Part shown: positions 1 through 64,000 of the stretch, in pieces | How the letters are laid out: each line of letters begins with the position of its first letter | Numbering within the stretch: the first letter of the stretch is position 1 | DNA from: Duganella sp. 1411 | GTDB lineage: Bacteria; Pseudomonadota; Gammaproteobacteria; Burkholderiales; Burkholderiaceae_D | DNA length: 64,000 nt | Assembly: GCF_017833525.1 (NCBI RefSeq) | Contig: NZ_JAFICD010000003.1 | Coordinates: forward strand, 372,001-436,000 | Direction: 5' to 3' | Position numbers and translations under genes: made by a program | The notes under the pieces: generated by a model | What the model was told of the DNA's origin: nothing | Databases searched by the model: none | Seen by the model: the letters and a program-made list of their open reading frames with translations, nothing else

Positions 1-584
1 TAGATATCGCGCGACCGCAGCGTAACGGTGTAAGGCACACGGGGCAACGCGGCGTGCAGCTGTGCCAAAGCGTCCACATCCCAGGCGAACAGAAAAGGGC
101 AATGGATATGATCTGGCGAAAAAGTCTGGTATTTCAGGACATATTCGCTTTTCGAAACGGAAATATTATTTTTACGAATTCCATCAATGAAAATTTCCCA
201 ACGCTCAGCGACCTGTTTTTTTGTTTTTTCGAAAAAAGACAAGCCCGAAAATTTCTTCGTGAAAATACGCTTCAGTTCGGCATCGACGTCCCGGTCTTTT
301 ATGAAGTTAAACCAGAAGAAATTCCGATAATGCTTACCTCTGCTCGCCCACAGAAAACGCAACGCAATGTTCAATTGCTCGGACAGTGCAATCTTTTTCA
401 AGCCAAAACATACGACATTCCCCAACAAGCCCTCATCGATGATTTTGCCGTTCAGATTAGACAGGTCTGACCAGTTTGAAATAATGCGGACCTCGTGCCC
501 CGCGCGCTTCAGATATAAAATTTCCTCAAGAATAAATGTCTCGGTCGGTTTGGGAAACGTATTTCTAATGTAAGCAATTTTCAT
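1..584 (-). CDS. Glycosyltransferase, GT4/GT-B N-terminal half (partial, runs off left edge)
   Basis: Reading leftward from an ATG at 584-582 there is an open frame of 194 codons to the window edge with no stop. It begins MKIAYIRNTFPKPTETFILE, the usual opening of GT-B sugar transferases of exopolysaccharide clusters, which bind donor and acceptor in two Rossmann-like domains. Near the edge the frame reads IHCPFLFAWDVDALAQLHA and then PYTVTLRSRDI, matching the family pattern of an H-x-H-like segment followed by P-Y-x-x-T-x-H-x-x-D. The donor-binding C-terminal half lies outside the window. Codon use is AT-rich compared with the core genes further right, as is common in polysaccharide islands. 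It is divergent from the epimerase at 948. The product sugar cannot be predicted. Confidence 0.75.
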   Translation of the reverse strand, partial: MKIAYIRNTFPKPTETFILEEILYLKRAGHEVRIISNWSDLSNLNGKIIDEGLLGNVVCFGLKKIALSEQLNIALRFLWASRGKHYRNFFWFNFIKDRDVDAELKRIFTKKFSGLSFFEKTKKQVAERWEIFIDGIRKNNISVSKSEYVLKYQTFSPDHIHCPFLFAWDVDALAQLHAALPRVPYTVTLRSRDI

Positions 585-947
585 GTTTTTCTGTCGAGCT
601 TCAAATCCAAGTGCGCGAATGAACACTCCCTCGCGCAGCGCTACGTACCCAGCGAATTATGTTATTGGATCGCAATTTATCATCAATTCCTATCAAATAG
701 CTAGTAATTTAGAAATATTTTCCGTTGTGACATTTTGATAGAATTTGCGCAACTTTACCCTGTATGATCTCGCAACAGTTCCGAATAAAAATATTTTCGA
801 AATGATATTTGTGTGTTATTTTTGACAATGCAAATATACAGTATTCACATCCCTGAAAACGGCCAATCTACAAACCATATTGCGATGTGGCCGAAGGAGT
901 GCACCTATTCGGGCTGCCTATTATTACTACTAAGTGGGGACAATTTA
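585..947. other. AT-rich divergent intergenic region
   Basis: This 363-bp stretch separates the leftward glycosyltransferase from the rightward epimerase and is much richer in A+T than the surroundings. A TTGACA hexamer is at 822-827, but no convincing -10 sits at the right distance. I see no gene; a frame open from 813 is only an upstream extension of the epimerase frame. Promoters for both flanking genes probably lie here. Confidence 0.5.
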
Positions 948-1991
948 ATGGCAAACGTTTTAGTCACAGGCGCAGCCGGTTTTATAGGTAGCGCTGTTTC
1001 TGCCCGCTTGGCCACGATGGGCCATCGTGTGGTGGGTTGCGATAATTTCAATGACTATTACCCCCCCCGCCTGAAACATGAACGGGTAGCAGCGTTGCTC
1101 ACACCACTTGGCGTGGAGTGTCGTGACATCGAGTTGGGTGATGAAAGGCAGGTTCAAACACTGTTTGCCAGCGCCGCGCCGACACTGGTCGTCCACTTGG
1201 CCGCGCAAGCGGGGGTTCGCTATTCGCTGAAAAAACCACAGGCCTACGTGCAGTCCAATTTGGTTGCGTTCGGTCAAATGTTGGAGGCATGTCGCACACA
1301 CCAGATCGAGCACTTCGTCTATGCCAGCAGCAGCAGCGTCTACGGCTCGAATGCCAAGGTGCCATTCTGCGAAGATGACGTGACCGACACACCTATTTCC
1401 CTCTATGCCGCCACCAAGAAGTCGAACGAATTGATGGCCCATTCGTACAGCAGCCTTTATCAACTGGCCATGACTGGCATGCGCCTGTTCACCGCTTATG
1501 GCCCGTGGGGCAGGCCGGACATGGCGTACTTCAGTTTTGCGGATAAGATGATGGCGCAGCAAACAATACCAGTGTTCGCACAGGGCCAGCTCTCGCGCGA
1601 CTTCACCTACATCGATGACGTTGTCGAATCCGTCGTGCGGCTGCTGTTCAAGCCTCAACCGGGTGGTACGCAAGCGCCGCACGCTGTCTTCAATGTCGGG
1701 AACAGCAACCCGCGCCCACTGATGGAGTTTATCGGCATACTGGAAAATGCTCTGGGCGTCGTCGCCAACAAGCAGTTCCTTCCCATGCAGCCGGGCGACC
1801 TGTCGGCTACCTACGCGGATGTAAGTAAATTGCAACAGTGGATAGACTTTACGCCGAGTGTTTCCCTCGAAACAGGGTTGCAAGAGTTCGCAAAGTGGTT
1901 TCGCAGATGGAACGCGGAATGCCCGAAACCGGCGTCGGAAATCCGCTTGGAACCCCGCTCCAATCCCTATCGAGAAGTAGTGGCGATGTAG
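948..1991 (+). CDS. NAD-dependent epimerase, UDP-glucuronate 4-epimerase-like
   Basis: An extended short-chain dehydrogenase of 347 residues that probably interconverts UDP-glucuronate and UDP-galacturonate for surface polysaccharide. The NAD-binding GAAGFIG motif is at residues 8-14. The catalytic pair is in YAATK (Tyr153, Lys157), with the upstream serines in YASSSSVYG. The segment MRLFTAYGPWGRPDMA is typical of CapI/GAE-type epimerases rather than plain GalE. The frame is open upstream to 813, but ATG at 948 is preferred because GGGGA stands just upstream and the Rossmann strand begins at residue 3. It lies beside glycosyltransferases, which supports the pathway. The exact hexuronic or hexose substrate is an inference. 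Confidence 0.85.
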   Translation: MANVLVTGAAGFIGSAVSARLATMGHRVVGCDNFNDYYPPRLKHERVAALLTPLGVECRDIELGDERQVQTLFASAAPTLVVHLAAQAGVRYSLKKPQAYVQSNLVAFGQMLEACRTHQIEHFVYASSSSVYGSNAKVPFCEDDVTDTPISLYAATKKSNELMAHSYSSLYQLAMTGMRLFTAYGPWGRPDMAYFSFADKMMAQQTIPVFAQGQLSRDFTYIDDVVESVVRLLFKPQPGGTQAPHAVFNVGNSNPRPLMEFIGILENALGVVANKQFLPMQPGDLSATYADVSKLQQWIDFTPSVSLETGLQEFAKWFRRWNAECPKPASEIRLEPRSNPYREVVAM

Positions 1992-2096
1992 CCGATGCAA
2001 ACGTGTCGCCCTCCAATGCCAGGGCGCCACCGGCCATATTTTCGCCCAGGCACCACGCCCACTCCTGTACATGAAATCCCAATTTGGAAAGTTATA

Positions 2097-3014
2097 ATGA
2101 GAACGCTTAGACTCGCCATCACGATCGGCGCGCTGTCCCTGATCGCAACGACGACGCATGCGGAAACGGGGGTTTTTCCCGTGTTGAGGGTCAGCACCGA
2201 ACGGGGGCAGATACTGTTAGTAGGTAGCAATCATCTTGCGCCTTCAAATATTTATACCAAACAAGCCGAGCAAGTGATGTCGGGCGCGAAGAGCTTATGT
2301 CTGGAGGCATCGCCCAGCGAAAAAGAGGCCGCCAGGCGGGCCTGGCGGGCCACCATGCTTAATGCCACAGGTCGCACAATAGCTCAACGGCATGGTCAAC
2401 AGCTCGCCGACAACATCACCCGCGCGCTCGCCTGGAATCCTCTGATCGCCGACAAGCTGAACAATTTTTCCGACCAGGCACTGGCGACGTTTCTGTGGTT
2501 ATTACCCCCATCTGAACAGCTGGCTCCGCCGTTACCCCTGCAACCAGGCTACTCGATCGACGCCGCCTTGCTGGCGTTAGCCGGACAACGCGATGCGAAA
2601 GTCGCCTCCATCGAGGATCTGGATGCAGTGCCCAAAGCCATCTCCCGCATCACAGAAAAGGAGTGGACAGAGTACCTACGCATGAGCGTTGAGCTCTCGA
2701 AATGCAAAGATTGCTTGCGTGACATGGCCAGCCACATGGCGCAGCAATACGCCAAATCGACCGACTATGACGCCGCGTATCAGGAAATGCGCGCCGCATT
2801 CGGTCCCAACGACAAGTTGTTCGACCTTTTTGATCGCATCACTCTGCGCATACGGAATCAAGGCATGGCCAACAATATGTATGCGCGCGCGCTGGGCCGT
2901 AACGAATGCGACGTGGTAGCCATCGGCACGGCGCATCTGGGCGGACCAAATGGCGTGGTTGCACTATTGAGAAAAATGGGAGCCACCGTCACGCCGGCGG
3001 CCACGGAGGAGTGA
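2097..3014 (+). CDS. TraB/GumN family protein (exported)
   Basis: A 305-residue protein with an N-terminal signal peptide (MRTLRLAITIGALSLIATTTHA). It carries the two hallmark family motifs: a GSNH segment near the N-terminus (LLVGSNHLAP) and GTAHLGG near the C-terminus. The TraB/GumN family resembles the erythromycin-esterase/Tiki fold and binds metal; GumN members occur in xanthan and other exopolysaccharide clusters, but no reaction is established for this branch. The start at 2097 was chosen because the signal peptide begins there; the frame is open about 100 bases further up. A second TraB/GumN gene lies at 21281-22198. Confidence 0.75.
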   Translation: MRTLRLAITIGALSLIATTTHAETGVFPVLRVSTERGQILLVGSNHLAPSNIYTKQAEQVMSGAKSLCLEASPSEKEAARRAWRATMLNATGRTIAQRHGQQLADNITRALAWNPLIADKLNNFSDQALATFLWLLPPSEQLAPPLPLQPGYSIDAALLALAGQRDAKVASIEDLDAVPKAISRITEKEWTEYLRMSVELSKCKDCLRDMASHMAQQYAKSTDYDAAYQEMRAAFGPNDKLFDLFDRITLRIRNQGMANNMYARALGRNECDVVAIGTAHLGGPNGVVALLRKMGATVTPAATEE

Positions 3015-3019
3015 GGCGC

Positions 3020-3847
3020 CTAGATGGTCGCCAGTTCAAAGCCGATGTCCGACAAAAGGGCTTTGGCCTTTAAAAACAATCCCGCGTTGTATTTTATTTC
3101 TTTCCCATACGCGGGATGCCAGTACTTAATAGGACCATTGAAATGCAAAACACCGACATCCTCCACGTCTATGCCTAGTTCCTGTGACTCAAAGAAAACT
3201 TCCCTTTGTGAAACATTCCACTTTTTTCCAATTTCCAAATTACTCTTATCAAAAACACCATTCAGAACTTCTTGGTCGTTGAACTTCATCTTGTGATTGT
3301 TTTTTTGATACCAAGCTAGAAATTCGTCTTCGATGTTGCTTTTACGCCACTTTTCTAAATCACACAACAAGACACCAGAATTAAAGTAGCGCTGTTGCAG
3401 GCCAAGACGCACTTTTCCGGCTAGCACCTGTGTGGCTGTCCAAGTGGCGCCAAGGTGATTCTCTCCGAAATCTACTTCAAAAAGCTTGCCAAGATCGTCA
3501 ATCACTAGGGTGTCGCTATCGAGATAAATCAGCTTATTTACATCGGCAAGGATGCGATGCATAAGAAGCTTTGTATACGCCGCCTTGCTCACATGGGGAT
3601 ATCCCCTCAGCGAGAAGTTCTCGAGCCAGGACCGGAACCGGGCCGGCACATCGGCAATAGTTATGTGGGGAGAAATCCCCCGCAATTCCTGCGCCTGCGC
3701 CTCCGTTATTCCTATGTCGATAACGTTAATCGATATTTGCGCAGAGCTTAATAAAGCCGACTTGATGGTATTTTTTGCCCCGCAGATGCCGTTCTGATCC
3801 ACGATGATGGCGACATGGACTGCACTAGGCTTGATACTAGCTGGCAT
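3020..3847 (-). CDS. Glycosyltransferase family 8
   Basis: A 275-residue GT-A-fold retaining glycosyltransferase, expected to move a galactosyl or glucosyl unit onto lipopolysaccharide or another surface glycan in the cytoplasm. The metal-binding DxD motif is YLDSDTLV, with DSD at residues 110-112. Further family hallmarks are YFNSGVLLCDLEKWR, NDQEVLN and the C-terminal HFNGPIKYWH, whose histidine usually completes the metal site. It converges with the TraB/GumN gene with only five bases between the stops. Base composition is AT-richer than the genome core, like the left-edge glycosyltransferase, and suggests the whole polysaccharide patch was acquired or is variable. Confidence 0.88.
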   Translation of the reverse strand: MPASIKPSAVHVAIIVDQNGICGAKNTIKSALLSSAQISINVIDIGITEAQAQELRGISPHITIADVPARFRSWLENFSLRGYPHVSKAAYTKLLMHRILADVNKLIYLDSDTLVIDDLGKLFEVDFGENHLGATWTATQVLAGKVRLGLQQRYFNSGVLLCDLEKWRKSNIEDEFLAWYQKNNHKMKFNDQEVLNGVFDKSNLEIGKKWNVSQREVFFESQELGIDVEDVGVLHFNGPIKYWHPAYGKEIKYNAGLFLKAKALLSDIGFELATI

Positions 3848-4201
3848 TTACTCAGCCCTTTCCTGATTAAGTTATTCTGGACCGACGTCGGTTACTGACT
3901 TTAATATCACAATGCATTTTCCCTTGTTTCTAATCAATATGCAATATTGAGAATTGTGTTTTTTTACTAGGCGCTACCAACAGCGTCGGCGAACGATGTT
4001 GTGCGAGCCCAGCGCCGAAAGATATGCGGGAATCCAGCCAGATCCGGATTATCTTTATCTTCAGCGAGGGGGGACGAACAATAGGATAGACGACGTGATT
4101 ATCGATAGCGGCCGGCTTGGCGGCAGCAGCCTAAGGATGAACACTGACGGTCCGGTCATGCTAATTATTGGCGTGTATTCGCCAATTTTCGGCACGGGAC
4201 G
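3848..4201. other. Intergenic region with no recognisable gene
   Basis: This 354-bp gap lies between the start of the GT8 gene and the 3' end of the Crp/Fnr gene. The first 100 bases are AT-rich and may hold the GT8 promoter. The rest is GC-richer and contains only short frames with no family resemblance. A small hairpin near its right end is listed separately. Confidence 0.5.
4167..4189. terminator. Weak hairpin downstream of Crp/Fnr gene
   Basis: Arms ATTGGCG and CGCCAAT enclose a six-base loop and are followed on the plus strand by TTTT. It lies about 15 bases beyond the stop of the leftward Crp/Fnr gene. The T-run is on the plus side, so it is not an ideal terminator for that gene. Confidence 0.3.
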
Positions 4202-4890
4202 TCAGGATTCGTAGCGCCGCAGTCCTTCCAGATCGAGTATGCGGATGCCGCCGTAATCGACGCGCAGCAAGCCTTGTTTCTCCAGCAGGTGCAAAGCCTG
4301 ATGCGCGCGCTGGCGCGACGCGCCCGAAAGAAGCCCTAATTCTTCCTGGGATATTTGAATCAGTTTTTCCAGTCCTGGATAAAGGTGGGAATTAAACATC
4401 GACGCCAGGCATCGGGCAACCCGGGTATCGGGATTAAGCAGCCGGTCGTTTTCCACCATGCCGATGAATTGTCCGAGGCGCTCGTTCAATTGCATTAGCA
4501 AGAAGCGCGTAAAGGCAAACTCGAATCCAGCAACCACATGAATGTCGCGGCCGGCATGCGCGCGATACGGGCATCGCGCAATGCCATCGCGTCATATTTC
4601 AGAATCTCGTTCTTTAATATCGAGCCTTCGCCAAACCAGCCGCCAGCCGGCACGCCGGTGAAACTCACGCTTTTACCGGAGCGCGAGAAGTTATTCATCT
4701 TGACCATGCCGTCGATAATACCGAGCCAATTCTCGACCATCTCCCCCTTGCGGCAAACATAACCACCCTTGGGCACAAAGGTTTCAAAGGTATCGGCCTC
4801 GACGCGCGCCATTTGTTCCGGCGTCAGGCTTTGCGCCCAGATCGCCGACCGCAAAGCTTCCTTGAGGGAGGGTGGAGGTTGATCAGGCAT
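4202..4890 (-). pseudogene. Crp/Fnr family regulator split by a single-base frameshift
   Basis: Two overlapping frames together give one regulator of about 230 residues. The first (4890 leftward) carries the cyclic-nucleotide-like sensor domain, with YVCRKGEMVENWLGIIDGMV and GGWFGEGSILKNE, and then ends prematurely in LPLRASC. The second frame continues with FTRFLLMQLNERLGQFIGM, the dimerisation helix, and the winged helix QISQEELGLLSGASRQRAHQ ending at 4202. Restoring one T in the coding-strand run at 4511-4513 rejoins them as LPFTRFLLMQ. Either the gene is broken or the base is an assembly error. It is divergent from the acyl-CoA synthetase operon and is the obvious candidate regulator of it. 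The members of this family next to such operons have no assigned effector that I can name. Confidence 0.8.
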
Positions 4891-4921
4891 TATTGCGTCG
4901 CACCATAGAAAAGTCGGTCAA

Positions 4922-4939
4922 TTGTCATCGAAACGACAA
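4922..4939. promoter_or_regulatory. Putative Crp/Fnr-type operator
   Basis: A dyad TTGTC-N8-GACAA lies in the 127-bp space between the divergent Crp/Fnr gene and the acyl-CoA synthetase. Its centre (4930.5) falls at -41.5 if transcription starts seven bases after the TAATAT at 4960-4965. That is the class II activator position of CRP and FNR. No good -35 hexamer is present, which fits an activated promoter. The start site is assumed, not measured. Confidence 0.45.
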
Positions 4940-4959
4940 CACAGGTCTTTGTTGCAGGC

Positions 4960-4965
4960 TAATAT
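4960..4965 (+). promoter_or_regulatory. Putative -10 box of the acyl-CoA synthetase/ABC operon
   Basis: TAATAT matches the sigma-70 -10 consensus at four to five positions and is the best candidate upstream of 5018. The segment 17 bases upstream does not resemble a -35 hexamer, so activation by the neighbouring Crp/Fnr protein is plausible. Confidence 0.4.
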
Positions 4966-5017
4966 CATCACACAAGAAGCTGTACACAAGTACAAGAAAA
5001 GCAACCGGAGACAACTG

Positions 5018-6961
5018 GTGCAAGACGATCACGAGACTTTTCCTCGCCGCCTGCTCGCGCACGGCCAGGTCAGACCGGGCAAACCCGCGTTCCGCGAAAA
5101 ACACCTGGGCATCTGGCAAAGCTGGAACTGGGCGCAGGTAAACGATGAAGTGCGCGCGCTGGCCTGCGGACTGGCGGCGCTGGGGTTCGAACGCGGCATG
5201 AACCTGGCCATCATCGGCGACAACCGACCGCGCCTCTATTGGGCGATGCTGGCGGCGCAGTGTCTCGGCGGCGTGCCGGTGCCGCTCTACCAGGACGCTC
5301 CGGCCACCGACATGGCCTACGTGCTCGAAAACGCTGAAATCCACTACGCCATCGTCGAAGACCAGGAGCAGGTCGACAAGTTGATGGAATTGCAAACGCT
5401 TTACCCGCACATCCGCCACATCGCCTACGACGACGAACGCGGCATGCGCCACTACCGTCAAGCGGGACTGCTCTCCTTCGCCCGCCTGCAGGAACTGGGG
5501 CGCGAGTGGGACAGAACCCATCCCGGCATGTTCGACGCCGCCGTCGATGCCGGCAAAGGCGGCGACAACGCCATCATCCTCTACACCTCCGGCACCACCG
5601 GCAAGCCGAAAGGCGTGTGCCAGACCCACGCCGCGCTGATCGCGGCCGGCACCGGCGGCGTCAATTTCGAGAACCTCACCGACGCCGAGGACATCCTGTC
5701 GTATCTGCCGATGGCGTGGGTGGGCGACTGCCTGTTCTCCTTCGCGCAGGCGATGACGGCCGGCTTTACCGTCAACTGCCCCGAATCGGGCGACACCGTC
5801 ATGACCGACATGCGCGAAATCGGCCCTACTTACTACTTCGCTCCGCCGCGCGTGTTCGAGAACATGCTCACTACGGTGATGATACGGATGGAGGACGCCG
5901 GCGCCGTCAAACGCGCCATGTTCCGCCACTTTATGGCGGTGGCGCGCCGCAGCGGCGCGGCGATCCTGGACGGCAAACCGGTGCCGCTGACCGAGCGCCT
6001 GTCGTATGCGCTGGGCCGGGTTCTGGTCTATGGACCGCTGAAGAACGTGCTCGGATTGTCGCGCGTGCGGGTCGCCTACACGGCCGGCGCCGCGATAGGA
6101 CCGGATCTGTTCCGCTTCTATCGCTCCATCGGCGTCAATCTGAAGCAGTTTTACGGCTCGACCGAAACCTGCGCCTACATTTGCCTGCAGCCGGACGGCC
6201 AGATCAAATTCGACAGCGTCGGCCTGCCGGCGCCCGGCGTGGAGGTCAAACTGGCGGACAACGGCGAAGTGCTGGTGAAATCGCCAACACTGATGGATTG
6301 CTACTACAAACGCCCCGACGCCACCTGCGAGGCGATCGACGCGCAGGGCTACTTCCACACCGGCGACGCCGGTTTGTTCGACCACGAAGGCCATCTGAAA
6401 ATCATCGACCGCGCCGCCGATGTGGGCAGGATGAACAATGGCGCCATCTTCGCGCCCAACTTCATCGAAAACAAACTCAAGTTCTTCCCGTTTATCAAAG
6501 AGGCGGTGGTGTTCGGCCATGGACGCGACGAGGTCTGCGCCTTCATCAACATCGACATCGAGGCCGTGGGCAACTGGGCCGAAAGGCGCGGCATCGCTTA
6601 TTCCGGCTACACGGACCTGGCGGCGCATCCGCAGGTCTACGGCCTGGTACGCGACTGCATCGAGCAGGTCAACGCCGATCTCGCCGCCGAGCCGATGATG
6701 GGCGATACCCAGATCCACCGCTATCTGGTGCTGCACAAGGAGCTCGATCCCGACGACGACGAACTGACGCGAACGCGCAAGGTGCGGCGCAAATTCATCG
6801 CCGAAAAATACGCGGTGCTGATCGACGCGCTCCACGGCGACAAGGCGTCGCAATACATCGAGACGCAGGTGAAGTTTGAAGACGGCCGCACGGGCCTGGT
6901 GGCGGCGGATCTGAAGATAGAGCGCTGCAAGACCTTCCCCGCGGTCCAAGCGGCGGCATGA
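5018..6961 (+). CDS. AMP-binding acyl-CoA synthetase (long-chain type)
   Basis: An adenylate-forming ligase of 647 residues that activates a carboxylic acid to its CoA thioester with ATP. The P-loop-like motif YTSGTTGKPKG is near residue 190, the YGSTE motif near 380 and the TGD motif near 450. The insertion pattern and length match long-chain fatty-acyl-CoA synthetases of the FadD15/ACSL type. GTG at 5018 is preferred over upstream starts because GGAG stands seven bases before it and the next residues begin the family N-terminus. The stop overlaps the start of the ABC ATPase gene (ATGA), so the operon is translationally coupled. Its position as first gene of an importer operon suggests it activates the imported acid. 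The actual substrate is unknown. Confidence 0.85.
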   Translation: MQDDHETFPRRLLAHGQVRPGKPAFREKHLGIWQSWNWAQVNDEVRALACGLAALGFERGMNLAIIGDNRPRLYWAMLAAQCLGGVPVPLYQDAPATDMAYVLENAEIHYAIVEDQEQVDKLMELQTLYPHIRHIAYDDERGMRHYRQAGLLSFARLQELGREWDRTHPGMFDAAVDAGKGGDNAIILYTSGTTGKPKGVCQTHAALIAAGTGGVNFENLTDAEDILSYLPMAWVGDCLFSFAQAMTAGFTVNCPESGDTVMTDMREIGPTYYFAPPRVFENMLTTVMIRMEDAGAVKRAMFRHFMAVARRSGAAILDGKPVPLTERLSYALGRVLVYGPLKNVLGLSRVRVAYTAGAAIGPDLFRFYRSIGVNLKQFYGSTETCAYICLQPDGQIKFDSVGLPAPGVEVKLADNGEVLVKSPTLMDCYYKRPDATCEAIDAQGYFHTGDAGLFDHEGHLKIIDRAADVGRMNNGAIFAPNFIENKLKFFPFIKEAVVFGHGRDEVCAFINIDIEAVGNWAERRGIAYSGYTDLAAHPQVYGLVRDCIEQVNADLAAEPMMGDTQIHRYLVLHKELDPDDDELTRTRKVRRKFIAEKYAVLIDALHGDKASQYIETQVKFEDGRTGLVAADLKIERCKTFPAVQAAA

Positions 6962-7821
6962 CGGAGAGTGCGACCATGCAAATGAACGAACCAGACGCCC
7001 ACTTCGGCGCGGACGCTTTGACAAACATGGACAGCGGGCGCCGCGTCATCGGCGACGTGATACTCGACCTGAAAAACATCTCGCTGTCGTTCGGCGGCGT
7101 GAAGGCGCTGACCGATATCTCCTTCGACGTGAAGCGGCACGAAATCCGCGCCATCATCGGCCCGAACGGCGCCGGCAAAAGCTCCATGCTGAACGTGATC
7201 AACGGCGTGTACCGCCCGCAGCAGGGAGAGATCGTCTACCAAGGCCGGCACCGCAAGAATATGGACTGCCACACCGCCGCCAAATCGGGCATCGCGCGCA
7301 CCTTCCAGAATATCGCGCTGTTCAAGGGGATGACGGTCCTCGACAACATCATGACCGGCCGTAACCTCAAGATGAAGTCCAACTTCCTGATGCAGGCGCT
7401 GTACTGGGGCCCGGCGCGGCGCGAGGAGATCGCGCACCGCGTCAAGGCCGAGGAGATCATCGATTTCCTGGAGATCCAGGCGATCCGCAAGACGCCCGTG
7501 GGCCGCCTGCCGTACGGGCTGCAAAAGCGCGTGGAACTGGGGCGCGCGCTGGCCGCCGAGCCGGAAATCCTGCTGCTCGACGAGCCGATGGCCGGCATGA
7601 ACGTGGAAGAGAAGCAGGACATGTGCCGCTTCATCCTCGACGTCAACGACCAATTCGGCACCACCATCGTGCTGATCGAGCACGATATGGGCGTGGTGAT
7701 GGATATCTCGGACCGCGTGGTGGTGCTCGACTATGGCCGCAAGATCGGCGACGGCACGCCCGACGAGGTGCGCAGCAATCAGGATGTCATCAACGCCTAC
7801 CTCGGAGTCGCCCATTCATGA
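6958..7821 (+). CDS. Branched-chain-type ABC transporter ATPase (LivG-like)
   Basis: A 287-residue cytoplasmic ATPase of the LivG class. The Walker A motif GPNGAGKS is at residues 68-75, the signature region reads LPYGLQKRVELGRALA in place of LSGGQ, Walker B is ILLLDEPMAGM, and the switch histidine is in LIEHDMG. The degenerate signature (PYGLQ) is usual for LivG-type subunits. A roughly 30-residue N-terminal extension precedes the domain. The gene overlaps the previous one by four bases and its TGA overlaps the ATG of the LivH-like permease. It should energise import together with the LivF-like ATPase at 11149. Confidence 0.92.
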   Translation: MTESATMQMNEPDAHFGADALTNMDSGRRVIGDVILDLKNISLSFGGVKALTDISFDVKRHEIRAIIGPNGAGKSSMLNVINGVYRPQQGEIVYQGRHRKNMDCHTAAKSGIARTFQNIALFKGMTVLDNIMTGRNLKMKSNFLMQALYWGPARREEIAHRVKAEEIIDFLEIQAIRKTPVGRLPYGLQKRVELGRALAAEPEILLLDEPMAGMNVEEKQDMCRFILDVNDQFGTTIVLIEHDMGVVMDISDRVVVLDYGRKIGDGTPDEVRSNQDVINAYLGVAHS

Positions 7822-8720
7822 ACATCAACTTCTTCTTCGAGGTGCTGATCGGCGGCCTGCTGTCCGGCGTCATGTACGCGCTGGTGGCGATCGGCTTTGT
7901 GCTGATCTACAAAGCCTCCGGCGTATTCAATTTCGCGCAGGGGGCGATGGTGTTCTTCGCCGCGCTGACTTGCGTCGGCATCATGGACAAATTCGGCGTG
8001 TCGCTGTGGGTGGCGATACCGCTGACGATCGTGGTGATGATACTGCTGGGGATAGCGATCGAAAAAGTGGTGCTGCGCCCGCTGGTCAACCAGCCCGAGA
8101 TCACGCTGTTCATGGCCACCATCGGCCTGGCCTTCTTCATCGAGGGATTGGCGCAACTGATGTGGGGCGCGCAGGTGCGCAAGCTGGAGCTGCCGATCGA
8201 GGACGTGCCGTCGCAGTACCTGATGGACCACTACAACCTGCTGGTGTCGCAGTTCGACATCATGGCGGCGGCGGTGTGCGGCGTCCTTGTCACTTCGCTG
8301 GCGCTGCTGTTCTCCAGGACCAAGGTGGGCCGCGCGCTGCGCGCCGTCGCCGACGATCACCAGGCCGCGCTGGCGGTGGGCATTCCGCTGCAGCGCATCT
8401 GGGCGGTGCTGTGGGCGGTGGCGGGCGTGGTCGCGCTGGTGGCCGGGCTGCTGTGGGGCGCGCGCAATGGCGTGCAGTTCGCGTTGACCTTCGTGGCGCT
8501 GAAGGCGCTGCCGGTGCTGATCCTCGGCGGCTTCACGTCGATGCCGGGCGCGATCGTCGGCGGCCTGATTATCGGCGCGTCGGAAAAACTGGCCGAGGTG
8601 TATATCGGCCCGCTGGTCGGCGGCGGGATCGAGGGCTGGTTCCCGTACGTGCTGGCGCTGATGTTCCTGCTGGTGCGGCCGGAAGGCCTGTTCGGCGAAA
8701 AAATCATCCGCAGAATTTAA
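7818..8720 (+). CDS. Branched-chain-type ABC permease (LivH-like)
   Basis: An inner-membrane permease of 300 residues with about eight hydrophobic helices. The opening LLSGVMYALVAIGFVLIYKA followed by GVFNFAQGAM is the LivH hallmark. ATG at 7818 overlaps the stop of the LivG-like gene by four bases. The conserved GLxxALRAVADDHQAA loop (around 8330-8370) is the predicted coupling helix that touches the ATPases. It pairs with the LivM-like permease that follows nine bases later. Confidence 0.92.
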   Translation: MNINFFFEVLIGGLLSGVMYALVAIGFVLIYKASGVFNFAQGAMVFFAALTCVGIMDKFGVSLWVAIPLTIVVMILLGIAIEKVVLRPLVNQPEITLFMATIGLAFFIEGLAQLMWGAQVRKLELPIEDVPSQYLMDHYNLLVSQFDIMAAAVCGVLVTSLALLFSRTKVGRALRAVADDHQAALAVGIPLQRIWAVLWAVAGVVALVAGLLWGARNGVQFALTFVALKALPVLILGGFTSMPGAIVGGLIIGASEKLAEVYIGPLVGGGIEGWFPYVLALMFLLVRPEGLFGEKIIRRI

Positions 8721-8729
8721 GAGGCGCAC

Positions 8730-9788
8730 ATGCTCTACCGCGAAGCAGGACAATTCAAGACCAGCTATCAGGCCGACAGCCAGATTTTCCCCATTCTGCA
8801 GGACCGCGTGGCCATGCTGGCGCTGCTGGCCGTGGCGATCGTGGTGGTGCCGCTGGTGGCGTCGCCGTACGCGTTGTCGGCGATCCTGATTCCGTTCCTG
8901 ATCTTCTCGCTCGCCGCGCTGGGGCTGAACATCCTGACCGGCTACGCGGGCCAGCTGTCGCTCGGCACCGCCGCCTTCATGGCGGTGGGCGCCTTCGCCT
9001 CCTATAACTTCATCGCCCGCATTCCCGGCCTGCCGGTGCTGGTGGCGTTCGTGCTCGGTGGCCTGAGCGCGGCGGCGGTCGGCATCGCCTTCGGCCTGCC
9101 GTCGCTGCGGATACGCGGCTTCTACCTGGCCGCGTCGACCCTGGCCACACAGTTCTTCGTGGTCTGGTGCCTGACCAAGATCCCCTACCTGACCAATTAC
9201 AGCGCCTCCGGCGTCATCACCGCGCAAAAGATCGTCATCCTCGGCTATCAGTTCGATACGCCGGACCGCAAGTACCTGCTGGTGCTGGGCGTGGTGGCGG
9301 TGATGGCGCTGCAGGCCAAGAACATGGTGCGCTCCAACGTCGGCCGCTCCTGGATGGCGGTGCGCGACATGGACGTGGCGGCCGAGGTGATCGGCTTCCG
9401 CCTGATGCGCACCAAGCTGCTGGCGTTCGCCGTCAGCTCGTTCTACTGCGGCGTGGCCGGTGCGCTGTACGCCTTCGCCTACCTCGGCACGGTGGAGCCG
9501 GAGGCCTACAACCTCGATCTGTCGTTCCGCATCCTGTTCATGATCATCATCGGCGGCGTCGGTTCGATCCTCGGCTCCTTCCTTGGCGCGGCCTTCATCG
9601 TGCTGCTGCCGGTGCTGCTCAACATCCTGGCGCACGGCCTGTCGCTGCCCAACAGCGTGGCCTCCAACCTGGAGCTGATGGTGTTCGGCGCGTTGATCAT
9701 ATTTTTCCTGATCGTCGAGCCGCATGGCCTGGCGCGTCTGTGGCAAATCGGTAAAGAGAAACTGCGTCTGTGGCCCTTCCCGCACTGA
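8730..9788 (+). CDS. Branched-chain-type ABC permease (LivM-like)
   Basis: An inner-membrane permease of 352 residues. It has the LivM pattern: a longer N-terminal arm, then LGLNILTGYAGQLSLGTAAF, FGLPSLRIRGFYLAASTLA and MIIIGGVGSILGSFLGA near the C-terminus. It follows the LivH-like gene closely and should form a heterodimeric channel with it. A 53-base gap with AGGAGA at the end leads to the binding-protein gene. Confidence 0.92.
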   Translation: MLYREAGQFKTSYQADSQIFPILQDRVAMLALLAVAIVVVPLVASPYALSAILIPFLIFSLAALGLNILTGYAGQLSLGTAAFMAVGAFASYNFIARIPGLPVLVAFVLGGLSAAAVGIAFGLPSLRIRGFYLAASTLATQFFVVWCLTKIPYLTNYSASGVITAQKIVILGYQFDTPDRKYLLVLGVVAVMALQAKNMVRSNVGRSWMAVRDMDVAAEVIGFRLMRTKLLAFAVSSFYCGVAGALYAFAYLGTVEPEAYNLDLSFRILFMIIIGGVGSILGSFLGAAFIVLLPVLLNILAHGLSLPNSVASNLELMVFGALIIFFLIVEPHGLARLWQIGKEKLRLWPFPH

Positions 9789-9841
9789 ACGCACCAAGTT
9801 ATCGCAATCTACCAGCGTAGTACCCAAGAGGAGACAAAAAA

Positions 9842-11152
9842 ATGAAAAGCATCAAATCTCTCGTACTCGGACTGACAATCGCGGCGATCGTCGCGCCCGC
9901 GCTGGCGCAGCCGGCCGGCGAGCAATACATCGCCCTGCCCTCTTATCGCGTCGGCCCTTATGCGGCGGGCGGCTCCGGCTTCTACGGCGGCATCATCGAC
10001 TACTTCAACCTGGTCAACCTGTCGGGCGGCGTCAACGGCGTCAAGATCGCCTGGGAGGAATGCGAAACCGAATACAACCCGTCGCGCGGCGTCGAATGCT
10101 ACGAGCGGCTAAAAACCAAGAACGGCGGCGCCACGCTGGTCGAACCGCTGTCCACCGGCGTCGCCTACGGGGTGCTCGACCGCCTGCCGACCGATAAAAT
10201 CCCGATGACGATGATCGGCTACGGGCGTTCCGACGCCGCCAACGGCAAAGTCTTCCCCTACGTCTTCCCCCTGATCACCAGCTACTGGAACCAGGCCGCC
10301 GGCATGATCAAATACCTCGGCGACAAGAACGGCGGCCTGGACAAACTCAAAGGTAAAAAGATCGTCCACCTGTACCACGACTCGGCCTTCGGCAAGGAAC
10401 CCTTGCCGGTGCTGGAGGCGCTGTCCAAACAATACGGCTTTGAACTGATCAAGATCCCCGTCACGCCGCCCGGCACCGAGCAGCAGTCGCAATGGCTGCA
10501 AATCCGCCAGGCCAAACCGGATCATGTGATCCTGTGGGGCTGGGGTTCGATGAACGCGGTGGCCATCAAGACCGCGCAGCGCAACGGCTTCCCGCGCGAG
10601 AAAATGCTGGGCGTCTGGTGGGCCGGATCGGAGGAAGACACCGTACCCGCCGGCGACGCGGCCAAAGGCTACAGCGCGATGACCTTCAACACGCCGGGCA
10701 GCTACCCGGTGATGGACGAGATCAACAAGAAGCTTTACGAAGCGGGCAAAGGCAATCTGGCGGACCGCAACCGCATCGGCTCCGTGTACCACATGCGCGG
10801 CGTCAGCGCCGCCATCCTGTGGGTGGAGGCGATGCGCACCGCGCAGGAGAAGTTCGGCAAGGGCAAGGCGGTCAGCGGCGAGCAAATGCGCTGGGGCCTG
10901 GAGCACCTGAACCTCGACGAGGCGCGGCAGAAGGCCATCGGCGCGCTCGGCATGCTGCCGGTGGTGAAGACCAGCTGCGACGATCACGAGGGCTCCGGCG
11001 CGGTCAAGGTCCAGCAGTGGGACGGCAAGAAGTGGAACGCCATCACGCCGAACTGGGTGGTCGGCGACAAGGCGCTGACCCACAAGCTGCTGGAAGAAAG
11101 CTCCGCGGCCTACGCGGCCGAGAAAAAAATCACGCCGGCCTGCGCAAAATGA
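9842..11152 (+). CDS. ABC transporter periplasmic substrate-binding protein (LivK-like)
   Basis: A periplasmic binding protein of 436 residues with an N-terminal signal peptide (MKSIKSLVLGLTIAAIVAPA, cleavage near ALA-QP). It has the two-lobed type I fold of leucine/amide-binding proteins, but at 436 residues it is longer than true LivK (about 370) and resembles family members that bind aromatic or other organic acids. A strong AGGAGA ribosome-binding site stands before ATG 9842. Its neighbours are acyl-CoA ligases rather than amino-acid enzymes, so I infer that the ligand is a carboxylic acid. Confidence 0.88.
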   Translation: MKSIKSLVLGLTIAAIVAPALAQPAGEQYIALPSYRVGPYAAGGSGFYGGIIDYFNLVNLSGGVNGVKIAWEECETEYNPSRGVECYERLKTKNGGATLVEPLSTGVAYGVLDRLPTDKIPMTMIGYGRSDAANGKVFPYVFPLITSYWNQAAGMIKYLGDKNGGLDKLKGKKIVHLYHDSAFGKEPLPVLEALSKQYGFELIKIPVTPPGTEQQSQWLQIRQAKPDHVILWGWGSMNAVAIKTAQRNGFPREKMLGVWWAGSEEDTVPAGDAAKGYSAMTFNTPGSYPVMDEINKKLYEAGKGNLADRNRIGSVYHMRGVSAAILWVEAMRTAQEKFGKGKAVSGEQMRWGLEHLNLDEARQKAIGALGMLPVVKTSCDDHEGSGAVKVQQWDGKKWNAITPNWVVGDKALTHKLLEESSAAYAAEKKITPACAK

Positions 11153-11952
11153 CGCCCTACCTCTCCGTCAACAACGTGGAAGTGATCTACGACCACGTGA
11201 TCCTGGTGCTCAAAGGCGTCTCGCTGCAGGTCCCGCAAGGGAAAATCGTGGCGCTGCTGGGCGCCAACGGCGCCGGCAAGTCCACCACCCTGAAGACCAT
11301 CTCCACGTTGCTGCGGGGAGAGCGCGGCGACGTCACCAAGGGCGACGTCCACTTCAAGGGCGAGCGCGTCGACCAGTTGACGCCCAATGAGCTGGTCAAG
11401 CGCGGCCTGTCGCAGGTGATGGAGGGACGCCACTGCTTCGGCCACCTGACCATCGAGGAAAACCTGCTGACCGGCGCCTACACGCGCAGCCTGTCGCGCG
11501 CGCAGCTCAAGGAGTCGCTCGACAAGGTGTACCACTACTTCCCGCGCCTGAAGGAGCGGCGCGCCAGCCAGGCCGGCTACACCTCCGGCGGCGAGCAGCA
11601 GATGTGCGCGATCGGCCGCGCGCTGATGGCCAAGCCGTCGATGATCTTGCTGGACGAGCCGTCGATGGGCATCGCGCCGCAAATCGTCGACGAAATCTTC
11701 GGCATCGTGAAGGACTTGAACGGCAAGGAAAACGTCTCCTTCCTGCTGGCGGAACAAAACACCAACATCGCCTTGCGCTACGCCGATTTCGGCTACATCC
11801 TTGAAAATGGCCGCGTCGTCATGGAAGGCGCGGCCGCGGACCTGGCCAGCAACGAGGACGTCAAGGAGTTCTACCTGGGCGTGTCCGGCGCCGGCCGCAA
11901 GAGCTTCCGCGACATGAAATTTTACCGCCGCCGCAAACGCTGGCTGGCTTGA
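11149..11952 (+). CDS. Branched-chain-type ABC transporter ATPase (LivF-like)
   Basis: A 267-residue ATPase of the LivF class. Walker A GANGAGKS is at residues 38-45, the signature is YTSGGEQQM, Walker B is MILLDEPSMGI and the switch region LLAEQNT. The ATG at 11149 overlaps the stop of the binding-protein gene by four bases. The C-terminal tail RKSFRDMKFYRRRKRWLA is basic and longer than in E. coli LivF; this extension recurs, as far as I recall, in the ligase-linked transporters of this type. It completes a full five-part importer. Confidence 0.9.
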   Translation: MTPYLSVNNVEVIYDHVILVLKGVSLQVPQGKIVALLGANGAGKSTTLKTISTLLRGERGDVTKGDVHFKGERVDQLTPNELVKRGLSQVMEGRHCFGHLTIEENLLTGAYTRSLSRAQLKESLDKVYHYFPRLKERRASQAGYTSGGEQQMCAIGRALMAKPSMILLDEPSMGIAPQIVDEIFGIVKDLNGKENVSFLLAEQNTNIALRYADFGYILENGRVVMEGAAADLASNEDVKEFYLGVSGAGRKSFRDMKFYRRRKRWLA

Positions 11953-11964
11953 GGACACGCACGC

Positions 11965-12318
11965 ATGAATATCAAAAAAGCCAGGACGCTTTGCCTTTCC
12001 CTGCCCGGCGCCACGGAAGACATCAAATGGGAAAGCAATCTGGTGTTCTCGGTCGGCGGCAAGATGTTCGCCGTCACGCGCGCCGACGACGCCAAGGGCA
12101 TCAGCTTCAAGGTCGACGACGACCGCTTCCTGGAACTGACCGACCGCCCCGGCATCATCCCGGCGCCGTATCTGGCACGCGCCAAGTGGGTGTACGTCGA
12201 AGACCTCGCAACCCTCAGCGACGCCGAAGCGGCCGCGTTGCTGAAACGCGCGCATGAACTGGTCTTCGCCAAACTGACCAAAAAACTGCAGCGCGAAATC
12301 GGAGGACAGCAATCATGA
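11965..12318 (+). CDS. MmcQ/YjbR family DNA-binding-like protein
   Basis: A 117-residue protein of the YjbR (CyaY-like fold) family, recognised by LCLSLPGATEDIKWESNLVF at the start and KWVYVEDLATLSDAE near the C-terminus. Family members are small alpha/beta proteins often annotated as DNA-binding, with no firm biochemical role. It lies 12 bases after the LivF-like gene and overlaps the next ligase gene by four bases, so it belongs to the operon. Confidence 0.8.
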   Translation: MNIKKARTLCLSLPGATEDIKWESNLVFSVGGKMFAVTRADDAKGISFKVDDDRFLELTDRPGIIPAPYLARAKWVYVEDLATLSDAEAAALLKRAHELVFAKLTKKLQREIGGQQS

Positions 12319-13568
12319 CGGATACCCTGGACAGCCTGGAAACACGCCCGCCCGAACAACGCGAGCGCGAACTGATGGCGCGCCTGCCCCAGTTGGTGGC
12401 GCGGGCGAAGGCTGCCGCCGGGTGGTCGCGCATCCTGCGGGACGTGAACGCGGCCGACATCACCAGCCGCGAGGCGCTGGCGACCTTGCCGGTGACGCGC
12501 AAATCCGAACTGCACGCGCTGCAAAAGCTGCAGCCTCCCTTTGGCGGCCTGAATACGACGCCGGTGGGACAGCTGTCACGCCTGTACATGTCGCCCGGCC
12601 CCATCTTCGATCCCGAGGGCAGAGGCCAGGATTGGTGGCGTTTCGGCCGTCCCATGTACGCGGCCGGCGTGCGGGCCGGCGGCCTGCTGCAAAACTGCTT
12701 CTCGTATCACTTCACGCCGGCCGCCTTCATGGTCGAAGGCGGCGCCGCGCGCATCGGCTGCGGCGTGATCCCGGCCGGCAGCGGCCAGACCGAAATGCAG
12801 GTGCAGGCGATCAGCGCGCTGCGGCCGGACACCTACGTCGGCACGCCGTCGTTCCTGAAGATCATCATCGAAAAGGCGCAGGAGATGGGCGCCGACATCA
12901 GCAGCATGACTCAGGCGCTGATGGGCGCCGAGGCGCTGCCCGAATCGCTGCGCGCATGGTTCGCCGACAACGGCGTGCCGCACGTGCTGCAAACCTACGC
13001 CACCGCCGACATCGGCAGCATCGCCTTCGAAACCCGCAGCGGCGACGTGCGCCATCCCGGCATGGTGCTCGACGAGGACGTGATCCTGGAAATCGTCCGT
13101 CCCGGCAGCGGCGAGCCGGTGGCGGCCGGCGAAGTGGGCGAAGTGGTGGTCACAGTGTTCAATCCCGACTACCCGCTGATCCGCTTCGCCACCGGCGACC
13201 TGTCGGCGGTGTTGACCGGCGTGGCCGATTCGCCATGCGGCCGCACCAACACCCGCATCAAGGGCTGGATGGGCCGCGCCGACCAGACCACCAAGGTGCG
13301 CGCGATGTTCGTCCACCCGTCGCAGGTGCACGAAGTGACGCGTCGCCATCCGGAGATCGTCAAGGCGCGGCTGGTGATTTCCGGGCGCATGGCGCAGGAC
13401 GTGATGACCCTGCACTGCGAAGTAGCCGATCCCGGCGCCGCCAGCGGCGCGGCCATCGTCGAATCGATCAGGGAACTGACCAAGCTACGCGGCGAGGTGC
13501 GCTTCGCCGCCATCGGCAGCCTGCCCGGCGACGGCAGGGTGATCGATGACATACGCGATTACACGTAG
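12315..13568 (+). CDS. Phenylacetate-CoA ligase-like AMP-binding protein
   Basis: A 417-residue member of the PaaK branch of adenylate-forming enzymes. The segments LPVTRKSELHALQKLQPPFG, YVGTPSFLKIIIEKA and FATGDLSAVL match PaaK relatives; the C-terminal domain follows with IKGWMGRADQTTKVRAMFV. PaaK enzymes make CoA thioesters of aromatic acids from ATP and CoA. It is the last gene of the operon and starts inside the stop of the YjbR gene. Two different CoA ligases in one importer operon suggest a range of acids or a two-step pathway; which acid is not visible. Confidence 0.85.
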   Translation: MTDTLDSLETRPPEQRERELMARLPQLVARAKAAAGWSRILRDVNAADITSREALATLPVTRKSELHALQKLQPPFGGLNTTPVGQLSRLYMSPGPIFDPEGRGQDWWRFGRPMYAAGVRAGGLLQNCFSYHFTPAAFMVEGGAARIGCGVIPAGSGQTEMQVQAISALRPDTYVGTPSFLKIIIEKAQEMGADISSMTQALMGAEALPESLRAWFADNGVPHVLQTYATADIGSIAFETRSGDVRHPGMVLDEDVILEIVRPGSGEPVAAGEVGEVVVTVFNPDYPLIRFATGDLSAVLTGVADSPCGRTNTRIKGWMGRADQTTKVRAMFVHPSQVHEVTRRHPEIVKARLVISGRMAQDVMTLHCEVADPGAASGAAIVESIRELTKLRGEVRFAAIGSLPGDGRVIDDIRDYT

Positions 13569-13671
13569 GGCTGCGGCAAATCCTGTGGCAGGATAGCAAC
13601 GGTGAGCGGCCTGCGGGGATATGGCGGATAATAGCGTTCTTCCCACATGTTTTTAAAAGCCGAAGAAGACC

Positions 13672-14241
13672 ATGCAAGACTTCCACCACAACCGCGCCCG
13701 CGCCCTGCTGGAGAACGCGGAAGAACTGTTCAACAAAGAGACCGTCGACGGCGCCGTCACCGCGATGGCCGAGACCCTCAACGCCCGCTTCAATCGCCCC
13801 GACAGCGAGGAGTTCCCGCTGGTGCTGGGCGTGATGGGCGGCGCGGTGGTCTTCACCGGCAATCTGCTGCCGCAGCTGACCTTCCCGCTCGAATTCGACT
13901 ACATCCACGTCAGCCGCTACGGCGACGACGACCAGGGCGGACAAGTGGTGTGGAAAGTGGTGCCGCGCTCGAACGTGGCCGGCCGCGTGGTCATCGTGTT
14001 GGACGATATCCTGGACGAAGGCGAAACGCTGGCCCACGTCAAACAGCGCCTGCTCGACATGGGCGCGGCCGAAGTGGTGCTGGCCGTCTTCGCCGACAAG
14101 GCGATCGGCAAGCCCAAGCCGGTCAAGGCGGACATCGTCGGCATCACGATCCCGAACCGCTTCGTGGTCGGATTCGGCATGGACGCTTACGGCTACTGGC
14201 GCAATCTGCCCGGCCTGTGGGCGATCCAAACGGAATCGTAG
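13672..14241 (+). CDS. hpt: Hypoxanthine-guanine phosphoribosyltransferase
   Basis: A 189-residue purine salvage enzyme that joins hypoxanthine or guanine to PRPP. The PRPP-binding motif is VVIVLDDILDEGET, an acidic pair followed by the phosphate loop, at about residues 104-117. The N-terminal VLGVMGGAVVFTGNLL and the C-terminal FVVGFGMDAYGYWRNLPGL also match the family. It stands alone after a 103-base gap and converges with the TPR gene, sharing a hairpin that contains both stop codons. Confidence 0.88.
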   Translation: MQDFHHNRARALLENAEELFNKETVDGAVTAMAETLNARFNRPDSEEFPLVLGVMGGAVVFTGNLLPQLTFPLEFDYIHVSRYGDDDQGGQVVWKVVPRSNVAGRVVIVLDDILDEGETLAHVKQRLLDMGAAEVVLAVFADKAIGKPKPVKADIVGITIPNRFVVGFGMDAYGYWRNLPGLWAIQTES

Positions 14242-14261
14242 GGCAACGGCCCCGCCCTACG
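14237..14261. terminator. Shared convergent hairpin between hpt and TPR gene
   Basis: Arms CGTAGGGC (14237-14244) and GCCCTACG (14254-14261) enclose a nine-base GC-rich loop. The left arm contains the TAG of hpt, and the right arm contains the stop of the leftward TPR gene. There is no T-run, so termination would not be a classical intrinsic one. Confidence 0.45.
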
Positions 14262-15471
14262 GCTGCAATCCCCACGTATCGACGAATTTGCGGATACCGT
14301 TGGGATGCGCGGTCTTCCACGCCTCGAACTCGGGGCGGTAGGATTCCTTGTAGCGCAAGATCAGCAAGCCCGCCTCCAGCTGGTCCGCTTTGGCCAGCTC
14401 CTGCATCGCGACCAGGCCTGGATCGGTCAGCGCCTCTCCGCCATTGGCGACGATCTCAGTGGCCGCTTTCATCGCCCCCTCCCACGTCGCCAGCTCGATC
14501 GCGAACGGCGTGCTGGCGGTATGGTCGTCGCGGTCCTTGACGCGGATGTTCGCTTCCTTCAGACCCAGCATCAGCCAAGCCCCGCCATCGGCCGTTTTCT
14601 GCTCCCCGGGGCCGCCGCTGAACGTCGAATCAAGATTCACCGTCGGCTTGCCGGTGGCCGCGTCGAGCGTGGCGCTGGCCTTGCGCACCAGTCCCAGAGG
14701 CTTGAGCGGCGTGCCGGCGGCGGCGCGCACGCGGGCCAGTTTGTCCCAGTTGGGCATCTGGCTCGGTTGCGCGGCGATGCCGTTGAACAGCGCTTCCTCG
14801 CCGGCTTCGCGCTTGCCCTGCGAGAGCAGCGCGTCCGCCAGGAAGCGCCAGCCCTGGCCATTGAGCGGCTCGATCGTCACGCCCTTGCGGAACATCTGCT
14901 CGGCCTCCGGCCATTTTTTCTGCGCGTAGTAGCAATCGCCGGCATAAATCCAGGGGGCCGAATAGAGCGGATCGGCCTTCGCCGCGAGCATATATTTTTC
15001 GCGGGCCTCGTCGAATTTTCCGGCGACGAACAGCTGTTCCGCCTCGGACGACAGCCTGGCCGCTTCCGGCGTCGGCGCGTGCAGCGGCGCCGGCTTTTCC
15101 TCGGCCAGCAACCGCAGCACCTCCTGCGCGATGGGGTCTCGGGAATCGAGCTTCAAGGCCTGTTGCGCCAAGCCCTCGGCCTGCGCGCGCATGGCCGCTT
15201 TTTTATCGGCATCGGCGGCAACCGACAAGGTGTAAATAAGACTGGCGAGTCTCGACGTCGGCTGCGAGGACGCCGGATCGGCCTTGCCGGCCGCGTAATA
15301 GCTGCGCACCGCGTCCGCGTACTTCCGCTGGGTCATCAACTTATCGCCTTCCTGCGTCAGCGCGCTGGCGGCCTCGTTGATCGGCGCTTGCGCCGACACG
15401 CTGGCCGCGCAGCATAGCAGCGCCAGCGACAGCGACAGGGAGAGTGACTGGGACAGGGTGCGCAACTTCAT
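14257..15471 (-). CDS. TPR-repeat protein with signal peptide
   Basis: A 404-residue exported protein. The N-terminus has an unusual serine-leucine ladder (SQSLSLSLSLALLCCAASVSA) that forms a signal peptide; the paired cysteines leave a lipoprotein possible. At least three tetratricopeptide-like helical pairs follow, e.g. GDKLMTQRKYADAVRSYYAA, EQLFVAGKFDEAREKYMLAA and GDCYYAQKKWPEAEQMFRKG. TPRs mediate protein contacts, so a scaffold role in the envelope is likely. ATG at 15471 is chosen because the TTG further up lies inside an inverted repeat. It follows the nitronate monooxygenase gene on the same strand with a 112-base gap containing its own promoter-like elements. Confidence 0.75.
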   Translation of the reverse strand: MKLRTLSQSLSLSLSLALLCCAASVSAQAPINEAASALTQEGDKLMTQRKYADAVRSYYAAGKADPASSQPTSRLASLIYTLSVAADADKKAAMRAQAEGLAQQALKLDSRDPIAQEVLRLLAEEKPAPLHAPTPEAARLSSEAEQLFVAGKFDEAREKYMLAAKADPLYSAPWIYAGDCYYAQKKWPEAEQMFRKGVTIEPLNGQGWRFLADALLSQGKREAGEEALFNGIAAQPSQMPNWDKLARVRAAAGTPLKPLGLVRKASATLDAATGKPTVNLDSTFSGGPGEQKTADGGAWLMLGLKEANIRVKDRDDHTASTPFAIELATWEGAMKAATEIVANGGEALTDPGLVAMQELAKADQLEAGLLILRYKESYRPEFEAWKTAHPNGIRKFVDTWGLQP

Positions 15472-15477
15472 CGTTCG

Positions 15478-15503
15478 ATCCAATATTTATGGCAATATTG
15501 GAT
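15478..15503. promoter_or_regulatory. Perfect 10-bp inverted repeat before the TPR gene
   Basis: Arms ATCCAATATT and AATATTGGAT are separated by six bases and end seven bases before the TPR start codon. On the minus strand a TATAAT (15511-15506) stands immediately upstream, so the dyad would cover the transcription start. It could be an operator or an RNA hairpin that hides the translation start. Confidence 0.55.
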
Positions 15504-15505
15504 TT

Positions 15506-15511
15506 ATTATA
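15506..15511 (-). promoter_or_regulatory. Candidate -10 box of the TPR gene
   Basis: A perfect TATAAT on the minus strand, in an AT-rich island 35 bases before the TPR start. The -35 region is not consensus. Confidence 0.4.
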
Positions 15512-15583
15512 ATTGTTTTTGATGGCCGTGCCATCGTCATTCGGCTGGCATCCGGCGCTGGCGACAACTGCCGCCAGCACCAG

Positions 15584-16537
15584 TTACAGAGCCAAACGCG
15601 CGCGCGCCGCGTCGTATTCGGCCTTCAGGCGCGCCACCATCTCGGCGGTGGTCGGCACGTCGTCCATCAGGCCCACGCCCTGGCCGGCGCCCCAGATGTC
15701 GCGCCACGCCTTGGCGCTGCCGGAACCGAAATTCATCGCGCTCTTGTCGGCCTGCGGCAGCGCGTCCGGGTCCAGGCCCGCGTTGACGATGGATTTCTTC
15801 AGGTAGTTGCCATGCACGCCGGTGAACAGGTTCGAATACACGATGTCGGCGGCGGCCGATTCGACGATGGCGTCGCGGTAGGCGTCGCTGACGTTCGATT
15901 CCTTGGTCGCCAGCCAGCGCGAGCCGATGTAGGCGAAGTCCGCGCCCATCGCCTGCGCGGCCAAAATCGCGTCGCCGCTGGCGATGGCGCCGGACAGCGC
16001 GATCGGGCCGTTGAAGAACTTGCGCACCTCGCCCACCAGCGCGAACGGCGACAACGTGCCGGCATGGCCGCCGGCGCCGGTGGCGACCAGGATCAGGCCA
16101 TCGACGCCCGCTTCCAGCGCTTTTTCGGCGTGGCGGATCGAGATGATGTCGTGCATGACGATGCCGCCGTAGCTGTGGATCGCGTCCAGCATCTCCTTCG
16201 GCGGCGCGCGCAGCGACGAGATGATGATCGGGATCTGGTGCTTGACGCAGACTTCCACGTCGTGCGCGAGGCGGTCGTTCGATTGGTGGACGATCTGGTT
16301 GACGGCGATCGGGCCGACGCGCTTGCCCGGGTTGGCGGCCTGGTAGTCGGCCAGTTCGTTTTGCAGGTCGGTCAGCCAGACGTCGAGCATTTCCGCCGGC
16401 CGCGCGTTCAGCGCCGGGAAGGAGCCGACGATGCCGGCCTTGCACTGCGCCGCCACGAGCGCGGGGCCGCTGGCGATGAACATCGGGGAGGCGATAACGG
16501 GAAGTGAAAGATTTTGCAACGCTGCAGGCAGGGCCAT
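15584..16537 (-). CDS. Nitronate monooxygenase (2-nitropropane dioxygenase family)
   Basis: A 317-residue FMN-dependent TIM-barrel enzyme that oxidises nitronates, for example propionate-3-nitronate, to carbonyl compounds. The N-terminal ASPMFIASGPALVAAQCKAG and the central GVDGLILVATGAGGHAGTLS are family hallmarks; the histidine in GAGGHAG is the expected catalytic base. FMN phosphate binding is served by GPIALSGAIASGDAILAAQA and GSRWLATKES. The start ATG at 16537 is followed directly by LPAALQNLSLPVIASPM, the usual start of the barrel. It stands alone on this strand between repeat-rich DNA and the TPR gene. Confidence 0.88.
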   Translation of the reverse strand: MALPAALQNLSLPVIASPMFIASGPALVAAQCKAGIVGSFPALNARPAEMLDVWLTDLQNELADYQAANPGKRVGPIAVNQIVHQSNDRLAHDVEVCVKHQIPIIISSLRAPPKEMLDAIHSYGGIVMHDIISIRHAEKALEAGVDGLILVATGAGGHAGTLSPFALVGEVRKFFNGPIALSGAIASGDAILAAQAMGADFAYIGSRWLATKESNVSDAYRDAIVESAAADIVYSNLFTGVHGNYLKKSIVNAGLDPDALPQADKSAMNFGSGSAKAWRDIWGAGQGVGLMDDVPTTAEMVARLKAEYDAARARLAL

Positions 16538-16662
16538 GGCGAACTCGCTGACGTAAGTTGATCGGAGTGTAAGGTCTCGGGGATTATAGACCGGAAATAG
16601 TACGATCGTGCCAAAAATAGGTGGTGGGCTCTAGAAGTTTTCCGGGGCCGGTGGCGGCGCGC

Positions 16663-16692
16663 GGCGGATTACGCGCTGCGCGCTAATCCGCC
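16663..16692. repeat. REP-like palindrome, family 1 (divergent copy)
   Basis: Arms GGCGGATTA and TAATCCGCC enclose a 12-base CG-rich centre. It is the same arm pair as the copies at 16766, 19769, 19823, 26967 and 40930. It lies in the 270-bp gap upstream of the nitronate monooxygenase. Confidence 0.8.
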
Positions 16693-16758
16693 CTACCGTG
16701 GATCACGGGTTGGTCGAAATCAGAACCGGGATCGGCGCCCGAAAGATTGCCGGGGAGT

Positions 16759-16791
16759 CACGTAGGGCGGATTAGCGCAGCGTAATCCGCC
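16759..16791. repeat. REP-like palindrome, family 1
   Basis: The seven-base lead CACGTAG is followed by GGCGGATTA-N8-TAATCCGCC. It ends 16 bases before the stop codon of the MBL-fold gene, so it may also serve as that gene's transcript end. Confidence 0.85.
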
Positions 16792-16807
16792 AGGCTCCGC
16801 CAGCGGC

Positions 16808-17716
16808 TCATGTATTAAGTAAGTACTCACCCTCAACGCGCGCCGCCAAACCCCGCACCAATTGGCTGGTCGCCCATGCGCCCAAGGCTTCCGGCGTCTG
16901 CTTCAGAAAGCGCGCGTTGGCGGTCTCGAACACCGGCATCGCCACCAACAACGCCGGCACCTCGGCCAGCGCGATCCGCTGCCGCTCGAGCAGCAAGAAC
17001 TTCAGCAGCACCTTGATCGCGTTCTGCGCGTTGCGCACCGGGTCGGCCTCCAGATACGCCAACCGCGACCTGGCCCGCGCCAGCGCGCCCGCCACATCGT
17101 CGAACGGCCTGCCGTGGCCCGGTATCACCAGCCGCACATCCAGGCCCGCGATGACATCGAGCGTGGCGCGCGCCTCGGCGAACCCCGATTCGCCATCGAG
17201 CTCCGGGAAGATCACGCCGAAGCCGTTCTCCCACAGCGCGTCGGCCGACACCAGCACGCGCTCACTCGGACAGTAAAAAATCAGCGAATGCGGATCGTGC
17301 CCCGGCGCGCCCAGCGCCTGCCATTCCATGCCGGCCAAGGTCAGCACGTCGCCGGGGGCGATGGTGGCGTCGAAGCTGAATCGTTCGCAGCGCTGGCCGG
17401 TGGCCTTGAAACTGAGCGCGTCGACATCCCAGTTCGCCACTTTGTCCGCCTCGGCGACCGGAATGGCGACCCGGCTGCCGTAATGGGCCTGCAGCGTGGC
17501 GTTGCCGCCGCAATGGTCGGAATGCAGATGGGTGTTGATCACCTGATCAAGTTGACGGTCTTGCAACGCGTGGCGCACCAGCGCCAGCGTTTGCGGCGCG
17601 TGGGTCAGATAACCGGTGTCGATCAGCGCCGTGTCGTCGCGCCCCGACAACAGCACGTTGTTGGAGGACAGCCAGCCCCGCTCGAACACCTGGATCGAGG
17701 CCGGCAGCGCCTTCAT
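16808..17716 (-). CDS. MBL-fold metallo-hydrolase
   Basis: A 302-residue metallo-beta-lactamase-fold enzyme. The zinc motif HxHxDH is in NTHLHSDHCGG near residue 80, followed by a histidine in GAPGHDPHSL and another in VIPGHGRPF. The fold covers glyoxalase II, quorum-quenching lactonases and other hydrolases; the spacing and the helical C-terminal extension with LLLERQRIAL do not point to one. The ATG at 17716 overlaps the stop of the DUF1289 gene, so the two are co-translated. Substrate not predictable. Confidence 0.82.
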   Translation of the reverse strand: MKALPASIQVFERGWLSSNNVLLSGRDDTALIDTGYLTHAPQTLALVRHALQDRQLDQVINTHLHSDHCGGNATLQAHYGSRVAIPVAEADKVANWDVDALSFKATGQRCERFSFDATIAPGDVLTLAGMEWQALGAPGHDPHSLIFYCPSERVLVSADALWENGFGVIFPELDGESGFAEARATLDVIAGLDVRLVIPGHGRPFDDVAGALARARSRLAYLEADPVRNAQNAIKVLLKFLLLERQRIALAEVPALLVAMPVFETANARFLKQTPEALGAWATSQLVRGLAARVEGEYLLNT

Positions 17717-17952
17717 GCCAGGAAATCGTCGTCGAAACGGACAGTCAGCTCGCGCTCGCGGATCTCGGCCCAGACGCCGCGCTTGTAGTCGTCGTCCGCC
17801 TTGGACCAGTTGACGATCTCGTCGATGGTGCGCAGGCACCCCATGCAATAACGGCGCTCGGCGTCCATCTTGCACAGGCTGACGCACGGCGACGGCACGG
17901 GTGTGGCGGATTCGGGAGCTGGGGGCGCGGCTAAGTTAGTTGGATCACTCAT
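17713..17952 (-). CDS. DUF1289 domain protein
   Basis: A small protein of 79 residues with the DUF1289 cysteine pattern PCVSLCKMDAERRYCMGCLR followed by TIDEIVNWSKA. The four cysteines suggest a small zinc or metal site. Proteins of this family are usually encoded beside other metabolic genes and have no assigned role. ATG at 17952 is chosen; a GTG six bases upstream is also in frame. It is translationally coupled to the MBL-fold gene and divergent from the RHH regulator, whose promoter lies between. Confidence 0.78.
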   Translation of the reverse strand: MSDPTNLAAPPAPESATPVPSPCVSLCKMDAERRYCMGCLRTIDEIVNWSKADDDYKRGVWAEIRERELTVRFDDDFLA

Positions 17953-17976
17953 GGCCACATTATGAACCGAACGCGC

Positions 17977-18004
17977 TTGACTTGGGGACTGCGAAGCCTA
18001 TACT
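17977..18004 (+). promoter_or_regulatory. Sigma-70 promoter of the RHH/PHB-depolymerase operon
   Basis: TTGACT at 17977-17982 and TATACT at 17999-18004 are separated by 16 bases, a near-consensus promoter. The last base of the -10 box is the first base of the operator-like dyad at 18004-18023. Confidence 0.7.
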
Positions 18005-18023
18005 ACCATCCATGTAGATGGTA
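18004..18023. promoter_or_regulatory. Probable operator for the RHH regulator
   Basis: A perfect dyad TACCATC-N6-GATGGTA directly abuts the -10 box and ends 15 bases before the regulator's start codon. Binding here would block transcription initiation, the expected geometry for autorepression by a ribbon-helix-helix protein. Confidence 0.6.
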
Positions 18024-18038
18024 ACCGGATGGAGACGT

Positions 18039-18452
18039 ATGGCTAAGCAAGAATTAAAACTGAAGACCGCCGAGTCGGAAAAGATCACGATCAACCTCGG
18101 TCCGATCGACCTGGGGCAGATCGATTTGCTGGTGCAGGAGGGGTTTTACTCCAATCGCACCGATTTGATCCGCACGGCGATCCGCAATCAGTTAAACGAG
18201 CACGCCGACGTGGTGAAACAAACGGTGGCGCGAAAAAGCCTGGTGCTCGGAATGCAACACTACACCCGCTCCGATCTTGAAGCGGTGCAGGCGGCCGGCC
18301 AGCGGCTGCAGATACAGGTACTTGGTTTGGCCAGCATTGCCAGCGACGTTTCGGTCGAACTGGCGCTGGCGACCATCGATTCGATTTTCGTACTCGGTTC
18401 GCTCCACGCCAGCGCGGTGATCAAAACCGCATTAGCCCAACGAATCCACTAA
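18039..18452 (+). CDS. Ribbon-helix-helix (CopG-like) transcriptional regulator
   Basis: A 137-residue protein. The N-terminal 55 residues have the RHH pattern: a basic strand (KITINLGPIDLGQIDLLVQE) then two helices (YSNRTDLIRTAIRNQLNEH). The longer C-terminal part (about 80 residues, LVLGMQHYTRSDLEAVQA onward) is an unassigned dimerisation or sensor region. RHH proteins bind DNA as dimers through the strand. ATG at 18039 has GGAG five bases upstream. It sits nine bases before the PHB-depolymerase-family gene and behind a near-perfect promoter overlapped by a dyad, so it probably represses the pair. Confidence 0.78.
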   Translation: MAKQELKLKTAESEKITINLGPIDLGQIDLLVQEGFYSNRTDLIRTAIRNQLNEHADVVKQTVARKSLVLGMQHYTRSDLEAVQAAGQRLQIQVLGLASIASDVSVELALATIDSIFVLGSLHASAVIKTALAQRIH

Positions 18453-18461
18453 AGGACAGCT

Positions 18462-19751
18462 ATGAAACTACCATTCATGTCGAGCGTGCGCGGTGCCGCG
18501 CAAAAGCTTATCAACAAAGGCGCCACGGCGGCCGTGCGGAAGGCCATGGAAAGCATGGTCGAACTGCAGCAAAAACAGCAGCAGCAACGCGCCGCCGGGC
18601 CGCAGCCGGCATCGGCGTCGGCATCCCAACCGGCATCGCAACCCCATATGCGTGACATTAACCCGCCACCCGAATACGTGGCGCCGCGCTCAACCCCGGA
18701 TGCGGCGCAACCGCGCGCCGAGTCGGCGGCGCCCCCGCAGCAAGACAGCGCGCCGGCCAGCCCCCCCAACCCGGCCACGAATCCGACCGAATACGCGCAG
18801 GACATGCTGAACCGCATGGGCATCAAGATCGATCTGCAAGCCAATCTGCAGAGTAATTTCAGCATGGACTTCGGTTCGATGATGAATACAACGCCGGCCG
18901 CGCCGCTGCCGGAGGGCGCGAAGTTCATCAGCGGCAGCTATACCAACCACGCCGGCACCCGTAATTACAAGCTGTATGTGCCGTCCACCTACACCGGCCA
19001 GGCCATGCCGCTGCTGGTGATGCTGCACGGCTGCACGCAGAATCCCGACGATTTCGCCGCCGGCACGCAGATGAACCAGGTGGCCGAGGAGATGGGCTGC
19101 TTCGTCGCCTATCCGGAGCAGACCTCCGGCGCCAACCACTCGAAGTGCTGGAACTGGTTCAACGCCATCGACCAGCAGCACGGCCAGGGCGAGCCGTCCA
19201 TCATCGCCGGCATCGCGCAGCAGATCATCGACGAATATCCGGTCAACGAGCGCCAGGTGTACGTGGCCGGACTGTCGGCCGGCGGCGCGATGGCGGTCAT
19301 CGTCGGCACGCTGTATCCGGAGCTGTTCGCGGCGGTGGGCGTGCATTCGGGCCTGCCGTTTGCGTCGGCGCAGGATCTGCCGTCGGCGCTGAGCGCCATG
19401 AAGCGCGGCGCCAGCACCTCGCGCAAGGCGGGCAACGGTTCGCAGCCGATCATCGTGTTCCACGGCGATAACGACACCACGGTCAACCCGCGCAACGGCG
19501 AGCAGGTGATCGAGCAGCGCCTGCACAGCCACAAGGGATCGCCGTCGATCCAGTCGGGCAGCGTGCCGAATGGCCACCGCTATACGCAGACGACGCACAC
19601 CAAGGCCGACGGCACGCCGCTGGGCGAGCATTGGGTGGTGCACGGCGCGGGGCACGCGTGGTCCGGCGGCAGCGCGCATGGCACGTACACCGACGCCAAA
19701 GGCCCGGACGCCAGCCGCGAGATGCTGCGCTTCTTCCGTAACGTCAGCTAG
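18462..19751 (+). CDS. PHB depolymerase family esterase
   Basis: A 429-residue serine hydrolase of the Esterase_PHB family. A Gln/Pro/Ala-rich N-terminal region of about 140 residues, without a signal peptide, precedes the alpha/beta-hydrolase domain. The oxyanion segment is LHGCTQNPDDFAAGT, the nucleophile serine is in GLSAGGAMA, the aspartate in FHGDNDTTVNPRN and the histidine in VHGAGHAWSGG. Family members split short-chain polyhydroxyalkanoate or other esters. Lack of an export signal and the polar N-terminus suggest an intracellular granule-associated role, an inference. It shares an operon with the RHH regulator. Confidence 0.82.
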   Translation: MKLPFMSSVRGAAQKLINKGATAAVRKAMESMVELQQKQQQQRAAGPQPASASASQPASQPHMRDINPPPEYVAPRSTPDAAQPRAESAAPPQQDSAPASPPNPATNPTEYAQDMLNRMGIKIDLQANLQSNFSMDFGSMMNTTPAAPLPEGAKFISGSYTNHAGTRNYKLYVPSTYTGQAMPLLVMLHGCTQNPDDFAAGTQMNQVAEEMGCFVAYPEQTSGANHSKCWNWFNAIDQQHGQGEPSIIAGIAQQIIDEYPVNERQVYVAGLSAGGAMAVIVGTLYPELFAAVGVHSGLPFASAQDLPSALSAMKRGASTSRKAGNGSQPIIVFHGDNDTTVNPRNGEQVIEQRLHSHKGSPSIQSGSVPNGHRYTQTTHTKADGTPLGEHWVVHGAGHAWSGGSAHGTYTDAKGPDASREMLRFFRNVS

Positions 19752-19761
19752 GCTTCGGATC

Positions 19762-19859
19762 CACGTAGGGCGGATTAGCGAAGCGTAATCCGCCATGCAT
19801 GCGCCGTCGACGGCTCAACGATGGCGGATTACGGCGTTCCGCCTAATCCGCCCTACGTG
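19762..19859. repeat. Composite MITE-like repeat: two family-1 palindromes with 17-bp terminal inverted repeats
   Basis: The 98-bp unit starts with CACGTAGGGCGGATTAG and ends with its exact reverse complement. Each half is itself a hairpin with GGCGGATTA/TAATCCGCC arms (19769-19794 and 19823-19852). Such paired inverted REPs are mobilised by RAYT-type transposases in other bacteria; none is encoded in this window. Confidence 0.85.
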
Positions 19860-20034
19860 ATTCGGCGATGTGCTGCTTCAGGCATTCCGGGCACCAGCAA
19901 CTGGCGCCCGGCGCCGACGGCACCGGCACCGACGCCGGCAAATACGTGCACCAACACGGCTCGGCGGCCTTGGCGGGATCGGCATCGGCCATCGCGCACG
20001 AGAATTGGGCACCACAACGCGAGCAGGTACTCAT
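19843..20034 (-). CDS. Cysteine-rich CWC family protein
   Basis: A 63-residue protein with the Cys_rich_CWC pattern: CSRCGAQFSCAMADAD, then PCWCTYLP, then CWCPECLKQHI. Seven to eight cysteines in CxxC-like pairs suggest a zinc-binding knuckle; no function is established. The last codons and the TAG stop (19845-19843) lie inside the right terminal inverted repeat of the mobile-looking element at 19762-19859, so the C-terminal residues RRAD are repeat-derived. The alternative frame over the same DNA lacks the cysteine spacing. Confidence 0.72.
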   Translation of the reverse strand: MSTCSRCGAQFSCAMADADPAKAAEPCWCTYLPASVPVPSAPGASCWCPECLKQHIAESRRAD

Positions 20035-20169
20035 ATGGCGGCAAGTTGGCTGGTCATGCGGGTCAGCGTATCGGATGATCTCGGAAAATACAACCGGATA
20101 GCCCTATAATGCCTAACTGATCCCAGCCCCAGGCTGTAAAATTGCACAAAATTTTTAACCGGACTCGCC

Positions 20170-21093
20170 ATGACCCAACTGACTAACCTTAACTTAGGCA
20201 TGAATGACGACTTGACCGCGGTCTCCCCGCAGATCAAGGCGCAGATCCTGGCTGAGGCCCTGCCCTACATCCGTAATTTCCATGGCAAGACCATCGTCAT
20301 CAAATACGGCGGCAACGCGATGACCGACGAGCGCCTGAAGCACGGCTTCGCCCGTGATGTCATTTTGCTCAAACTGGTGGGCATGAATCCGGTCGTGGTG
20401 CACGGCGGCGGTCCGCAAATCGACAACGCGCTGAAAAAAATCGGCAAGCAGGGCACCTTCGTGCAGGGCATGCGCATCACCGACGAGGAAACCATGGAAG
20501 TGGTGGAGTGGGTCCTCGGCGGCGAAGTCCAGCAGGACATCGTGATGCTGATTAATCACTACGGCGGCCAGGCCGTGGGCCTGACCGGCAAGGACGGTGG
20601 CCTGATCCGCGCCAAGAAGATGGCGATGCCGGACAAGGAGAACCCGGGCCAGTTCCTCGACATCGGCTTCGTCGGCGAGATCGACGCCATCAACCCGGCC
20701 GTCGTCAAGGCGCTGCAGGACGATGCCTTCATCCCCATCATTTCGCCGATCGGTTTCGGCCAGGATGGCCAGGCCTACAACATCAACGCCGACGTCGTCG
20801 CCGGCAAAATCGCGGAAATCCTGAAGGCCGAAAAGCTGATCATGATGACCAACATCGCCGGCGTTCAGGACAAACAGGGTAATCTGGTGACCGACCTGTC
20901 GGCGCGCGAGATCGACGAGATGTTCGCCGACGGGACGATTTCCGGCGGCATGCTGCCTAAAATTTCATCAGCGCTGGACGCGGCGAAGTCCGGCGTCAAC
21001 ACGGTCCACATCATCGACGGGCGAATTGAACACTCTTTATTGCTCGAAGTGTTGACCGAACAGGCTTTTGGAACTATGATCCGGTCTCACTGA
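20170..21093 (+). CDS. argB: Acetylglutamate kinase
   Basis: A 307-residue amino-acid kinase that phosphorylates N-acetyl-L-glutamate in the second step of arginine synthesis. ATP and substrate loops are visible as [39 protein letters not shown] and [12 protein letters not shown]. The length and N-terminal extension match ArgB of the arginine-inhibitable hexameric type, but feedback inhibition cannot be read from the sequence with certainty. The gene stands alone, followed by an inverted repeat and tRNA-Thr. Confidence 0.93.
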
Positions 21094-21101
21094 AAAAACG
21101 G

Positions 21102-21135
21102 CGATGCACTTTTAGCCGCGTTTTTGAGTGCATCG
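21102..21135. terminator. Inverted repeat downstream of argB
   Basis: Perfect nine-base arms CGATGCACT and AGTGCATCG surround a 16-base loop containing TTTTTG. A smaller alternative stem CGGC/GCCG followed by a T-run lies within (from 21099 to 21125) and is the more conventional argB terminator. The two folds are mutually exclusive. Confidence 0.5.
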
Positions 21136-21147
21136 TCATACCAGTAC

Positions 21148-21222
<75 letters not shown>

Positions 21223-21280
21223 TCGCTTCTCGCACCACCCTTCCGCAGTACCCCTCCCCGCAGCACCTCCCACTTGTAAT

Positions 21281-22198
21281 TCAATAAATACGCTCCACCG
21301 TCATGCCGCGTTGGCGCAGCAGTTCCGGCACGCTGCCCTTGCCGATCAAATGCAGCACGCCGATCGCCGCCACACTGTTGTTTTCACGCGCCATCAGCTT
21401 GGCCATGCCGTCGGCCAGCGCCGGATTGCGCCCGTCCAGCAGCACCTTCTGCACGAAGCGGCCGGAAAAGCTGTCGTCCTGCTCCGCCTTGGCGGCCAGC
21501 GCGTCGAGCGCCTTGATGTCGGCGTTGCGCCAGGCCTCGGCGATCTCGCGCGCCTGGTTGGCCTGCTCCTTGTCCTCGATGCCGGCGATGGTCTCCTGCA
21601 GGAACAGCAGCTGCTCGGCCGCCGGCAGGTTGCCGAAGAGGCCCATCTGGGCGTCGGGCGATTCCAGTTCGACCACTTTCTGTCCCCGCTCGTGCGCCTG
21701 CCTGGCCAGGTGCGCGTCGACAGCCTGCTCGGCGTCATAACCCTGGCTGGCGAATTCGCTCACCGTCAGCACGCTGGCGAGCAGCCATGGCTTCATCGCC
21801 GCCACGGTCTGCGGTTCGATCTTGTACTGCTTGAGCAGGCGGTCGAGGCGCCGCCGCCATTCCGGCGACAGGGCCGGCGCCGCCGCGCCGGGACCCACCA
21901 GCCCGAACTTGCGCACCGCCAGCGCCAGTTTTTGCGGATCGCCCAGGGGATCGATTTCCAGCGCCAGCACCGGCGCCTGCTTCAACGCGCCGGCCACGCG
22001 CGGCTCGAGCGGAAAAAAATCCTTCGAGCCGACGTGGATGGTGCCGAACAGGTATAGCGCATGTTCGCCGTTGCGCACCTTGAACAGCGCGCCGCGGTTG
22101 GGCGCCCGCTCCTGGCCCGCCATCTGGTCCGCCGCCCACGCCGGGCCGAGGGCAAAGCAGAACAAACTGCAGAACATCACTATAATCTGGCGTCGCAT
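21281..22198 (-). CDS. TraB/GumN family protein (second copy)
   Basis: A 305-residue exported protein of the same family as the one at 2097. A signal peptide (MRRQIIVMFCSLFCFALGPAWA) leads to ALYLFGTIHVGSKDFFPLE, the GTIHVG motif, and the C-terminal SVAAIGVLHLIGKGSVPELL. The family is thought to be metal-dependent and related to Tiki/EreA folds; no substrate is known here. ATG 22198 has AAGGA ten bases upstream. It is divergent from the nucleotidase gene, whose first in-frame ATG would overlap this one at a shared CATG, so I favour a downstream start for that gene. Confidence 0.78.
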   Translation of the reverse strand: MRRQIIVMFCSLFCFALGPAWAADQMAGQERAPNRGALFKVRNGEHALYLFGTIHVGSKDFFPLEPRVAGALKQAPVLALEIDPLGDPQKLALAVRKFGLVGPGAAAPALSPEWRRRLDRLLKQYKIEPQTVAAMKPWLLASVLTVSEFASQGYDAEQAVDAHLARQAHERGQKVVELESPDAQMGLFGNLPAAEQLLFLQETIAGIEDKEQANQAREIAEAWRNADIKALDALAAKAEQDDSFSGRFVQKVLLDGRNPALADGMAKLMARENNSVAAIGVLHLIGKGSVPELLRQRGMTVERIY

Positions 22199-22223
22199 GG
22201 CTTCCTTTGTTGAATGGTCTCCC

Positions 22224-22949
22224 GTGAATATTACCCGTAACTCACCAGTGTGGTTGTTCGATCTCGACAACACACTGCACAACGCCTCCCACGCCATCTT
22301 CCCGGCGATCATGGCGAACATGAACGTCTACATCGCCAGGGTGCTGGGCGACGGCGTGACGCCGGCCGGCGAGGACGCCGTCAACGCCGCGCGCACCATG
22401 TACTGGCGCCGCTACGGCGCGACGATACTGGGACTGGTCAAGCACCACGGCGTGCTGCCGGCCCACTTTCTGCACGAGACCCACGCCATCGCCGGCCTAA
22501 CGGAGATGATCCGCGCCGAGCGCGGACTGCGCCAGCTGATGCGCCGCCTGCCCGGGCGCAAAATCCTGCTGACCAACGCGCCGCACCGCTATTCGACACA
22601 GGTGCTGCGCCATCTGGGCCTGCAGCGCGAATTCGGCCACCACGTGTCGGTCGAGTCGATGACGGTGCACCGCCAGATGCGTCCCAAGCCATCCAAGCTG
22701 ATGCTGCGCAAGCTGATGCGCCGCCATCGCCTCACGCCCGAGCGCTGCATCCTGGTCGAGGACACGCTGGCCAATCTGCGCAGCGCCCACTCGCTCGGCA
22801 TGCGCACCGCGTGGATCACCCAGTACCTGACCATCGGCGACACGGCCGGCCTGGCGCATCCTCAAAAAAGGTTAATTCGCCCCGCTTATGTCGATGTCAA
22901 AGTAAAATCTGTCAGGAATCTGCCGGCGCGCCTGCATCATCTGCGCTGA
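22224..22949 (+). CDS. HAD-family pyrimidine 5'-nucleotidase
   Basis: A 241-residue haloacid-dehalogenase-type phosphatase resembling SDT1/PynA nucleotidases that dephosphorylate pyrimidine nucleotides. Motif I is WLFDLDNTLHNASH, with DLDNT nucleophile and acid; motif II is LLTNAP; motif III has KPSK; motif IV is ILVEDTLANLRSA. I chose GTG at 22224 because the in-frame ATG at 22197 overlaps the divergent TraB/GumN start in a shared CATG and lacks a ribosome-binding site. The ATG would add nine residues. It lies 36 bases before slmA, an arrangement seen in other betaproteobacteria. Confidence 0.82.
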   Translation: MNITRNSPVWLFDLDNTLHNASHAIFPAIMANMNVYIARVLGDGVTPAGEDAVNAARTMYWRRYGATILGLVKHHGVLPAHFLHETHAIAGLTEMIRAERGLRQLMRRLPGRKILLTNAPHRYSTQVLRHLGLQREFGHHVSVESMTVHRQMRPKPSKLMLRKLMRRHRLTPERCILVEDTLANLRSAHSLGMRTAWITQYLTIGDTAGLAHPQKRLIRPAYVDVKVKSVRNLPARLHHLR

Positions 22950-22985
22950 TCCACCTCTTTTACCGACACCTACCCGCGAGATCAC

Positions 22986-23561
22986 ATGGCAAGCACACCG
23001 CCGGGCCAGCGCCGCATGGAAATCCTCCGAGCGCTGGCGGAGATGCTGGAACAGCCCAAGGGCGACAAGATCACCACGGCCGCGCTGGCGCGCAAGCTCG
23101 AGTTTTCCGAGGCCGCGCTGTACCGGCATTTCGCCAGCAAGGCGCAGATGTTCGAGGGGCTGATCGAATTCATCGAGTCCACCGTCTTCGGCCTGATCAA
23201 CCAGATCGCCGAACGCCAGGGCGACGGCCAGACGCAGGCGCGCGACATCGTCGCCATGCTGCTGCAATTCGCCAGCCAGAATCCGGGCATGACGCGGGTG
23301 CTGATCGGCGAGGCGCTGGTGAACGAGGACGAGCGCCTGCAACTGCGCATGAACCAGTTCTACGACCGCGTCGACCTGGCGCTCAAACAGGCGTTGCGGC
23401 AATCGGTGGCCGAGGGCCAGGCGCACGAAAACGAGGTGCAGGCGCGCGCCGGCATGCTGACCAGCTTTGTCATCGGACGCTGGCACCGCTACGCCAAGAG
23501 TGGATTCAAGCACAACCCGTCGCAGGACGCGCCGCTGCAGATCGCGCTGCTGTTATCGTAA
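22986..23561 (+). CDS. slmA: Nucleoid occlusion factor SlmA (TetR-like)
   Basis: A 191-residue TetR-fold protein. The helix-turn-helix reads ITTAALARKLEFSEAALYRH, followed by FASKAQMFEGLIEFIESTVF, characteristic of SlmA rather than of ligand-sensing TetR repressors. SlmA binds sites spread over the chromosome except near the terminus and blocks FtsZ ring assembly over DNA. The C-terminal FVIGRWHRYAKSGFKHNP is strongly conserved. It lies between the pyrimidine nucleotidase and the pabBC fusion, with an eight-base gap to the latter. Confidence 0.92.
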   Translation: MASTPPGQRRMEILRALAEMLEQPKGDKITTAALARKLEFSEAALYRHFASKAQMFEGLIEFIESTVFGLINQIAERQGDGQTQARDIVAMLLQFASQNPGMTRVLIGEALVNEDERLQLRMNQFYDRVDLALKQALRQSVAEGQAHENEVQARAGMLTSFVIGRWHRYAKSGFKHNPSQDAPLQIALLLS

Positions 23562-23569
23562 ATGGACCA

Positions 23570-25453
23570 ATGAACGCCGAATGTTTCGCACTGCTGGACG
23601 ATGCCAGCCCCGGCGCACCCGAAGACGCGCCGGAGTCGGACGCCCGTTCGCGCCTGTACACCGGCCATCTGGGCACGCTGCGCTGCCACGACATCGGCCA
23701 ATGGCCGCAAGTGCTCGAACAGATGCGGGCGGCGCTCGCGCGCGGCGAATACGCCGTCACCCTGTGCGCCTATGAGCTGGGCGCGAAACTGCTCGATATC
23801 GGCGCCTCCGCCACCGCGCCGGCGGCCACGCCGCTGGCGCCGCTGGCGCAAATCCTTCTGTTCAAGCACTGCGCGCGGCTGACCAACGCCGAAGTGCGCG
23901 ACTGGCTGGCGGCGCGCTCGTTCCCGGTCGACCGGCCGGCCGGCGTCGCCAACATCCGCGCCAACATCGACCGCCGGGCCTTCGACGCCGCGCTGGCGCG
24001 CATCCACGACTACATCGAGGCCGGCGACACCTATCAGGTCAACTACACCTACCGGCTGCGCTTCGACGCCTTCGGCGGCATCCACGCGCTGTACGCGCTG
24101 CTGCGCGGACGGCAGCCGGTGCCCTATGGCGCGCTGGTGGGACTAGAGGACGGCTCGGCCATCCTGTCGCTGTCGCCGGAGCTGTTCGTGCGCCACCAGG
24201 ACGGCGTGCTGACGGCGCGGCCGATGAAGGGCACCGCGCCGGCCGCGCCGCCGGCGCAGGCGGCCGAGAACATCCTGCGCGCCACCGTGCTGGCCGCCGA
24301 TCCGAAGAACCGCGCCGAAAACCTGATGATCGTCGACCTGCTGCGCAACGACATCGCGCGCATCGCCCGCACCGGCAGCGTGAAGGTACCCGCACTGTTC
24401 GAGGTCCACCGCTACAGCAGCGTGCTGCAAATGACGTCGACCATCACCGCCGACCTGCGCGACGACGCCACGCTGGGCGACATCTTCGACGCGCTCTATC
24501 CGTGCGGCTCGATCACCGGCGCGCCCAAGCGCCGCACGATGGAAATCATCGGCGAGCTGGAACCCGACCCGCGCGGCATCTACACCGGCGCCATCGGCTG
24601 GTTCGACCCGGGCAAGGAGGGCAAGGTCGGCGACTTCTGCATGTCGGTGCCGATACGCACGCTGGCGCTGCAGGCGCCGGACGGCCTCGCCGGCGTGTGC
24701 CGGGGCGAGATGGGCGTGGGCGCGGGCATCGTCTTCGACAGCGACGCCGCCGCCGAATACGCGGAATGCCAGCTGAAGGCGCGCTTCCTCACCGGCCTGA
24801 AAAACGACTTCGAGATCTTCGAAACGATGTACGCCACGCCCCAGGTCGGCGTGCGCCACCGCGCGCGGCACCTGGCGCGGCTGGCCGCGTCGGCCGCCTA
24901 CTTCGGCTACGCGTGGGACGCGGCGGCGGCCAATGCCTATCTGGACACGGCCTGCCACATGCTGGCGGACGACGCGCACCAGCCGCCGCCGGCCGGCGGC
25001 GCCTACCGCTTGCGGCTGGCGCTGGGGCCATCGGGCGCGTTCTCGGTGCAGCACGCGCCGCTGGCGCCGCTGACGCAACCGGTGCGCGTGCTGCTGGCCG
25101 ACGACGCCACCGCCTCGGGCGACCTGTTCCTGCGGCATAAAACCAGCATCCGCGCCCGCTACGACAACGCCTGGCGCGACGCCGAGGCCCAAGGCGCCTT
25201 CGACACGCTGTTCTTCAACGAGCGCGGGGAGCTGACCGAGGGCGGACGCAGCAGCGTCTTCGTGCGCGTCGACGGCCGCTGGCTGACGCCGCCGCTCGCG
25301 TGCGGCGTGCTGCCCGGCGTGATGCGCGCCGTGCTGCTCGACGATCCGGAATGGAACGCGGGCGAGGCGGTGATCACGCGGGCCATGCTGGAGCGGGCGC
25401 AGGACATCGTCGTCTGCAACGCCCTGCGCGGCGCGATGAAGGCGACGCTTTAA
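23570..25453 (+). CDS. pabBC: Aminodeoxychorismate synthase component I fused to aminodeoxychorismate lyase
   Basis: A 627-residue fusion for 4-aminobenzoate (folate) synthesis. Residues about 130-430 form a PabB chorismate-binding domain with ARPMKGTAPAA (the PIKGT-type lysine), NRAENLMIVDLLRNDIARI, PCGSITGAPKRR and GEMGVGAGIVFDSD. Residues about 425-627 form a PabC-like PLP fold-type IV lyase with FETMYATPQVGVRHRARH, the lysine in FLRHKTSIRARYD and FDTLFFNERGELTEGGRSSV. The second enzyme removes pyruvate to release 4-aminobenzoate. The glutaminase PabA must be elsewhere. The stop overlaps the convergent DUF1428 stop by four bases. Confidence 0.92.
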   Translation: MNAECFALLDDASPGAPEDAPESDARSRLYTGHLGTLRCHDIGQWPQVLEQMRAALARGEYAVTLCAYELGAKLLDIGASATAPAATPLAPLAQILLFKHCARLTNAEVRDWLAARSFPVDRPAGVANIRANIDRRAFDAALARIHDYIEAGDTYQVNYTYRLRFDAFGGIHALYALLRGRQPVPYGALVGLEDGSAILSLSPELFVRHQDGVLTARPMKGTAPAAPPAQAAENILRATVLAADPKNRAENLMIVDLLRNDIARIARTGSVKVPALFEVHRYSSVLQMTSTITADLRDDATLGDIFDALYPCGSITGAPKRRTMEIIGELEPDPRGIYTGAIGWFDPGKEGKVGDFCMSVPIRTLALQAPDGLAGVCRGEMGVGAGIVFDSDAAAEYAECQLKARFLTGLKNDFEIFETMYATPQVGVRHRARHLARLAASAAYFGYAWDAAAANAYLDTACHMLADDAHQPPPAGGAYRLRLALGPSGAFSVQHAPLAPLTQPVRVLLADDATASGDLFLRHKTSIRARYDNAWRDAEAQGAFDTLFFNERGELTEGGRSSVFVRVDGRWLTPPLACGVLPGVMRAVLLDDPEWNAGEAVITRAMLERAQDIVVCNALRGAMKATL

Positions 25454-25809
25454 AGATCGACGATCATCTCGAAGCCGCCGTAAATCATGCGCTTGCCGTC
25501 GAAGGGCATGGTTTTGGGGTCCATGTATTCGGCCAGGCGCGGGTCTTTCATGACTTTTTCGTTGATTTCGTCGCGCTTGGCGCGCGATTCGTAGACGATC
25601 CAGGAAAACGCCACCACCTCGTTTTCCTTCAGCTGCACGCTCATCGGGAATGACGTGACCTTGCCGGGCGGCACATCGTCGCCGATGTTCTCGCGGAACT
25701 CCAACGCGCCGTACTCCTTCCACACGGCGCCGCAGGCCAATGACATTTTTTTGTACGCTTCGACGTTCTCTTTCGGTACCGGAATCACAAATCCATCGAC
25801 ATATGCCAT
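25450..25809 (-). CDS. DUF1428 family protein
   Basis: A 119-residue ferredoxin-like-fold protein of the DUF1428 family, opening with MAYVDGFVIPVPKENVEAYK and ending MPFDGKRMIYGGFEMIVDL. Relatives form antibiotic-monooxygenase-like dimeric barrels, but no reaction is assigned. It lies 69 bases downstream of the GlxA-type regulator on the same strand; a clear dyad at 25826-25854 precedes its start, so it may have its own promoter and repressor. Confidence 0.85.
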   Translation of the reverse strand: MAYVDGFVIPVPKENVEAYKKMSLACGAVWKEYGALEFRENIGDDVPPGKVTSFPMSVQLKENEVVAFSWIVYESRAKRDEINEKVMKDPRLAEYMDPKTMPFDGKRMIYGGFEMIVDL

Positions 25810-25825
25810 GACTGTCTCCTGGTTA

Positions 25826-25854
25826 TTAGTTGAACAACCAGATTAGTCAACTAA
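25826..25854. promoter_or_regulatory. Operator-like dyad upstream of DUF1428 gene
   Basis: Arms TTAGTTGA and TCAACTAA are separated by 13 bases, 16 bases before the start codon. The centre also contains internal GTTG/CAAC symmetry. The spacing and AT-rich sequence resemble sites of small winged-helix repressors, but the regulator is not identifiable. Confidence 0.45.
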
Positions 25855-25878
25855 ACGGCCGATGACAAGCGATACACC

Positions 25879-26856
25879 TTAGGCGGTATCAAGGTATTGG
25901 CGATTAACGTCACCGAAGCGTTTTCGATAGGCGCCCGGCGTGGTCGCGGCCAGCCGGCGGAAATGATGCCGCAACGATTCCTCCGAGCCGAAGCCGGCCT
26001 TCTCGGCGATCTGCGCCAGCGGCACGTCCGGCACCTCCAGCATTTCCTTGACGATCGCCACCCGCTCGCGGATCAGCCATTCGACCGCGCCCAATCCCGT
26101 TGCCTGCTGGAACTGCCGCTGCAAGGTGCGCGGACTCATCGCGGCGCGTTCGGCCATGCTGGCCACCGTGTGCGGCAGCTCCGGGTGGCTGCGCAGCCAG
26201 TCCATCAGCTTCGACAGCCTGCCCTGCTCGCCTTGCGCCATCGGCCGCGGCAGGAACTGCGCCTGGCCGCCCTCGCGGTGCGGCGCCACCACCAGCCGCT
26301 GCGCCACCAGATTGCCGATACGGGCGCCGTGGTCGCGCCGCACCACGTGCAGCAGCATGTCGAGCCCGGCGGCCGAGCCGGCGGCGGTGATGACCTGGCC
26401 CGTGTCGACATATAGATGGTCCGGCTGCACGTCGATGCGCGGATAGCGCAGCGCCAACTTGTCGGCGTAGCGCCAGTGCGTGGTGGCGCGCTGGCCGTCC
26501 AGCACGCCGGCGGCGGCCAGCACGAAGACGCCGGAACAGATCGAGCACAGGCGCGCGCCCCGGCGGTGCGCCGCGCGGATCAGGTCCAGCAGCGCCGACG
26601 GCGGCGCTTCGTCGGCGTCGCGCCAGCCGGGGATGACGATGGTGTCGGCCAGCGCCAGCAATTCCGGCGCGTACGGCGCCTGCACGGTGATGCCGCCGGC
26701 CGCGCGGATCGGCCCCGGCTCGACGGCGCAGACGGCGAAGTCGTACCAGTCGACGTCCAGCTCCGGACGCTCGAGGGCGAACAGTTCGACCGTGCAGCCG
26801 AACTCGAAGGTGCATAGCCGGTCGTAAGCCAGCGCGACAACGAGATGTTTTTTCAT
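25879..26856 (-). CDS. GlxA-type transcriptional regulator (DJ-1/PfpI + AraC HTH)
   Basis: A 325-residue regulator. The N-terminal half (about residues 1-180) is a DJ-1/PfpI amidotransferase-like sensor with ADTIVIPGWRDADEAPP and ARLCSICSGVFVLAAAG; the cysteine in CSGVF sits at the usual nucleophile-elbow position. The C-terminal AraC domain has two helix-turn-helices (TVASMAERAAMSPRTLQRQF and PLAQIAEKAGFGSEESLRHH). Members control catabolism of amino acids and amines such as glycine betaine. It precedes the DUF1428 gene on the same strand. Confidence 0.88.
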   Translation of the reverse strand: MKKHLVVALAYDRLCTFEFGCTVELFALERPELDVDWYDFAVCAVEPGPIRAAGGITVQAPYAPELLALADTIVIPGWRDADEAPPSALLDLIRAAHRRGARLCSICSGVFVLAAAGVLDGQRATTHWRYADKLALRYPRIDVQPDHLYVDTGQVITAAGSAAGLDMLLHVVRRDHGARIGNLVAQRLVVAPHREGGQAQFLPRPMAQGEQGRLSKLMDWLRSHPELPHTVASMAERAAMSPRTLQRQFQQATGLGAVEWLIRERVAIVKEMLEVPDVPLAQIAEKAGFGSEESLRHHFRRLAATTPGAYRKRFGDVNRQYLDTA

Positions 26857-26959
26857 GGCGCAATCTTAACGCAGAATGGCCGATGCGCCACTGCCGGCGA
26901 TGGCAGCGCACGCCCACAATAGCGTCAATCACCAATGAAACACGAAACCAACACGGAAC

Positions 26960-26992
26960 CACGTAGGGCGGATTAGCGAAGCGTAATCCGCC
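26960..26992. repeat. REP-like palindrome, family 1
   Basis: CACGTAGGGCGGATTAG is followed by the closing arm TAATCCGCC, the same half-unit as at 19762. A decayed second half (around 27021-27043) seems to follow, so this may be an eroded composite element. It lies between the GlxA-type regulator and the rhodanese gene. Confidence 0.85.
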
Positions 26993-27073
26993 ATGCCCGC
27001 GCCCCGTTGGCCCACGCAAAGGCCGATCACGACGTTCCGCCCCATAAAACCGTCATCGAAAAGGAGATCCCAA

Positions 27074-27481
27074 ATGACCGAAAAATCCCTCGTCGCCGCC
27101 ATTCCGGCCGCCGCCAGCCCCGCCGCCCTGGCCCACTTCGAAGCGAGCTTCGCCTACGAAACCGATTGCTGGGACGTGCACGACGCGCTCGCCGGCGGCA
27201 AGCCCGATTTCGTGTTGTTGGATGTGCGCGGCACGGAGAAGTACGCGGCCGGCCACGTGCCCGGCGCGCTGGATCTGGCGCACCGCAAGATCATCGGCTC
27301 CAAGCTGGCCGAATTTCCCGAGGACACGCTGTTTGTCGTCTATTGCGCCGGCCCGCACTGCAACGGCGCGGCCCGCGCCGCCGTGCGGCTGGCGCGCCTG
27401 GGGCGCCCGGTCAAGCTGATGGCCGGCGGCATCACCGGCTGGCTCGACGAGGGATTCACCCTCGCCACCGGGCCGAACTAA
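27074..27481 (+). CDS. Rhodanese-like domain protein
   Basis: A 135-residue single-domain sulfurtransferase-like protein. The rhodanese fold is shown by FVLLDVRGTEKYAAGHVPGA near residue 50 and the active-site loop VVYCAGPHCNGAARAAVRLA; the catalytic cysteine is the first in YCAGPHC. Family members move sulfane sulfur between a donor and cyanide, thiols or proteins. AAGGAGAT six bases before ATG 27074 fixes the start. It converges with the glutathione peroxidase gene with no gap between stops. Confidence 0.85.
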   Translation: MTEKSLVAAIPAAASPAALAHFEASFAYETDCWDVHDALAGGKPDFVLLDVRGTEKYAAGHVPGALDLAHRKIIGSKLAEFPEDTLFVVYCAGPHCNGAARAAVRLARLGRPVKLMAGGITGWLDEGFTLATGPN

Positions 27482-28090
27482 TTACATCGCCAGCGCTTTT
27501 TCCACCGCGCCGACCAGTTGCTTGTCGTCCGGTTTGACTTTGCTGCCGAAGTTATCCACAACCTTGCCGTTGCGGTCGATCAGGTACTTGTGGAAATTCC
27601 AGGCCGGCGCCTTGCCGGTCGCCTTGATCAGGTTGGCGAACAGCGGATTCGGCTCCTTGCCCGACACCACCGACTTGGCGAACATCGGGAACTTGACGCC
27701 GTAGGTGTTGTAGCAGAAATCGGCGATCTCCTTGCTGCTGCCGGGTTCCTGCTGGCCGAAGTCATTGGACGGGAAGCCCAGCACCACCAGCCCCTTGCTG
27801 CCGTACTTGGCGTACATCGCCTCCAGGCCCTCGTACTGGTTGGTGAAACCGCAGTACGACGCGGTATTGACCACCAAAATCACCTTGCCCGCATACTGGC
27901 ACAGGTCCTGCGGCGCCTCGTCCTGCAAACGCTTGAAGGTTTGCTTGAGGATGGCCGGGCAATTGGCCGGCGCCGCCGTCGCCGCCGGCGCGGTTCCCGC
28001 CGCGACGGCGGGGGCTTGCGCGAACGCGGACGCGCCCGCCAACAAGGTCAGCGAGGAAACTAAGCACAACTGGGCAATTGTCTTGGACAT
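27482..28090 (-). CDS. Glutathione peroxidase family protein (exported)
   Basis: A 202-residue thioredoxin-fold peroxidase with a signal peptide (MSKTIAQLCLVSSLTLLAGA). The active-site segment NTASYCGFTNQYEGLEAMY has cysteine in place of selenocysteine; the glutamine and tryptophan partners are in LGFPSNDFGQQEPGS and WNFHKYLID. Bacterial members often use thioredoxin rather than glutathione. The export signal and an Ala/Pro linker place it in the periplasm, where it would remove hydroperoxides. A CPAIL cysteine in the pre-domain is unusual. Confidence 0.87.
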   Translation of the reverse strand: MSKTIAQLCLVSSLTLLAGASAFAQAPAVAAGTAPAATAAPANCPAILKQTFKRLQDEAPQDLCQYAGKVILVVNTASYCGFTNQYEGLEAMYAKYGSKGLVVLGFPSNDFGQQEPGSSKEIADFCYNTYGVKFPMFAKSVVSGKEPNPLFANLIKATGKAPAWNFHKYLIDRNGKVVDNFGSKVKPDDKQLVGAVEKALAM

Positions 28091-28194
28091 GGTGGGGGCC
28101 GAAAAGAGTAAAAAAATCATTCTATGCCAAACCGCCGCAACTTGCCGGAAGGGCATGCGAAATCGCCATCACACGCATGCCCGGCCGCCTCCCG

Positions 28195-29649
28195 TTAAAT
28201 GCCTCCGAGGCAGATGTACTTCACCACCAGGTACTCGTCGATGCCGTGGCGCGAGCCCTCGCGCCCCAGGCCGGATTGCTTGACGCCGCCGAATGGCGCC
28301 ACCTCGTTGGAGATCAAGCCGGTGTTGACGCCGACCATGCCGCTTTCCAGCCCCTCGGCCACGCGCCAGATGCGGCCGATATCGCGCGAGTAGAAATAGC
28401 TGGCCAGGCCGAATTCGGTGTCGTTGGCCAGCGCGATGACTTCCTCGTCGGTCTTGAAGCGGAACAGCGGCGCCAGCGGCCCGAAGGTCTCCTCAGTGGC
28501 GACCATCATGTCGCTGTTGATGTCGGCGATGACGGTCGGCTGGAAGAAGCTGTGGCCCAGCGCGTGGCGCTTGCCGCCGGTGAGCAGACGCCCGCCCTTG
28601 GACAGCGCGTCGGCCACGTGCTGCTCGACTTTTTCGACGGCCTTCTCGTCGATCAGCGGGCCTTGCGTCACGCCTTCCTCGACGCCGTTGCCGACCTTGA
28701 GCTTTTCGACGGCGGCCACCAGTTTCTTGGCGAATTGTTCGTAGACGCCGTCCTGCACGTACAGGCGGTTGGCGCACACGCAGGTCTGGCCGGCGTTGCG
28801 GTACTTGGAGGCGATCGCGCCTTCGACGGCGGCATCGAGGTCGGCGTCGTCGAACACGATGAACGGGGCGTTGCCGCCCAATTCCAGCGACAGTTTTTTG
28901 ATCGTCGGCGCGCTCTGCTCCATCAGCAGCCGGCCGACGGCGGTCGAGCCGGTGAAGGTCAGCTTGCGCACGATGGGGTTGGACGTCATTTCGCCGCCGA
29001 TCTCCTTCGAGGAGCCGGTCAGCACGCTGAACACGCCGGGCGGCACGCCCGCGCGCCCGGCCAGCTCGGCCAGCGCCAGCGCGCAGTACGGCGTCGACTC
29101 GGCCGGCTTGAGCACCATCGGGCAGCCCGCCGCCAGCGCCGGGCCGGCCTTGCGGGTGATCATCGCGATCGGGAAGTTCCACGGCGTGATGGCGGCGCAC
29201 ACGCCGATCGGCTCCTTGGTCACCAGCAGGCGGCGGTCGGGCCACGGCGAGGCGAGCGTCTCGCCGGCCACGCGCTTGGCCTCCTCGCCGAACCATTCGA
29301 TGAACGAGGCGCCGTAGGCCACCTCGCCGCGCGACTCGGCCAGCGGCTTGCCCTGCTCGGCCGTCATCAGCAGCGCCAGGTCGTCGGTGTTTTCCAGGAT
29401 CAGGTCATTCCACTTGCGCAGGATGGCGGCGCGCTCCTTGGCGGTCTTCTTGCGCCAGGCCGGCCAGGCGGCGTTGGCGGCGTCGATGGCGCGTTTGGTT
29501 TCGGCCGCGCCCATCCGCGGCACGGTGCCGATTTGCTCGCCGGTGGCGGGATTGGTGACGGGATGGGTCTCGCCGTTGTCGGCGTCGCTCCAGGCGCCGT
29601 TGATGTAGGCTTGCTGGCGCAGCAGTGTGGGGTCTTTCAGTTGCAGCAT
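28195..29649 (-). CDS. gabD: Succinate-semialdehyde dehydrogenase (NADP)
   Basis: A 484-residue aldehyde dehydrogenase that oxidises succinate semialdehyde to succinate in 4-aminobutyrate breakdown. The cofactor region reads PWNFPIAMITRKAGPALAAG and TFTGSTAVGRLL; the general-base glutamate is in LSLELGGNAPF; the catalytic cysteine is in YRNAGQTCVCANR. The CVCAN sequence and the motif SRHGIDEYLVVKYICLG at the end are typical of GabD. GGAGG just upstream of ATG 29649 confirms the start. No gabT or permease is adjacent, so GabD here could also serve other semialdehydes. Confidence 0.9.
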   Translation of the reverse strand: MLQLKDPTLLRQQAYINGAWSDADNGETHPVTNPATGEQIGTVPRMGAAETKRAIDAANAAWPAWRKKTAKERAAILRKWNDLILENTDDLALLMTAEQGKPLAESRGEVAYGASFIEWFGEEAKRVAGETLASPWPDRRLLVTKEPIGVCAAITPWNFPIAMITRKAGPALAAGCPMVLKPAESTPYCALALAELAGRAGVPPGVFSVLTGSSKEIGGEMTSNPIVRKLTFTGSTAVGRLLMEQSAPTIKKLSLELGGNAPFIVFDDADLDAAVEGAIASKYRNAGQTCVCANRLYVQDGVYEQFAKKLVAAVEKLKVGNGVEEGVTQGPLIDEKAVEKVEQHVADALSKGGRLLTGGKRHALGHSFFQPTVIADINSDMMVATEETFGPLAPLFRFKTDEEVIALANDTEFGLASYFYSRDIGRIWRVAEGLESGMVGVNTGLISNEVAPFGGVKQSGLGREGSRHGIDEYLVVKYICLGGI

Positions 29650-29748
29650 CGGTAGTCCTCCTCATGCAAAGAATGACTATGCCACAGACCGCGCGGACGT
29701 GTTTTTACGTTGACGGGATGCCGGATTTTAACCCGCACCGCGGTCGAA

Positions 29749-29776
29749 GGGGTCGTACCCCGCTGGGTACGACCCC
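29749..29776. repeat. Palindrome, family 2 (GGGGTCGTACCC type)
   Basis: Twelve-base arms GGGGTCGTACCC and GGGTACGACCCC enclose CGCT. It lies 25 bases beyond the PPK2 stop and resembles the copies at 51642 and 57143. Confidence 0.85.
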
Positions 29777-29801
29777 GGTGGCCGGGGTGAGGGTTTGCCT
29801 C

Positions 29802-30644
<843 letters not shown>

Positions 30645-30679
30645 GGCGTCGATTCGGTTTATATGGTTTAGCTAGAATA

Positions 30680-32302
30680 TCATTTCGCCGCCAGTTCGGC
30701 TGCGCGGTAGCCCCACCATGCCGCCTCCTCGAACACCGAGAAGCCCGACAGGTCGGCGTGCGCGAACAAAATCGGGCCGTCGGCCTCGCGCAAGGCCTTC
30801 ATGCCGGCGTTGGCGCGGAAGTTGGGCAATGGCGCCGCCATCGCGTGGCCGCGCAAGGTGATGTCGACCCGCTCGACGCAGGACGCGAACTGCGATCCGT
30901 ACGCCGTTTTGAGGTCTGCGCTGGCCAGCGCCAGCAGTTCCTCCGGCTTGGCGTCCATCATCCAGTGGCGGGCGCTGGCCGGCTTGCGGTCCGATAGCGC
31001 GACGTAGGCGCTGAAGACGGTCTTTTCCGGCGGCCGCACGCGGATATCCTGATGGGTGGAGACGACAAAGCCCAATCCCGGCTCGCTGTAGACGACGTTA
31101 TCCCACGACAGCGGCGGCGAGTGCGGTCCCTCCTGCAGCTCGCGCGGAAAACGCTTGAGCAGGAAGTTGGCGACCATCCACGGCGCATATTCGGGGATAT
31201 GCCTGGCCGGATCGAAACCGTAGGCGGCGATGTTATCCACAACCCGCGCGGCGACATACACCGGCATCGCGCAGATAGCCTTGCGCGCCCGCACCAGATA
31301 GGTCGACGGCTTGCCGCCTTCGAGCTTGAAGCACAAGGCCTCGACGCCATCCGCCGTCTTCTTCAGCGACACCACGGTGCCGGCCATGCGCTTGACGCCC
31401 GAGGCGCGCTCGATGCCCGTGGCCAGCGGTTGCAGGCCGCCCGGCCATGTCAGCCAGGCGCCGTTGCCGGCGTTGGCGGCCTGTCCCCAGCGGCTGCAGT
31501 AGTAATGCAGGCCGGCCCAAGCCGAAACCTTATCGTAGCGCGTGCCGTAGTCGTCGCGACAGCAGTAGTTCAGATACCAGTGCAGGGTCGGCGAGCGGTA
31601 GCCGCTTTGCTCCAGCCATTGCTTGAGCGTGATGCGGTCCAGCGCCTGCCACTGCGGGTCCTCCGACGACATCACCGTCGGGAAGACGAACACGCGCCGG
31701 CCGTCGGCGCCGTGCGTCCGCCGCAAGCGCTCCACTTCGGCGAAGAAGCGCGTGTGCTCGTCGATCTCCCATTGCGGCACGCCCTCGGTCGGCATGAAGC
31801 CCTCCTGCCACTGGCCCTTGTACAGCAGCCGTTCCTCCGGCGCGTGCAGGATGAAGCGCTCGTCGTAATAGGGCTTCTCGCCCATCGGGTCTTTTTGGAT
31901 GATGCCCAGATCGGCCAGGATCTCGCGCACGTGCACCGACTCCGGCGACGGCAGCGGCAGGTAGTGGGCGCCGGTCGGATATTCCAGGTCGCCGAACGCG
32001 CCGCCGGCGGCGTTGCCGTGCGGTTGCGGGCCGTCGATCATCAGCATGTCGGCCTTGCCGAGCTTTTTGAGCTTCCACGCGGCGGTCAGCCCGGCGATGC
32101 CGGAACCGAGGATGGCGACATCGGTGTGGACAACTTGCGACGGCGGTGGCAACGCGCGGCGGTCGCGCAGAAAGTGGCCTTCGTCGCGGCCCGGGTAATG
32201 CACCGCCGGCGTGATCTCCTGCCAGCGCTGGAAGCCGGCCACGCTACCCGCCGCCGCCAGGCCGGTGGCGCCGGCCCACACGAGAAAGGATCGGCGCAGC
32301 AT
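30680..32302 (-). CDS. FAD-dependent amine-oxidase-like oxidoreductase with Tat-type signal
   Basis: A 540-residue flavoprotein. The N-terminus MLRRSFLVWAGATGLAAAG has a twin-arginine-like RRxFL motif followed by a hydrophobic stretch, so export or membrane anchoring in folded form is likely. The FAD motif VAILGSGIAGLTAAWKL is near residue 60, and the C-terminal ILFAHADLSGFSVFEEAAWW matches flavin amine-oxidase relatives. The start ATG shares one base with the stop of the spermidine-synthase-like gene (TGATG), giving strong coupling. Together with SpeD and the aminopropyltransferase it suggests production and oxidation of a polyamine; the substrate is an inference. Confidence 0.78.
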   Translation of the reverse strand: MLRRSFLVWAGATGLAAAGSVAGFQRWQEITPAVHYPGRDEGHFLRDRRALPPPSQVVHTDVAILGSGIAGLTAAWKLKKLGKADMLMIDGPQPHGNAAGGAFGDLEYPTGAHYLPLPSPESVHVREILADLGIIQKDPMGEKPYYDERFILHAPEERLLYKGQWQEGFMPTEGVPQWEIDEHTRFFAEVERLRRTHGADGRRVFVFPTVMSSEDPQWQALDRITLKQWLEQSGYRSPTLHWYLNYCCRDDYGTRYDKVSAWAGLHYYCSRWGQAANAGNGAWLTWPGGLQPLATGIERASGVKRMAGTVVSLKKTADGVEALCFKLEGGKPSTYLVRARKAICAMPVYVAARVVDNIAAYGFDPARHIPEYAPWMVANFLLKRFPRELQEGPHSPPLSWDNVVYSEPGLGFVVSTHQDIRVRPPEKTVFSAYVALSDRKPASARHWMMDAKPEELLALASADLKTAYGSQFASCVERVDITLRGHAMAAPLPNFRANAGMKALREADGPILFAHADLSGFSVFEEAAWWGYRAAELAAK

Positions 32303-33813
32303 CAGCGTATCACCCGGCGCCAGTCCTGCTCGAATTCGTGCACCAGCGACTGCGTGTTGAGCCGGTTCGGCGCCATCGGCAGCGGCTTCATATCCGGCGG
32401 GAAGATGAACATCTCGCGCGTGGTGTCGGCGTTCAGGTAGCGCATCGGCAAACGGTACTCGGCGGGCGGCTGGTACTGCGCCTGGGGCGTGGCGAGAATG
32501 AAGCCCCATTCGCCGAACGACGGCACGTAAGCGTGGTACGGATAGGTCTTCATGCCGACTTCGCGCAAGGTGGCGTCGATGGTCCAGTAAGCGTGCGGCG
32601 CGAAGAACGGCGACGTCGATTGCACCGTCATCAAACCGTTGGCCGCCAGGTGTTTGCGCACCATGCCGTAGAACGGCACCGAATACAGCTTGCCCAGCGC
32701 GAAACTGGATGGATCGGGGAAGTCGACGATGATGGCGTCGAACATGTCGTCGTTATCGCGCAGCCACAGGGCCGCGTCGGCATTGACGACTTTCACCCGC
32801 TTGTCGGTCAGCGAGCCGCCATTGAGCTTGACCAGCTCTTCGCGCCTGGCGAAGGCGCCCGTCATCGCCGGGTCCAGATCAACCAGGGTGACATGCTCGA
32901 TGTTCGGATAGCGCAGTATCTCGCGCAGCGCCAGGCCGTCGCCGCCGCCCAGCACCAGCACCCGCTTCGCCCACGGCAATGGCTGCAGCACCGGATGCAC
33001 CAGCGCCTCGTGGTAGCGGTACTCGTCGCGCGACGAGAACTGCAGGTTGCCGTTGATGTACAGGCGCAGATCGTCCTTCCAGCGCGTGACGACCAGCCGC
33101 TGGTAGGGCGTGGTCGTGGCGAAGACGATTTCGTCGCCGAACAGGCCATGCTCGCCCCAGTAGGTGAGCTTGTCGGCGGAGGCGAAGCCGCACACCAGCA
33201 CGAACATCACGGCCGAGGCGCGCAGCATGCGGCCGGTGACGTTCTTGAGCTCTGTGCGGAAGGTCCGAATTGTCCACAGGGCGACGCCGACGTTGAGCAT
33301 CCCGAACAGAAAACCGGTGCGCACCAGGCCCAGGGTCGGCGCCAGCACCAGCGGGAACAGCAGCGACACCGCCAGCGCGCCCAGGTAATCGAAGGTCAGC
33401 ACCTTGCTGACGATTTCGCTGAAACCCGTCTGGCGCGCGTTCAGCGCGCGCATCACCAGCGGCACCTCCATGCCGACAAAGGCGCCGATCAAAAACACCA
33501 TCACGTACAGCATCGTGCGGAACGGCGCCGCCATCCACGAAAAAGTCAGGAACAGGATCGCGGCCGAAATGCCGCCGACCAGGCCGACCGCCAGTTCGAT
33601 GTCGACAAAGCGCGCCAGCACATCCTCGTCGAGCACATATTTGGAGAGGTGGGCGCCGACGCCCATGGCGAACAGGTAGCAGCCGATCACGGTGGAGAAC
33701 TGCAGGATCGAATCGCCCAGCAGATAGCTGGACAGGGCGCCGGCGATTAATTCGTAAGCAAGGCCACATGAAGCGACCACAAACACGGACAATATAAGAA
33801 TCTTTTTGTTCAT
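32302..33813 (-). CDS. Membrane-fused spermidine-synthase-like aminopropyltransferase
   Basis: A 503-residue protein. The first 220 residues hold about seven transmembrane helices (for example ILILSVFVVASCGLAYELIA and MLYVMVFLIGAFVGMEVPLV), followed by a soluble spermidine-synthase fold. In it, VLVLGGGDGLALREILRYP is the decarboxylated-AdoMet loop and DAIIVDFPDPSSFALGKLYS holds the catalytic aspartate region. Aminopropyltransferases add aminopropyl groups to amines; fusion to a membrane domain implies an amphipathic or membrane-bound acceptor. ATG at 33813 was chosen over a GTG 15 bases upstream. It is divergent from the DUF350-SPFH-DUF4178-SpeD operon with 79 bases between. Confidence 0.85.
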   Translation of the reverse strand: MNKKILILSVFVVASCGLAYELIAGALSSYLLGDSILQFSTVIGCYLFAMGVGAHLSKYVLDEDVLARFVDIELAVGLVGGISAAILFLTFSWMAAPFRTMLYVMVFLIGAFVGMEVPLVMRALNARQTGFSEIVSKVLTFDYLGALAVSLLFPLVLAPTLGLVRTGFLFGMLNVGVALWTIRTFRTELKNVTGRMLRASAVMFVLVCGFASADKLTYWGEHGLFGDEIVFATTTPYQRLVVTRWKDDLRLYINGNLQFSSRDEYRYHEALVHPVLQPLPWAKRVLVLGGGDGLALREILRYPNIEHVTLVDLDPAMTGAFARREELVKLNGGSLTDKRVKVVNADAALWLRDNDDMFDAIIVDFPDPSSFALGKLYSVPFYGMVRKHLAANGLMTVQSTSPFFAPHAYWTIDATLREVGMKTYPYHAYVPSFGEWGFILATPQAQYQPPAEYRLPMRYLNADTTREMFIFPPDMKPLPMAPNRLNTQSLVHEFEQDWRRVIR

Positions 33814-33892
33814 TTGGCTCTTTTGCACTAATATGCTTCAGCGTTAGTATCTTAACCACAGGTTCAACACTTTACCCCACTGAGAGCGCGCC

Positions 33893-34279
33893 GTGCCCGC
33901 CATCCTAAACTATCTGATTCACCTTTTATTGGCCGCCTTGCTGCTGGCGGCGTTTTTTGTCGTCTACACGCGCGTGACGCCGGCCAACGAGGTGCTGCTG
34001 ATCCGCCAGGGCAACCAGGCGGCCGCGCTATCGCTCGGCGGTGCGCTGATCGGTTTTTCAATCACCGTCGGTTCGGCGCTGATGCATACTGCGAACTACC
34101 AGGAGTTCTTCGCCTGGGCCTTCGGCGCGATGCTGGTGCAGGTGCTGGCGTATGCCATCACCACGCGGGTGCTGAACATGTCGAAGGACCAGATCGAGGG
34201 GAACAACGGCGCGTTCGGCGGCCTGCTGGGCGCGATCTCCATTTCCATCGGCGTTATCAACGGCGCCTGCATTTCCTAA
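33893..34279 (+). CDS. DUF350 membrane protein (YjfL-like)
   Basis: A 128-residue inner-membrane protein with four predicted helices in two similar halves, the DUF350/YjfL pattern. The first helix is LNYLIHLLLAALLLAAFFVV, and the middle has the signature ALSLGGALIGFSITVGSAL. Family members occur next to SPFH and polyamine genes in several phyla and have no established activity, although a channel or sensor role has been suggested. GTG at 33893 is the start, with a weak GAGAG upstream. First gene of the rightward operon. Confidence 0.8.
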   Translation: MPAILNYLIHLLLAALLLAAFFVVYTRVTPANEVLLIRQGNQAAALSLGGALIGFSITVGSALMHTANYQEFFAWAFGAMLVQVLAYAITTRVLNMSKDQIEGNNGAFGGLLGAISISIGVINGACIS

Positions 34280-34316
34280 TTCAAGTGTAGTTTTACCCAA
34301 CAGAGCGAGGACCATC

Positions 34317-35372
34317 ATGGGCATCGGCAGCTTTATCAAGAAGCAGTTTATCGACGTACTGCAGTGGAACGAGGAAGTCGACGGCGTACTGGCCTGGCGC
34401 TATCCGATGCAGGATTTCGAGATCCAGAACGGCGGCGTGCTGGTGGTGCGCGAGTCGCAGATGGCGGTGTTCGTCAACGAGGGCCAGGTCGCCGACGTCT
34501 TCGGCCCCGGCACCCACAAGCTGACCACGCAGACCCTGCCCGTGCTGACCAACCTGAAAAACTGGGACAAGCTGTTCGATTCGCCGTTCAAGTCGGACGT
34601 CTATTTTTTCAGCACCCGGGTGCAGACCGGCCGCAAATGGGGCACGCAGCAACCGATCACGATCCGCGACAAGGACTTCGACATGGTGCGCGTGCGCGCC
34701 TTCGGCATGTATTCGTACCGGGTGGCCGATCCGCGCCTGTTCTTCAAGGAGATCAGCGGCACGCGCGAAGCCTACACCCGCGACGAGGTCGAGGACCAGC
34801 TGCGCGGCATCCTGATGGCGACCATGGCCAGTTCGCTGGGCGGCGCGCAGGTGCCCTTCCTCGACATGGCGGCCAACCAGGCGCTGATGGCGCAGCAGGT
34901 CAAGGGCGATCTGACGACCGCGTTCGGCCGCTACGGCATCGGCCTCGATGAATTCAACGTCGCCAGCGTCAGCCTGCCGGAGGAGCTGCAGGCCGCGCTC
35001 GACGAGCGCATCTCCGCCGGCATGAAGGGCGGCATGAGCGCCGACAAAATGGCCGGCTTCACCCGCTACCAGGTGGCCAGCGCGATTCCGATGGCGGCGT
35101 CGAACGAAGGCGGCCTGGCCGGCATCGGCGCCGGCCTGGGCGCCGGCATGACGGTCGGCCAGGTGATGGGACAGGCCTTGGGCCAGACCATGGGCGGCGC
35201 GCCAGCGGCCGCGCCGGCGGCACCGGCCGCGCCGGCGGCACCGGCCGCGCCGGCCGAGGATTCCATCGAAGCGCGTTTGGAAAAGCTCAAAGGACTGCTC
35301 GACAAGGGCCTGATCTCGGCCGCCGACTACGACAGCACCAAGGCCGAACTGCTGAAAAAACTGATCGGCTGA
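34317..35372 (+). CDS. SPFH-domain protein with C-terminal SHOCT domain
   Basis: A 351-residue protein. Residues 1-210 form an SPFH/band-7-like domain of the virion-core-protein type (VLAWRYPMQDFEIQNGGVLV, VRESQMAVFVNEGQVADVFG). A glycine-rich stretch (GAGLGAGMTVGQVMGQALG) leads to an Ala-Pro repeat linker of about 20 residues. The last 35 residues form a SHOCT oligomerisation motif (EARLEKLKGLLDKGLISAAD). SPFH proteins make membrane-surface scaffolds. It has no transmembrane helix of its own, so it may dock onto the DUF350 or DUF4178 neighbour. The next gene starts nine bases later. Confidence 0.85.
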   Translation: MGIGSFIKKQFIDVLQWNEEVDGVLAWRYPMQDFEIQNGGVLVVRESQMAVFVNEGQVADVFGPGTHKLTTQTLPVLTNLKNWDKLFDSPFKSDVYFFSTRVQTGRKWGTQQPITIRDKDFDMVRVRAFGMYSYRVADPRLFFKEISGTREAYTRDEVEDQLRGILMATMASSLGGAQVPFLDMAANQALMAQQVKGDLTTAFGRYGIGLDEFNVASVSLPEELQAALDERISAGMKGGMSADKMAGFTRYQVASAIPMAASNEGGLAGIGAGLGAGMTVGQVMGQALGQTMGGAPAAAPAAPAAPAAPAAPAEDSIEARLEKLKGLLDKGLISAADYDSTKAELLKKLIG

Positions 35373-35381
35373 TAAGGACAC

Positions 35382-36875
35382 ATGCAAATCGTTTCCTGTC
35401 CCAGCTGCGGCGCGGAGGTCAAATTCCGCTCGCACGCCTCGGTCATGGCCGTGTGCGAATTCTGCGGCACCAGCGTGCTCAAAGACGCCGACTCGGTCAA
35501 GGACCTGGGCAAGATGTCCTCGGTGCTGGAGGACTATTCGCCGATCCAGATCGGCGCCTCCGGCGTTCTCGGTAAGCGGCAGTTCAACGTCGTCGGCCGC
35601 ATCCAGCTGCGCTATTCGGCCGGCATGTGGAACGAGTGGTATCTGCTGTTCGACGACGGCGCCACTTCTTGGCTGGGCGATTCGTCCGGCATCTACACGA
35701 TCACCGCCGAATACAAGGGCAACGGCATCACGCCCCACGAAATCAACGTACCGGAGTTCGAACGGCTGCGGCCCGGCGCCAGCTACGGCATCAACGGTGC
35801 GCCTTACATCGCCGCCGAGGTCCGCGTGGCCGATTGCATCGGCGGCCAGGGCGAGCTGCCGTTCAAGGTCGGCGAGGGCTATCAGAGCAAGGTCGCCGAT
35901 TTCCGGCGCGGCGCGGAATTCATCACCCTCGATTATTCGGACTCGCCGCGCCCTGTGATTTATACCGGCGCCGCCGTCACGCTCGACAGCCTGCGCATGC
36001 AGCTGCTGCGCGACGACGACGCGATCCAGCGTTCGGCGCGCCGCTATCGGGGCAAGCTCGATGCGCTCGATTGCCCTTCGTGCGGCAGCGCCATCAAATA
36101 TCTGCCGGGCGTGACGACCACGCTGGTCTGCCCCGCGTGCCAGACCAAAATCGACGCGGCCAGCCCGGAGGCGATCGTGCTGGCAGCGGGCGAACGGGTG
36201 ACCGCCGCGCGGCCGACCATCGATCTCGGCGCCACCGCCAACATCAACAAACAGGACTTCACCATCATCGGCATGATGCGGCGCATGGACGACGAGGGCA
36301 CCGAGTGGACCGAGTACCTGATGTACGGCGCGCGCGCCGGCTTCTCGTGGCTGGTGGAGACCGACGAGGGCTGGTCCGGCGCGACCGTGATGTCGGAGTG
36401 GCCGGTCGTGTACGCGCCGGGGCAGCAAAGCGTGGCCGTGGAAAACGCGCAGTACGAGCGCCTGTACGACTACGGCTCGCATGTCACCTTCGCCGCCGGC
36501 GCCTTCAACTGGCGCGTGGCCGTCGGCGACCGCACCCACGTCGAGGAATTCCAGGCCGGCCAGATCCGGCTGGCGTGCGAGACCAGCGACCAGGAAATGA
36601 CATGGTCGCGCTCCGCGCCGGTGGCCGTGGACCAGCTGAAGGCCTGGTTCGGCGAGCAATTCCACGGCCGGGCGACGCCGGCGAAGACGGCGGATAACAA
36701 ACCGTTCGTCAACAACCGCTACCGCAACGCCGCCAAGTACATCATCGGATTCATGCTGGTGATCAACGCGATACCGCTGCTGACGAATTTTTCCGGCACG
36801 TGGTTTATGAATGCGATCGGCGCGCTGGCGATCTACCTGCCGGCGACTTTTTTAGATAGCAACGACAAATCATGA
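35382..36875 (+). CDS. Two zinc ribbons with two DUF4178 domains and C-terminal membrane helices
   Basis: A 497-residue protein with an internal duplication. A zinc ribbon (CPSCGAEVKFRSHASVMAVC then EFCG) opens residues 1-30; a DUF4178 beta-domain (about 55-200) follows with GKRQFNVVGRIQLRYSAGMW and EWYLLFDDGATSWLGDSSG. A second ribbon (CPSCGSAIKY then CPACQ) is at about 225-260 and a second DUF4178 (about 285-430) has EWTEYLMYGARAGFSWLVE. Two hydrophobic helices close the chain (YIIGFMLVINAIPLLTNF). DUF4178 has no known activity. The stop overlaps the ATG of the small lipoprotein by four bases. Confidence 0.85.
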   Translation: MQIVSCPSCGAEVKFRSHASVMAVCEFCGTSVLKDADSVKDLGKMSSVLEDYSPIQIGASGVLGKRQFNVVGRIQLRYSAGMWNEWYLLFDDGATSWLGDSSGIYTITAEYKGNGITPHEINVPEFERLRPGASYGINGAPYIAAEVRVADCIGGQGELPFKVGEGYQSKVADFRRGAEFITLDYSDSPRPVIYTGAAVTLDSLRMQLLRDDDAIQRSARRYRGKLDALDCPSCGSAIKYLPGVTTTLVCPACQTKIDAASPEAIVLAAGERVTAARPTIDLGATANINKQDFTIIGMMRRMDDEGTEWTEYLMYGARAGFSWLVETDEGWSGATVMSEWPVVYAPGQQSVAVENAQYERLYDYGSHVTFAAGAFNWRVAVGDRTHVEEFQAGQIRLACETSDQEMTWSRSAPVAVDQLKAWFGEQFHGRATPAKTADNKPFVNNRYRNAAKYIIGFMLVINAIPLLTNFSGTWFMNAIGALAIYLPATFLDSNDKS

Positions 36876-37045
36876 CGAAATTTTTCATTTATGCGCTCGT
36901 CGTCACCGTCCTCACCTCCTGCAACAGCTGGACGCGGCTCGGCGGCGGTGGCGGCAGCGGGTACCGGGGCAGCACCTGGAGTTCGCACACGGGCGGCGGC
37001 GGCGGCAGTTTTGGCGGCGGCTCCGGCGGCGGGGGCCACAAGTGA
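36872..37045 (+). CDS. Small glycine-rich lipoprotein
   Basis: A 57-residue protein. The N-terminus MTKFFIYALVVTVLTSC is a lipoprotein signal with cysteine 17 preceded by LTS, an acceptable lipobox. The mature part is about 40 residues and dominated by glycine runs with serine, tyrosine, tryptophan and histidine, ending GGGGHK. It starts inside the stop of the DUF4178 gene (ATGA), and the GTG of speD starts inside its own stop (GTGA), so it is almost certainly translated. A lipid-anchored flexible peptide in a polyamine operon is unusual; it could be a substrate or membrane anchor. Confidence 0.75.
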   Translation: MTKFFIYALVVTVLTSCNSWTRLGGGGGSGYRGSTWSSHTGGGGGSFGGGSGGGGHK

Positions 37046-37443
37046 AGCGCGAACCGCTACCGGGCGCGACTGTGACGCCGCCGGCGGTCCACCAGCCGGC
37101 CGGCCTCCACCTGCTGGCCGACCTGAACGGCATCGATGCTGAAAAATTATGCAATGGCGAGGCGTTGGAGCGCTTGCTGCGGGCGGCGGCCGAGGCGGCG
37201 CATGCCCATGTTTTGCACAGCCACTTTCACGGATTTGGCGAAGGCCAGGGCGTGACCGGGGTGGTGTTGCTGGCCGAATCGCATATCTCGATCCACACCT
37301 GGCCGGAGTGCGGCTTTGCCGCGGCCGACATCTTCATGTGCGGCAGCGCGCAGCCTGAGTTAGCGCTCACCATCATCGAAAGCGCGTTGAACCCTGCCTC
37401 CCGCGAGATCAAGACGATCCGGCGCGCGCCGCCCGGGTACTGA
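37042..37443 (+). CDS. speD: S-adenosylmethionine decarboxylase (SpeD, short prokaryotic type)
   Basis: A 133-residue proenzyme that self-cleaves to give a pyruvoyl cofactor and then decarboxylates AdoMet, supplying the aminopropyl donor. The cleavage site is LLAESHISIHTWPE; the bond between Glu79 and Ser80 yields the pyruvoyl group, with His85 and Cys100 (DIFMCG) as expected partners. GTG at 37042 overlaps the TGA of the lipoprotein gene. The N-terminus carries a Pro/Ala-rich extension of about 20 residues. It ends the rightward operon; the matching aminopropyltransferase is in the divergent operon. Confidence 0.9.
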   Translation: MKREPLPGATVTPPAVHQPAGLHLLADLNGIDAEKLCNGEALERLLRAAAEAAHAHVLHSHFHGFGEGQGVTGVVLLAESHISIHTWPECGFAAADIFMCGSAQPELALTIIESALNPASREIKTIRRAPPGY

Positions 37444-37447
37444 CGGA

Positions 37448-37645
37448 TCAGTTCATCCTGGCCGCGCTCTGGCTGGCGGTCATCGGTTTCAACGGCACAT
37501 CGGCGATTTTCAACATGCCGGGCACCTCGGCGATCGCGCTGTGCGGAACAGCCGCCGAAGTCTGCAATGCCTGCCGGCCCTCCCCCATTCCAGACGCGCA
37601 GCCGGCCAATCCCAGCAGCGCCAGCAAACCCAATGCTGTTTTCAT
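37448..37645 (-). CDS. Small lipoprotein of unknown function
   Basis: A 65-residue protein with a lipoprotein signal (MKTALGLLALLGLAGCASG, cysteine 16 in LAGC). The mature part, about 50 residues, is Ala/Pro-rich with no recognisable domain. AGGA is nine bases before ATG 37645. It converges with speD with four bases between the stops. Function unknown. Confidence 0.6.
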   Translation of the reverse strand: MKTALGLLALLGLAGCASGMGEGRQALQTSAAVPHSAIAEVPGMLKIADVPLKPMTASQSAARMN

Positions 37646-37801
37646 ATCATTTCCTATTTGGAATTAGTTTTGCACTTCTACCCATTGCAAGGCAAAAGTA
37701 ACAATACCCGATTACAAGCAGGATAGGTCGCACAGCACGCCGGTAACCAAAAATAAATTGGAAATTAGCAACAACATGGCCTGGACAACAACTAGCAACA
37801 A

Positions 37802-39136
37802 CTAGCGCCAAGCGCGTATCGTGTGGCCTTTGACGGCGTAGAAGAGGATCAATGCGTAGCAGGGCAACATCAGCCAGTAGGCGGTCTGCGAATTGCCGGC
37901 GTCCGCCAGACGGCCATACAACATCGGCATCACCGCGCCGCCGGAGATCGCCATCACCAGCAAGGCCGAGCCGCTGGCGGTGTACTTGCCCAGCCCCTGC
38001 AAGGCCAGCGGCCAGATCGCCGGCCACATCAGCGCGTTGGCCAGGCCGAGCAGCGCCAGGCACATGACGGTGTCGGGCACCGCCGGCACGCCGGCCCAGC
38101 CGAGCAGTACGTGCGACAGGCCGTGCGAGCTGCTAGAACTGGTCACCACGCCGGCGGTGAAGACGAGGCCGGCAATCGCCGAGCACACCAGCGCCTTTTG
38201 CTGCGACAGGTAGCGCGGAATGGCGACCACGCCGATCAGGTAGCCGAGCACCATGCAACCCATCGTGTACGAGGTCAGGATGCCGAAGTTGGCCACCTTC
38301 AGGTCGCGGCCGTACAGCCCGATGGTGTCGCCGGCGATCACTTCCACGCCGACGTAACAGAACAGCGCGATGACGCCCAGCACCAATTGCGGGAACTGCA
38401 GCACGCCGGCGCGGTTGACGGGCAGGTCGGCGGTCTCCGGCTCGGCCGGGATATCGGGCAGCCGCGAAAAGTGCACCAGCACCATGATGGCGAACAGCGC
38501 CACGGCCATGCAGGCATACGGGAAAACCAGCCGCTGCGACAGCGTCGCGCGCGCCGCGTCCCGGCCGGCCGCGTCCATGGCCGCCATGGCGGCGTCGGAA
38601 AAGCCGCCTATGCCGTCGAGCATCAGATGGGAAAACACCAGCGGCACCACCACGCCGGCGCCCTTGTTGAACAGGCCCATGATGCTGATGCGCATCGCCG
38701 CGCTTTCGCGCGCGCCGATGCAAACGATGTAGGGGTTGATGGCGGTTTGCATCAGCGTCATGCCGCTAGCCAAGGTGAACAGCGCCGCCAGGAACAGCGC
38801 GTAGTGCGTGCTTTGCGCGGCCGGGATGAACAGCAGCGCGCCGACGCCCATCACGCCCAGGCCGATCGTCATGCCCTTTTTGTAGGCCATCCTTTTGAGG
38901 ATGGCGGCCGACGGCAGCGCCATGACCGTGTAGGCGATGTAGAAGGCGAAGGTCACCCACAGCGCCTGAAAGCTGTTGAGGCCGCAGACGATTTTGAGGA
39001 AGGGAACCAGCGAGCCGTTCAGCCAGGTGACGAAGCCAAGGATGAAGAACATCAGGCCGACGAACAGCATCGCGGTCACGACGTCGCGTGTCGCGCCGAC
39101 GGGGTGGCTGTCACTGTTCTGGCGGGTCAGCTGCAT
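37802..39136 (-). CDS. Sugar MFS permease, FucP/GluP-like
   Basis: A 444-residue membrane transporter with about twelve helices. The segments LMFFILGFVTWLNGSLVPFL, KRMAYKKGMTIGLGVMGVGA and GMTLMQTAINPYIVCIGA match the fucose/glucose-galactose:proton symporter group. Within this group the asparagine in TWLNG and the N-P in TAINPY help bind sugar. The start ATG 39136 has GGAG eight bases upstream; an earlier in-frame start at 39163 would add nine residues. No kinase or hydrolase genes adjoin, so the sugar is not defined. It stands alone, with a UUCG hairpin upstream. Confidence 0.82.
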   Translation of the reverse strand: MQLTRQNSDSHPVGATRDVVTAMLFVGLMFFILGFVTWLNGSLVPFLKIVCGLNSFQALWVTFAFYIAYTVMALPSAAILKRMAYKKGMTIGLGVMGVGALLFIPAAQSTHYALFLAALFTLASGMTLMQTAINPYIVCIGARESAAMRISIMGLFNKGAGVVVPLVFSHLMLDGIGGFSDAAMAAMDAAGRDAARATLSQRLVFPYACMAVALFAIMVLVHFSRLPDIPAEPETADLPVNRAGVLQFPQLVLGVIALFCYVGVEVIAGDTIGLYGRDLKVANFGILTSYTMGCMVLGYLIGVVAIPRYLSQQKALVCSAIAGLVFTAGVVTSSSSSHGLSHVLLGWAGVPAVPDTVMCLALLGLANALMWPAIWPLALQGLGKYTASGSALLVMAISGGAVMPMLYGRLADAGNSQTAYWLMLPCYALILFYAVKGHTIRAWR

Positions 39137-39185
39137 AGTTTTCTCCGATTGTCGATATTTCATGCTAACAGCCGCATGAGTCCGA

Positions 39186-39207
39186 CGCCAGCGGTTCGCC
39201 GCTGGCG
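39186..39207. other. Stable stem-loop with TTCG loop
   Basis: A perfect nine-base stem CGCCAGCGG/CCGCTGGCG closed by a TTCG tetraloop, in the gap between the FucP-like gene and the GST gene. No T-run follows on either strand. It may be a leader structure of the FucP-like mRNA or a factor-dependent stop. Confidence 0.5.
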
Positions 39208-39404
39208 GGGAGAAACTTCCAAGTGCTTGATTTTGATGGTGAATGCTGAAACCCGCCGGCCCGCGGGCTTACACTTCTTTACGTAGCGGCGGCGAGCGCC
39301 CGCCAGCACGGGGCCGCGCCGGTCGTCCAGCTTGCAAAACATTACAAATATTTTCCACAAATAAGGGCGATGCGGCAGGCGTGCAACACCCGCCGTCATG
39401 TCGC

Positions 39405-40031
39405 TCAATCGGCTTGGGCGGCGGCCAGCTCCTGATCTTTCTGCTTGGCGAATACCGCCGCCGGGCGGCTCTGCACGAGGGCGACGTAATCGGTGATTTC
39501 CTGGCGCTTGGGCAGCAGATCGAAGGCGACCATCCACGTCAGCGCCCCGCCCCACAGTACGTCGAGGGCGGTGAAGCGTTCGCCGAGCAGATAGGGGCCC
39601 TTTGAGAGCTGGCCCATCAGTGCGCTGAAGACATCGTCGAAGTTCCCGTAACCCGTCGTCTTCTTGTCCTCAACTTCGCGTTTCAGCCAGCGATCGATCA
39701 ACGCCGGCTCAAAGCAGCTGCCGTAGAAGGCCATCCAACGCAGATAGGGGCCGCGCAGCGGATCGCCAATCGCGGGCGCCAGCTTGGCATCCAGGAACAG
39801 GTCGGCGAGATAGATGTAGATCGCCACCTGTTCGGTGATGATGGCGTCGTCATGGCGGATCGCCGGCACTTTGCCCATGGGGTTGACGGACAGGTAGGCG
39901 GGCTCGCGGTTCTCGCCCTTCCTCATGTTCATCACATGCAGCTGGTATGGCGCTTTCAGCTCCTCGAGCAGCATGATCGCGCTGGTGGAGCGGGAGTGCG
40001 GGCAGTGGTATAAAGTGATTTGCGATGTCAT
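39405..40031 (-). CDS. Glutathione S-transferase family protein
   Basis: A 208-residue GST. The thioredoxin-like N-terminal domain has LYHCPHSRSTSAIMLLEELK, with serine or cysteine near position 10-14 as likely catalytic residue, and NPMGKVPAIRHDD, the cis-proline glutathione site. The helical C-terminal domain follows with YLLGERFTALDVLWGGALTW. It is divergent from an AraC-type regulator with an 80-base gap that contains a strong dyad, so regulation by that protein is likely. Confidence 0.85.
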   Translation of the reverse strand: MTSQITLYHCPHSRSTSAIMLLEELKAPYQLHVMNMRKGENREPAYLSVNPMGKVPAIRHDDAIITEQVAIYIYLADLFLDAKLAPAIGDPLRGPYLRWMAFYGSCFEPALIDRWLKREVEDKKTTGYGNFDDVFSALMGQLSKGPYLLGERFTALDVLWGGALTWMVAFDLLPKRQEITDYVALVQSRPAAVFAKQKDQELAAAQAD

Positions 40032-40060
40032 GGGCGTCTCCTGTGATTGGTGGGGAAAAC

Positions 40061-40086
40061 ACCAAGATAGCCGCTGCTATCATGGT
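40061..40086. promoter_or_regulatory. Dyad in GST/AraC divergent gap
   Basis: ACCAAGATAGC and GCTATCATGGT flank CGCT, an 11-base inverted repeat with one mismatch. It is 30 bases from the GST start and 26 bases from the AraC start. A symmetric operator serving both genes is plausible. Confidence 0.45.
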
Positions 40087-40111
40087 GGTCTTGTAAAAAC
40101 GCGAACACGAT

Positions 40112-40930
40112 ATGACGATCAAGCTGGCGGCCGACGACCGCTACAAAGGTGTAGTACATCCTGGTGCGGTCGGCAAGGTATTCCGTCTGGAACGCTATCT
40201 GCCCGAGCCGGACTTGGCGCCGTTCGTCGAATACTTCTGGCTGGTTGCGTGGCAGTTGCCGCAAGGCGTGGTCCACGTGCAGCGCACGCTGCCCTCGCCG
40301 TGCATCCATGTGGTGTTCGACAACGGCCGCAGCGGCGTGTTCGGCGTGATGACGGGCGCCTTTGAATACACGCTGCGCGACAGCGGCCGCGTGCTCGGCA
40401 CACGCTTCCGGCCGGGCGCGTTTCGCGGATTTCTCGGCGGGCCCGTGCAGTCCATCACGGACCGGGAACTGCCGTTATCGGCGCTGTTCGACTGCGACGA
40501 CGCCGAGGCGGAACGTGCCGTTCTCGGCGCGCACGACGACGCGGGCACGGTGGCCGCCGCCAGCGCCATTCTGCGACGCGCGATGCCGCCGAACGATCCA
40601 CAAATCGAGCGCATCGGCGGGATATTTCAGGCGATCAAAGAGCATCCCGACGTCACGCAGGTGCAGCAGCTCGCGGATCGGCTGGACATCAGCGTGCGCA
40701 GGTTGCAGATGCTGTTCAAGGATTATGTGGGCGCCAGCCCGAAGTGGGTCATCCGCCGCAACCGCCTGCTCGACGCCGCCGACCAGCTCGCCAACGGCAC
40801 GGACGTCGACCTGGCCGCGCTGGCGCAAGCGCTGGGCTACTACGACCAGGCCCATTTCACGACGGACTTCGAAAAACTGGTGGGCAAGCCGCCGGCCGAC
40901 TACCGCCGCAGTTGCAAAGAGTCCACGTAG
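40112..40930 (+). CDS. AraC family transcriptional regulator (DUF6597-type sensor)
   Basis: A 272-residue regulator. The N-terminal 120 residues match the DUF6597-like sensor of AraC proteins (LAPFVEYFWLVAWQLPQGVV and GRVLGTRFRPGAFRGFLGGP). The C-terminal AraC domain has VQQLADRLDISVRRLQMLFK and DLAALAQALGYYDQAHFTTD. It is divergent from the GST gene and its stop lies in the start of a family-1 REP. Effector unknown. Confidence 0.85.
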   Translation: MTIKLAADDRYKGVVHPGAVGKVFRLERYLPEPDLAPFVEYFWLVAWQLPQGVVHVQRTLPSPCIHVVFDNGRSGVFGVMTGAFEYTLRDSGRVLGTRFRPGAFRGFLGGPVQSITDRELPLSALFDCDDAEAERAVLGAHDDAGTVAAASAILRRAMPPNDPQIERIGGIFQAIKEHPDVTQVQQLADRLDISVRRLQMLFKDYVGASPKWVIRRNRLLDAADQLANGTDVDLAALAQALGYYDQAHFTTDFEKLVGKPPADYRRSCKEST

Positions 40931-40956
40931 GCCGGATTAGCGCAGCGTAATCCGCC
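40924..40956. repeat. REP-like palindrome, family 1
   Basis: The half-unit begins CACGTAGGCCGGATTAG, with one change (C for G) from the 19762 copy, and closes with TAATCCGCC. It overlaps the last bases of the AraC gene including its TAG stop (40928-40930). Confidence 0.8.
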
Positions 40957-41054
40957 AAGCTCCGCCACCACCCCATGAGCTCGTGTAGAAATGGTGGACC
41001 TGACCCCGGAGTTATGCCAAAATTAACATCCCATTCATCCACAGGAGACTTTTC

Positions 41055-41093
41055 ATGCGCACTTTTGACCTTGCCCTCCTGTCGGCTGCCTGA
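41055..41093 (+). CDS. Putative leader peptide upstream of rsgA
   Basis: A 12-codon frame, ATG 41055 to TGA 41093, encodes MRTFDLALLSAA. AGGAG seven bases upstream of the ATG is a near-perfect ribosome-binding site, stronger than that of rsgA itself. Two hairpins follow before the rsgA start: GCGCG-GAAA-CGCGC at 41128-41141 and a TCCTTC/GAAGGA stem at 41163-41186. The arrangement resembles an attenuation leader. No family is known to me; the call rests on ribosome-binding site and position only. Confidence 0.5.
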   Translation: MRTFDLALLSAA

Positions 41094-41127
41094 TTCCCCG
41101 GAACTCCCTCCGTCATAGTGTTGATCC

Positions 41128-41186
41128 GCGCGGAAACGCGCAGCTGACTTTCCCGTATCCGTTCCTTCCCGCATCTGCGCGAAGGA
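41128..41186 (+). promoter_or_regulatory. Two tandem stem-loops in the rsgA leader
   Basis: The first is GCGCG/CGCGC with a GAAA tetraloop at 41128-41141. The second has TCCTTC and GAAGGA outer arms and CGC/GCG inner arms with an ATCT loop at 41163-41186. They lie between the small leader frame and the GTPase start. Confidence 0.5.
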
Positions 41187-41215
41187 TTCTGCTCGCCTAC
41201 AGGAAAACACACACC

Positions 41216-42253
41216 ATGATAGAGATCGACTTCGCCCTGCTGCGCCAGATCGGCCTGACCCAAACCATCGCGGCCCAGCTGCACCAATACCCCGACGACG
41301 CCCAACTGGCGCGCATCACCGAAATCCAGCGCGACTGGATCACCGTCCATGATGGACGGGAGGAATTCCGCGCCCGCGCGCTGCCGGCGCTGCATGATGC
41401 CCATCTGGCCGTCGGCGACTGGGTGCTCTGCGCCATGCGCGCGCACGACGAACGCTGGCTGTGCGCGCTGGTGCCGCCCACCACCCACATCGCCCGCCGT
41501 GGCAACGACGGCCGCCATCAAAGCCTGGTCAGCAATGTCGACACGGCGCTGTTGGTGATGGGGCTCGACCACGACTTCAACCCGCGCCGCCTGGAACGCT
41601 ACTTGGCGATCGCGCAGAGCGCCGGCGTGCAGCCGGTGGTGGTGCTGAGCAAGGCCGATATCGGCGACGACGTGCCGCAACGCATGGCGCAATTGCGCCA
41701 GCGCCTGCCGGCCGGCATCCCGCTGCTGGCGGTCGACGCCACCAGCGACGACGCCGCGCGCCAATTGGCGCCGTGGCTGGAACAAGGACAGACGCTGGTG
41801 ATGCTGGGCACGTCCGGCGCCGGCAAGTCGACCTTGACCAACACCCTCGCGCAGGCCGGCCGGCAGACCGGCGGCGTGCGCAAGGGCGACGGGCGCGGCC
41901 GCCACACGACGACCTCGCGCTCGCTGCACCGCTGCGCCGGCGGCGCCTGCATCATCGATACGCCCGGGCTGCGCAGCTGGCGCCCCGACACCGACGAGGC
42001 CGGCCTGACGGCGGCGTTCGACGACATCGACGCGCTGGCGGCGCGCTGCCAGTTCCGCGATTGCCGCCACAGCGGTGAACCGGGCTGCGCCGTGCAGGGC
42101 GTGATCGACGCCGACCGCCTGCGCAATTACCACAAGCTGTTGCGTGAAGCCCGGCGCGGCCAGCAAACCGCGCGGGACCGCATCGCCGAGGTGGCCAAGT
42201 GGAAAGTCATGCAGCGGGCCGCGCAAGTGCGTGCGAAAGGCAAACGCGGCTGA
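41216..42253 (+). CDS. rsgA: Ribosome small-subunit-dependent GTPase (RsgA)
   Basis: A 345-residue circularly permuted GTPase that checks the 30S decoding centre late in assembly. An OB-fold N-terminus is followed by the permuted motifs in order G4 (VVLSKAD, near residue 142), G1 (GTSGAGKSTLTN, near 200) and G3 (DTPGLRSW, near 247). The C-terminal zinc site is CQFRDCRHSGEPGC. The upstream AGGAAAACACACACC region is a moderate ribosome-binding site. The gene follows a structured leader with a mini-frame. Because the N-terminal arm is long and diverges from canonical RsgA, this may be a second paralogue. Confidence 0.88.
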   Translation: MIEIDFALLRQIGLTQTIAAQLHQYPDDAQLARITEIQRDWITVHDGREEFRARALPALHDAHLAVGDWVLCAMRAHDERWLCALVPPTTHIARRGNDGRHQSLVSNVDTALLVMGLDHDFNPRRLERYLAIAQSAGVQPVVVLSKADIGDDVPQRMAQLRQRLPAGIPLLAVDATSDDAARQLAPWLEQGQTLVMLGTSGAGKSTLTNTLAQAGRQTGGVRKGDGRGRHTTTSRSLHRCAGGACIIDTPGLRSWRPDTDEAGLTAAFDDIDALAARCQFRDCRHSGEPGCAVQGVIDADRLRNYHKLLREARRGQQTARDRIAEVAKWKVMQRAAQVRAKGKRG

Positions 42254-42376
42254 GCCAAGCACGGCGGCGTCGTCAATCCATTCCGGCGGGGGGCGTGGAA
42301 TCGGTTAAACTGGTATCCACCACCGCCGCCGGCTCCCCGGAAGCGCCACGCTTTACCCCTAGAAAGCCACCGCGGT

Positions 42377-43519
42377 ATGAGCATCTCCAACTTTATCCGC
42401 GACAACATGCGCGCCATCCTGACCGAATGGACGACGTTCGCGGCCAAAACCGCCCCGCCCGACGGCGAAATGACCAAGCTGGCGTTGACCGACCACGCCG
42501 AGCAGATCCTCAACGCGATCGCGCTCGATATCGAGACGCACCAGAGCCAGCAAGAACAGTACGAGAAATCCCAGGGCGACGAGGTCGACCTGGACGCCGA
42601 GGAAAGCGCGGCCGCCATCCACGGGCGGCTGCGGCACGCCAGCAATTTCTCGCTGCTGCAGCTGAGCTCGGAGTTCCGGGCGCTGCGGGCGACCGTGCTG
42701 CGGCTCTGGCTGCCGCAGGTGTCGCGGATGTCGGACGACACCATCAATCAAATGGTGCGTTTCAACGAGGCGATCGACCAGGCGCTGGCCGAATCGATCG
42801 TCACCTACTCGGAACGCGACGACCGCACCCGCGACCTGTTCCTGGCGGTGCTGGGCCACGATCTGCGCGCGCCGTTGGCGACCGTGTCGCTGGTGGGCGA
42901 CCTGCTGGGGCGGCCACAGACGCCGCCCGAGCAAATCCCGGCGCTGGCCGAGCGCACCAAGCGCAGCGCCATGCTGATGAGCGCGATGGTGACCGACCTG
43001 CTGGGCTTTGCCCGCCTGCAGATGGGCGCCGGCATGCCGACGGTGCGCGCGATGCTCGAGGCGGCCGAGGTGTGCAAGACGGCGGTGGCCGACGCCCAGG
43101 CGATGTATCCGAACGCCAGCGTGGTGTTCCGCGCCGAGGGCGACCTGCGCGGCGAGTTCGACAATGTCCGCTTGCTGCAACTGGTGACCAATCTGCTGAT
43201 CAACGCGGCGCAGCACAGCGACAAGGGCACGCCGGTCACCCTGGTCGCCAAGGACGACGGCGACGCCATCACGCTGACGGTCAGCAATGTCGGGCCGGTA
43301 ATCCCGGCCGAATCGCTGCGCTCCATCTTCCAACCGCTGGTGCAACTGGAGCCGGAGGCCGGCCACGACGCCCGCCCCAAGACCAGCCTCGGCCTTGGCC
43401 TGTTCATCGCGCAGGCCATCACCAAGGAGCATGACGGCACGATCGGCGTGACGTCCAGTGAAACCGGCGGCACCGTGTTCACCGCGCGCTTGCCGCGCGC
43501 GCATTGCCACGCGCCCTGA
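42377..43519 (+). CDS. Sensor histidine kinase with RsbRD-like N-terminus
   Basis: A 380-residue cytoplasmic histidine kinase with no membrane segments. Residues 1-120 resemble the RsbRD N-terminal domain (FIRDNMRAILTEWTTFAAKT). The H-box with phosphorylated histidine is in FLAVLGHDLRAPLATVSLVG; the N-box is LVTNLLINAAQHSDKG; the G2 box is TSLGLGLFIAQAITKEHDG. No response regulator gene is adjacent, so the partner lies elsewhere. It would sense an intracellular signal. Confidence 0.85.
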   Translation: MSISNFIRDNMRAILTEWTTFAAKTAPPDGEMTKLALTDHAEQILNAIALDIETHQSQQEQYEKSQGDEVDLDAEESAAAIHGRLRHASNFSLLQLSSEFRALRATVLRLWLPQVSRMSDDTINQMVRFNEAIDQALAESIVTYSERDDRTRDLFLAVLGHDLRAPLATVSLVGDLLGRPQTPPEQIPALAERTKRSAMLMSAMVTDLLGFARLQMGAGMPTVRAMLEAAEVCKTAVADAQAMYPNASVVFRAEGDLRGEFDNVRLLQLVTNLLINAAQHSDKGTPVTLVAKDDGDAITLTVSNVGPVIPAESLRSIFQPLVQLEPEAGHDARPKTSLGLGLFIAQAITKEHDGTIGVTSSETGGTVFTARLPRAHCHAP

Positions 43520-43620
43520 TCCCAACCAACCACGCCGATCGGCCGGCACTTGGGGCGTCCTCTTGTACGCTGGCGGTGACGGCCGGGACATCATGGTCTA
43601 TTCAAAAACTTCGTTGATAT

Positions 43621-43647
43621 TTGACGCGGCCCCAAAACGACTATACT
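43621..43647 (+). promoter_or_regulatory. Promoter of the toxin-antitoxin operon
   Basis: TTGACG at 43621-43626 and TATACT at 43642-43647 are 15 bases apart. The dyad CTTC-CT-GAAG (43645-43654) overlaps the -10 end and extends imperfectly to TATACTTC/GAAGATACA, a pattern typical of autorepressed RelE/HigB-type operons. Confidence 0.55.
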
Positions 43648-43668
43648 TCCTGAAGATACAGTCGCTTG

Positions 43669-43976
43669 ATGTTTACCGTCATCGAAACGCCTCTGTTCCA
43701 AAGCCGCTGGCCTCTCTACCGGAGCGAGGAAGAACGCGGCGCTTTCGCTTCGTTCATCGCGGCTCATCCGAATGCCGGGAAAGTGGCGCCAGCGACCGGT
43801 GGTGTGCGCAAAGTGCGGCGGGGCGAGCAGGTTCTGGTAAGTCGGGCGGTGTCAGGGTCGTCTACTTCACGCGCACTGCGGTCGGTGAAGTAATTCTGCT
43901 AACGTTGTACGCCAAAGCGGACACCTCCAATCTGTCGAGCGCAATACTTAAGGAAATTCGTCGTGTCTACGAATAA
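43669..43976 (+). pseudogene. RelE/HigB-like toxin gene with single-base frameshift
   Basis: The frame begins MFTVIETPLFQSRWPLYRSE and reads AFASFIAAHPNAGKVAPATG, a RelE/HigB-like toxin N-terminus. After GVRKVRRGEQ it turns into nonsense. A different frame continues with SGKSGGVRVVYFTRTAVGEV and LKEIRRVYE to 43976, the usual toxin C-terminus. Adding one G after 43830 rejoins the two as RRGEQGSGKSGG. As it stands, the mRNA interferase should be inactive. The antitoxin gene overlaps its end by 14 bases. Confidence 0.8.
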
Positions 43977-44292
43977 AAAATTACCTCTCAGCGACGAGGA
44001 GCTGGCCGCTTTCGAAGCTACCCGCGACCTGGGCGCCGAGTTGCTGCAAGCGGGTCAAGAAATGAAGGCGGGTCTGGGACGCGTGGTGTACTCGCCGCTG
44101 ATCGCAGCCCGTGAAAACACAGGGCTCACGCCGGAACAATTCGCAGCGTTACTGGGAATCACTACCGGTGCGCTGGAGGATCTGGAGCAAGAGCGCAAAC
44201 AACCTCACGGTGCGGGGCGTACCTTGATCGCCATCGCCCTCAACCATCCCGAAGCGTTGATTGCGGTCGCTAAACAGACGCAAGAAGCCTGA
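43963..44292 (+). CDS. HTH antitoxin (XRE family)
   Basis: A 109-residue antitoxin. The C-terminal XRE helix-turn-helix reads GLTPEQFAALLGITTGALED, preceded by a flexible N-terminus (LSDEELAAFEATRDLGAELL). This toxin-first order with an HTH antitoxin is that of HigBA/RelE-NadS modules, in which the antitoxin binds the toxin and represses the shared promoter. GTG at 43963 starts within the toxin's last codons. With the toxin frameshifted, it may persist as an orphan repressor. Confidence 0.8.
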   Translation: MSTNKKLPLSDEELAAFEATRDLGAELLQAGQEMKAGLGRVVYSPLIAARENTGLTPEQFAALLGITTGALEDLEQERKQPHGAGRTLIAIALNHPEALIAVAKQTQEA

Positions 44293-44299
44293 GCCCCAT

Positions 44300-44329
44300 A
44301 AAAAAAGGCAGCCTGGGCTGCCTTTTTTT
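44300..44329. terminator. Bidirectional terminator between antitoxin and atpC
   Basis: Stem AGGCAGCC/GGCTGCCT with a TG loop, flanked by seven A on the left and seven T on the right. It works as an intrinsic terminator on both strands, ending the toxin-antitoxin and the ATP synthase transcripts. Confidence 0.9.
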
Positions 44330-44350
44330 GCTGTGCTGCGGATGCGTTGC

Positions 44351-44773
44351 TTAGTGCTTGGCGCGCAGTTTGGCGATCGCGGCCAGTTGGCCGATCGCGG
44401 CCGCCAGTTCGGCTTGCGCTTTCGCGTAGTCGATACCGGAGGTGTTGTTCGCCAGCGCTTCCTCGGCACGTTTCTTCGACGCGACCGCTTTGGCCTCGTC
44501 CAGATCCTTGCCGCGAATCGCGGTGTCGGCCAGCACCGTCACGGCGCCCGGCTGCACTTCCAGCAGGCCGCCGGCGACGAAGACAAATTCTTCCTCAGCT
44601 TGACCTGGTACCTGGATGCGGACCGCGCCCGGACGGATGCGGGTGATCAGCGGCGTGTGCTTGGGATAAATCCCCAGTTCGCCCTGTTCGCCCGGCAACG
44701 CGACGAATTCGGCTTCGCCGGAGTAGATCAACTCCTCGGCGGAAACCACGTCAACGTGAATAGTATTTGCCAT
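44351..44773 (-). CDS. atpC: ATP synthase epsilon subunit
   Basis: A 140-residue F1 central-stalk subunit. The N-terminal beta-sandwich starts [20 protein letters not shown] and has [20 protein letters not shown]; the C-terminal helix pair ([20 protein letters not shown]) inhibits ATP hydrolysis in many bacteria. Last gene of the operon, followed by the strong terminator. Confidence 0.95.
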
Positions 44774-44839
44774 GTGTGTCCTGTCGGGTTAGCTGCGGCC
44801 CCGCCGGAGCGGGACCGCGCTCAACGATTAGCTCAACAA

Positions 44840-47145
<2,306 letters not shown>

Positions 47146-47204
47146 GAGTCCTTACTCCTTCTGCGCTGAAGGCGGTCTCAGCCTAAGCTGGACCGCCGTG
47201 CCGC

Positions 47205-48746
47205 TTAAAATGCGCCGGATTTCTTGAAGTCGGCAACCGCGGAGGCCAACGTTGCTTCGCCGTCCTTGTCCAGTTGCTTCGACGATTCAATCTTGGACAG
47301 CAGATCGGCTTGCTTAGTCTTCAGGTAGGCGTGCAGGCCGGCTTCGAACGCCAGTACTTTCTTGACCGGCACGTCGTCCAGGTAGCCCTTGTTGACGGCG
47401 AACAGCGAAGCGGCCATCAGCGAGATCGACAGCGGCGAGTATTGCGCCTGCTTCAGCAGTTCGGTGACGCGCGCGCCACGGTCCAGCTGTTTGCGGGTCG
47501 ATTCGTCCAGGTCCGAGGCGAACTGCGCGAACGCGGCCAGCTCACGGTACTGCGCCAAGTCGGTACGGATACCGCCGGACAGGTTTTTGATGACCTTGGT
47601 CTGAGCGGCGCCACCGACGCGCGACACCGAAATACCGGCGTTGATCGCAGGACGGATGCCCGAGTTGAACAGCGAAGTTTCCAGGAAGATCTGACCGTCG
47701 GTAATCGAAATCACGTTGGTTGGAACGAACGCCGACACGTCGCCGGCCTGGGTTTCGATGATCGGCAGTGCGGTCAGCGAACCGGTCTTGCCGGTGACGG
47801 CGCCGTTGGTGAAGGCGGACACGTAGTCGGCGTTCACGCGGGCTGCGCGTTCCAGCAGACGCGAGTGCAGGTAGAACACGTCGCCTGGATACGCTTCGCG
47901 GCCTGGTGGGCGGCGCAGCAGCAGCGAGATCTGACGGTAGGCAACGGCTTGCTTCGACAAGTCATCGTAGACGATCAGGGCGTCTTCACCGCGGTCGCGG
48001 AAGTATTCGCCCATCGTGCAGCCCGAGTAGGCCGAGATGTATTGCATCGCGGCCGATTCCGACGCGGTCGCGGCGACCACGATGGTGTACTCCAGCGCGC
48101 CGTGCGTTTCCAGCGAACGCACGATGTTTTTGATGGTCGAGGCTTTTTGACCGATGGCGACGTAGATACACGTCACGCCCTGGCCTTTTTGGTTGATGAT
48201 CGCATCAACGGCCACGGCCGATTTACCGGTCTGGCGGTCGCCAATGATCAGCTCGCGCTGACCGCGGCCGATCGGTACCATCGCGTCGATCGATTTCAGA
48301 CCGGTCTGCATCGGCTGCGAGACGGACTCACGGGCGATAACGCCCGGTGCGATCTTTTCGATCGGCGAGGTCAGCTTGGCGTCGATGGCGCCCTTGCCGT
48401 CGATCGGCTGGCCCAGCGCGTTGACCACGCGGCCTTTCAGTTCAGGACCGACCGGCACTTCCAGAATGCGGCCGGTGCACTTGACCGTGTCGCCTTCGGA
48501 AATGTGCTCGTAGGCACCCAGAATCACGGCGCCGACGGAGTCACGCTCCAGGTTCATCGCCAGACCGAAGGTGTTACCAGGGAATTCCAGCATTTCGCCC
48601 TGCATCACGTCCGACAGGCCGTGGATGCGGACGATACCGTCGGCGACGGAAATAACCGTGCCTTGGTTGCGTACTTCAGCGCCGCCATCAAGGCCTTGGA
48701 TACGGCTCTTGATCAGCTCGCTGATTTCAGATGGGTTGAGTTGCAT
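47205..48746 (-). CDS. atpA: ATP synthase alpha subunit
   Basis: A 513-residue non-catalytic nucleotide-binding subunit. Walker A is [15 protein letters not shown] near residue 170; the arginine finger lies in [12 protein letters not shown]. The N-terminal [20 protein letters not shown] contacts delta. Full length, with a 59-base gap to atpG. Confidence 0.96.
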
Positions 48747-48822
48747 ACTAACTCCTAAAAGTGTTTCTCTCAGCTTGCGCGAGGGGAAGAATCTGTTCTA
48801 AGCGTGTCCGCCGGCTTGCGCC

Positions 48823-49368
48823 TTAGGCGGCCAGTGCCATACGCATCTGCGACAGCTTGGCGCGGACCGAAGTGTCCAGCACTTCATCGCCAACCACCAC
48901 GCGCACGCCACCGATCAACGCCGGATCCACGGTCACGACCGGGTTCAGCTTGCGGCTGAATTTCTTTTCCAGCGTCGCGACCAGTTCGCTCACTTGCGCG
49001 GCGCTCAGCTCGAAGGCACTGGTGATCTCGGCGTCCGCGGCGCCTTCCGTGGCGTTTTTCAACGCCTGGAATTGCGCGCCGATTTCCGGCAGCAGACTGA
49101 TACGGCCGTTGTCGACCAGCATCGCCAGGAAGTTTTTCGCTTCCGGGTTCAACGGCGACTTCACCAGGGCCGTAATGGCGGCGCTCACGTCGCTTGCCGA
49201 GGTCTTCGGGTTGCGGGCGAATGCTTGCACCTCGGGGTGGCCACCGATCTGGGCCAGTTCGGCCACCAGATCGGACCACGCCGCGAGGCTGAACGATTCC
49301 TTACCTGCTTGGGCTACGCGGAACAAAGCTTCCGCGTAGGGACGGGCGACGGTTGCGTTTTCTGCCAT
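48823..49368 (-). CDS. atpH: ATP synthase delta subunit
   Basis: A 181-residue peripheral-stalk subunit. It starts [20 protein letters not shown] and ends with [20 protein letters not shown], both characteristic. It links b2 to the top of F1. It begins two bases after the atpF stop. Confidence 0.94.
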
Positions 49369-49370
49369 GA

Positions 49371-49841
49371 TTACAGCTCGACAGACAGGCGCGACAACAG
49401 ATCGGCGTGGGCCGAGGCGTTGACTTCGCGCTTCAAGATTTGCTCGGCGCCCTTCACAGCCAGGTCAGCCACCTGAGCGCGCAGCGTGTCGCGCGCCTTG
49501 GCCAGTTGCTGATCGGCATCTGCCTTGGCTTGCGCAATGATGCGGTCCGCTTCGGCTTGTGCATTCGCTTTGATTTCTTCTGCGACCAGTTGCGCGCGCT
49601 TTTCGGCGTCGGCAACACGTTGCGAAGCTTCTTCGCGTGCACTGGTCAGTGCTTCGGCGGCGCGCTTTTCAGCGACAACCATCGCAGCCTGGCCCTGGTC
49701 GGCCGCGGCCAGACCGTCAGCGATACGCTTGGCACGCTCATCCAACGCTGCGTTCAGCGATGGAAATACGAACTTCATCGAGACCCAGACCAGCACCGCG
49801 AAGGTGATCATCTGACCGATGAGAGACATATTGATGTCCAT
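49371..49841 (-). CDS. atpF: ATP synthase b subunit
   Basis: A 156-residue stator subunit. One N-terminal membrane helix ([20 protein letters not shown]) leads to a long charged coiled coil rich in Ala, Glu and Lys ([20 protein letters not shown]). Length is normal for the homodimeric bacterial form. Confidence 0.94.
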
Positions 49842-49883
49842 ACCTTTGCTCCTAACTAAAAGTTTCTCCTAGGGTGGAGCGGA

Positions 49884-51035
<1,152 letters not shown>

Positions 51036-51049
51036 TTAGATTTTGGTGA

Positions 51050-51415
51050 TTAAATTGCTAGCAGTGAGAACCAGTACGCTAAGGTTGCCACCGCGAAACC
51101 CAAGATCAGCCATAACCAAGAGGCCGACTGAAACAGCGCCAGTGCCAAAACAAACAGCACTACCGTGATAAATATTTTCACTACTTCGGCCCGCACGTGC
51201 GACCGGAAAGCTTTTTTGGGGTCATTTGTTCCGCCCGCAACAATCATCGCGTACATCAGACTCCCGATGACTGCGATTGCTCCGCCATAGGCGGCCGACC
51301 AAGCTTTGAGTACTCCGCCCAAGTTCCAGGCGAGCAAGGCGAATCCAGTGACTATGGCCAACTGGAGGGCGACGACTTTAAACACCGGCTTGGAAATACT
51401 CGTTGATTTACTCAC
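51050..51415 (-). CDS. atpI: ATP synthase subunit I
   Basis: A 121-residue membrane protein with four helices, e.g. VVALQLAIVTGFALLAWNLG. AtpI helps assemble the c-ring but is not in the finished enzyme. First gene of the operon, 43 bases from a clear -10 box. Confidence 0.85.
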   Translation of the reverse strand: MSKSTSISKPVFKVVALQLAIVTGFALLAWNLGGVLKAWSAAYGGAIAVIGSLMYAMIVAGGTNDPKKAFRSHVRAEVVKIFITVVLFVLALALFQSASWLWLILGFAVATLAYWFSLLAI

Positions 51416-51458
51416 GTGCCGAGCTCCAAAAAAAGCCGATAAAACCCAAAGACGCGTG

Positions 51459-51488
51459 ATTATATGTGTCTTTCATGTATCACGTCAA
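51459..51488 (-). promoter_or_regulatory. Sigma-70 promoter of the atp operon
   Basis: On the minus strand TTGACG (51488-51483) and TATAAT (51464-51459) are 18 bases apart. The -10 is a perfect match and no other promoter-like pair lies near, so this probably drives atpIBEFHAGDC. Confidence 0.75.
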
Positions 51489-51641
51489 ACATTGCTGCAC
51501 CGCACCAGAGCATTTTGTGCGCGAAAGAGACGCTTTTATAAACATTTCCGATGGCTTTGCACCACTTTGGAACCAGTTGGATGTTTGGCGGATTATTGAT
51601 CTTCCGGCAAAAATCCCCAAACCCGGCGGCCTCGCCGGAAT

Positions 51642-51669
51642 GGGGTCGGACCCGACGGGGTCCGACCCC
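51642..51669. repeat. Palindrome, family 2 (variant)
   Basis: Ten-base arms GGGGTCGGAC and GTCCGACCCC enclose eight bases. It lies 12 bases past the parB stop and may end its transcript; the outer arms match those at 29749 and 57143. Confidence 0.8.
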
Positions 51670-51681
51670 GCCCTACCCGGG

Positions 51682-52569
51682 TTATGCTCTTAATCTTGCC
51701 AATACACCATCCAGGATGTCGAGGTCGGCAAAATCGATGATCATCTGACCGCGTCCCTTGGTGCCCATCTTGAACACCACCGGCGTGGCCAGCTTGTCGG
51801 ACAGCTCCTCCTCCAGGCGCACGATGTCGCCGGACTTCTCTTTCTGGCGCGCCTCGGTCGGCGACGCCTTCTGCTCTTCCAAAGTCCTGGCCACCAGTTT
51901 CTCGGTTTCACGCACCGACAGCCGTTTGGCGATGACCATGTTGGCGAGATTGATTTGCGAAGCGGCATCGACGGCCAGCAGCGCGCGGGCGTGGCCCATG
52001 TCGATATCGCCGGCCATCAGCATGGTCTGCACGGCCGATGCCAGATTCATCAAACGCAACAAGTTCGACACGGCGCTGCGCGAGCGGCCGACGGCGCTGG
52101 CCGCCTGCTCGTGCGTGAAACTGAAATCGGTGATCAGGCGATGGATGCCCTGCGCCTCCTCCAGCGGATTCAAATCCTCGCGCTGCATGTTCTCGATCAG
52201 CGCCATCGCGGCGGCGGCCTGGTCGTCGACGTCGCGCACCAAAACGGGGAGCACCTCCAGGCCGGCGATTTGCGCAGCGCGGAAACGGCGTTCGCCGGCG
52301 ATGATCTCGTACTTGATTTCGCCGGTCAGTTTATTGGTGCCGACCGGACGCACCAGGATCGGCTGCATGATGCCCTGGCTCTTGATCGACGCGGCCAGCT
52401 CCTGCAGGCCGCCCTCGTCCATGCGGGTACGCGGCTGATACTTACCGGCCTGCATTTGCGTGACGTTCAATTCGGACGGCGTGTTGGCGTCCGCCGTGGT
52501 CAGATCGCCGTCGCCGCCGAGCAGCGCTTCGAGGCCGCGACCGAGGCCCTTGAGTTTTTTGGTTGCCAT
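51682..52569 (-). CDS. parB: Chromosome partitioning protein ParB
   Basis: A 295-residue ParB/Spo0J that binds parS and slides as a CTP clamp. The CTP-binding GERRFRA box and the ENMQREDLNPLEEAQ motif are visible, then the helix-turn-helix HEQAASAVGRSRSAVSNLLR. The C-terminal dimer domain ends in DFADLDILDGVLARL. It lies 18 bases after parA. Two parS sites are at 56190 and 56258. Confidence 0.95.
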   Translation of the reverse strand: MATKKLKGLGRGLEALLGGDGDLTTADANTPSELNVTQMQAGKYQPRTRMDEGGLQELAASIKSQGIMQPILVRPVGTNKLTGEIKYEIIAGERRFRAAQIAGLEVLPVLVRDVDDQAAAAMALIENMQREDLNPLEEAQGIHRLITDFSFTHEQAASAVGRSRSAVSNLLRLMNLASAVQTMLMAGDIDMGHARALLAVDAASQINLANMVIAKRLSVRETEKLVARTLEEQKASPTEARQKEKSGDIVRLEEELSDKLATPVVFKMGTKGRGQMIIDFADLDILDGVLARLRA

Positions 52570-52587
52570 GATGTGGGAATCTTTACG

Positions 52588-53358
52588 TTACATTTTTTTG
52601 ATGCGCGCGACCATCTCGGCGCCGAAGGCGATATACGCCTGCGCGCCCTTGGACGATGGGTCGAACGTGACGCCGGGCACGCCGTACGACGGCGCCTCGG
52701 CCAGACGCACGTTGCGCGGAATGATGGTCTTGAAGACCTTGTCGCCGAAGTGCTGCTCGAGCTGCGCCGACACCTGCTGCGACAGCGTCATGCGCGGATC
52801 GAACATCACGCGCAGCAGGCCGATGATCTTCAAGTCCGGATTGAGGTTGGCGTGCACCTTCTTGATGGTGTTGACCAGGTCGGACAAACCTTCGAGCGCG
52901 TAGTACTCGCACTGCATCGGGATGATGACGCCGTGCGCGGCGCACAGGCCGTTCAAGGTCAGCATCGACAGCGCCGGCGGGCAGTCGATCAGGATGAAGT
53001 CGTACTCCTTGTCGACGGCGGTCAGCGCATCCTTCAAGCGGCGCTCGCGGTTATCGAGCGACACCATCTCGACTTCGGCGCCGGCCAGCTCGCGGTTCGA
53101 CGGCAACACGTCGAACTGGCCGGGCTCCGAGCGCTGGCGCGCGGCGGCGACGTCGGACTCGCCCAGCATCACCTCATAGGTCGACGCGGGCAGCCCCGCC
53201 TTGTTGATGCCCGCGCCCATCGTGGCGTTGCCCTGCGGGTCCAGGTCCACCAGCAGCACGCGCTGGTTCAGCTTTGCCAATCCGGCGGCCAGGTTGACGG
53301 TGGTTGTTGTTTTGCCAACTCCACCTTTTTGATTCGCTACGCAGAAAATTTTTGCCAT
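52588..53358 (-). CDS. parA: Chromosome partitioning ATPase ParA
   Basis: A 256-residue ParA/Soj with no N-terminal DNA-binding extension. The deviant Walker A is NQKGGVGKTTTT near residues 9-18, and Walker A' and B are LLVDLDPQGNAT and FILIDCPPALS. It forms ATP dimers on the nucleoid that are disassembled by ParB. The upstream gap holds a 9-bp tandem array. Confidence 0.95.
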   Translation of the reverse strand: MAKIFCVANQKGGVGKTTTTVNLAAGLAKLNQRVLLVDLDPQGNATMGAGINKAGLPASTYEVMLGESDVAAARQRSEPGQFDVLPSNRELAGAEVEMVSLDNRERRLKDALTAVDKEYDFILIDCPPALSMLTLNGLCAAHGVIIPMQCEYYALEGLSDLVNTIKKVHANLNPDLKIIGLLRVMFDPRMTLSQQVSAQLEQHFGDKVFKTIIPRNVRLAEAPSYGVPGVTFDPSSKGAQAYIAFGAEMVARIKKM

Positions 53359-53426
53359 GTAGTTCTTGTCGATCTCTTTTTAGTTTCGGACGCCAGGGTC
53401 TCGGAAGTTCGGTTTCGAATTATTTA

Positions 53427-53507
53427 TTTATACTGTTTATACGATATAAACGATTTATACTGTTTATACGGTATAAACGATTTATACGATATAAACGGTT
53501 TATACAG
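53427..53507. repeat. Nine tandem 9-bp units between rsmG and parA
   Basis: Nine units alternate as TTTATACNN and TATAAACGN: units 1-2 are TTTATACTG and TTTATACGA, unit 3 TATAAACGA, and so on without gaps. Adjacent units form self-complementary pairs such as GTTTATAC/GTATAAAC. The array is about 80 percent A+T in a GC-rich chromosome. It covers the rsmG stop codon and lies 69 bases before parA, so it could be an origin-linked or regulatory site. Confidence 0.85.
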
Positions 53508-54150
53508 TTTCTGCCTCGATGAACACCAGATGGCGTTCCGCCTCCAGTCCCGGCACCGTCAAAGGCTCCAGTTTCCGCACTTTCCATGGCTCCGGAAGCC
53601 GTTCTCTTTCCTCCTCCGGCGCCGTTCCTTTCAGCGCTATGAACCGCCCGCCCTCTTGCAGCAGGTGCCCCGACCAGTCGACAAAGTCCGACAAGTCGGC
53701 AAAGGCGCGCGAGGTGATGACGTCGAATTTCGTCTTCACTTCCAGCTGCTCGACGCGCTTGGTGTACACCGTCACGTTGGACAGCCCCAGCTCCGCCTTC
53801 ACCTGGTTCAGGAACGCGGTCTTCTTGTGCACCGTATCGATCATCGACACCTTCATGTCCGGCCGGCTGATGGCCAGCACCATGCCCGGCAATCCACCGC
53901 CGGCGCCCACGTCCAGCACGTTGGCCGCGCCCGCGAAGGCCGGTACGGCGGCCAGCGAATCGAGCAAATGCAGGGTCACCATCTGCATCGGATCGCGCAC
54001 CGACGTCAGGTTGTAGACCGAATTCCACTTGTTCAGCAGCGCCAGATAGTCCAGCAACTTCTCCACCTGGTCGTCCGCCAAGTCCAGCTTCAGATCCTTG
54101 ATGCCTTGTTTTAAAACATCCGCGACAACTACACGGTCAAACACCTTCAT
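53500..54150 (-). CDS. rsmG: 16S rRNA (guanine527-N7) methyltransferase RsmG
   Basis: A 216-residue AdoMet-dependent methyltransferase that modifies G527 in the 530 loop. The AdoMet motif is [17 protein letters not shown] near residue 70; the Rossmann partner aspartate follows in [13 protein letters not shown]. Its ATG overlaps the mnmG stop by four bases, the usual order near oriC. Its stop lies within the 9-bp array. Confidence 0.93.
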
Positions 54151-56090
54151 TGAACTGCCTCGTCTTTCTGCGCATTTTTGTCATTCAGGAAGCCGCCGAA
54201 ACCGGCTTTTTTCAGGTGCACCAGCAGCAGCGAGATCGCCGCCGGCGTCACGCCGGAGATGCGCGAGGCCTGGCCCAGCGTTTCCGGACGCTGCGCGTGC
54301 AGCTTCTGGCGCACTTCCACCGACAGCGCAGTGATGTCCAGGTAGCTGAAACCTTCCGGCAATTTCAGGTTTTCGTAGTGCTCATGGCGCTCCACTTCCT
54401 TGGTCTGGCGGTCGATATAGCCCGAATATTTGAGCTGGATTTCGACCTGTTCGCGCACCGCGTCGTCGCTCACGCCGGGGCCGGCGAGCTCGCGGCCGTC
54501 GATGCCGGACAGGCTCATCAGCTTCTCGTACTCGACGCCGGGACGGCGCAGCAGGTCCGCCAGCGAGTACTCGCGCTCGATCGCCTGGCCGATCACGCGC
54601 TCCGATTCGGCCGCTTCCAGGATGCGGGGATTCACCCACGTGGAACGCAGACGCTCCAGTTCCAGCGCGACGGCCTCGCGTTTTTTCTCGAACGCTTCCC
54701 ACTGCGCGTCGCCGACGCAGCCCAGTTGGCGGCCGATTTCGGTCAGGCGCATGTCGGCGTTATCCTCGCGCAGGCTGAGGCGATACTCGGCGCGGCTGGT
54801 GAACATGCGGTACGGTTCCAGCACGCCCTGCGTGACCAGATCGTCGACCAGCACGCCCAGATAGGCCTCGGAACGGGCCGGCGTCCAGGCTTCCCTGCCC
54901 TGGGTTTGCAGCGCCGCGTTGATACCGGCGAGCATGCCCTGGGCCGCCGCTTCCTCGTAGCCGGTGGTGCCGTTGATCTGGCCGGCGAAGTACAGGCCGC
55001 TGACAGCCTTGGTTTCCAGCGAGGCTTTCAAGCCGCGCGGGTCGAAATAATCGTATTCGATGGCGTAGCCGGGACGCAGGATGTGGGCGCTTTCCATGCC
55101 CTTCATCGAGCGCACGAGCTCGATCTGGACGTCGAACGGCAGGCTGGTGGAGATGCCGTTTGGATAGAATTCGTTGGTCGTCAGGCCTTCCGGTTCGAGG
55201 AAAATCTGGTGCGATTCCTTGGCCGAGAAGCGGTGGATCTTGTCCTCGATCGACGGGCAATAGCGCGGGCCGACGCCTTCGATGACGCCGGTGTACATCG
55301 GGCTGCGGTCCAAACCGGCGCGGATGATGTCGTGGGTTTTGTTGTTGGTGTGCGTGACCCAGCACGGCATTTGCGCCGGATGCATGGCGGCGTTGCCCAT
55401 CACCGAGAACACCGGCACCGGATCGAGGTCGCCCGGTTGCTCGGTCATCAGCGAAAAATCGATGCTGCGGCCGTCGATGCGCGGCGGCGTGCCGGTCTTT
55501 AAACGGCCCTGTGGCAGCTTCAATTCCTTCAGGCGGGCGGACAGCGAGATCGCCGGCGGATCGCCGGCACGGCCCGCTGAGTAGTTCTGCAGGCCCACGT
55601 GGATCTTCCCGTCGAGGAAGGTGCCGGCCGTCAGCACGACGGCGGGCGCCAGGAACTTCAGGCCGATCTGGGTGACGGCGCCGACCACGCGGTCGCCCTC
55701 CACCATCAGGTCGTCGACGGCCTGCTGGAACAGCCACAGGTTGGGCTGGTTTTCCAGGCGCGAACGGATCGCCGCCTTGTACAAAATACGGTCGGCCTGG
55801 GCGCGCGTGGCGCGTACCGCCGGGCCTTTGGACGAATTCAAAATGCGGAACTGGATGCCCGCTTCATCGGTGGCGATGGCCATGGCGCCGCCCATGGCGT
55901 CGACCTCTTTGACCAGGTGGCCTTTGCCGATGCCGCCGATGGATGGATTGCACGACATCTGGCCCAGGGTCTCGATATTGTGCGTCAAGAGCAAAGTCTT
56001 CTGCCCCATGCGGGCGGAAGCGAGGGCCGCCTCCGTGCCGGCGTGACCACCGCCGACGACGATGACGTCGAAATTAGTTGGAAATAACAT
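54147..56090 (-). CDS. mnmG: tRNA uridine 5-carboxymethylaminomethyl modification enzyme MnmG
   Basis: A 647-residue FAD enzyme that with MnmE makes cmnm5U34 in tRNA. The FAD motif is [19 protein letters not shown] near the N-terminus. The two conserved cysteine regions are in [21 protein letters not shown]-like and GCV segments. The C-terminal domain has [18 protein letters not shown]. It is the first gene of the mnmG-rsmG unit. Confidence 0.95.
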
Positions 56091-56189
56091 GATGGAATGG
56101 GTAAAAGCGAAGGGATCAAGCTCAGATTATAAAGTCTTTTAAGAGCTGCGACTTTTTTAGGCAAAATATTTTCGTCTTGTTGGCATCAT

Positions 56190-56205
56190 TGTTCCACGTG
56201 AAACA
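56190..56205. promoter_or_regulatory. parS site (consensus)
   Basis: TGTTCCACGTGAAACA matches the general parS consensus TGTTNCACGTGAAACA at all positions. It lies 100 bases upstream of the mnmG start in a parA-parB neighbourhood. Confidence 0.9.
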
Positions 56206-56208
56206 ATG

Positions 56209-56243
56209 AAAAAAAGGGATGCTTGTCGTCAAACAAGCATCCC
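56209..56243 (-). terminator. Intrinsic terminator of the TSUP permease gene
   Basis: Arms GGGATGCTTG and CAAGCATCCC enclose eight bases. Reading leftward the stem is followed by seven T. It begins 32 bases after the permease stop and lies between the two parS sites. Confidence 0.9.
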
Positions 56244-56257
56244 GTTTGGTGCCTCAA

Positions 56258-56273
56258 CGTTTCACGTGAAACA
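56258..56273. promoter_or_regulatory. parS site (one mismatch)
   Basis: CGTTTCACGTGAAACA differs from consensus only at the first base and has the perfect GTTTCACGTGAAAC core. It abuts the TSUP permease stop codon. Confidence 0.85.
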
Positions 56274-56274
56274 A

Positions 56275-57039
56275 TTACCAGCGTATCCAGGCATCGTATC
56301 CCGTCTTCACAATCAGTATCGACACCACCACCAGGAACAAGCGGCGGACGAAACCGCTGCCGTGTTTCATCGCCAACCGGGTGCCGATGATGGAGCCGGC
56401 GATCTGGCATACAGCCATCATCGCGCCCAACTGCCAGATCAGGTGGCCGCTGTAGCCGAACCACACCAGCGCCGACAGGTTGCAGGCAACGTTGACAATC
56501 TTGGCTACAGCCGACGCGCCGAGGAAATCGAAGCCGAAGATCCGCACGAACAGGAACACCAGGAAGCTGCCGGTGCCCGGGCCGAAGAAGCCGTCGTAGA
56601 AGCCGATGCCGGAACCGATCAGCAGCGCCAGCGTTTGTTCCTTACGGCCGGTGTGCAGCGGCGCGTGCACGCTGCCGAAGTCTTTCCGGGCAAACGTGTA
56701 AATGGCCACGGCGAGCAGGACGATCGGCAGCACGGTGCGGAAGAAATCCGGCGACACCTTGGTGACGGTGTAGGCGCCAAAGAAGGAGAAGATCAACGCG
56801 GCGAAAGCGGCCGGCGCGGCGACCGTCCAGGCGATGGCGACGCGGCGGGCATAGCTGACGGCCGCCACGCTGGTGCCGCAGATACTGGCCAACTTGTTGG
56901 TGCCGATAATCGTCGCCGGCGCCATATTGGGAAAGATCGAAAACATCGCCGGCAGTTGTATCAGACCCCCGCCTCCGACCACCGCATCGACCAACCCCGC
57001 GCTAAACGCCGCCACACCCAACACCGCATACTCAACCAT
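56275..57039 (-). CDS. TSUP family permease (sulfite exporter TauE/SafE-like)
   Basis: A 254-residue inner-membrane protein of seven to eight helices in two repeats. GLVDAVVGGGGLIQLPAMFS and GFYDGFFGPGTGSFLVFLFV are the paired TauE/SafE motifs. The family moves sulfite, sulfoacetate and other sulfur or organic anions. ATG at 57039 is chosen because the first helix starts there and total length is then usual; an ATG at 57090 would add 17 residues. Confidence 0.85.
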   Translation of the reverse strand: MVEYAVLGVAAFSAGLVDAVVGGGGLIQLPAMFSIFPNMAPATIIGTNKLASICGTSVAAVSYARRVAIAWTVAAPAAFAALIFSFFGAYTVTKVSPDFFRTVLPIVLLAVAIYTFARKDFGSVHAPLHTGRKEQTLALLIGSGIGFYDGFFGPGTGSFLVFLFVRIFGFDFLGASAVAKIVNVACNLSALVWFGYSGHLIWQLGAMMAVCQIAGSIIGTRLAMKHGSGFVRRLFLVVVSILIVKTGYDAWIRW

Positions 57040-57142
57040 GACCCAGTCTATCCCAACAAACAAAAGCCATATTGTACGGAAGAAATTCATGGTGGCGGTG
57101 GCGGCCGTGCTCGATCCGCCAACCCGCAAAGCGCAAACCGCC

Positions 57143-57172
57143 GGGGTCGTACCCCGTACGGGGTACGACCCC
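57143..57172. repeat. Palindrome, family 2 (perfect)
   Basis: Fourteen-base arms GGGGTCGTACCCCG and CGGGGTACGACCCC are separated only by TA. It is the best copy of this family and stands between the divergent TSUP permease and alcohol dehydrogenase genes. Confidence 0.9.
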
Positions 57173-57226
57173 TCTGTCCGCTGTACGGGCTAACGGCCTG
57201 CGCACAACTGGCGCTCCATCCTGTAA

Positions 57227-57242
57227 GCTTTCACGTGAAATC
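57227..57242. promoter_or_regulatory. Degenerate parS-like palindrome
   Basis: The 12-base core TTTCACGTGAAA matches parS, but the two outer bases on each side do not. It lies 22 bases before the alcohol dehydrogenase start. Confidence 0.4.
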
Positions 57243-57264
57243 CACCACGTCACGGACCAAAGCC

Positions 57265-58431
57265 ATGAACGATTTCCCCGCATTCACTTTCAGCACGGTC
57301 GCCCACATCGTCTGCGAACTGGGCGCCGCCGGCAGGCTGGGCGAGCATATCGCCCAACGCTTCCCCACCGCCAGACGCGCCCTGCTCGTCACCGACCCGG
57401 GCTTCCTTAAAACCGGACTGGTCGACGCTCCCGCCGCCAGCCTGCAACGAGCCGGCATCCAGGTCGCCATCCACTCCAACGTGGTTGCCGATCCACCCGA
57501 ACAAACCGTGCTGGACGCCGTCACCGCCGCCCGCCAATACAGTACGGACATCGTCATCGGCCTGGGCGGCGGCAGCTCGATGGACGTCGCCAAACTGATC
57601 GCCGTGCTGGCCGGCGGCGACCAGCAGATCGGTGCCATTTACGGCATCGGCAACGTCAAGGGCGGACGGCTGCCGCTGGTGCAAATCCCCACCACCGCCG
57701 GCACCGGCTCCGAGGTCACCAACATCGCCATCGTCACCACCGGCGCCACCACCAAGATGGGCGTGGTCGCGCCGCAGCTGTATGCCGACATGGCGCTGCT
57801 GGACGCGGAGCTGACCCTCGGCCTGCCGCCGGCGGTAACCGCCGCCACCGGCATCGACGCCATGGTCCACGCCATCGAGGCCTACACCAGCCGCCACAAA
57901 AAGAACCCGCTGTCCGACATCCTCGCGCGCAAAGCGTTGGGGCTACTGTCGGCCAACCTGATCGCCGCCTGCGAGGACGGCCGCAACCTGGCCGCGCGGC
58001 AGGCCATGCTGTTGGGTGCGATGCTGGCCGGCCAGGCGTTTTCCAACGCGCCGGTGGCGGCGGTGCATGCCCTCGCCTATCCGATCGGCGGCACGTTCCA
58101 CGTGCCACATGGACTGTCGAATTCGCTGGTGCTGCCGCACGTGCTGCGCTTTAACCTGCCGGCGGCGGCGGGCCTGTATGCGGAGCTGGCGGAGATTGTC
58201 GTGCCGGAAGTGAGCGGCAGTGAAGAGGCGCGCGCGGAAGCCTTGGTTGTTGCGATGCAACAAATAGCGACCATCACGGGAATACAGCGGACTTTGCAGC
58301 AGGTGGGCATCAAGGAAGCGGATCTGGACCAATTGGCGGACGACGCCATGCTCCAGACCCGCCTGTTGGGGAACAACCCCCGCACCGTCACGCGCGACGA
58401 TGCGAGGGCGATTTACGCGGCCGCGTTATAG
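57265..58431 (+). CDS. Iron-containing alcohol dehydrogenase
   Basis: A 388-residue type III alcohol dehydrogenase. The NAD motif is IVIGLGGGSSMDVAKLIAVL; TTAGTGSEVTNIAIVTTGAT follows. The iron ligands are expected at D, H, H, H in ATGIDAMVHAIEAYT and AVHALAYPIGGTFHVPHGLS. It oxidises small alcohols or hydroxy acids with NAD. ATG at 57265 is preferred; the frame is open much further but without family resemblance. It converges with the hydroxybutyrate-oligomer hydrolase gene. Confidence 0.88.
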   Translation: MNDFPAFTFSTVAHIVCELGAAGRLGEHIAQRFPTARRALLVTDPGFLKTGLVDAPAASLQRAGIQVAIHSNVVADPPEQTVLDAVTAARQYSTDIVIGLGGGSSMDVAKLIAVLAGGDQQIGAIYGIGNVKGGRLPLVQIPTTAGTGSEVTNIAIVTTGATTKMGVVAPQLYADMALLDAELTLGLPPAVTAATGIDAMVHAIEAYTSRHKKNPLSDILARKALGLLSANLIAACEDGRNLAARQAMLLGAMLAGQAFSNAPVAAVHALAYPIGGTFHVPHGLSNSLVLPHVLRFNLPAAAGLYAELAEIVVPEVSGSEEARAEALVVAMQQIATITGIQRTLQQVGIKEADLDQLADDAMLQTRLLGNNPRTVTRDDARAIYAAAL

Positions 58432-58440
58432 CCGTTCAAC

Positions 58441-60507
58441 CTACTGCGGCACGTCCACCGTGGTGCCGCTGACGGAGATGACGTCGCCCGGGGCCGGGGC
58501 CAGCGAGATCGGCGGCAGGTTGGCCGCCGTCAGCGGCGTCGTCGCGTCCGGCCGGGTCGTCGTGCGCACCACTTGCGAAGGCGGCAACGGCACGGTCGGA
58601 TTGCGCAGGTGGGCCATCATCGCGTCGAGCGCGCGGAACAGGTAGACGTTCAGCGGGATCACATACTGCGGGAACACGCTGGTGAGCGTGTCGAAGTGGT
58701 TGCCGTTCGTCACCTCGACGTAGCGCAGCTTGCTCGCGCTTCCTTCGGCCACCGCGTTCAACCCCAGATAGGCGCGCGAGTTAAAGTTCACCACCATCAG
58801 TGTATCCCGGCGGCCGGCGGCGATGATCGCCGGCTTGCCGTGCAGGTTGCCGGTCGCCGCCACTTCCGCCGCGCCCGCCCGCACGCGCGCGCTCTGCTCC
58901 GCCAGCGTTCCGGTCAAGGCGTTGCCGTTGACGGGATCGATACCGGTCGCCAGCGCGCGCAGGCACAGGAAGCCGTCGAGCGACTGGTCGGCCAGGTTGG
59001 TGCTGGGCGATACGCCCAGGTTGTATGCCTTGGGACCGCCCACCGACGCCTCGTAGATCGGCGTGCCGATGATGCCGTTCTGGGTGGCGAAGCTGGCCGC
59101 CCGCTGCGCCGGCGTGAACGGCACCGGCGAGCCGGTGGCGTCGGTCGGCGCGAACGTGAATCCGCACACCTGGTCGGTGGCCGAGAAGCGGCCGTAGGCG
59201 TTGGTGTACGTCACCGCGACCAGCACGTTGGTCAGCGCGTGCGCGGCCTGCAACACGTCGGAGTCCGGCAGCCAGCCGTACGCGCGCAGCCTCGCCAGCG
59301 CATCGGCCTGCTGCGCGGCCAGGTCGGCGCCGGTCAACAGGCCCTTGGCCACCAGCGCCGTGCAACGTCCCGGCGCCGCCGCCGTGGAGGCGATGCAAGG
59401 CTGGTACAGCGCCGCGTAGGTCGAGTAGTCGATCAATATCTTGCCCTGCCCTGTCACCGGCACGCCGTTCTGGCGAATCGAGTAGCCGGTCGCGGTCTTG
59501 GGCTGGATTTGCGGCTCGGTGGCGGCCACGCCGTCGATCAGGCCCCTGGTGTCCTGCTCGGCGGCCAGCAAGGCGGAGGCGGCCCCATTGGAGACGCTGG
59601 AGCCGATCGTGATGGTGTTGGTCGGCGTGAAGCGCACCACGTGGCGGGTGTTGTCCCTGGAGTACATGGCGTACTGCTCGTTCAGCATGTAGAACGCGAA
59701 CTCGACCGCCTGCAGCGTGTACTTGCCCCAATCCTTTTCCGGATTCTGTTGCGAGTGCGCGTGCTTGAACGCGACCCGCCCGGGCTTGTTTGCGGCAAAG
59801 GCGGCGCGGTCGGCGTCGCTGATATTCGGCGTGAAATTGGAGTTCTTGCCGGCCGCCGTGCGGGTGGCACGCACGCCGTTCTGCAGGTTCACGCTGTCAT
59901 CGTCGAAGGTGTAGAGGCCGGTTCCACTGCCCTTGTCGCTATAGGCGACCGCGCACTTGTTCTTCAGGCCCCATTCCCCGGAGGTGGCGATGGCGCCGTA
60001 GATGCCGCGCGAACCGCTCGACGTGCCGGTAATGATGCAGGGGTTGTTGACATCGAAGCTGGCCGGTATCTGCACCATCAGCGTGACGTTCTGGTTGCCG
60101 CTGCCATCGTCGGTGTAGGCGATGAACTCGCTGCCGGCGACCTTGCCCTCGCCGGTGGTGGGCACGCCCGCGGCGTCCACGTTCGGGCCGTACAGCCTGC
60201 TGAAGCCGGCAGCGGGGTTGATGTCCTGGATGGCCCGGTAATTGGCCCAGATGGCGTTGCGGCGCAATTCGGCCGCTGTCGGGTTCAAGGGATCGGCATA
60301 GGCCGGCGCCGCGGCGATCAAGCCGCTCACGCCCAGCCCGCCCGTCAGCAAATCGTCGCTGACGCCGTCGTAGGTTTTGGCGGTGATGGTGCCGAGATAA
60401 CTCGGACGCTCGTTAATGATTTCCGGCTCATCATGGCGGTGATGGCCGCAAGCGGTCAGTGCGATGCCGGCCAGCGCCAGCACGATTCTCTTCGTATGCA
60501 TTGTCAT
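58441..60507 (-). CDS. D-(-)-3-hydroxybutyrate oligomer hydrolase
   Basis: A 688-residue hydrolase that cuts short 3-hydroxybutyrate oligomers from PHB breakdown. The lipoprotein-like signal RIVLALAGIALTACGHH places it outside the inner membrane. Family landmarks are PCIITGTSSGSRGIYGAIA, WGLKNKCAVAYSDKGSGTG and ITIGSSVSNGAASALLAAEQ, the last with the probable nucleophile serine. The start could be ATG 60507 or an ATG six bases later. Its position upstream of an ABC importer suggests uptake of the monomers, an inference. Confidence 0.85.
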   Translation of the reverse strand: MTMHTKRIVLALAGIALTACGHHRHDEPEIINERPSYLGTITAKTYDGVSDDLLTGGLGVSGLIAAAPAYADPLNPTAAELRRNAIWANYRAIQDINPAAGFSRLYGPNVDAAGVPTTGEGKVAGSEFIAYTDDGSGNQNVTLMVQIPASFDVNNPCIITGTSSGSRGIYGAIATSGEWGLKNKCAVAYSDKGSGTGLYTFDDDSVNLQNGVRATRTAAGKNSNFTPNISDADRAAFAANKPGRVAFKHAHSQQNPEKDWGKYTLQAVEFAFYMLNEQYAMYSRDNTRHVVRFTPTNTITIGSSVSNGAASALLAAEQDTRGLIDGVAATEPQIQPKTATGYSIRQNGVPVTGQGKILIDYSTYAALYQPCIASTAAAPGRCTALVAKGLLTGADLAAQQADALARLRAYGWLPDSDVLQAAHALTNVLVAVTYTNAYGRFSATDQVCGFTFAPTDATGSPVPFTPAQRAASFATQNGIIGTPIYEASVGGPKAYNLGVSPSTNLADQSLDGFLCLRALATGIDPVNGNALTGTLAEQSARVRAGAAEVAATGNLHGKPAIIAAGRRDTLMVVNFNSRAYLGLNAVAEGSASKLRYVEVTNGNHFDTLTSVFPQYVIPLNVYLFRALDAMMAHLRNPTVPLPPSQVVRTTTRPDATTPLTAANLPPISLAPAPGDVISVSGTTVDVPQ

Positions 60508-60591
60508 CCTCTTTCTTCAAGAAAGTATCAACTACGGACGTACTACCCCCACTCCAGCCCGAGGCCAGATAAAAATTTACTCTTGATTTGG

Positions 60592-60619
60592 GAAAAACGC
60601 CGGACAGAACGTCCGGCGT
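60592..60619 (-). terminator. Intrinsic terminator of the second Liv-type operon
   Basis: Arms ACGCCGGAC and GTCCGGCGT with an AGAAC loop; reading leftward a T-run follows. It begins 11 bases after the LivM-like stop. Confidence 0.9.
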
Positions 60620-60629
60620 CTGTGCTACA

Positions 60630-61604
60630 TCATGCCGGCTTTTTGTTGCCGAACTTAGCGACGATTTCGCCGATGATTCCGCGGCGGAATAACAACACGC
60701 AGACGATGAAAATAAAGCCGACCACCATGTTGACCGCCTCGCCGATGGTGTTGAACCATTCGATGCCGGTGGACTGCGTCAGGAAAATGCCGACGTCGCC
60801 CAGCTTGTTCTCCAGCGCGATGATGATGATCGCGCCAAGCATCGGACCGGCCAGGGTGCCCATGCCGCCGACCAGGGTCATCAGAATCACCAGGCCGGAC
60901 ATGGTCCAGTGGACGTCGGTCAGCGTCTCGAAACCCTGCACCAGCACGTTGGTGGCGCCGGCCAGGCCGGACAGCCCAGCCGACAGCACGAACGCCAGCA
61001 GCTTGTACTTGTCGACGTCGTAACCGAGCGAGATGGCGCGCGGCTCGTTTTCCTTGATCGCCTTGAGCACCTGGCCGAACGGCGAATGCACGGTGCGCAC
61101 GATCAGCATGAACGCCAGCACCGAGATCCCCAGCACGAAGTAATACAGCGCGGTGTCGTTGGTGAGGTCGACCACGCCGAGGAATTTTCCACGTGGAATA
61201 CCTTGCAAGCCATCCTCGCCGCCGGTGAACTCGTGCGCCCGCAGCGCGCCGAAGAACACCATCTGCGCCAGCGCCAGCGTGATCATCGAAAAGTAGATGC
61301 CCTGGCGGCGGATCGCCAGCGCGCCCATGACCAGGCCGATGGCGGCGCCGGCGGCCAGGCCGGCCAGCATGCCCAGCTCGACCGGCCAGCCCCACGCCTT
61401 GAGCGCGTTGCCGGCCACGTAGCCGGCGCCGCCGAAGAAGGCCGCGTGGCCGAACGACAGCAGGCCGGTGAAGCCGATCAGCAGGTTGAAGGCGCTGGCG
61501 AACAGCGCAAAGCACAGCAGCTTGGCCAGGAACACCGGATAGCCGACGAACGGCGCCACCAGCGCGAAGGCGAAGGCCAGGATATAACCGAGATTTCTAT
61601 TCAT
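60630..61604 (-). CDS. Branched-chain-type ABC permease (LivM-like, second system)
   Basis: A 324-residue membrane permease with about ten helices. FNLLIGFTGLLSFGHAAFFG and LVILMTLVGGMGTLAGPMLG are LivM motifs, and EPRAISLGYDVDKYKLLAFV is the coupling region. A parS-like CCACGTGG palindrome (61185-61200) lies within its coding sequence. Last gene of the leftward operon, ten bases after the LivH-like gene. Confidence 0.9.
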   Translation of the reverse strand: MNRNLGYILAFAFALVAPFVGYPVFLAKLLCFALFASAFNLLIGFTGLLSFGHAAFFGGAGYVAGNALKAWGWPVELGMLAGLAAGAAIGLVMGALAIRRQGIYFSMITLALAQMVFFGALRAHEFTGGEDGLQGIPRGKFLGVVDLTNDTALYYFVLGISVLAFMLIVRTVHSPFGQVLKAIKENEPRAISLGYDVDKYKLLAFVLSAGLSGLAGATNVLVQGFETLTDVHWTMSGLVILMTLVGGMGTLAGPMLGAIIIIALENKLGDVGIFLTQSTGIEWFNTIGEAVNMVVGFIFIVCVLLFRRGIIGEIVAKFGNKKPA

Positions 61605-61614
61605 CTGTGCCCTC

Positions 61615-62499
61615 TTACTTTTCTTTACCGAACAAACCAGCTGGACGAAGCAGCAGGACGATGACCATCACCAGGAACACCACCGTCGACGAAAACTCCG
61701 GGTAGAACACCTTGGTCAGGCCCTCGATCACGCCCAGCCCGAGGCCGGTGAGGATGGAGCCCATGATCGACCCCATGCCACCGATCACCACAACGGCGAA
61801 TACGACGATAATCAGGTTCTGACCCATCAGGGGCTGCACCTGGATGATCGGGGCCGCCAGCACCCCTGCAAAGCCCGCCAAAGCGACGCCGAAGCCATAG
61901 GTGAGCGTGACCATCAGCGGAACGTTGACGCCGAAGGCTTCGACCAGCTTCGGATTCTCGGTGCCGGCGCGCAAATAGGCGCCCAGTTTGGTCTTTTCGA
62001 TCACGTACCAGGTGGCCAGGCAGACCACCAGCGACGCCACCACCACCCAGGCGCGGTAGTTCGGCATCACCATGAAGCCGAGATCGGTCGCGCCCGCGAG
62101 CGCGTCCGGCACCTGGAACGGCTGGCCGGAGACGCCGTAGAACGAGCGGAACACGCCCTCCACCAGCAGGGTGATACCAAAAGTCAAAAGCAGTCCGTAA
62201 AGATGGTCGAGCTTGTACAGGTGGCGCAGCATCGTCTTTTCGATCAGGATGCCGAACACGCCCACCAGCAGCGGCGCCAGCACCAGCATGGTCCAGTAGT
62301 TCAAACCGAGATAGGTCATCCCCATCCAGGCGACGAACGCGCCCATCATGTACAGGGCACCGTGCGAAAAGTTAATCACGTTGAGCAAGCCGAAAATCAC
62401 GGCCAGGCCGAGCGATAACATCGCATAGAAGGAGCCGTTGACGAGCCCCAGCAAAAGCTGGCTCATCATCGCGGGCAAGGGAACGCCGAAAATTTCCAT
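61615..62499 (-). CDS. Branched-chain-type ABC permease (LivH-like, second system)
   Basis: A 294-residue membrane permease. LLLGLVNGSFYAMLSLGLAV and VINFSHGALYMMGAF are the LivH hallmarks; GTENPKLVEAFGVNVPLMVT is the coupling loop. It lies 122 bases after the binding-protein gene, a gap usual for a strongly expressed binding protein. Confidence 0.91.
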   Translation of the reverse strand: MEIFGVPLPAMMSQLLLGLVNGSFYAMLSLGLAVIFGLLNVINFSHGALYMMGAFVAWMGMTYLGLNYWTMLVLAPLLVGVFGILIEKTMLRHLYKLDHLYGLLLTFGITLLVEGVFRSFYGVSGQPFQVPDALAGATDLGFMVMPNYRAWVVVASLVVCLATWYVIEKTKLGAYLRAGTENPKLVEAFGVNVPLMVTLTYGFGVALAGFAGVLAAPIIQVQPLMGQNLIIVVFAVVVIGGMGSIMGSILTGLGLGVIEGLTKVFYPEFSSTVVFLVMVIVLLLRPAGLFGKEK

Positions 62500-62621
62500 G
62501 AGATCACAGTCTAAAGAGCGCCCGGCCGAGCGGCGGGGCGGAACACGAGGACAAAAACAAGGAACGGACAGGCGCGACGCCGCGCGGGGCGGCGGCGTGC
62601 CTGTCCTGTGTACAACTCAGC

Positions 62622-63830
62622 TTATTTCCACAGACTGCATTTGGTTTCGGCCTTGGTGGCGTACGCCTGGTCGCCGGGAATGGTGGCCACGACCTTGTAG
62701 TAATCCCACGGATATTTCGATTCGGACGGCTTTTTCACCTCCATCAGGTACATGTCGTGCACCATGCGGCCGTCCGGACGGATCACGCCGTTCTTGGCGA
62801 ACATGTCGTTGATCTTGTTGGCCTTCAGATAGGCCATGACCTTGTCGGAGTCGTCGGTGCCGACCGCCTTGACCGCCTTCAGGTAGTTGGACGCGGCCGA
62901 GTAGTCGGCCGCCTGCAGCATCGACGGCTCCTTCTTCATCTTGTCGAAATAGCGCTTGGCCCAGGCGCGCGTTTCCGGGTTTTGATCCCAGTACCAGCCG
63001 TCGGTCAGGTACATGCCCTGCGTCAGGTTCAGGCCCAGCGAATGGACGTCGTTGATGAAGATAAGCAAACCGGCCAGCTTCATCTTCTTGGTGATGCCGA
63101 ACTCGTTGGCGGCCTTGATCGCGTTGATCGCATCGCCGCCGGCATTGGCCAGGCCGAGGATCTGCGCGCCCGACGACTGCGCCTGCAGCAGGAACGACGA
63201 GAAGTCCGACGCCGACAGCGGATGCTTGACCGAACCCATCACCTTGCCGCCGGCCGCCTTGACGACGTCCGCCGTGTCCTTCTCCAGCGACTGGCCGAAG
63301 GCATAGTCGGCGGTCAGGAAGTACCAGCTCTTGCCGCCCTGCTTGACGATGGCGCCGCCGGTGCCGCGCGCCAGCGCGATGGTGTCGTAGGCGTAGTGCA
63401 CGGTGTACGGCGTGCACTCCTCGTTGGTCAAGCGGGCCGAGCCGGCGCCGATCGAGATGAAGACCTTTTTCTTTTCCGCGGCGACCTTGGCCATGGCCAG
63501 GTTGGCGCCCGAGTTGGTGCCGCCGATGAGCATGTCGACGCCCTGCTGGTCGAACCATTCGCGCGCCTTGGAGGCGGCGATGTCGGCCTTGTTCTGGTGG
63601 TCGGCGGAGATGAACTCCACCTTCTTGCCGGCAAGGACGACGCCGGCGTCGGCGATCGCCATCTTGATGGCCTCGGCGCCGCCGGCGCCATCGATATCCG
63701 TGTACAAGCCGGACATGTCGGTGATCATGCCGATCTTGATGGTGTCGCCGGACACCTGGGCTTGCGCGGCGAAGGACAGACCCAGCGCGCACACGGCGCT
63801 GGCTGCGATGGTAATAGCTTTGAGTTTCAT
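62622..63830 (-). CDS. ABC transporter substrate-binding protein (LivK-like, second system)
   Basis: A 402-residue periplasmic protein with a signal peptide (MKLKAITIAASAVCALGLSF, cleavage at AQA-QV). IKIGMITDMSGLYTDIDGAG opens the type I fold, and GTNSGANLAMAKVAAEKKKV and ADYAFGQSLEKDTADVVKAA follow. It resembles family members that bind organic acids or amides rather than true leucine-binding proteins. Ligand not predictable by eye. Confidence 0.9.
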   Translation of the reverse strand: MKLKAITIAASAVCALGLSFAAQAQVSGDTIKIGMITDMSGLYTDIDGAGGAEAIKMAIADAGVVLAGKKVEFISADHQNKADIAASKAREWFDQQGVDMLIGGTNSGANLAMAKVAAEKKKVFISIGAGSARLTNEECTPYTVHYAYDTIALARGTGGAIVKQGGKSWYFLTADYAFGQSLEKDTADVVKAAGGKVMGSVKHPLSASDFSSFLLQAQSSGAQILGLANAGGDAINAIKAANEFGITKKMKLAGLLIFINDVHSLGLNLTQGMYLTDGWYWDQNPETRAWAKRYFDKMKKEPSMLQAADYSAASNYLKAVKAVGTDDSDKVMAYLKANKINDMFAKNGVIRPDGRMVHDMYLMEVKKPSESKYPWDYYKVVATIPGDQAYATKAETKCSLWK

Positions 63831-63894
63831 TTTGTCTCCGTTCGAAAAGTCGCGTGATTAGATTTGTATAGTCACAGAACGTTGGAATAATCTT

Positions 63895-64000
63895 CTACAC
63901 GCCAAGCAGCTCGGTGAGCACCGGCATCTTGTCGCTCAATTCGGATGAAACAAAGGTCTCGACGATCTGACCGTGCTCCATCACATAAAACCGGTCCGCC
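63895..64000 (-). CDS. Branched-chain-type ABC ATPase, C-terminal end (partial, LivF-like)
   Basis: The last 35 codons of an ATPase run in from the right edge: ADRFYVMEHGQIVETFVSSE then LSDKMPVLTELLGV and TAG at 63897-63895. The VMEHGQIVE segment is the LivF-type end. The Walker motifs lie outside. It is upstream of and codirectional with the binding-protein gene, and so belongs to the second importer. Confidence 0.8.
   Translation of the reverse strand, partial: ADRFYVMEHGQIVETFVSSELSDKMPVLTELLGV

Follow-up and report, generated by a model that had tools for sequence, protein, structure and literature searches.

A seven-gene cluster of Duganella sp. 1411 probably encodes a protein-modification system, in which a membrane-fused aminopropyltransferase (TM-SpeE) would aminopropylate the C-terminal lysine of a membrane-anchored tail protein encoded beside it. 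We give this reading, which is based on sequence comparison, a probability of roughly 0.55. The cluster lies in a window of 64,000 nucleotides, the whole stretch of DNA that was analyzed. This class of cluster is already in print, and what is newly offered here is a candidate acceptor for TM-SpeE. If true, the proposal would name the substrate of an orphan enzyme found in full-length form (a whole-model match at ≥436 bits, weaker fusions being left out) in 31 genomes out of a sample of 299 from the phylum. It would also describe a bacterial lysine aminopropylation system assembled from polyamine enzymes, and SPFH/PspA membrane operons would acquire a biochemical output.

In the proposed mechanism, SpeD would supply decarboxylated AdoMet (dcAdoMet), and TM-SpeE would use it to aminopropylate the side-chain amine of the lysine that ends the 57-aa tail protein (GGGGHK), leaving an N6-(3-aminopropyl)lysine end on the tail. 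A Tat-type flavoenzyme may afterwards act on the new amine, while assembly of the complex at the membrane would fall to the DUF350 protein, the DUF4178 protein and the SPFH scaffold, whose place is taken by PspA in sister operons. We infer the acceptor lysine, the product, the oxidation step and the membrane side, as well as a role in envelope stress; that the cluster serves in a stress response at all is a guess.

Gene content and conservation of the cluster

All seven genes listed in an earlier note on this DNA were found, on the strands given there, in two divergent operons separated by a spacer (33829..33892). On the minus strand lie TM-SpeE (508 aa, 32302..33828), made of an N-terminal membrane domain and an aminopropyltransferase, and an FAD amine-oxidase-like protein with a twin-arginine signal (540 aa, 30680..32302). 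The plus strand carries a DUF350 membrane protein (128 aa, 33893..34279; PF03994, 102.6 bits), an SPFH (Band_7_1) protein with a SHOCT-like end (351 aa, 34317..35372; PF13421, 253.6 bits), a zinc-ribbon, double DUF4178 protein with C-terminal membrane helices (497 aa, 35382..36875), the membrane-anchored Gly/Ser-rich tail protein that is the candidate acceptor (36872..37045), and SpeD, an S-adenosylmethionine decarboxylase of the class 1b type (133 aa, 37042..37443). The tight coupling described earlier was seen as well, in the overlaps TGATG (SpeE/FAD protein), ATGA (DUF4178/small gene) and GTGA (small gene/SpeD).

In family profile searches SpeD matched its family at 118.9 bits and TIGR03330 at 122.8 bits (cutoff 75.65), and its AESHISIHTWPE region matches structure 2iii. 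SHOCT in the SPFH protein scored 26.3 bits, just below the cutoff of 27, and the DUF4178 protein matched PF13785 at 69.4 bits over two stretches, with zinc-ribbon matches below cutoff. The predicted model of the latter (pLDDT 81.7) gave no confident fold match, the best Foldseek hit having an E of 2.1e-3 and a probability of 0.13 and the best VIA Z being 4.8; recurrent matches to a triphosphate-tunnel fold were weak (Z about 3) and were disregarded. Searches of solved structures with the single sequences of the DUF350, SPFH and DUF4178 proteins, together with a DUF4178 profile, returned weak or zinc-ribbon matches only. The FAD protein, whose likely start is at 32302, matches NAD_binding_8 (E 2.7e-7) and has a Tat-like RRSF motif, both arginines of which are invariant in 31 aligned relatives. 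A profile search linked it to monoamine oxidase 8p84 (E 1.7e-11) and to putrescine oxidase 2yg6 (E 8e-9), chiefly in its N-terminal FAD region. No ATP-grasp ligase was found by family profile search among the genes of the cluster, and the source genome gave no match to PspA (PF04012) or to DUF1190.

Conservation of the neighbourhood, named in the earlier note as a check on its reading, is borne out: the six larger genes occur in identical order and orientation in 74 of 80 relatives, so that the grouping is not due to chance. Contig ends truncate five of the other loci (L044, L048, L055, L081, L086), and the sixth, L085, holds DUF4178 only. ORFs of these loci were picked profile-first; picking by length only gave spurious genes in this high-GC DNA. 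Among the 31 TM-SpeE genomes, 27 encode DUF350 no more than 15 kb away from TM-SpeE and 30 encode it somewhere in the genome; a PF02675 SpeD match is absent from 6. DUF2617 was considered as a general substitute for SpeD and set aside, as it occurs in two of the 31 genomes, both lacking the SpeD match, which is too few. The upstream genes GabD, PPK2 and glutathione peroxidase were likewise dismissed as parts of the system; their presence in only 19, 20 and 20 of 65 long loci marks them as a neighbourhood of close relatives.

TM-SpeE and the lysine-ended tails

The aminopropyltransferase part of TM-SpeE is well defined (PF01564, E 1.3e-36; NF002956, polyamine aminopropyltransferase, 685.6 bits against a cutoff of 472), and its predicted model (pLDDT 90.4) matches the aminopropyltransferase fold of 1uir (E 1.4e-16). 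With the fusion above the family cutoff and SpeD and DUF350 alongside, the cluster is of the membrane-fused SpeE (PRK03612) kind. Clusters of AdoMetDC, an MFS-SpdSyn fusion and DUF350 were reportedly described by Li in 2019 (Biochem J), who is said to have left the acceptor of the fusion unnamed and to have thought it other than putrescine. Alignment of 30 TM-SpeE sequences showed that Q33, Y63, D88, D158 and D161 of E. coli SpeE, which we take to be its donor and catalytic residues, are retained in all of them. The acceptor loop, in contrast, is altered in all 30, Y226 being replaced by Phe and T160 by Pro, whereas Tyr226 is present in 17 of 17 canonical SpeE proteins. Two weaker and more distant membrane-SpeE fusions (G001 and G084) have a SpeE-like frame with neither cluster partners nor a Lys-ended Gly/Ser tail nearby, and a third weaker fusion (G156) gave no profile match on its short contig.

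The product of the small gene consists of a membrane segment followed by a Gly/Ser tail. Its earlier description as a Gly-rich lipoprotein does not hold for the family, as a lipobox-like Cys is found in just 6 of 79 loci (in this count one of the picks, L054, was a wrong ORF, which is corrected in the count that follows). What is conserved is the end of an otherwise variable tail: His-Lys closes the protein in all 79 scored relatives, or 73 of 73 distinct sequences. The lysine codon is AAG in 51 loci and AAA in 28. L085, where SpeD was not found, is excluded from the 79, and its tail also ends in His-Lys.

Every one of the 31 genomes with full-length TM-SpeE encodes a protein that ends in Lys and has a membrane or export segment, be it a small protein, a lipoprotein or, in six of the genomes, a tail fused to DUF4178; the background frequency of Lys-ended ORFs is 80 in 1154. 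Some of these tails came from listings that favoured Lys ends, and the sampled genomes are related to one another. A detector blind to the last residue, which missed 11 of 35 loci, picked 25 ORFs in the vicinity of TM-SpeE, of which 24 end in Lys and one in Asp, and none near 16 canonical SpeE genes. Furthermore, the Lys end had been predicted beforehand for Ensifer and for Gemmatirosa, which belongs to another phylum, and was found in both. Because the acceptor loop is changed throughout the class and Lys-ended anchored tails accompany the enzyme in 31 of 31 genomes, the evidence points to a protein as the acceptor of TM-SpeE.

Weighing the alternatives

Several observations count against lysine as the acceptor. 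Lipoprotein tails are extracytoplasmic, whereas dcAdoMet is made in the cytoplasm; the fused tail of L132 comes after two apparent membrane segments; L085 has DUF4178 and the His-Lys tail with no TM-SpeE within 21 kb; and there are the six genomes without a SpeD match. Conservation of the terminal lysine, which by itself reveals no chemistry, could have another cause. The lysine might serve, unmodified, in binding, sorting or cleavage, for instance by contacting lipid or by being recognised by a protease or DUF4178, with TM-SpeE acting elsewhere, for example on a lipid amine. L085 and the genomes lacking SpeD would suit this explanation, and the charged residues E26, E121, R127 and D147, invariant in the membrane part of TM-SpeE, would fit a membrane substrate. 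We consider it unlikely, however, as the end residue follows the type of enzyme, being Lys beside TM-SpeE in 31 of 31 genomes and Gly-Gly beside enzymes of the ligase type in 27 of 30 loci, none of which ends in Lys. That the lysine is a by-product of the last codon and stop of the tail gene overlapping the start of speD is scarcely credible. GTGA is indeed present in the window, and GTGA or ATGA lies at the stop in 62 of 79 loci, but the overlap fixes no more than the final base of the codon, and it is disfavoured as a cause because 17 of the 79 loci have no overlap and operons of different gene order also end in Lys.

The suggestion in the earlier note of polyamine synthesis or oxidation at the membrane keeps a small chance. 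TM-SpeE would then produce a free small polyamine there (spermidine, norspermidine or the aminopropyl derivative of another diamine), the FAD enzyme would tune its level, and the tail would be a structural subunit only. TM-SpeE and SpeD are both members of polyamine families, Y63, D158 and D161, presumably the residues that touch the attacking amine, are retained, and the FAD protein resembles putrescine and monoamine oxidases in profile searches. Against this, the altered acceptor loop and the Lys tails point to a protein acceptor; the fusions studied by Li reportedly gave no spermidine and failed to complement a speE mutant; and the presence of a Lys-ended tail in all 31 genomes would be left unexplained. 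We regard such free-polyamine synthesis as improbable. Aminopropylation of the tail lysine might also take place outside the cytoplasm, a variant that we find rather doubtful. In it, dcAdoMet would be carried through the inner membrane by the membrane part of TM-SpeE or by DUF350, an aminopropyltransferase facing the periplasm would build aminopropyl-lysine on the C-terminal Lys of the anchored tails, and the Tat flavoenzyme would oxidise its tip to an aldehyde that crosslinks components of the envelope. If true, this would be a bacterial counterpart to silaffin chemistry plus lysyl oxidase.

Comparison with known systems

The cluster had been read earlier as a coupled, membrane-linked polyamine-type grouping of unknown function with SpeD as the donor enzyme; the coupling and the role of SpeD stand, while the grouping itself is not unknown, as it is in print in Ravi 2024 (PMC11237479). 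In the operons described in section 19 of that paper, TM-SpeE is accompanied by DUF350, DUF4178 and PspA, and a variant contains a band-7/SHOCT protein together with AdoMet decarboxylase and polyamine oxidase. Its CesT/Tir-PspA and band-7 polyamine operons share with the present cluster a TM-SpeE with a 7TM part, DUF350, DUF4178 and the band-7 scaffold; PspA and CesT, which they contain, are absent from the Duganella cluster. The text places the band-7 variant with the ATP-grasp group, so that it may not match our cluster exactly, and neither "lysine" nor "glycine-rich" occurs in its main text. The clusters reported by Li have SpeD, a membrane-fused SpeE and DUF350 in common with ours, where the Lys-ended tail is proposed as acceptor.

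A further likeness is to the YgiB-YgiC and YjfM-YjfC systems of E. coli, which RefSeq annotates as having peptide–spermidine ligases. There, too, an exported Gly/Ser-rich tail adjoins an enzyme attaching a polyamine group to peptides, and the yjf set includes a DUF350 protein (YjfL) and a PspA family protein (YjfJ). The DUF1190 partners of such ligases end in GG at 27 of 30 loci, in GS at two and in GT at one. A spermidine–peptide ligase with Gly-Gly tails stands in place of the aminopropyltransferase and His-Lys tail of Duganella. In eIF5A, hypusine is a lysine whose side-chain amine bears an aminopropyl-related arm. Diatom silaffins likewise carry aminopropyl or related arms on lysine side-chain amines (PMC4557024). 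Both of these are eukaryotic and involve internal lysines, whereas the modification proposed for Duganella would be bacterial and would fall on a C-terminal lysine.

Conservation of the gene cluster

Open reading frames in the window confirmed the seven genes of the earlier note, on the strands and with the start/stop overlaps it described. The reverse strand encodes a Tat-type FAD protein (likely start 32302, rather than 32509) and TM-SpeE, a membrane-fused aminopropyltransferase (NF002956, 685.6 bits). The forward strand encodes, by family matches, a DUF350 protein and a Band_7_1 (SPFH) protein with a SHOCT-like end, followed by a protein with a double DUF4178 domain and zinc ribbons (35382-36875), and a class 1b SpeD, the enzyme that makes decarboxylated AdoMet (dcAdoMet); between the DUF4178 and SpeD genes lies that of a 57-aa protein in which a membrane segment precedes a Gly/Ser tail (36872-37045), with no Pfam family assigned to it in a scan that read another frame there. 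The double DUF4178 domain was modelled confidently in parts, without a clear match to any solved fold. Profile searches of the 7.6-Mb genome gave single matches for DUF350 and SpeD, and since the three PF01564 matches besides TM-SpeE are weak (26 to 36 bits), TM-SpeE is the sole strong SpeE partner for SpeD. Of the 65 long loci, 19-20 also have the genes that lie upstream in the window (27482-30644) and were named by reading as glutathione peroxidase-like, GabD-like aldehyde dehydrogenase and PPK2-like.

Among the best 80 of 133 loci from a scan with the DUF4178 protein, mostly from Oxalobacteraceae and Cupriavidus, the six larger genes show identical order and orientation in 74, a neighbourhood conserved in relatives. 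Contig ends interrupt five of the others (L044, L048, L055, L081 and L086), and L085 has DUF4178 alone among the six. In 299 sampled genomes of the phylum, TM-SpeE (a match spanning the whole model at at least 436 bits) occurs in 31 and DUF4178 in 20, and the suggested co-occurrence was found: all 20 fall within the 31 (hypergeometric 1.2e-23, where kinship of genomes overstates independence). DUF350 is present in 30 of these 31 genomes and SpeD in 25.

The scaffold proteins appear exchangeable. Within 15 kb of TM-SpeE, 9 of the 31 genomes encode SPFH and 12 encode PspA; none has both there, and 10 have neither (local SPFH vs local PspA, Fisher p 0.005, again with independence overstated by kinship); several of these 10 encode a scaffold on another contig or elsewhere. 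The FAD protein, counted at at least 580 bits, is local in 10 of the 31, never alongside local PspA. Section 19 of Ravi 2024 (PMC11237479) agrees with this pattern. A TonB-dependent receptor gene separates DUF350 from TM-SpeE in two Burkholderiales operons (L120:5139-7289 and L124:5662-7914), and in an Alteromonas plasmid operon SpeD and DUF4178 flank a gene whose annotation reads 'toxic anion resistance protein' (L170:7539-8645). In gamma-type operons a membrane protein of ~200 aa without Pfam match (L119:6743-7384), flanked by DUF350 and a Lys-ended small gene, is perhaps the Ctha_1186 protein of Ravi 2024 (PMC11237479).

The Lys-ended tail

The 57-aa protein had been called a Gly-rich lipoprotein; its Gly/Ser-rich composition holds, with a membrane segment preceding the tail, but a lipobox-like Cys occurs in only 6 of 79 loci, and it is not a conserved lipoprotein. 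His-Lys forms the final two residues in 79/79 loci (73/73 distinct sequences), with the terminal Lys encoded by AAG in 51 and AAA in 28, while most inner tail positions are variable. Distant operons encode small Lys-ended proteins beside TM-SpeE, PspA/DUF2170 operons carry the tail as the end of a lipoprotein, and in five Burkholderiales loci and L132 the small gene is missing and the tail is fused to the DUF4178 C-terminus. With carriers picked by hand, Lys is the last residue in 31/31 TM-SpeE genomes. The carrier is a small protein in 15 of them, a DUF4178 fusion in 6, a lipoprotein or similar protein in 9 (8 of which match a lipobox) and, in one, a large protein that we infer to be exported. 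The FAD enzyme is present in 10 of the 11 genomes with His-Lys ends and in none of the 20 with another Lys end, a pattern that also tracks taxonomy.

Because part of the carriers came from listings favouring Lys or Gly/Ser ends, a detector blind to the last residue was applied, its thresholds chosen after tails had been seen, to 35 of 38 TM-SpeE loci (those with a SpeE centre) and 16/16 canonical SpeE loci. It returned 25 ORFs at the former, 24 ending in Lys and one in Asp (a Lys match at 24 loci, none at 11), and zero at all 16 canonical loci; Lys-ended ORFs in the background number 80/1154. A Lys end predicted beforehand was found at an Ensifer locus (...GPESGK) and, in another phylum, at a Gemmatirosa locus (...RFRHGK), where the tail is less Gly/Ser-rich than predicted and visible only by reading the frames in the gaps. 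Four additional plasmid loci have Lys-ended tails; no tail was seen at loci L172 (a SpeE fragment) and L173 (a short SpeE-like match). Two more distant membrane-SpeE fusions, in genomes G001 and G084, have neither cluster partner nor Lys-ended tail, which marks the limit of the TM-SpeE family.

A possible aminopropylation of the tail

The predicted TM-SpeE structure (pLDDT 90.4) begins with a helical part and continues into a domain with the fold of aminopropyltransferases (match to 1uir, E 1.4e-16). When 30 TM-SpeE were compared with 17 canonical SpeE, Q33, Y63, D88, D158 and D161 (E. coli numbering), which we take to be donor and catalytic positions, were retained in 30/30, and Y226 was replaced by Phe and T160 by Pro, each in 30/30. 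Charged residues E26, E121, R127 and D147 of the membrane part are invariant in the 30 aligned rows.

The simplest reading of these sequences is that TM-SpeE would transfer an aminopropyl group onto the C-terminal Lys of the tail. The Lys side chain is an aminoalkyl chain resembling putrescine, and diatom silaffins are a known case of lysine aminopropylation (PMC4557024, in the part consulted). A profile of the FAD enzyme matches both monoamine oxidase and putrescine oxidase, and this enzyme may carry out the next step.

Several observations count against such a reaction. A PF02675 (SpeD) match is absent from six of the 31 TM-SpeE genomes (G037, G169, G162, G057, G216 and G290), and some further genomes encode SpeD away from the cluster. 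A TM-SpeE operon without SpeD encodes a DUF2617 protein (L134:7565-8128), which might stand in for SpeD; DUF2617 is found in two of the 31, both without a SpeD match. The Uliginosibacterium locus L085:9965-11700 encodes DUF4178 and a His-Lys-ended tail protein, but neither TM-SpeE nor SpeD was found within 21 kb, and the fused tail of L132 comes after two apparent membrane segments. A seventh hydrophobic segment (30/30 rows) and N-terminal-side loops richer in Lys/Arg hint weakly that the TM-SpeE catalytic domain is outside the cytoplasm, the compared loops differing greatly in length. If the tails are outside, dcAdoMet would have to be exported, or the tail modified prior to export.

Relation to known systems

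The cluster itself is already known, and the acceptor hypothesis appears to be new. Within the literature searched, DUF4178, and DUF1190 together with spermidine, were found only in Ravi 2024 (PMC11237479), whose main text does not contain 'lysine'. No paper naming both an aminopropyltransferase and a C-terminal lysine was found in that literature, an earlier proposal in Li 2019 or Pederick 2023 being possible.

Two E. coli proteins, YgiB and YjfM, have partner enzymes named peptide--spermidine ligase in RefSeq; both proteins carry Gly-Gly ends, in contrast to the Lys of TM-SpeE tails. DUF1190 matches occurred in 39 genomes; at the best 30 loci the ends are GG (27), GS (2) and GT (1), with no Lys, and a YgiC-like gene lies inside the short flank at 26. 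The end residue thus fits the enzyme type, a ligase pairing with a Gly end and an amine-alkylating aminopropyltransferase with a Lys end.
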